From Candidatus Nomurabacteria bacterium (GTDB lineage Bacteria > Patescibacteriota > Saccharimonadia > Saccharimonadales > Saccharimonadaceae), in contig JAITSF010000043.1 in assembly GCA_031287975.1 (NCBI GenBank), positions 1 through 16,038 of the forward strand: a DNA stretch of 16,038 nucleotides, given 5' to 3'. Below the pieces are notes generated by a model, which did no database searches, was not told the origin of the DNA, and saw only the letters and a list, made by a program, of their open reading frames with translations. Of the stretch, positions 1 to 16,038 are shown one piece after another (within the stretch, counting starts at the first letter, position 1; each line of letters begins with the position of its first letter). A program made the position numbers and the translations under genes.

Positions 1-942
1 TCAGCCACACCGAGCAGTACTTGCCTTTGGGGAACGACATCAACCAGCGTCAACAATGCGTCTGGCGCAAGTTACACCACAGTTGTCGGCAACAACACTC
101 TATATTATTCCTGCACCGCCGGCACTGGAGCGACCACCTCGCAAGCCACGACCGGCAGTTGGAGTTTCAGTACACCCTCAATGCAAAGCTTCACAGTTGC
201 TGATTGTGGCGCGATGGCAATTAACGAAATTACCACTCGTGTAGACATACGTAACAATAAAATCTATAATATTATTAAGTTGAAAATGAGCTCTGACGGC
301 TCAAACGACCGCTGTTGGATGCAGGAAAACCTAAAAATTGCCGGCGTAACCTTAACCCCAACTGATAGCAATGTCGCCAGCAATTTTGTCTTACCAGCCG
401 TGGCAACTAGCTCGCCAACCAGTAGCCATGATGTTATTCGTCCGGTCTATAGGGATATTTCGCCTTACAACGCTGACCCTTATGGATATCTCTATAATTG
501 GGCAACTGCGATTGCCTACTCTGTCGACCAATATGGCGCAAGTGCCAATAACGATAGCCGAGATGTTACTGGCACTGCCCAATACTCCATTTGTCCTAAG
601 GGTTGGCGTTTGCCATTCGGCAGCGCTGACAATACCAATGAGTTTGCGTTAGTAGATATTTATTCCTATGGCGGTACTGGGAATAACCGAAGTGGCGACA
701 CTACTATCCTTGATGAATGGCTCGCACCTTCTGGTTTTGCGGCGGTTTATGGTGGCTACGGGTTCAATAACCAAGGTGTAAACGCCTATTTTTGGTCTTC
801 TACTACCTACCCACCCCAACCCTCCGCACCCTCTTTTATTGGCGCGTATCGCTTTTTCTTAGGTTATACTGGCGTAATATACACACAGGACGCTACCTCA
901 AAGACAGTGACCTTTTCCGTTCGCTGCATATTCGGCAGCTAA
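1..942 (+). CDS. FISUMP-domain surface protein, 5' end cut by the window
   Basis: The frame is open from base 1, so the true start lies upstream; 313 residues are visible. The first ~60 residues are Ser/Thr/Gly-rich with spaced cysteines, like a repeated Ig-like ectodomain. A FISUMP (Fibrobacter succinogenes major paralogous) domain follows, with RCWMQENLKI, GYLYNWATA, CPKGWRLP, FWSST and a closing FSVRC. The segment starting SMQSFTVADCGAM resembles the linker seen before this domain in Saccharibacteria surface proteins. These are secreted or cell-wall proteins, usually in multigene families, suspected of adhesion to the host bacterium; the exact function is not known. A lysine-rich insert (RVDIRNNKIYNIIKLK) just before CWMQENL is unlike the rest. 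The stop is TAA and a SD-led regulator gene starts 49 bases later. Family call is firm, role is inference. Confidence 0.85.
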   Translation, partial: SATPSSTCLWGTTSTSVNNASGASYTTVVGNNTLYYSCTAGTGATTSQATTGSWSFSTPSMQSFTVADCGAMAINEITTRVDIRNNKIYNIIKLKMSSDGSNDRCWMQENLKIAGVTLTPTDSNVASNFVLPAVATSSPTSSHDVIRPVYRDISPYNADPYGYLYNWATAIAYSVDQYGASANNDSRDVTGTAQYSICPKGWRLPFGSADNTNEFALVDIYSYGGTGNNRSGDTTILDEWLAPSGFAAVYGGYGFNNQGVNAYFWSSTTYPPQPSAPSFIGAYRFFLGYTGVIYTQDATSKTVTFSVRCIFGS

Positions 943-991
943 AATGCTTAACCAACTGAAAATAATTAACCTAAAACGAAAGGAAACCCCA

Positions 992-1333
992 ATGAACGAC
1001 GAAATCCGCCTACAAAACCAACTGACCTTTGACACCTATCAAAACTCAGTTGGTAACCAAACCATAGTCGCCAAATTGCAAAATAACATCCTAATGACTG
1101 CCAAACAAATCGCCAAACTTTACGGTGTTAGCCGCCCCTATATCAGCATTAAACTGCGCCGCCTGTACCGCTCGGGGGCGCTAAACAAAAAGCGAGTTAG
1201 TAACATCCTTACCCACCGCGCCGACGACGGGAAACTCTACGAAACGCGCTATTACAACGCCGAAGCAATTATTGCGTTGGGGCAATCCATCAAATCGCCA
1301 GAAGCAGCGCGATTTCGGGAGTGGGTGAGATAG
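992..1333 (+). CDS. Short RhuM-like DNA-binding protein (N-terminal region only)
   Basis: The product is 113 residues. An upstream in-frame ATG at 944 exists, but the ATG at 992 has a proper GAAAGGA Shine-Dalgarno 7 bases before it, so I start there. Residues 34-57 (MTAKQIAKLYGVSRPYISIK) form a helix-turn-helix. The following SGALNKKRVSN, YYNAEAIIALG and SPEAARFREW match the conserved N-terminal region of the RhuM/virulence-protein family (YYNLDAIIAVGYRV, KATQFRIWAT). RhuM homologues are usually about 300 residues or more; this one ends two residues after FREW, and no continuation is seen in other frames before the next gene. It is either a truncated gene or a stand-alone DNA-binding module. 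RhuM genes are typical of genomic islands, which fits the accessory setting. Confidence 0.7.
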   Translation: MNDEIRLQNQLTFDTYQNSVGNQTIVAKLQNNILMTAKQIAKLYGVSRPYISIKLRRLYRSGALNKKRVSNILTHRADDGKLYETRYYNAEAIIALGQSIKSPEAARFREWVR

Positions 1334-1370
1334 TAATGAAAAACAAACTCAACATTATTAAAATATGTGT

Positions 1371-1376
1371 TAAAAT
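1371..1376 (+). promoter_or_regulatory. -10 box TAAAAT for the 1383 gene, leaderless spacing
   Basis: TAAAAT lies 6 bases before the ATG at 1383 and no Shine-Dalgarno is present between. This is the same -10 to transcript-start distance seen for the RNase P RNA in this window, so transcription should begin at or next to the start codon. No clear -35 is visible. Confidence 0.5.
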
Positions 1377-1382
1377 GTTCTC

Positions 1383-2009
1383 ATGAACGAGGATATTACA
1401 CTTTACAAACTTAACGACAGATTATTATTTAGGATAGATGACAAAGCGCCTAATTCGAGCCCGCATTTTAGTGGCGTGTATTTTTATTGTCCTAATCACG
1501 AAAAGATAGAGTTGACGTCAAGAATCACAGAAACTACAAGGGGCAAAAAGACTGATATAAAAACAAAGTTCATTTGTCCTATATGTGTAAGTCAAAAAAT
1601 CGCTAGCTACACATATCATGGTGGATTAGATGAAATACAAAAACAGGCGTTAGCTCTCAAAAATAGCAAGGAGTTTAAAGATACTAAACTAATTCGTCTT
1701 GACGATTATTATATTCCGGAACTGAAAGTTGAAATAAAGGGAGAGAAAACCATAATCGTGAATAAATCCGAATTGCCGGCTGAGTATAAAGTGGTTTGCG
1801 ATGTTAAGAAAGATAAAGACGGCGATACGATAATCATGATACAAGTTTTTAAAGATGGCGACACAAAAGGCGCGCAGGTTTTCGTAAAGCCAGAGAAAAA
1901 ACAGCTTACAACAGACCACAACAACCCTGACCCAGCAAGCATTATTTCCAAGATAGAAGTGAAATTGAGCGATAGAACTTTAACACATAATTTTAGGGAA
2001 AGTAAGTAG
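1383..2009 (+). CDS. Unrecognised AT-rich protein with a zinc-ribbon-like motif
   Basis: The product is 208 residues and I do not recognise its family. Residues 36-39 (CPNH) and 65-68 (CPIC) form a C-x2-H ... C-x2-C pair, each preceded by aromatic/beta-strand residues (YFYCPNH, KFICPIC), suggesting a small zinc ribbon. The remainder is lysine- and aspartate-rich with predicted beta character (VDVKKDKDGDTIIMIQVF) and no membrane segment or signal peptide. Codon use is visibly more A/T-rich (AAA, ATA, TTA) than the following cluster, consistent with acquired DNA. It follows the RhuM-like gene by 49 bases but has its own -10 box, so it is probably expressed separately and without a leader. The stop is TAG. 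The ORF is convincing as a gene; function is unknown. Confidence 0.65.
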   Translation: MNEDITLYKLNDRLLFRIDDKAPNSSPHFSGVYFYCPNHEKIELTSRITETTRGKKTDIKTKFICPICVSQKIASYTYHGGLDEIQKQALALKNSKEFKDTKLIRLDDYYIPELKVEIKGEKTIIVNKSELPAEYKVVCDVKKDKDGDTIIMIQVFKDGDTKGAQVFVKPEKKQLTTDHNNPDPASIISKIEVKLSDRTLTHNFRESK

Positions 2010-2035
2010 AGCGCGCCGCCCGCTGCTTGCGGCGG

Positions 2036-2172
2036 TAAAACCCTTGAAAACCCATTTTCCACTCAATTTTTTTAATTACGGCGGGGGAAATAGGCGGCTA
2101 AAAGCCGCCAAATAATTAAATCGTGGGAAATGGGGTTTTAAGGGTTTTTAGTTCGTGGCATTTGACACGAAC
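2036..2172. repeat. Nested inverted-repeat element (four stacked palindromes)
   Basis: An outer imperfect inverted repeat of about 27 bases pairs 2036-2062 (begins TAAAACCCTT) with 2123-2150 (ends AAGGGTTTTTA). Inside it TTTAATTA (2071-2078) pairs with TAATTAAA (2112-2119). At the centre GGCGGCT-AAA-AGCCGCC (2093-2109) is a perfect 7-bp stem. Immediately to the right GTTCGTG (2151-2157) and CACGAAC (2166-2172) form another 7-bp hairpin. There is no run of T after the central stem on either strand, so it is not a standard terminator. It could be a small non-autonomous mobile element or a structured RNA; no target duplication or transposase is visible. Confidence 0.6.
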
Positions 2173-2391
2173 TGCGGCGCGGCTTAATCGCACTTTCATA
2201 GTTTTAATTTTTTATAGTAGAATCTGCGAGAGATTTTCTGCCTCGCTCGGAAAGCTCAAAGTGAACTTTGGTTTTCGCTCATTTCGTTGTAAAATGGGTT
2301 CGGGCTAGTTCGTATAGTTCCACCAAAACTCTCCCGTCCTCCTAAGCGGATTTTGTTATTGAAATCACAAAACTTATGCCATACTAACCAT
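2173..2391. other. Intergenic stretch without a convincing gene
   Basis: Short reading frames here have no family signature or ribosome binding site. The only structure seen is the palindrome CAAAGTGAACTTTG (2257-2270). Near the right end, TTGAAA (2359-2364) and CATACT (2380-2385) may form a weak promoter; CATACT lies 6 bases before the ATG at 2392. Confidence 0.5.
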
Positions 2392-2676
2392 ATGAACACG
2401 CGAAAGAGGGGACTAGTCGGGAAAGCTATCATAATCCTACTCAAACCCTCTCAACCCAGCCTATCACTCAGCACTGGTGGCATAACCTCAGTCAGTATTA
2501 CTGATGTTGCTCCTAATACTCCAACTAAAACCGCTACTATTACTATTAACACTACTAGATTCGTAAACAACTACCACTATTTTAGGCTGCATGACTCCCT
2601 AGACAACCAGACACCAGACGAGTTTTGTGCTATGCTAGGATTGACTATTAGGCGGCGGGAGGTGTCCATGAGGTAG
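2392..2676 (+). CDS. Possible remnant of a secreted surface-protein gene
   Basis: The frame opens at an ATG (2392) and encodes 94 residues. The start MNTRKRGLVGKAIIILL is a basic stretch followed by a short hydrophobic run, like a damaged signal peptide. Residues 24-50 (SLSTGGITSVSITDVAPNT, then TKTATITINTT) resemble the Ser/Thr-rich beta-sandwich repeats of Saccharibacteria surface proteins. After NTT the sequence turns into an unrelated basic tail and stops at TAG. The signal-peptide hydrophobic core is too short for normal export, and the repeat domain is cut off after one unit. I read this as a decayed 5' fragment of a FISUMP-like or adhesin-like gene, possibly related to the one at the start of the window. 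It could also be a spurious ORF. Confidence 0.35.
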   Translation: MNTRKRGLVGKAIIILLKPSQPSLSLSTGGITSVSITDVAPNTPTKTATITINTTRFVNNYHYFRLHDSLDNQTPDEFCAMLGLTIRRREVSMR

Positions 2677-2689
2677 TGGGTATGGACAC
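2662..2689. repeat. Inverted repeat GTGTCCAT/ATGGACAC upstream of a promoter
   Basis: A perfect 8-bp inverted repeat with a 12-base loop (GTGTCCAT 2662-2669, ATGGACAC 2682-2689) spans the stop codon of the preceding small ORF. It ends one base before a possible -35 (TTGATC, 2691). It has no T-run of terminator type, so an operator is as likely as a transcript end. Confidence 0.45.
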
Positions 2690-2690
2690 T

Positions 2691-2723
2691 TTGATCCAGG
2701 CTTGTTTTGTTGTAGTATAGAAT
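2691..2723 (+). promoter_or_regulatory. Promoter of the P-loop kinase-like gene
   Basis: TTGATC (2691-2696) is followed after 17 bases by TAGTAT (2714-2719), overlapping TAGAAT (2718-2723). The ATG at 2733 is 9 bases past TAGAAT with no Shine-Dalgarno between, so the leader would be only a few bases. Confidence 0.4.
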
Positions 2724-2732
2724 ACAGACATT

Positions 2733-3287
2733 ATGATGAAAACAGAGCAGATTAAAGGAAATTTTTTTATTACCGGACGGCAAGGGTCGGGGAAGACTAC
2801 TGTTGGTCGAGAAATGCGGCGGCGGGGATATAGCGTTTTTGATATTGACCATACAGCGGGTTTGGGCAAGTTGCGGGAGTTGGCGACTGGCGATTTGTAT
2901 GATTTTGCGGAGATAACTTTGCGTAGTCCGAACGGTTTAGTGGATTGGAATCAGTATTGGTTTGAGGTACAGGCTGACAAATTGCGGGAAGTTTTGGACA
3001 GTGGCGAGTTAGTTTTTGTAACTGGTATCGCTAGTAATTACGCTGATTATCTAGGGCTGTTCGACAAAGTCTTTGTTTTGATAGTCGATCCAGAAGTTGC
3101 TAGAAATCGGCTAGTCAACCACGAACACGCCTCGCACCATTTGCCGAGCGAAATCGACCGGATTATGGACGGTTATGATGACAAACAGCGGGTTTTAGTG
3201 GAGTCTGCCGACAACACCGTGTCGATTGATGCCGGCGGCAGTTTGGACGATATTATTAAAGCCATTGAGGGAAAAATCGTTTCGTAG
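2733..3287 (+). CDS. P-loop nucleotide-kinase-like protein
   Basis: The product is 184 residues, soluble. Residues 15-22 (GRQGSGKT) form a Walker A loop after a beta strand (GNFFITG). An acidic DIDHT follows at about 37-41, in the place where shikimate and adenylate kinases bind substrate, and LVFVTGIAS (from about residue 93) sits where the second conserved strand is expected. The length and fold order fit the small P-loop kinase / AAA-17/18-like group, and the substrate cannot be inferred. The alternative start at 2736 (second Met) is equally possible. It is separated by 12 bases from the next gene, a membrane protein, which precedes a glycosyltransferase. All three lie on the same strand and may be read together, although a -10-like box occurs at each junction. 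The stop is TAG. Confidence 0.75.
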   Translation: MMKTEQIKGNFFITGRQGSGKTTVGREMRRRGYSVFDIDHTAGLGKLRELATGDLYDFAEITLRSPNGLVDWNQYWFEVQADKLREVLDSGELVFVTGIASNYADYLGLFDKVFVLIVDPEVARNRLVNHEHASHHLPSEIDRIMDGYDDKQRVLVESADNTVSIDAGGSLDDIIKAIEGKIVS

Positions 3288-3293
3288 TAAAAT
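3288..3293 (+). promoter_or_regulatory. -10 box TAAAAT for the 3300 gene, leaderless spacing
   Basis: TAAAAT directly follows the TAG stop of the upstream gene and is exactly 6 bases before the ATG at 3300. No Shine-Dalgarno fits in the 12-base junction. Internal promoter for a leaderless transcript, by analogy with the other starts in the window. Confidence 0.45.
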
Positions 3294-3299
3294 AGAGTT

Positions 3300-3683
3300 A
3301 TGAACGGAAGAATTAGTTTGAAGACCGCTTTTGTGCAGGCTATTCGCAGTCGAGTTTTTTTGGCTTTGTGGATTTTTATAGTGGTACAGACGGTGGTGTT
3401 GATATTTTTGACACTGTCGCTTGGGAAAATTGGGCAGCCTGGTGTGCCGTATCGGTATGACGGGTTTTCGGCGACAGGGATTTTCCGTGATAATGGTTTG
3501 TATCTGTTGAACTTTGCGTTTTTTGCGGTGGCGATTCCGATTTTGAACAGTTTAGCGAGTTTAAAAATGTATGCTGTCAGGGGACGGAGTGTTAGTTTAG
3601 GGATTTTGTGGCTGACTGTGATTATTATGCTGGCGGCGACGATTTTTGTGGCGGCGTTGTTAAACTTAGGGAATGTATTATAA
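3300..3683 (+). CDS. Small membrane protein with three predicted TM segments
   Basis: The product is 127 residues. Hydrophobic segments are seen at about residues 19-39 (VFLALWIFIVVQTVVLIFLT), 67-87 (GLYLLNFAFFAVAIPILNSL) and 100-124 (SLGILWLTVIIMLAATIFVA). A basic, Arg-containing loop (KMYAVRGRS) lies between the second and third and suggests that loop is cytoplasmic. I know no named family for it. The gene lies 12 bases after the kinase-like gene and 6 bases before the glycosyltransferase, so it is probably expressed with them. It may assist the polysaccharide enzyme in the membrane, but this is inferred from position only. The stop codon TAA overlaps a TATTATAAA stretch that could be the -10 of the next gene. 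Confidence 0.7.
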   Translation: MNGRISLKTAFVQAIRSRVFLALWIFIVVQTVVLIFLTLSLGKIGQPGVPYRYDGFSATGIFRDNGLYLLNFAFFAVAIPILNSLASLKMYAVRGRSVSLGILWLTVIIMLAATIFVAALLNLGNVL

Positions 3684-3689
3684 AGCAAA

Positions 3690-5309
3690 ATGACAGATAT
3701 CGAGATACCATTAGGCAAGCGGACCAAATTTTACCGGTTTTTTGAGATTTTGCCGGCGGTTTTGAGCTATGGCGGAATTATCTTATTGGTGGTTTTAGCG
3801 TTGTTCGCGCCGGTGGCGGGTTCGATTTTTGTGTTGGTGGTGGTAATTGCTATGTTTGTTAAGGCGTTGGGGATTGCTTATCGCACCTGTCAGGGGTATA
3901 TAAGTTTCCGGAAGACCAGCCAGCTGGATTGGTCGCGGCGGTTGAATAATTTGTCGAATCCGGCACAGTCTTTAAAAAAAGTTTTGAAACTAGACGAGAA
4001 GATTTACGGGATTAAACACCATATCACTAATTTGCAGCGAGTAATTGCGAACCCGAGTGCTTATCCGAAGCCGAGCGATATTTATCATGCGGTTTTTGTG
4101 TTTGTCTATAAGGAATCATATGAGGTGGTGCAGCCGACTATCGAGGCGCTAATTGGCGGGAATTACGATTCTAAACGGCTGTATTTGGTGTTGGCGTATG
4201 AGGAGCGAGGCGGAAAAGCCGCTAAAGATGTTGTCGAAAAAGTTAAGCGAAAGTATGGCGAGCGGTTTCTAGATGTTTTGTTGTATAAGCACCCAGACGG
4301 CTTGCCGGACGAGGTTATCGGCAAAGGTCCAAATGCTACTTACGCCGGACGGAAGTTCGCTGAGTATATTAAGACCAACAAAATCAACCCGAAAAATGTT
4401 ATCGTAACCACACTTGATGCTGACAACAGGGTGGATAGCAACTATTTCCCATATTTGACGTACGAGTGGATTGTTAATCCCAAACGCCAAAAAGTTAGTT
4501 TCCAGCCGATTTGTTTGTTCACGAACAATATTTGGGATGTGCCAGCGCCGATGAGGGTAATGGCGGTGGGAAATAGTTTTTGGAACGTGATTAGTTCGAT
4601 GCGGCCGCATTTGCTCCGGAATTTTGCCAGCCATGCGCAGGGGTTACAGGCTTTGATTGGCATGGATTTTTGGTCGAAGCGGACGATTGTCGAGGATGGA
4701 CACCAGTATTGGCGGTCGTATTTCTTTTTTGACGGCGATTATTATGTAGTACCGCTTCGGGTGTCGGTGGGGCAGGACGCGGTGTTGTCTAGTACTTATC
4801 GCAAGAGTTTAGTGGCGCAGTTTATCCAAGTTCGCCGCTGGGCGTATGGGGCGAGCGACGTGCCGTATGTGGCGAATCAGATAAAAAATCGCAACGACAA
4901 GATAGAGTTCTGGCCGGCTTTTACACGCTGGGTACGGTTGCTAGACAGCCATGTAACCCAAGCCGCTATCGCGCCGCTGATTGCTTTTGGCGGTTGGGTG
5001 CCGCTGCTTATCAATCCGGAAAGTTCGCGCGAGTTGGTGGTGCATGAGCTGCCGATGGCTATCGGCACGATTCAACAGATAGCGATGTTGGGTATTTGTG
5101 TTACAGTCTTTACATCCTTGGCGATGTTGCCGCCACGTCCGGCTCGATATACGAAAAAACGCAGTATTTTAATGGTGTTGCAATGGCTGTTAATGCCGAT
5201 TACGTCTATCTGTTACGCGTCTTCGGCGGCGTATTATTCCCAGACAAGGTTGTTGCTGGCGCGGTATTTTACGGTGTTTGAAACTACAGAGAAGAATATT
5301 AAAAAGTAA
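3690..5309 (+). CDS. Processive family 2 glycosyltransferase, membrane-bound
   Basis: The product is 539 residues. Two TM segments lie at about 21-60, the cytoplasmic GT-2 domain at about 130-395, and further TM segments at about 424-442, 455-480 and 491-515. The catalytic signatures are visible: AVFVFVYKES at the start of the domain, TLDAD (DAD, 243-245) for the metal and nucleotide sugar, VED (E335-D336) as catalytic acid region, and QVRRW (380-384), the QxxRW motif of cellulose and hyaluronan synthase-like enzymes. It should polymerise a nucleotide sugar at the inner face of the membrane and pass the chain outward; substrate and product cannot be told. It follows the small membrane protein by 6 bases without a Shine-Dalgarno. 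The stop is TAA, and the next element downstream is a convergent minus-strand RNA gene. Confidence 0.85.
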   Translation: MTDIEIPLGKRTKFYRFFEILPAVLSYGGIILLVVLALFAPVAGSIFVLVVVIAMFVKALGIAYRTCQGYISFRKTSQLDWSRRLNNLSNPAQSLKKVLKLDEKIYGIKHHITNLQRVIANPSAYPKPSDIYHAVFVFVYKESYEVVQPTIEALIGGNYDSKRLYLVLAYEERGGKAAKDVVEKVKRKYGERFLDVLLYKHPDGLPDEVIGKGPNATYAGRKFAEYIKTNKINPKNVIVTTLDADNRVDSNYFPYLTYEWIVNPKRQKVSFQPICLFTNNIWDVPAPMRVMAVGNSFWNVISSMRPHLLRNFASHAQGLQALIGMDFWSKRTIVEDGHQYWRSYFFFDGDYYVVPLRVSVGQDAVLSSTYRKSLVAQFIQVRRWAYGASDVPYVANQIKNRNDKIEFWPAFTRWVRLLDSHVTQAAIAPLIAFGGWVPLLINPESSRELVVHELPMAIGTIQQIAMLGICVTVFTSLAMLPPRPARYTKKRSILMVLQWLLMPITSICYASSAAYYSQTRLLLARYFTVFETTEKNIKK

Positions 5310-5329
5310 CTTTTCGGCGCTGTGGTATA

Positions 5330-5503
5330 AATTAAAACCTGCCTCTTTGACCGTCGCCGGTCGGTGGGGCAGGATAAACTGCTTGTGCATGTTTTTGCTT
5401 TCGCTCACTCGTTATTAGCGTTGCGGAATCGCTTCGTAATAGAGTGTGAGCTGTGATAGCGGAGAAGGTTTCCCTTCCTGCATAATGTTGTTACTCATTA
5501 CAT
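5330..5503 (-). ncRNA. Unassigned structured RNA gene (candidate A)
   Basis: About 172 nucleotides, with its own promoter and terminator. In transcript order the hairpins are: TAATG/CATTA (5494-5498 with 5482-5486 region); GAAGG-GAAA-CCTTC near 5463-5477; a long stem beginning GCTCAC and ending GTGAGC across 5402-5452 with TATTA/TAATA and GCG/CGC continuing inward; and the terminator hairpin CCTGCC...GACCG-GCGA-CGGTC...GGCAGG. Two loops are GNRA tetraloops (GAAA, GCGA) only when read on the minus strand, which fixes orientation. No ATG frame of note is present. I looked for SRP RNA signatures (GGAA loop with AGCAG) and did not find them; it does not fold as a single 6S-like rod. Family unknown. 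Confidence 0.55.
5331..5373 (-). terminator. Terminator of RNA candidate A
   Basis: On the minus strand CCTGCC (5373-5368) pairs with GGCAGG (5343-5338), and between them GACCG-GCGA-CGGTC makes an upper stem with a GNRA loop. TTTTAAT follows at once. This is a strong intrinsic terminator on this strand only. Confidence 0.65.
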
Positions 5504-5508
5504 GTACA

Positions 5509-5537
5509 AGTGTATCACACATTGTCAAAAAAGTCAA
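5509..5537 (-). promoter_or_regulatory. Sigma70-type promoter of RNA candidate A
   Basis: TTGACT (5537-5532), a 17-base spacer and TACACT (5514-5509) on the minus strand predict a transcript start near 5501-5503. A second TTGACA overlaps at 5528-5523 but lacks a good -10 at 17 bases. Confidence 0.55.
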
Positions 5538-5700
5538 TACAACGCTTATGCATACAATATATCATATATGGTATAAAACAGAGTAAAAACCGCAAAAAAA
5601 CCTGTGGAAAACTAGGTGTTTTTGTGGGGAAAGTCGGCATTCGATGCTTGCTAACTTTGGTTTTATAACTAATCAAGGTCAAAAGCCACAATAATCTATT

Positions 5701-5721
5701 TAAAATCGCCCATAAGGGCGA
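5701..5721 (-). terminator. Terminator of tRNA-Val
   Basis: On the minus strand TCGCCC-TTAT-GGGCGA is followed by TTTTA, 18 bases after the encoded CCA of the tRNA. Confidence 0.7.
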
Positions 5722-5738
5722 AAATAGTCTTGTATGTT

Positions 5739-5815
5739 TGGTGGGCTCTAGAGAACTCGAATCTCTGACCTCTTCCACGTCAAGGAAGCGCTCTAGCCAA
5801 CTGAGCTAAGAGCCC
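5739..5815 (-). tRNA. tRNA-Val (anticodon GAC), CCA encoded
   Basis: A 77-nucleotide cloverleaf on the minus strand. The acceptor strands GGGCTCT and AGAGCCC pair fully, with discriminator A and encoded CCA. The D arm contains TAGCTCAGTTGG, the T arm ATTCGAGT. The anticodon stem CTTCC/GGAAG encloses the loop TTGACGT, giving anticodon GAC for valine codons GUC/GUU. Position 37 is G, whereas the E. coli tRNA-Val(GAC) sequence I recall has A there. It is followed by its own terminator; an upstream promoter is not obvious. Confidence 0.93.
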
Positions 5816-5900
5816 ATACGTTCACGGCTTTACGAAAAAACTCAAATCATGCTACAGATTTTTTCAAATAAGTAAAACCTCGTACAATTCTAGCAGATTT

Positions 5901-5908
5901 GTGATAAT
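5901..5908 (+). promoter_or_regulatory. Extended -10 (TGTGATAAT) of thrS
   Basis: GATAAT at 5903-5908, preceded by TG, lies 8 bases before the thrS ATG (5917). Little or no leader is expected, and I see no T-box specifier structure upstream. Confidence 0.5.
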
Positions 5909-5916
5909 ATTGGAAT

Positions 5917-7656
5917 ATGGAAAAGAAGATAGAAACAATGCGGCATAGTTTGGCGCATATTATGGCAGCGGCGGTGGGTAAGTTGTATAAAGATGTTAAG
6001 TTCGGTATTGGGCCGCCGGTGGAGGATGGTTTTTATTATGATTTTGATTTGAGCAAGACAACTATCTCGGAGGACGATTTTCAGGCTATCGAAAAAGAAA
6101 TGCGTAAAATTATCAGCGCCAAGTTGGATTTTGTCCGCCACGAAATGCCGTATGACAAGGCTGTTAAATGGGCTAAAGACAATAACCAGCCGTATAAGTT
6201 GGAGTTAATTGAAGAATTAAAGAGCAACGGAGAGCCTATTAGTTTTTACGCTTCGGGGGATTTTATTGACTTGTGCCGCGGCCCGCATGTGGCTAACACC
6301 GGTAATGTCGGCGCGTTTAAGCTGTTGCGGGTGGCTGGTGCCTATTGGCGGGGTAATGAGAAAAATCCGCAATTACAACGTATTTATGGCGTGGCTTTCG
6401 CTAGCGATGAAGAGCTTCAAGATTTTTTGCAGCGACAGGAGGAAGCCAAAAAGCGTGATCATCGCAAATTAGGTCAAGAACTAGAATTATTTATGTTCCA
6501 CGAAACAGCGCCTGGTATGCCGTATTGGCTGCCGAACGGTGTGACGATTTATAACGAGCTGATAAAATTCTGGCGGGAAGAACACGCCGCGCGCGGTTAC
6601 AAGGAAATTGTGTCGCCGCTGCTTAATAAAAAAGAGCTTTATGTTACTTCGGGTCATTTCGATCATTATTGGGAAGATATGTTTTCGACCAAAGAGAACG
6701 AAGACGGCGAAGTTTACGGTGTCAAGGCTATGAATTGTCCGAACGCTATGGTGGTTTTTGGCAGCAAGCCGCGCTCGTATCGCGATTTGCCGTTTCGGCT
6801 TAGCGACACCGACACCCTACACCGCAATGAATTATCCGGCACACTTAACGGTCTGTTGCGAGTGCGTGAGTTTCGTCAGGACGACGCGCATATTTATGTA
6901 ACAGAAGACCAAATCAAGGCGGAAATCGCCCGCATTTTCGAGATTGTCGAGCGATTCTATTCGATTTTTGGCATGTCGTATGCTTTTCGGCTGGGGACGC
7001 GTCCGAGCAAGTTTATGGGCGACGCGAAATTATGGGACAAGGCTGAGAACAGTTTGAAAGAAATATTGCAAAACGCCGGACGCGATTATTTTGTGCTGGA
7101 CGGCGACGGCGCGTTTTATGGACCGAAAATTGATATTTTGATGAAAGACGTGCTGGGGCGTGAGTGGCAAATGGGGACAATACAGCTGGATTTTCAGCAG
7201 CCGTTGCGGTTTGAGTTGAAATATACTGACAGTGACGGTAGTGAGAAGACACCGATTTGTATACATCGTGTAGTTTATGGCTCTTTGGAGCGTTTTATCG
7301 GCATTTTGATTGAACACACCGCTGGCAAGTTCCCGGTTTGGCTGGCGCCGGAGCAGTTGCGGTTGGTTTTGGTCAAGGATGATGACGAAAAGTTGGTGAA
7401 GTTTGCCCGCGAAATTGTTGACAAGGCAAAGTCGGTCGGGATTCGCGTTGAGCTTGATGATAGCAACGTTAGTGTCGGCAAGAAAATCCGCAATTTTGAA
7501 AATATGAAAGTGCCGTACTGTGTTGTGTTGGGCGAGAAAGAGCTGGCCGGCGGCAAGTTGCCGCTGAGGTCGCGGGCGGATTTGGGCGAGCCGAAAGATT
7601 TAACTGTTGAGGAATTGATTCAAAAAATCGCCGATGAAACCAAAAACCGAACTTAG
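5917..7656 (+). CDS. thrS: Threonyl-tRNA synthetase lacking the TGS domain
   Basis: The 579-residue cytoplasmic enzyme attaches threonine to tRNA-Thr. The protein begins directly in the editing domain: HSLAH (H10, H14) and C120-RGPH124 form the editing-site His/Cys set that removes mis-added serine. The class II core follows, with MNCPNAM (C274), RVREFRQDDAH (H325) and ICIHRVVYGSLERF (H450). C274, H325 and H450 correspond to the zinc ligands of E. coli ThrRS. The anticodon-binding domain covers about 478-575. The N-terminal TGS domain of about 60 residues found in the 642-residue E. coli enzyme is absent. The start at 5917 is supported by the extended -10 box 8 bases upstream. The 3' end overlaps miaA by 23 bases, so the two are translated from one message. 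The stop is TAG. Confidence 0.95.
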   Translation: MEKKIETMRHSLAHIMAAAVGKLYKDVKFGIGPPVEDGFYYDFDLSKTTISEDDFQAIEKEMRKIISAKLDFVRHEMPYDKAVKWAKDNNQPYKLELIEELKSNGEPISFYASGDFIDLCRGPHVANTGNVGAFKLLRVAGAYWRGNEKNPQLQRIYGVAFASDEELQDFLQRQEEAKKRDHRKLGQELELFMFHETAPGMPYWLPNGVTIYNELIKFWREEHAARGYKEIVSPLLNKKELYVTSGHFDHYWEDMFSTKENEDGEVYGVKAMNCPNAMVVFGSKPRSYRDLPFRLSDTDTLHRNELSGTLNGLLRVREFRQDDAHIYVTEDQIKAEIARIFEIVERFYSIFGMSYAFRLGTRPSKFMGDAKLWDKAENSLKEILQNAGRDYFVLDGDGAFYGPKIDILMKDVLGREWQMGTIQLDFQQPLRFELKYTDSDGSEKTPICIHRVVYGSLERFIGILIEHTAGKFPVWLAPEQLRLVLVKDDDEKLVKFAREIVDKAKSVGIRVELDDSNVSVGKKIRNFENMKVPYCVVLGEKELAGGKLPLRSRADLGEPKDLTVEELIQKIADETKNRT

Positions 7657-8368
7657 TAAACCATTAGTGGCGATTATGGGTCAGACCGCCAGCGGAAAAA
7701 CCGCTTTGGCGATTGAATTGGCGCGGAAGTTTGGCGGCGAGATTATTTGCGCAGATTCGCGGACGATCTATAGGGGGATGGACATTGGCGCTGCCAAGCC
7801 AACCAAGCGGGAGCGGCGGCTAGCGCCGCACCACATGTTGGATTTAATTGAGCCGGGTGAGAAATATACAATCTACCAGTTTAAGGCGGAGGTTTTGCGG
7901 CTAATCGCGGAAATTCGCAGTCGAGGGCGGACGCCGTTTTTAGTGGGCGGTTCGGGGTTGTATTTATATACAATCTTGTTTGACTATGATTTTGAGCGGG
8001 AAACCCGTCGTGAAAAGTTGATTCCGAACTGTATCGCGGTGGGAATTGAGGTTGACGAAGAAGTTTTGCGGCGTAGAATTGTCGAGCGGTTTGATAAAAT
8101 GCTCGAGGATGGGTTTGAGAACGAGGTTAGAAATCTAGTTGAGAAATACGGCCCGAATTGCTTACAACTTGAGCGAAACTCGTATGGCGAGATGCAAAAA
8201 TATTTACACGGAGAGATTACCAAAGACGAATTGCGGGCTAGAGCCGAAACCGTCGATTGGCAACTCGCCAAAAAACAACGCACTTGGTTTACCCAAAAAC
8301 ACGACCAAATCACTTGGTTACCAGCCGATAAAGCAAAAAGATATATTTCTGACTTACTTTCTGAATAA
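7634..8368 (+). CDS. miaA: tRNA dimethylallyltransferase, short form
   Basis: MiaA transfers a dimethylallyl group to A37 of tRNAs reading UNN codons. Visible motifs are the P-loop GQTASGKT (16-23), the substrate loop DSRTIYRGMDIGAAKPT (41-57; usually DSMQVYRGMDIGTAKP), GGSGLYL (105-111), and the C-terminal KKQRTWF (213-219). At 244 residues it is about 50-60 shorter than the common ~300-residue enzyme. The sequence jumps from LFDYDF straight to the ERETRREKLIPN region, so the segment that normally contains the inserted tRNA-contacting helical domain is missing. The start lies inside thrS (overlap 23 bases, different frame) with no local Shine-Dalgarno, indicating translational coupling. A promoter for the next gene sits at its 3' end. 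Confidence 0.9.
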   Translation: MKPKTELSKPLVAIMGQTASGKTALAIELARKFGGEIICADSRTIYRGMDIGAAKPTKRERRLAPHHMLDLIEPGEKYTIYQFKAEVLRLIAEIRSRGRTPFLVGGSGLYLYTILFDYDFERETRREKLIPNCIAVGIEVDEEVLRRRIVERFDKMLEDGFENEVRNLVEKYGPNCLQLERNSYGEMQKYLHGEITKDELRARAETVDWQLAKKQRTWFTQKHDQITWLPADKAKRYISDLLSE

Positions 8369-8382
8369 AAATTTGGTACAAT
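8354..8382 (+). promoter_or_regulatory. Promoter of the wHTH-NTase gene
   Basis: TTACTT (8354-8359), 17-base spacer, TACAAT (8377-8382). Transcript start is expected near 8389, leaving a short leader that carries the Shine-Dalgarno AGAGGT (8391-8396) 7 bases before the ATG. The promoter overlaps the miaA stop codon. Confidence 0.5.
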
Positions 8383-8403
8383 GGTTTTAGAGAGGTAGAA
8401 AAT

Positions 8404-8991
8404 ATGATTGACGCATTATTTGGTTCAAAAACTCGGGTAAAATTACTTTATTTGTTCATGAATAACCCTGAACGGGCTTTTTATGTACGTGAAATCACTA
8501 GGAAAATCGATGAACAGATTAACTCGGTGCGTCGGGAGCTGTCGAACATGTTGAACATTGGTATTATTAAAAGCGACAGCAAAGAACACAAAATTTTTTA
8601 TGCTGTGAACAAATCGTATGTTTTTTACACGCCGCTGCGCAAAATTTTTACAAGCAAGGAGCTATCGGCCGAAAAGGAAGACGAAAGCGCTGTCTGGGCA
8701 AAGCGGTTTTTCGCAATTGGCGATGTTAAATTGGTGGTTTTTGCTGGAAAACTTGTTAGTGGCTTTGACAGCGATGTTGATTTGTTGGTGGTGGGGAATA
8801 TCAGCAAAGTGAAGCTGCGTAATTTAGTGAAAGTTATCGAGGAAGAACAGGGAATTGTGGTAGCTTTTGCTGTGATGACATATGACGATTTCTACTATCG
8901 CAAGAGTGTTCAAGACAAATTCATAACTGATATATTCGACGCTAAACATTTAGTGGTGGTTGATGTAAATGAAGTATTAAAACAAGAATAA
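8404..8991 (+). CDS. Winged-helix protein fused to a minimal nucleotidyltransferase domain
   Basis: The product is 195 residues. Residues 1-75 form a winged helix: SKTRVKLLYLFMNNPERAFYVREI, then INSVRRELSNMLNIGIIKSD with a wing at KIFYAVN. Residues 105-190 carry a nucleotidyltransferase-like fold with FDSDVDLLVVG (D124-x-D126 as the metal-binding pair). The usual GS of the GSxxRG signature is replaced by A114-G115, so activity is uncertain. Such wHTH-MNT fusions are common in Patescibacteria and are thought to be regulators, but no target is known to me. The gene has its own promoter and Shine-Dalgarno. It is followed after 10 bases by the MBL-fold gene, whose Shine-Dalgarno overlaps the junction, so the two form an operon. 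Confidence 0.8.
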   Translation: MIDALFGSKTRVKLLYLFMNNPERAFYVREITRKIDEQINSVRRELSNMLNIGIIKSDSKEHKIFYAVNKSYVFYTPLRKIFTSKELSAEKEDESAVWAKRFFAIGDVKLVVFAGKLVSGFDSDVDLLVVGNISKVKLRNLVKVIEEEQGIVVAFAVMTYDDFYYRKSVQDKFITDIFDAKHLVVVDVNEVLKQE

Positions 8992-9001
8992 AAGGAGAAA
9001 C

Positions 9002-9616
9002 ATGGAAATAGATTTTAGAGGCGCTAATTCGGTGGTGGTAAAAAGTAAGGCTGGGACTATTGTAACCGACCCGACAGATAATGTTAAAGTTAACGAAATC
9101 AACAACGATGGTGTGATTACGATTGTTACGCAAGATGATTTTATTCCGAAAAAGGCTAGTTTTGTGATAAATATGCCTGGCGAATACGAGCACAACGACA
9201 TTTCGATTATTGGTATGCCAATGCAGCGCCATATTGATCCGGACGGCAAGGTTGGGGTGGCTTATCGGTTGGTGCTGGACGGTGTCCGGATTGCGGTGTT
9301 GGGGCATATTCTAGCGCCGATTAGCGATGATGATCTGGAGGCTCTCGGGGTTGTCGATGTACTAATTTTGCCGGTGGGTGGCGGCGGATATACACTTGAC
9401 GCTAAAGACGCGGCAGCTATCACTAGGCAAATCGGTCCGAAAGTTGTTATTCCGACACACTACGAAGATAAAGATATTAAGTATGAAGTGCCGCAAGAGC
9501 CGGTGGAAGCGTTTATCAAAGAAATCGGTGGTAATTATGAAAAAGTTGATAGCCTAAAGCTAAAAAACGGCGCTTTGCCGGAGGTTCTAACAGTTTACGA
9601 GCTAAAGCGAAAATAA
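9002..9616 (+). CDS. Metallo-beta-lactamase-fold protein without the metal-binding motif
   Basis: The product is 204 residues, cytoplasmic. The order of elements follows the UPF0173/YtkL-like MBL group: a first strand FRGANSVVVKSKAGTIVTDP, the GPGEYE-like MPGEYEHNDISI (58-69), VRIAVLGHI (95-103), VDVLILPVGGGGYTLDA (118-134) and VVIPTHYED (148-156). The family's HxHxDH metal ligands are missing; VTQDDF (42-47) stands where they should be. Late positions such as H102 and H153 remain. The protein is therefore probably not a normal zinc hydrolase and may have a structural or binding role. The AAAGGAG Shine-Dalgarno (from 8991) is the strongest in the window. It ends at a terminator shared with rpmB. 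Confidence 0.85.
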   Translation: MEIDFRGANSVVVKSKAGTIVTDPTDNVKVNEINNDGVITIVTQDDFIPKKASFVINMPGEYEHNDISIIGMPMQRHIDPDGKVGVAYRLVLDGVRIAVLGHILAPISDDDLEALGVVDVLILPVGGGGYTLDAKDAAAITRQIGPKVVIPTHYEDKDIKYEVPQEPVEAFIKEIGGNYEKVDSLKLKNGALPEVLTVYELKRK

Positions 9617-9641
9617 CTTTTGCGCTTCAGGCGCAAAAGTT
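9615..9641. terminator. Bidirectional terminator between the MBL gene and rpmB
   Basis: AACTTTTGCGC (9615-9625), a TTCAG loop and GCGCAAAAGTT (9631-9641) make a perfect 11-bp stem. The T-runs are inside the stem on both strands, so it can stop both convergent transcripts. It begins inside the TAA of the MBL gene. Confidence 0.75.
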
Positions 9642-9645
9642 GAGC

Positions 9646-9834
9646 TTATAAAACACCTTTTTTCTTTAGGGTGCGGATTGCATCGGCGCTGACTTTCATA
9701 GTTACCTTTTTACCGTCTAGTATAAAGGTTTTTTTCTGTAGGTTGGGTTTGAAAACTCGTTTGGTGCGTCGTAAAGAATCGCTGACGTTGTGTCCGTGTT
9801 GAACTCCTTTTCCGGTTAATGCGCATTTTGCCAT
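9646..9834 (-). CDS. rpmB: 50S ribosomal protein L28
   Basis: The product is 62 residues, the normal length. It begins [20 protein letters not shown] and contains [11 protein letters not shown], the family signature for binding 23S rRNA, and ends in a basic tail (RTLKKKGVL). The ATG at 9834 has AGGAAA about 6 bases before it. A sigma70-type promoter with flanking repeats lies immediately upstream. The gene is monocistronic and convergent with the MBL-fold gene, and its start is divergent from the site-2 protease gene. Confidence 0.95.
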
Positions 9835-9859
9835 ATTATTTCCTCGTTTCTTTTATATC

Positions 9860-9900
9860 TGTCAAGTCTATCGAAAAAACGTTCGATTGTCAAGACTATC
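9860..9900 (-). promoter_or_regulatory. rpmB promoter with tandem and inverted repeats
   Basis: TTGACA (9893-9888), a 17-base spacer and TAGACT (9870-9865) form the promoter. Two 13-base direct repeats, GATAGTCTTGACA (9900-9888) and GATAGACTTGACA (9872-9860), differ at one base and lie 28 bases apart. ATCGAA/TTCGAT (9870-9887) form an inverted repeat filling the spacer. The arrangement looks like an operator or a duplicated promoter half. Confidence 0.5.
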
Positions 9901-9919
9901 AGCGGCGCGGTTAATAGTG

Positions 9920-9925
9920 TAAAAT
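9920..9925 (+). promoter_or_regulatory. -10 box TAAAAT of the site-2 protease gene
   Basis: TAAAAT lies exactly 6 bases before the ATG at 9932. The alternative ATG at 9926 would abut the box and would be upstream of the transcript start, so 9932 is preferred. Confidence 0.5.
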
Positions 9926-9931
9926 ATGGAT

Positions 9932-10573
9932 ATGGAAAATATATTGTTTACGATTATTTCGGCTTTGGTAGTAATTTTCTTCTCAATGGTGTTGCACGAG
10001 ATTGCGCACGGGCTAGTGGCATACTGGTTGGGCGATGATACCGCTAAATCCAGCGGTCGTTTCAGCCTTAATCCGCTTCGTCACATTGATCCGTTTTTGA
10101 CAATTATCATGCCGATGTTAATGGTAATAGGTAATCTGTTCGGTTTTGGATTGCCGATTTTCGGAGGGGCAAAACCAGTACCGGTTAACACTCTACGAAT
10201 TAAAGGTGGAGCTTTGGGTTTGGCTTTGGTGGCTATCGCTGGCCCTCTGACGAATTTTATATTGGCGTTTTTGTTTTTTGTTGGGGTGGTTTTTACCAGC
10301 GGCCACGCCCAAGCTTTTTCAATGTTAGCGCTCCAAATAAACTTAGGTTTCATGGTATTCAACTTAATTCCGATACCACCGCTTGACGGCTCGCGAGTAC
10401 TGTTTGCTCTGGCACCCGACAGTATCCGGAAATTCATGATTTATCTCGAGCAATATGGTTTGATGTTGGTTTTTGTGATGTTGATATTCTTCGGCGGAGT
10501 TTTTGGTACGGCTATGAGTACGGCAATCAATGCAATAATAGATTTATTTAGCAAGATTCTTATGATACAATAA
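9932..10573 (+). CDS. Site-2 protease family (M50B) membrane metalloprotease
   Basis: The product is 213 residues, an intramembrane zinc protease of the small prokaryotic M50 group. The first TM segment carries HEIAH (H22, E23, H26), the zinc-binding HExxH. GGAKPVPVN (78-86) and NLIPIPPLDGSR (144-155), with D152 as the third ligand, complete the active site. Four to five further hydrophobic segments are seen (55-75, 93-120, 129-147, 171-190). No PDZ domain is present. Substrate is unknown; members cut membrane-anchored regulators or leftover signal peptides. I choose the ATG at 9932 (MENILF) rather than 9926 because of the -10 spacing. The gene stands alone; the next gene starts 153 bases later behind a structured stretch. 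Confidence 0.88.
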   Translation: MENILFTIISALVVIFFSMVLHEIAHGLVAYWLGDDTAKSSGRFSLNPLRHIDPFLTIIMPMLMVIGNLFGFGLPIFGGAKPVPVNTLRIKGGALGLALVAIAGPLTNFILAFLFFVGVVFTSGHAQAFSMLALQINLGFMVFNLIPIPPLDGSRVLFALAPDSIRKFMIYLEQYGLMLVFVMLIFFGGVFGTAMSTAINAIIDLFSKILMIQ

Positions 10574-10592
10574 AACTGCCATGGTTTGATCG

Positions 10593-10700
10593 GAATATAT
10601 GATTCCTAACAAATCATAGATAGGGACGACTAATTGTCTAGTATCGTGGTACTAGGTTGCGTTGACCCACCGTTAATGACGGGATATCTATAGTTTCGTC
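10593..10700 (+). other. Hairpin-rich stretch before the Nudix-RNase H gene
   Basis: Several stems lie close together. GGAAT-ATATG-ATTCC (10592-10606 region) competes with TATGATT-CCTAACA-AATCATA (10598-10618 region), since both use ATTCC/TATGATT. CTAGTA-TCGTGG-TACTAG (10638-10655) is a perfect 6-bp stem. CCGT-TAATG-ACGG (10670-10682) follows. ATAGATA (10616-10622) can pair with TATCTAT (10685-10691) and would enclose the last two. A -10-like TACAAT (10566-10571) at the end of the protease gene could start a ~150-base leader. Alternatively transcription starts after these stems, at the promoter near 10662-10690. No known riboswitch or T-box motif was recognised. Confidence 0.4.
10662..10694 (+). 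promoter_or_regulatory. Possible promoter of the Nudix-RNase H gene
   Basis: TTGACC (10662-10667), a 17-base spacer and TATCTA (10685-10690), overlapping TATAGT (10689-10694). It would give a leader of about 30 bases with Shine-Dalgarno AGGAGA (10715-10720). Confidence 0.35.
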
Positions 10701-10726
10701 AATCATGGCGCTCTAGGAGAATTTAT

Positions 10727-11569
10727 ATGAAACAAAAAATAGTAGTCAGGGCAATTATCAGAGATGAACACGGCAGGACACTTTTCTTGCGTCGAAAAGA
10801 CGGTCGGCCGTCGATAGAGGGCAAGTTTGAGTTGCCGGGCGGGAAAATGATAATCGGCGAACAGCCAGCTGACGCTATCAAAAGGACTCTAAAATATCAT
10901 ACCGGTTTGGCGGCTGACACTGTCCAGCTATTCGACATTATCGCTTATGTTGACCCAGACGACCAACGGCTGGAGTATTTATTTATAGTTTATTTGATTA
11001 GTTTGGGGCAAAGTGGCAACAAAATTACGCTGGATAGCGGTTATGATAAGTATATCTGGAAAAAGAAGTCAGAATTACAACAAAATGTTGTAACTGAGTC
11101 AACAAAAGTAATTATCGGGCTGGATGGTATGGTAAATCTAGCGGGTCAAAAAGGAAATCGTAACAAGTTTGTTATATATACCGACGGCGGTTCGCGTGGC
11201 AATCCTGGGCCGTCAGCGGCTGGTTTTGTGATAGTTGATAAAAATGAAGACATTGTGGCGGACGGCGGTCGTTATTTGGGGGTCCAAGACAATACTTACG
11301 CTGAGTATGCCGCAATTTTACTGGCGCTTTCAAAATCTTACGCTATGGGACTATTGAACGTAGAGCTACGCTCAGACAGCCTTAGTACCGTAAACCAAAT
11401 CAACGGCATTAACACCAGACCAGAGCCAGATGTAATGCCGATACTAGACAGAATAAATATTTTAAAAAAGAAGTTTTCAAATATCAAAGTAATCCACATC
11501 CGTCGCGACTTTAACATGCTGGCCGACGGAGTAGTGAATCGAGTTTTAGACGAACACGAAAACAATTAA
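10727..11569 (+). CDS. Nudix-like domain fused to RNase HI
   Basis: The product is 280 residues. Residues 1-130 have a Nudix fold: VVRAIIRDEHGRTLFLRR, then FELPGGK and the Nudix box from G39. The box reads G-x5-E45-x7-R53-T-L-K-Y-H-T-G60-L; the consensus REUxEE glutamates are replaced by T54, Y57 and H58, so metal-dependent pyrophosphohydrolase activity is probably lost. Residues 147-280 are RNase HI with all four acidic residues: YTDGG (D153), YAEYAA (E193), RSDS (D217) and MLADG (D267). This half should cut RNA in RNA-DNA hybrids in the cytoplasm. The ATG at 10727 has AGGAGA 6 bases upstream. The gene converges on rnpB, and its TAA lies inside the presumed U-tract of that RNA. Confidence 0.88.
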   Translation: MKQKIVVRAIIRDEHGRTLFLRRKDGRPSIEGKFELPGGKMIIGEQPADAIKRTLKYHTGLAADTVQLFDIIAYVDPDDQRLEYLFIVYLISLGQSGNKITLDSGYDKYIWKKKSELQQNVVTESTKVIIGLDGMVNLAGQKGNRNKFVIYTDGGSRGNPGPSAAGFVIVDKNEDIVADGGRYLGVQDNTYAEYAAILLALSKSYAMGLLNVELRSDSLSTVNQINGINTRPEPDVMPILDRINILKKKFSNIKVIHIRRDFNMLADGVVNRVLDEHENN

Positions 11570-11572
11570 AAA

Positions 11573-11914
11573 GCTAGATTGCCGTAAGCCGGATTTTGTC
11601 GAGGGCGATCATCTATCTATGGATACCATTGCTGGTACTCTATAGCGGGTTCATACAATCTGTTGACGAGCAGCCAATAACCAGATTTCCTTGCAGCCGA
11701 CAGGGTTTACCTCCAGAATATGTCGCCATATTCTGCTGTACGCTCTTACCGCACTCCTTTCACCATTGCCGTTCCTATGAAGGACTTAGGCTGTATCGTT
11801 TCTGTGGCACTTTCCCTAGAATTACTTCTGGTCGCCGTTAACGACTGTCGTTGCTCTATGCTGTCCGGACTTTCCTCTCCTTTTTCAAAAGGGGCGATCA
11901 CCTAGCAATCTAGC
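11573..11914 (-). ncRNA. rnpB: RNase P RNA (M1 RNA)
   Basis: About 342 nucleotides on the minus strand, the catalytic RNA that trims tRNA 5' leaders. The ends form a perfect 10-bp P1 helix, GCTAGATTGC (5', 11914-11905) with GCAATCTAGC (3', 11582-11573). The conserved regions are all visible in order: GAGGAAAGTCCGGAC (11877-11863), CCACAGAAAC, GGTAAGAGCGTAC, GGAGGTAAACCC and AAAATCCGGCTTA near the 3' end. The layout looks bacterial type A. P1 is followed by TTTTT (11572-11568), so the P1 3' strand and U-run could themselves stop transcription. The promoter sits in the 3' end of rplT. Confidence 0.95.
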
Positions 11915-11920
11915 AACCCT

Positions 11921-11949
11921 ATTTTACTACTATTTAGTGGATTTAACAA
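11921..11949 (-). promoter_or_regulatory. rnpB promoter
   Basis: TTGTTA (11949-11944), a 17-base spacer and TAAAAT (11926-11921). The P1 helix of the RNA begins 6 bases after the -10 box, which gives a direct estimate of -10 to start spacing in this organism. It overlaps the rplT stop codon. Confidence 0.65.
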
Positions 11950-12271
11950 TAGCGGCGAATGCTGCCGGCTCTCTGACGGCTAAATCAGCCAAGATTTTGC
12001 GGTCTAAGTTGATGTTTTTGGCTTTCAATCCAGCCATTAGTTTTGAATAGGTTGTGTCGTTTTCCCTGGCTGCGGTGTTAATTCGCGTAATCCACAATGC
12101 CCGCAAGTCGCGTTTTTTATTGCGGCGGTCGCGGTAGCTGTATTGCAAAGCCTTAATAACGGCCTGTTTCGCCATACGGAAGCTGCGAGTACGACCATGT
12201 TGCATACCTTTGGCTTGTTTTAAAACTTTTTTATGGCGCGCGTTGGCTGTAGTCCCTCGTTTTATTCTCAT
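11930..12271 (-). CDS. rplT: 50S ribosomal protein L20
   Basis: The product is 113 residues, close to the usual 117. It begins [20 protein letters not shown], a basic N-terminal arm that threads into 23S rRNA, and continues through [20 protein letters not shown], the most conserved segment. It is an early assembly protein and in several bacteria represses its own operon. The start lies 3 bases after rpmI; its Shine-Dalgarno TAGGAG is inside the last rpmI codons, 8 bases from the ATG, so the two are coupled. The stop is TAG, and the rnpB promoter overlaps it. Confidence 0.96.
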
Positions 12272-12274
12272 AAG

Positions 12275-12469
12275 TTAAGCTCCTATTGCTCGTTTAATAT
12301 TGCTTTTGATCTTGCCGGTAATTTGCGACGGCGTTTCTTTGGATCGGTTATTGCGCTTGGTGTGGTGCGTCATAAAATGATGCGACGCAGCATTAGCTCG
12401 AATAACTTTGCCGGTTTTAGTCTGTTTGACACGCTTAGCGGTGCCTTTGTGGGTCTTTAGTTTTGGCAC
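12275..12469 (-). CDS. rpmI: 50S ribosomal protein L35
   Basis: The product is 64 residues, the family length, starting PKLKTHKGTAKRVKQTKTGK after the initiator and containing HHFMTHHTKRNNRS, typical of L35. The start codon is GTG (12469-12467). Its G is the last base of the infC TAG (TAGTG overlap), with AAGGAG 6 bases upstream inside infC. This tight overlap implies translational coupling with infC. The order infC-rpmI-rplT is the conserved bacterial one. Confidence 0.95.
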   Translation of the reverse strand: MPKLKTHKGTAKRVKQTKTGKVIRANAASHHFMTHHTKRNNRSKETPSQITGKIKSNIKRAIGA

Positions 12470-12978
12470 TATTTACTCCTTATTACTATACTCAGATTGC
12501 GTCCGGCCATCTGAGGTTTCTGCTCAACTATCACAGTATCTCCAAAAAGTTCCAATATTCGGTTCATAAGCTCGCGACCGACTTCCTGATGAGCCATCTC
12601 GCGTCCCCTAAAAATCACTAAGATCTTGACTTTATCGCCTCTCGACAGAAACTCGCGGATTTTGCGAAGTTTAATCTCAAGGTCGTTTTGCCCAATTTTT
12701 AAGCCTAACCGCATTTGCTTAATCTCGCTGGTTTTGGCGCTCTTTTTATTGCGCTGCTGCTCCTTCATCTTTTGATACTGGTATTTATTCCAGTCGATAA
12801 TTTTTACAACAGGCGGCTCCGCACTTGACGAAATTTCAACAAGGTCCAATCCGGCATCTTCTGCGGCGCGGAGGGCGTTTTCTCGGCTCATTATGCCAAG
12901 CTGTTCGCCGCTTTCGTCAACTACCCGCACTTCAGAAGCTTGAATCTGACCATTGATGCGAACCGATTTATTGACTAT
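12469..12978 (-). CDS. infC: Translation initiation factor IF-3, probable AUA start
   Basis: IF-3 binds the 30S subunit, keeps subunits apart and rejects wrong start codons. The protein has the N domain (RINGQIQASEVRVVDESGEQ), the linker rich in Lys/Gln (YQYQKMKEQQRNKK) and the C domain (IKQMRLGLKIG, FRGREMAHQEVG, KPQMAGRNLSIVIR). The conserved RINxQI motif lies upstream of the first usual start codon in frame (GTG at 12930). Between that GTG and the upstream in-frame stop (13026-13024) there is no ATG, GTG or TTG. AAGGAG at 12992-12987 is 8 bases before ATA (12978-12976), giving 169 residues beginning with initiator-VNKSVRINGQI. IF-3 genes are known to use rare starts (AUU in E. coli) for autoregulation, so AUA is the best choice; AUC at 12957 is less well placed. 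Confidence 0.9.
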   Translation of the reverse strand: MVNKSVRINGQIQASEVRVVDESGEQLGIMSRENALRAAEDAGLDLVEISSSAEPPVVKIIDWNKYQYQKMKEQQRNKKSAKTSEIKQMRLGLKIGQNDLEIKLRKIREFLSRGDKVKILVIFRGREMAHQEVGRELMNRILELFGDTVIVEQKPQMAGRNLSIVIRSK

Positions 12979-13007
12979 CTCGAATGCTCCTTGATAGTGG
13001 TTAATTG

Positions 13008-13030
13008 ATATTACTGAGTAATATTATCAC
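13008..13030 (-). promoter_or_regulatory. infC operon promoter overlapping a perfect palindrome
   Basis: On the minus strand TGTGATAAT supplies an extended -10 (GATAAT at 13028-13023). The perfect 17-base palindrome ATATTACT-C-AGTAATAT (13024-13008) begins on its last two bases and is centred on the expected transcript start (about 13016). It is placed like an operator at the transcript start; only half of it would be transcribed, so an RNA hairpin is unlikely. Confidence 0.5.
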
Positions 13031-13055
13031 ATTTTGCAGTGTCAAACAAGTGTTT

Positions 13056-14555
13056 TTACGAACTGCGATATTGTAAGGCCTCGCTGATTTCGTTCTCGGT
13101 AACTTGGTCGCTTTTGTTCAGATCAGCAATAGTGCGGGCGACTTTGATAATTTTGAAATAACTGCGAGCGGACAGTTTGAGTTTTTCCGAAGCTGTGGCG
13201 AGGAGAGTTTTGGCAGTTGGTGTTAAATTTGCTTTGGCGATGATCGATTTGTTGTCGAGTAGTGAATTAGTCTTACCATTGTTGCGCTCGACTTGCCGCT
13301 GTCGGGCTTGCTCGATTTGACTTTTGATCTGGGACTCTTGGCTGTTTTGTTCGGAAGCGGCTTTTAATAGTTCGTCTTGCGGCACGCGCGATACTTCGAC
13401 AATCATATCAATTCGGTCGAGCAGCGGACCGGAAACACGCTTTTGGTAGGCTAAAATTTGAATCTGAGAACACTCACATTCGCGGGTTTCGTCTCCGTAG
13501 AAACCGCACGGACAAGGGTTCTTGGTAGCGATCAACATAAAATTCGCCGGATATGTCACGCGACCGGCCGCTCTGCTGACGTGGATTTCGCGGTCTTCCA
13601 GAGGTTGACGCAGCGCTTCGAGTGATTGGCGTGGATATTCCGGTATCTCATCAAGAAACAGCACGCCGTTATGTGCCAGCGAGACTTCCCCAGGTTGAGC
13701 TTTAGAGCCGCCACCCACCAGTGCTACAAATGAGGCGGTATGGTGTGGGCTACGAAAAGGCCGCTCCGATACAATTTCTTCAGTCTGTCCGCTAAGGCTG
13801 TGAATTTTAGTGATTTCGAAAAGTTCGCTGTAAGTCGGAGCAGGCAACAGGTTGCGCAAGGCTTTAGCGAGCATGGTTTTGCCAGCGCCCGGCGGGCCGG
13901 TAAACAAGATATTGTGATGTCCAGCAGCAGCGATAATAAGTGCTCGTTTGGCGGTCGCTTGACCTTTAATATCGTCGATACTGGGCGACGAAGGCTTGCT
14001 AGCAGCGTTTGTCAGGTTTGGCGACGGAGTTGACTCGATGGTTTTTTCTCCGACGAGGTGGAGAACAGTGTCGAGTAGAGTTTCAACACCTATAACGGTA
14101 ATATTTTTAACCAGCGCCGCTTGAACGGCGTTTTTCTCCGGAACAATGACGGTTTTTAGACCGTTTTTCTTGGCGGTTTCAACAATCGACAGAACCCCGC
14201 GAATCGGTTTAAGCCGACCATCGAGCGACAGCTCGCCAGCGAACAAAGTGTTTTCGACAGAGTGTGCTGGAATATTACCCGATAATACCAACAATCCGAC
14301 GGCAATCGGCAGGTCAAAGTGAGTACCCTCTTTTGGTAGGTTAGCTGGTGCGAGATTGATTGTAACGTGGCCTTTGGGGAACTGTAATGATGAGTTTGCT
14401 ATAGCTCCGCGGACTCTCTCGGTCGATTCTTTGACGGATTTGTCGGCCAAGCCGACAATTGTGAAGCGGGTAAGGCCGTTATTTTTGTCGCATTCGACTT
14501 CAACCAAACCACCATCGTAGCCAATATTTACGGCTGAAAAAATTCTCGCAATCAT
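13056..14555 (-). CDS. comM: ComM/YifB AAA+ helicase of natural transformation
   Basis: The product is 499 residues, the normal family length. Residues 1-170 hold the YifB N-terminal domain (MIARIFSAVNIGYDG, then VTINLAPANLPKEG and FAGELSLDG). The Mg-chelatase-like AAA+ core follows: Walker A GPPGAGKT (220-227), Walker B GVLFLDE (297-303), a cysteine cluster ATKNPCPCG...CEC (343-362) and GPLLDRIDM (376-384). The C-terminal lid domain ends at about 499. ComM promotes branch migration when incoming DNA recombines with the chromosome. The frame is open to 14690, but the extra 45 residues are hydrophobic and unlike the family. The ATG at 14555 is 7 bases after a TATAAT box and matches the family start. 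It implies a competence pathway elsewhere in the genome. Confidence 0.93.
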   Translation of the reverse strand: MIARIFSAVNIGYDGGLVEVECDKNNGLTRFTIVGLADKSVKESTERVRGAIANSSLQFPKGHVTINLAPANLPKEGTHFDLPIAVGLLVLSGNIPAHSVENTLFAGELSLDGRLKPIRGVLSIVETAKKNGLKTVIVPEKNAVQAALVKNITVIGVETLLDTVLHLVGEKTIESTPSPNLTNAASKPSSPSIDDIKGQATAKRALIIAAAGHHNILFTGPPGAGKTMLAKALRNLLPAPTYSELFEITKIHSLSGQTEEIVSERPFRSPHHTASFVALVGGGSKAQPGEVSLAHNGVLFLDEIPEYPRQSLEALRQPLEDREIHVSRAAGRVTYPANFMLIATKNPCPCGFYGDETRECECSQIQILAYQKRVSGPLLDRIDMIVEVSRVPQDELLKAASEQNSQESQIKSQIEQARQRQVERNNGKTNSLLDNKSIIAKANLTPTAKTLLATASEKLKLSARSYFKIIKVARTIADLNKSDQVTENEISEALQYRSS

Positions 14556-14562
14556 AAACGAT

Positions 14563-14591
14563 ATTATACACAAAACACAAAAATTTAACAA
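14563..14591 (-). promoter_or_regulatory. comM promoter, leaderless spacing
   Basis: TTGTTA (14591-14586), a 17-base spacer and TATAAT (14568-14563), preceded by TGTG. The ATG follows after 7 bases with no room for a Shine-Dalgarno. The -35 hexamer is identical to that of rnpB. Confidence 0.6.
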
Positions 14592-14677
14592 ATGAACAAC
14601 AAAAATATATATAAAAATTGAACAAAATAACACTAAAGTTTTCCACATTTTTGTGTAGATAATATAGTAAAAAGATG

Positions 14678-14706
14678 TTGACATAAGCATTTTTTTAATC
14701 TATACT
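14678..14706 (+). promoter_or_regulatory. Near-consensus promoter of small RNA candidate B
   Basis: TTGACA (14678-14683), exactly 17 bases, TATACT (14701-14706). This is the best-matching sigma70-type promoter in the window, and it points into a region with no reading frame. Expected start is about 14713. Confidence 0.7.
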
Positions 14707-14712
14707 CTCTGT

Positions 14713-14830
14713 AGACTATTGAATAATAAAATTATTCAATAGGCTGACACCAAAAAAGAACACAACAAATTAGGCAGAGTCAAAATAACTCGCCCTGAGA
14801 CGGCCGTTACTCGCAGACGGCCGCTCTTTT
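14713..14830 (+). ncRNA. Unassigned small RNA (candidate B) with three hairpins
   Basis: About 118 nucleotides between its own promoter and terminator. Hairpin 1 is a perfect 12-bp stem, CTATTGAATAAT (14716-14727) with ATTATTCAATAG (14731-14742) and an AAA loop, starting within 3 bases of the transcript start. An A-rich single-stranded stretch (14748-14770) follows. Hairpin 2 is GGC(A)GAGT (14773-14780) with ACTCGCC (14788-14794). Hairpin 3 is the terminator. No ATG or GTG is present in the transcript, so it is non-coding. It lies between divergent comM and the 3' end of ssrA and runs tail-to-tail with ssrA. I do not recognise a family. The A-rich linker between stable stems would suit base pairing with targets, but this is inference. 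Confidence 0.65.
14797..14830 (+). terminator. Terminator of small RNA candidate B
   Basis: GAG-(A)-CGGCCG (14797-14806), an 11-base loop and CGGCCG-CTC (14818-14826) form a 9-bp GC-rich stem with one bulged A, followed at once by TTTT (14827-14830). Confidence 0.7.
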
Positions 14831-14831
14831 G

Positions 14832-14858
14832 CATTAAAAATGAGCCGTAAATGGCTCA
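14832..14858 (-). terminator. Terminator of tmRNA
   Basis: On the minus strand TGAGCC-ATTTAC-GGCTCA is followed by TTTTTAATG. It begins 10 bases after the CCA end of the tmRNA. Confidence 0.8.
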
Positions 14859-14868
14859 ATAAAAAATC

Positions 14869-15251
14869 TGGTGGAGCTGGCGGGTACTGCCCCCGCGTCC
14901 AAACGACAATAAATTGATTATCTACGAAGCCTAGTTAATTTTTAAATACTCGGATTGTTACGAAAACAAACAAAAATCACAACCAAGCTCATTTTTTAAA
15001 ATTTAACATTGCTTAGAAAAATAAGAAACACACAATGCGACCAACATGATTATAACGCTTATATTTTGTATGTTGGCTCGAAAATATAAACGGTCGCCGA
15101 AATTAAGCAGCGACTAGCGCAAAAGTCGGGAAAGCAAAAATGCTTCGGACTGTTGCTAAAACGTTAGATTTTACATCTAAATGACTTAACGTTGTCAACG
15201 GCTCGCCAATCAATCTATTAAGTTTCGTCTGTCGAAAGCTGTATCAGCCCC
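14869..15251 (-). ncRNA. ssrA: tmRNA (transfer-messenger RNA)
   Basis: 383 nucleotides on the minus strand. The RNA frees ribosomes stalled on broken messages and adds a degradation tag. The 5' end GGGGCTGATACAGCTTTCGA and the 3' end CCGCCAGCTCCACCA form the alanine-type tRNA-like domain; GGGGCTG pairs with CAGCTCC (one G-U) and CCA is encoded. The 5' half continues GACAGACGAAACTTAATAG, as in other bacterial tmRNAs. The resume codon GCA follows the conserved TTTTA, and the tag frame ends in TAA at 15105-15103. The region after the tag is AT-rich and contains several pseudoknot-like pairings. It is a one-piece tmRNA, not permuted. The promoter and terminator are both visible. Confidence 0.96.
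15103..15156 (-). other. tmRNA tag-peptide reading frame (inside ssrA)
   Basis: Starting at the GCA after GTTTTA, the frame reads ATVRSIFAFPTFALVAA and stops at TAA. The tag is 17 encoded residues, plus the alanine carried by the tmRNA. The ALVAA end is the hydrophobic degron expected for ClpXP-type proteases. The middle part (IFAFPTF) is aromatic and unlike the acidic AANDENYALAA of E. coli. Confidence 0.75.
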
Positions 15252-15264
15252 ACAGTCTATAAGT

Positions 15265-15293
15265 ATTATAGCAAAAAATTTTACGTTTGTCTA
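15265..15293 (-). promoter_or_regulatory. ssrA promoter
   Basis: TAGACA (15293-15288), a 17-base spacer and TATAAT (15270-15265). The mature 5' end (15251) is 13 bases past the -10, so a leader of about 7 bases is left for RNase P to remove. Confidence 0.6.
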
Positions 15294-15333
15294 TAGTAAA
15301 ATGAAAAAATTTCGGGAGGGCGGTCAATTCCGA

Positions 15334-15431
15334 TGTAAAAATTACAACAAAATTCTAAAAATGATAAATAATAGTATAACAGAGTAAAAATCCACGGTTT
15401 TTTAATTATGTTGTAAAAAAAACAACAAAAT
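15334..15431 (+). repeat. Direct repeat pair, 20 bases, 18 identical
   Basis: TGTAAAAATTACAACAAAAT (15334-15353) recurs at 15412-15431 with two changes (TT to AA), 78 bases apart. The second copy also makes a small GTTGT/ACAAC stem. Both lie in the AT-rich gap between the ssrA promoter and the promoter of RNA candidate C. Role unknown; it could be a pair of protein binding sites. Confidence 0.4.
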
Positions 15432-15444
15432 ACCGAATAAATTA

Positions 15445-15473
15445 TTGACACAAGCGTTTAATAATGATAAAGT
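15445..15473 (+). promoter_or_regulatory. Promoter of structured RNA candidate C
   Basis: Consensus TTGACA (15445-15450), 17 bases, TAAAGT (15468-15473). The expected start at about 15480 coincides with the first base of a 12-bp hairpin. Confidence 0.5.
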
Positions 15474-15479
15474 GAAGAT

Positions 15480-15800
15480 AAGTTTTTATAAAACAAACAT
15501 ACAAGTTAAATTATAAAAACTTGCACCTTCTAGCACTGACCAACATTTGAATCAGAACCGACGTTATGGCGGAATGATTGTTGAGCTTGGCTCCAAAATT
15601 TCTGCAATATCGTCAAACTGGTTCAAATGCGCGTTGAGCCACTGTTTCTTCCGATACGCTCCGCGGTATGCTCCTTTTTGGAGTGGTCAGTAGGCCCAAG
15701 TGCCATAAATCTGACTCGCGCCCTTTTAGTAATTAATCAAGTGGCGGATGAGCATGTCGCAAGACTTCATGATTGTTTTGGCACTTTGGGCCAACTTTTT
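15480..15800 (+). ncRNA. Unassigned large structured RNA (candidate C)
   Basis: About 320 nucleotides with a dense set of long-range helices. A 5' hairpin pairs AAGTTTTTATAA (15480-15491) with TTATAAAAACTT (15511-15522). P1 is ACTGACC (15535-15541) with GGTCAGT (15685-15691). Inside it, P2 pairs CATTTGAATCAG (15544-15555) with CTGGTTCAAATG (15618-15629), 12 bp with one U-G. GCGT/ACGC (15631/15656) and GCTCC-TTTTT-GGAGT (15670-15684) follow. P6 pairs GGCCCAAGTGCC (15693-15704) with GGCACTTTGGGCC (15780-15792), one bulge, and is followed by TTTTT (15796-15800). Within P6, CATGTC-GCAA-GAC...ATG has a GNRA loop. The G-U pairs and GNRA loop only work on the plus strand. Overlapping reading frames have no supporting features. 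Family not recognised. Confidence 0.55.
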
Positions 15801-15818
15801 AAACCGTCAAAAAAATGC

Positions 15819-15827
15819 TATGATAAT
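15819..15827 (+). promoter_or_regulatory. -10 box TATGATAAT of the terminal membrane protein gene
   Basis: TATGAT (15819-15824), overlapping GATAAT (15822-15827), lies 7 bases before the ATG at 15832, and no Shine-Dalgarno is present. It is separate from the candidate C promoter, so the gene is probably leaderless. Confidence 0.45.
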
Positions 15828-15831
15828 GTTT

Positions 15832-16038
15832 ATGAATTTTATTAAATCGCCGAAGTTCGCTTTGTTCCTGACGTTGGTATCTGTCGCAACGTTGGCAGTG
15901 TTGTTTATCGCGACCGACCCGCAAAGTGCCAGATTATCAGGAGTATTGGTCGCGATCGTGGCTTTGTACGGAGTCTTTTGGGGTGTTTTCTTGCTTGTAA
16001 GTGAACTACTTTTTTATAAAACACTCAAAAACCGGAGG
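15832..16038 (+). CDS. Small membrane protein, 3' end cut by the window
   Basis: The first 69 residues are visible, starting MNFIKSPKFALFLTLVSVAT. Two TM segments are clear: about residues 8-27 (FALFLTLVSVATLAVLFIAT) and 35-60 (LSGVLVAIVALYGVFWGVFL and beyond), followed by a basic stretch (YKTLKNRR). A short polar loop (DPQSARLSG) joins them, so both ends are probably cytoplasmic. The family is not recognised; the frame is still open at the last base. The start is chosen from the -10 box 7 bases upstream. It follows structured RNA candidate C by about 30 bases. Confidence 0.6.
   Translation, partial: MNFIKSPKFALFLTLVSVATLAVLFIATDPQSARLSGVLVAIVALYGVFWGVFLLVSELLFYKTLKNRR

Follow-up and report, generated by a model that had tools for sequence, protein, structure and literature searches.

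The 3' end of the window, by which we mean the whole stretch of 16,038 nucleotides analysed here (contig JAITSF010000043.1 of a Candidatus Nomurabacteria bacterium), holds an interval of some 320 nt between the tmRNA gene and the gene of a small membrane protein, which an earlier note had put forward as an undescribed structured RNA. The question raised by this locus is whether the interval is an RNA gene of its own, whether it belongs to a known family and with what partner it may work.

Position and architecture of the RNA

The interval is a structured RNA gene of about 320 nt on the plus strand, at approximately 15480-15800; its start was taken from the promoter and its end from the U-run. 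The promoter named in the earlier note lies at 15445-15473 (+) and consists of a -35 TTGACA, a 17-nt spacer and a -10 TAAAGT with TG, giving 10 of 12 consensus matches. Both flanking genes named in that note were recovered as well. The membrane-protein gene starts at 15832 on the plus strand and is cut by the contig end at 16,038, and the tmRNA gene (ssrA) lies on the other side of the RNA, at 14869-15251 on the minus strand (Rfam match). ARAGORN missed this tmRNA, and in locus L002 the tmRNA has an orientation relative to the RNA element unlike that in the window and in L003. A class A RNase P RNA was also detected in the window, at 11570-11913 on the minus strand (Rfam score 243.5).

Folding against shuffled controls, which had been proposed as a check, gave a minimum free energy (MFE) of -112.1 kcal/mol for the plus strand of 15470-15805, with z = -6.6. 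When the MFE folds of window-form sequences were compared by eye, 8 of 9 had the same architecture, L016 deviating in the 3' half. All of the following elements are on the plus strand. The predicted 5' hairpin was found at 15479-15522 (MFE; arms 15479-15491 and 15511-15522) and has an A-rich loop; of the 54 relative loci with a promoter, 41 have an A-rich motif at most 60 nt past the -10. The first domain (15535-15691; MFE, alignment) is closed by ACUGACC (15535-15541) pairing with GGUCAGU (15685-15691), the latter being invariant in the short-form alignment described below. It encloses the 12-bp stem P2 at 15544-15629 (CAUUUGAAUCAG/CUGGUUCAAAUG, arms 15544-15555 and 15618-15629; MFE, relatives), a small stem at 15631-15665 formed by GCGUUGAGC (15631-15639) with GCUCCGCG (15658-15665), seen in the MFE folds of the window and its relatives, and a hairpin GCUCC/GGAGU at 15670-15684, immediately 5' of GGUCAGU (relatives, alignment). 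The closed multi-branch core that the earlier note had drawn, with its closing stem, 12-bp P2 and smaller inner stems, is present in full.

The 3' domain, P1, spans 15693-15792 (arms 15693-15705 and 15779-15792; MFE, relatives) and is followed by a terminator-like UUUUU at 15796-15800. The earlier note had described a 12-bp stem followed by TTTTT; stem and U-run are both there, the stem consisting of 13 pairs with a bulge and enclosing a three-way junction. This junction (CUGA, 15711-15714 / UCAU, 15767-15770) forms the conserved core at 15711-15770, identified from relatives. Within it lie an arm of CUCG-CGCC (15715-15722) and GGCG-ga-UGAG (15743-15752), whose loop contains AGUAAUU, and the hairpin GUCGCAAGAC at 15756-15765 with the GCAA loop that had been noticed before. 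Reading the 3' stem as a terminator and nothing else was ruled out by the conserved three-way junction that it encloses.

Comparison with known RNA families

Scanning the window and 13 further loci with all 4227 families of Rfam 15 at permissive thresholds yielded sub-threshold noise alone. On the window RNA itself, at E ≤ 5, the sole touching match was to a human lncRNA model, sub-threshold and on the opposite strand. A known Rfam family was rejected, the sub-threshold matches to DLEU2_4, IMES-1, DUF805b, gyrA and miRNAs being taken as noise; none of the families that the earlier note had singled out for such a scan (SRP, 6S, GOLLD, ROOL and raiA) was matched by the window RNA. The raiA-motif, GOLLD and ROOL RNAs are large structured bacterial noncoding RNAs, and the present RNA resembles them in this respect; it differs in having no Rfam match in any scan. 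The RNA was also absent from the literature searched (titles and abstracts) and from passages of PMC8321541, PMC12265935, PMC10768705 and PMC11665869, and the terms searched were not found in PMC8040213 and PMC2864571.

We are all but certain that the RNA family is real and structured and, within the searches made, undescribed. The candidate of the earlier note has in this sense held up, through the missing Rfam 15 match, the compensatory changes in relatives and the lack of a conserved reading frame in the short forms. Large structured noncoding RNA genes next to a membrane-protein gene are a known kind; this family lies outside every described one tested.

Searches for 6S RNA (RF00013) gave no match over the cut-off in 41 relatives, apart from a single weak hit in G038 (locus L108) below it; small SRP RNA (RF00169) was found in none of 41 and large SRP RNA (RF01854) in none of 26 relatives. 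The same three models matched 5, 11 and 6 of 14 control genomes, respectively. The SRP and 6S RNAs of these relatives are either strongly diverged or absent, and these counts are what one would see if the RNA were the lineage's substitute for one of them. Such a substitution is nevertheless very improbable: at E ≤ 5 the window RNA matched neither family, and its core, as we understand it, has neither the SRP domain IV layout nor the 6S bubble.

Distribution in Saccharibacteria

At the DNA level the element was found in 6 of 61 genomes, the window's own included. A larger set of loci was obtained with the N-terminus of the ATPase encoded downstream, the 80 Saccharibacteria loci used being the best 80 of 139 found. 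Model R1 comprised six sequences of the window's form and model R2 39 short forms; the window has a long form, and a form of about 200 nt occurs in most loci collected. At E ≤ 1e-3, 63 of the 80 loci matched R1 (12 loci) or R2 (51 loci), in every case on the strand of the gene and upstream of the ATPase; since 39 of these are R2 seeds and three are identical to R1 seeds, 21 matches are independent. The other 17 loci comprise 13 with a gut-clade motif (derived by eye from such loci, with up to 4 mismatches), L039 with the core pattern, L069, where R2 matched weakly (E 0.019), and two cut-off loci, L023 and L067, with only 840 and 429 bases 5' of the match. By model, motif, core pattern or weak match the element was present in all 78 uncut loci among the best 80 of 139, and a search of the 80 minus strands gave no match to the core pattern. 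The assemblies carrying it are mostly smaller than 1.3 Mb. Its occurrence in every uncut locus of such assemblies makes it very likely, as far as sequences can tell, that the function of the element is important.

In whole genomes, R2 matched 53 of 195 members of the class, the window's genome and most of its family being without a match, and 7 of 192 genomes in a phylum-wide draw, all of them inside the class. With strict filters R1 matched 4 of 197 genomes of the order, and with laxer filters 8 of 40 from the window's family, both counts including the window's own genome. From these low counts it follows that R1 and R2 miss many diverged forms.

Covariation, coding potential and strand

The earlier note had made its candidate depend on compensatory changes in relatives, and these are present. 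In the short-form alignment 95.2% of the pair cells are standard, against 32-55% paired in slid controls, and 10 of 15 pairs have changes in both partners. Two-sided changes occupy 58 cells versus 18.6 ± 4 in shuffled alignments, a number reached in 0 of 500 shuffles. A tree-based null was calculated with a custom script, not R-scape, from 40 alignments simulated on a FastTree tree (4656 column pairs). Eleven column pairs had E ≤ 0.05, of which 4 belong to the 15 pairs of the model. Six non-model pairs are helix fits or extensions (66-87/86, 49-105/107, 11-23 and 12-22), the doubled partners in 66-87/86 and 49-105/107 arising from alignment slippage; the pair 70-75 does not fit the model helices. 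The remaining 11 of the 15 model pairs were above E 0.05, several of them being invariant and missing the threshold for lack of variation.

For the window form, changes were counted helix by helix, with arms picked by eye from MFE folds. Two-sided changes occurred at 25 helix positions, of which the 3 in the small hairpin are unreliable because L002 stands there in a shifted register; the closing stem was counted without L028 and the inner P1 without L002, and the stem at 15631-15665 lay outside the count. Among the relatives, 7 of the last 10 pairs of P2 and 10 of 11 counted positions of the 3' P1 change on both sides, the P1 arms being widely divergent in sequence with the pairing kept. The closing stem ACUGACC/GGUCAGU has two-sided changes at 0 of 7 positions. 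The fold is supported by these compensatory changes, and the structure is under selection.

That no coding frame accounts for the region, as had been stated, is borne out in part. The short-form alignment contains no conserved reading frame, any frame being open in at most 6 of 39 sequences, and a coding gene was rejected on this ground. In the window itself a 72-aa frame (15627-15845) overlaps the element, as does the 5' end of a 97-aa frame that runs from 15748 onward. As to the strand, the short forms have 20 G-U versus 10 A-C cells, of 585, an excess which moderately favours the plus strand. The earlier note had held its U-G pairs to be consistent with plus-strand transcription only; the preference agrees with the G-U excess, and the exclusiveness does not stand, as the minus strand of the interval 15470-15805 also folds below shuffles (-107.3 kcal/mol, z = -5.5).

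A separate RNA gene or a leader

In nearly all uncut loci the RNA lies on the same strand and upstream of the same operon, a position in which riboswitch and attenuator leaders are alike. The RNA could accordingly be a cis-acting leader (riboswitch, attenuator or protein-responsive element) of the membrane-protein/TraD operon, its 3' stem and terminators serving as the expression platform. Of 63 relative loci, 54 have a promoter with a score of at least 10 ahead of the RNA, compared with 7.7 (4-14) in dinucleotide shuffles, a count in which some best-scoring picks are clearly not the element's own promoter. The sequence between the RNA and the gene was then analysed in 62 loci, 6 of 68 having been dropped from both of the following tests. 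Intrinsic terminators were present in 28 of the 62, where shuffled sequences averaged 1.05 (0-3 of 62, 20 shuffles), and a terminator in this place is likewise what an attenuator would have. Close to the start codon, 29 of the 62 loci have a -10 hexamer with at least 5 of 6 matches, compared with a mean of 16.2 and a maximum of 24 in 200 mononucleotide shuffles. By this test, terminators were thus lacking in more than half of the loci, and the -10 test was likewise positive in less than half.

Terminators and -10 boxes both speak against a leader. Eleven of the 29 -10 boxes are located exactly 6 nt 5' of the start codon, which suggests that leaderless mRNAs, made from a promoter separate from that of the RNA, are frequent in the 62 Saccharibacteria loci. 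The window has an extended -10 (TGCTATGAT) of the downstream gene at 15816-15828 (+), with TATGAT ending 7 nt 5' of the ATG. Two further observations are at odds with a leader: the gap between RNA and gene ranges from 1 to 242 nt, with start codons as chosen in the analysis, and in G236 (locus L114) the RNA and the protein gene are separated by a gene that looks, by eye, like purM. The present RNA differs from riboswitch and attenuator leaders in that many of its loci have a terminator and a second promoter ahead of the gene. We therefore favour, without claiming proof, a separate RNA gene, which is likely in many lineages; that the RNA is a leader seems rather unlikely. As the best explanation overall we propose, with moderate confidence, an undescribed family of genes for structured noncoding RNAs that would be transcribed alone and act in trans.

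The membrane-protein partner and its operon

The operon 3' of the RNA encodes the small membrane protein, a proline-rich protein and a TraD/VirD4-like ATPase. The window contains the start of the first gene (15832-16038, +), and the C-terminal part of this protein family was matched at G000:C75:42-191, which is probably the rest of the same gene. Loci L002-L006 have the same small membrane protein downstream, followed, where the locus reaches, by the proline-rich protein and the membrane-anchored ATPase. The full-length ATPase of L012 (1081 aa) matched TraG-D_C, DUF87 and T4SS-DNA_transf above the cut-offs, and that of L048 matched the same three below them.

Four transmembrane (TM) helices were predicted in 52 and three in 10 of the proteins from 62 loci. 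The loop between TM2 and TM3 is net positive in 61 of 62 and, from its charge, we infer it to be cytoplasmic. An AlphaFold model of the protein (pLDDT 89.7) has five helical elements covering the four predicted TM segments, and a PDB fold search with the protein gave no match at E ≤ 0.001. Pfam and NCBIfam provided no consistent family, the most members that any family matched being 2 of 32 among the matches listed.

L111 and L113 come from another order of the class; there too, the R2 core precedes a homologous membrane protein (hhalign probability 97.9%). The flanking genes of L111 are a W/Y-type tRNA synthetase and pheS, with the same genes in L113 by eye, and a third genome of this order also has the membrane protein, at a contig start. 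As the partner is kept in L111 and L113 despite other neighbours, the RNA and the 4-TM protein tend to stay paired while the rest of the neighbourhood differs.

Forms outside the class

The membrane-protein family was found in 47 of 192 genomes of the phylum; upstream of the protein, such an RNA was absent by eye in 14 of 19 phylum loci, a point against the explanation favoured here. The upstream regions of L114, L123, L129 and L132 have a hairpin with a C-rich loop 5' of CUACUG or UUACUG. A third model, R3, was seeded with L114, L123 and L132 and has two-sided changes in 7 of its 16 pairs. It matched 14 of 379 genomes, of which 10 are outside the class, one of these 10 being a seed; the 14 include the seeds G224 and G405, both found through the protein. 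In 11 of the 14 genomes, and in 9 of 12 independent non-seeds, the membrane protein follows within 1.5 kb on the strand of the RNA; it was not found within this distance in G221, G379 and G331. The upstream gene was RmuC in 6 of 6 R3 loci tested, and other frames can intervene between the RNA and the protein gene.

R3 had no match in 21 Saccharimonadales sources (window included), in L111-L113 or in L129, and R2, run unfiltered on the R3 loci, gave a best E of 0.058. The bridge between the two models consists of L114, an R3 seed carrying both an R2 match and the R3 domain, plus a similarity of the cores seen by eye. Since R3 misses the Saccharimonadales and R2 misses the R3 loci, relatives outside the class that form one phylum-wide family with the Saccharibacteria RNAs are probable and not proven. 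By eye, L150, L151, L152, L154 and L155 have minimal forms of about 100 nt, made up of a promoter, a hairpin with a GCAACCCCCUUGC loop and a U-run, with the membrane-protein gene downstream in 4 of 5.

These forms bear on another explanation, that of a regulatory RNA which, in the forms outside Saccharimonadales, would pair with Shine-Dalgarno sequences through the C-rich loop (CCCCCCUU and similar) or CACCUCCUUU. The C-rich loop is common to L114, L123, L129, L132 and the loci found with R3, and the C-rich hairpin and the U-run are just what the minimal forms retain. The failure of R3 to match the Saccharimonadales sources, L111-L113 and L129 argues against base pairing as the function, and we regard it as improbable.

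A possible membrane ribonucleoprotein

According to passages of PMC12265935, the commonest gene next to OLE RNA is oapA, and OapA, a protein with four predicted TM helices and a cytoplasmic cluster of positive charge, binds OLE RNA and is required for its localisation at the membrane. The present RNA resembles OLE/OapA of the Bacillota in that a structured noncoding RNA gene adjoins the gene of a small 4-TM protein with a basic loop, a likeness known here from sequence. It differs in phylum and in size, OLE having about 600 nt in the abstracts seen versus about 320 nt for the window RNA. The OLE covariance model of Rfam 15 had no match in the window and the 13 further loci. The Pfam family of OapA, which we take to be DUF3021, was absent for 32 members of the partner family among the matches listed (25 of 36 families). 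Because of the missing Rfam match and the missing OapA Pfam match among those listed, the window RNA is, by these comparisons, not a member of OLE.

As a mechanism, we suggest that the folded RNA would be a scaffold for the neighbouring 4-TM protein, which it would bind through the protein's basic loop, and that the two would work at the membrane as a ribonucleoprotein, like OLE RNA with OapA; in Saccharimonadales this particle would have a connection with the downstream operon of the TraD/VirD4-like ATPase. Where other neighbours change, the 4-TM protein remains beside the RNA, as OapA does with OLE; an OLE-like membrane ribonucleoprotein is our leading mechanism, to be taken as tentative. 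It would be a possible second OLE-like partnership of RNA and membrane, outside the Bacillota, and would concretely connect an RNA with a membrane protein and, in Saccharibacteria, with a TraD/VirD4-like ATPase. More doubtful is the wider proposal of an RNA family of the whole Patescibacteria (CPR), changing in shape between lineages from about 100 to about 450 nt, that travels with the 4-TM protein as a membrane ribonucleoprotein and may be tied in Saccharibacteria to a TraD/VirD4-like apparatus for host-cell life.

Inside the RNAs of L111, L112 and L113 we also observed CACCTCCTTTT / TTACCTCCTTTCC, presumably the same letters as the 3' end of 16S rRNA.
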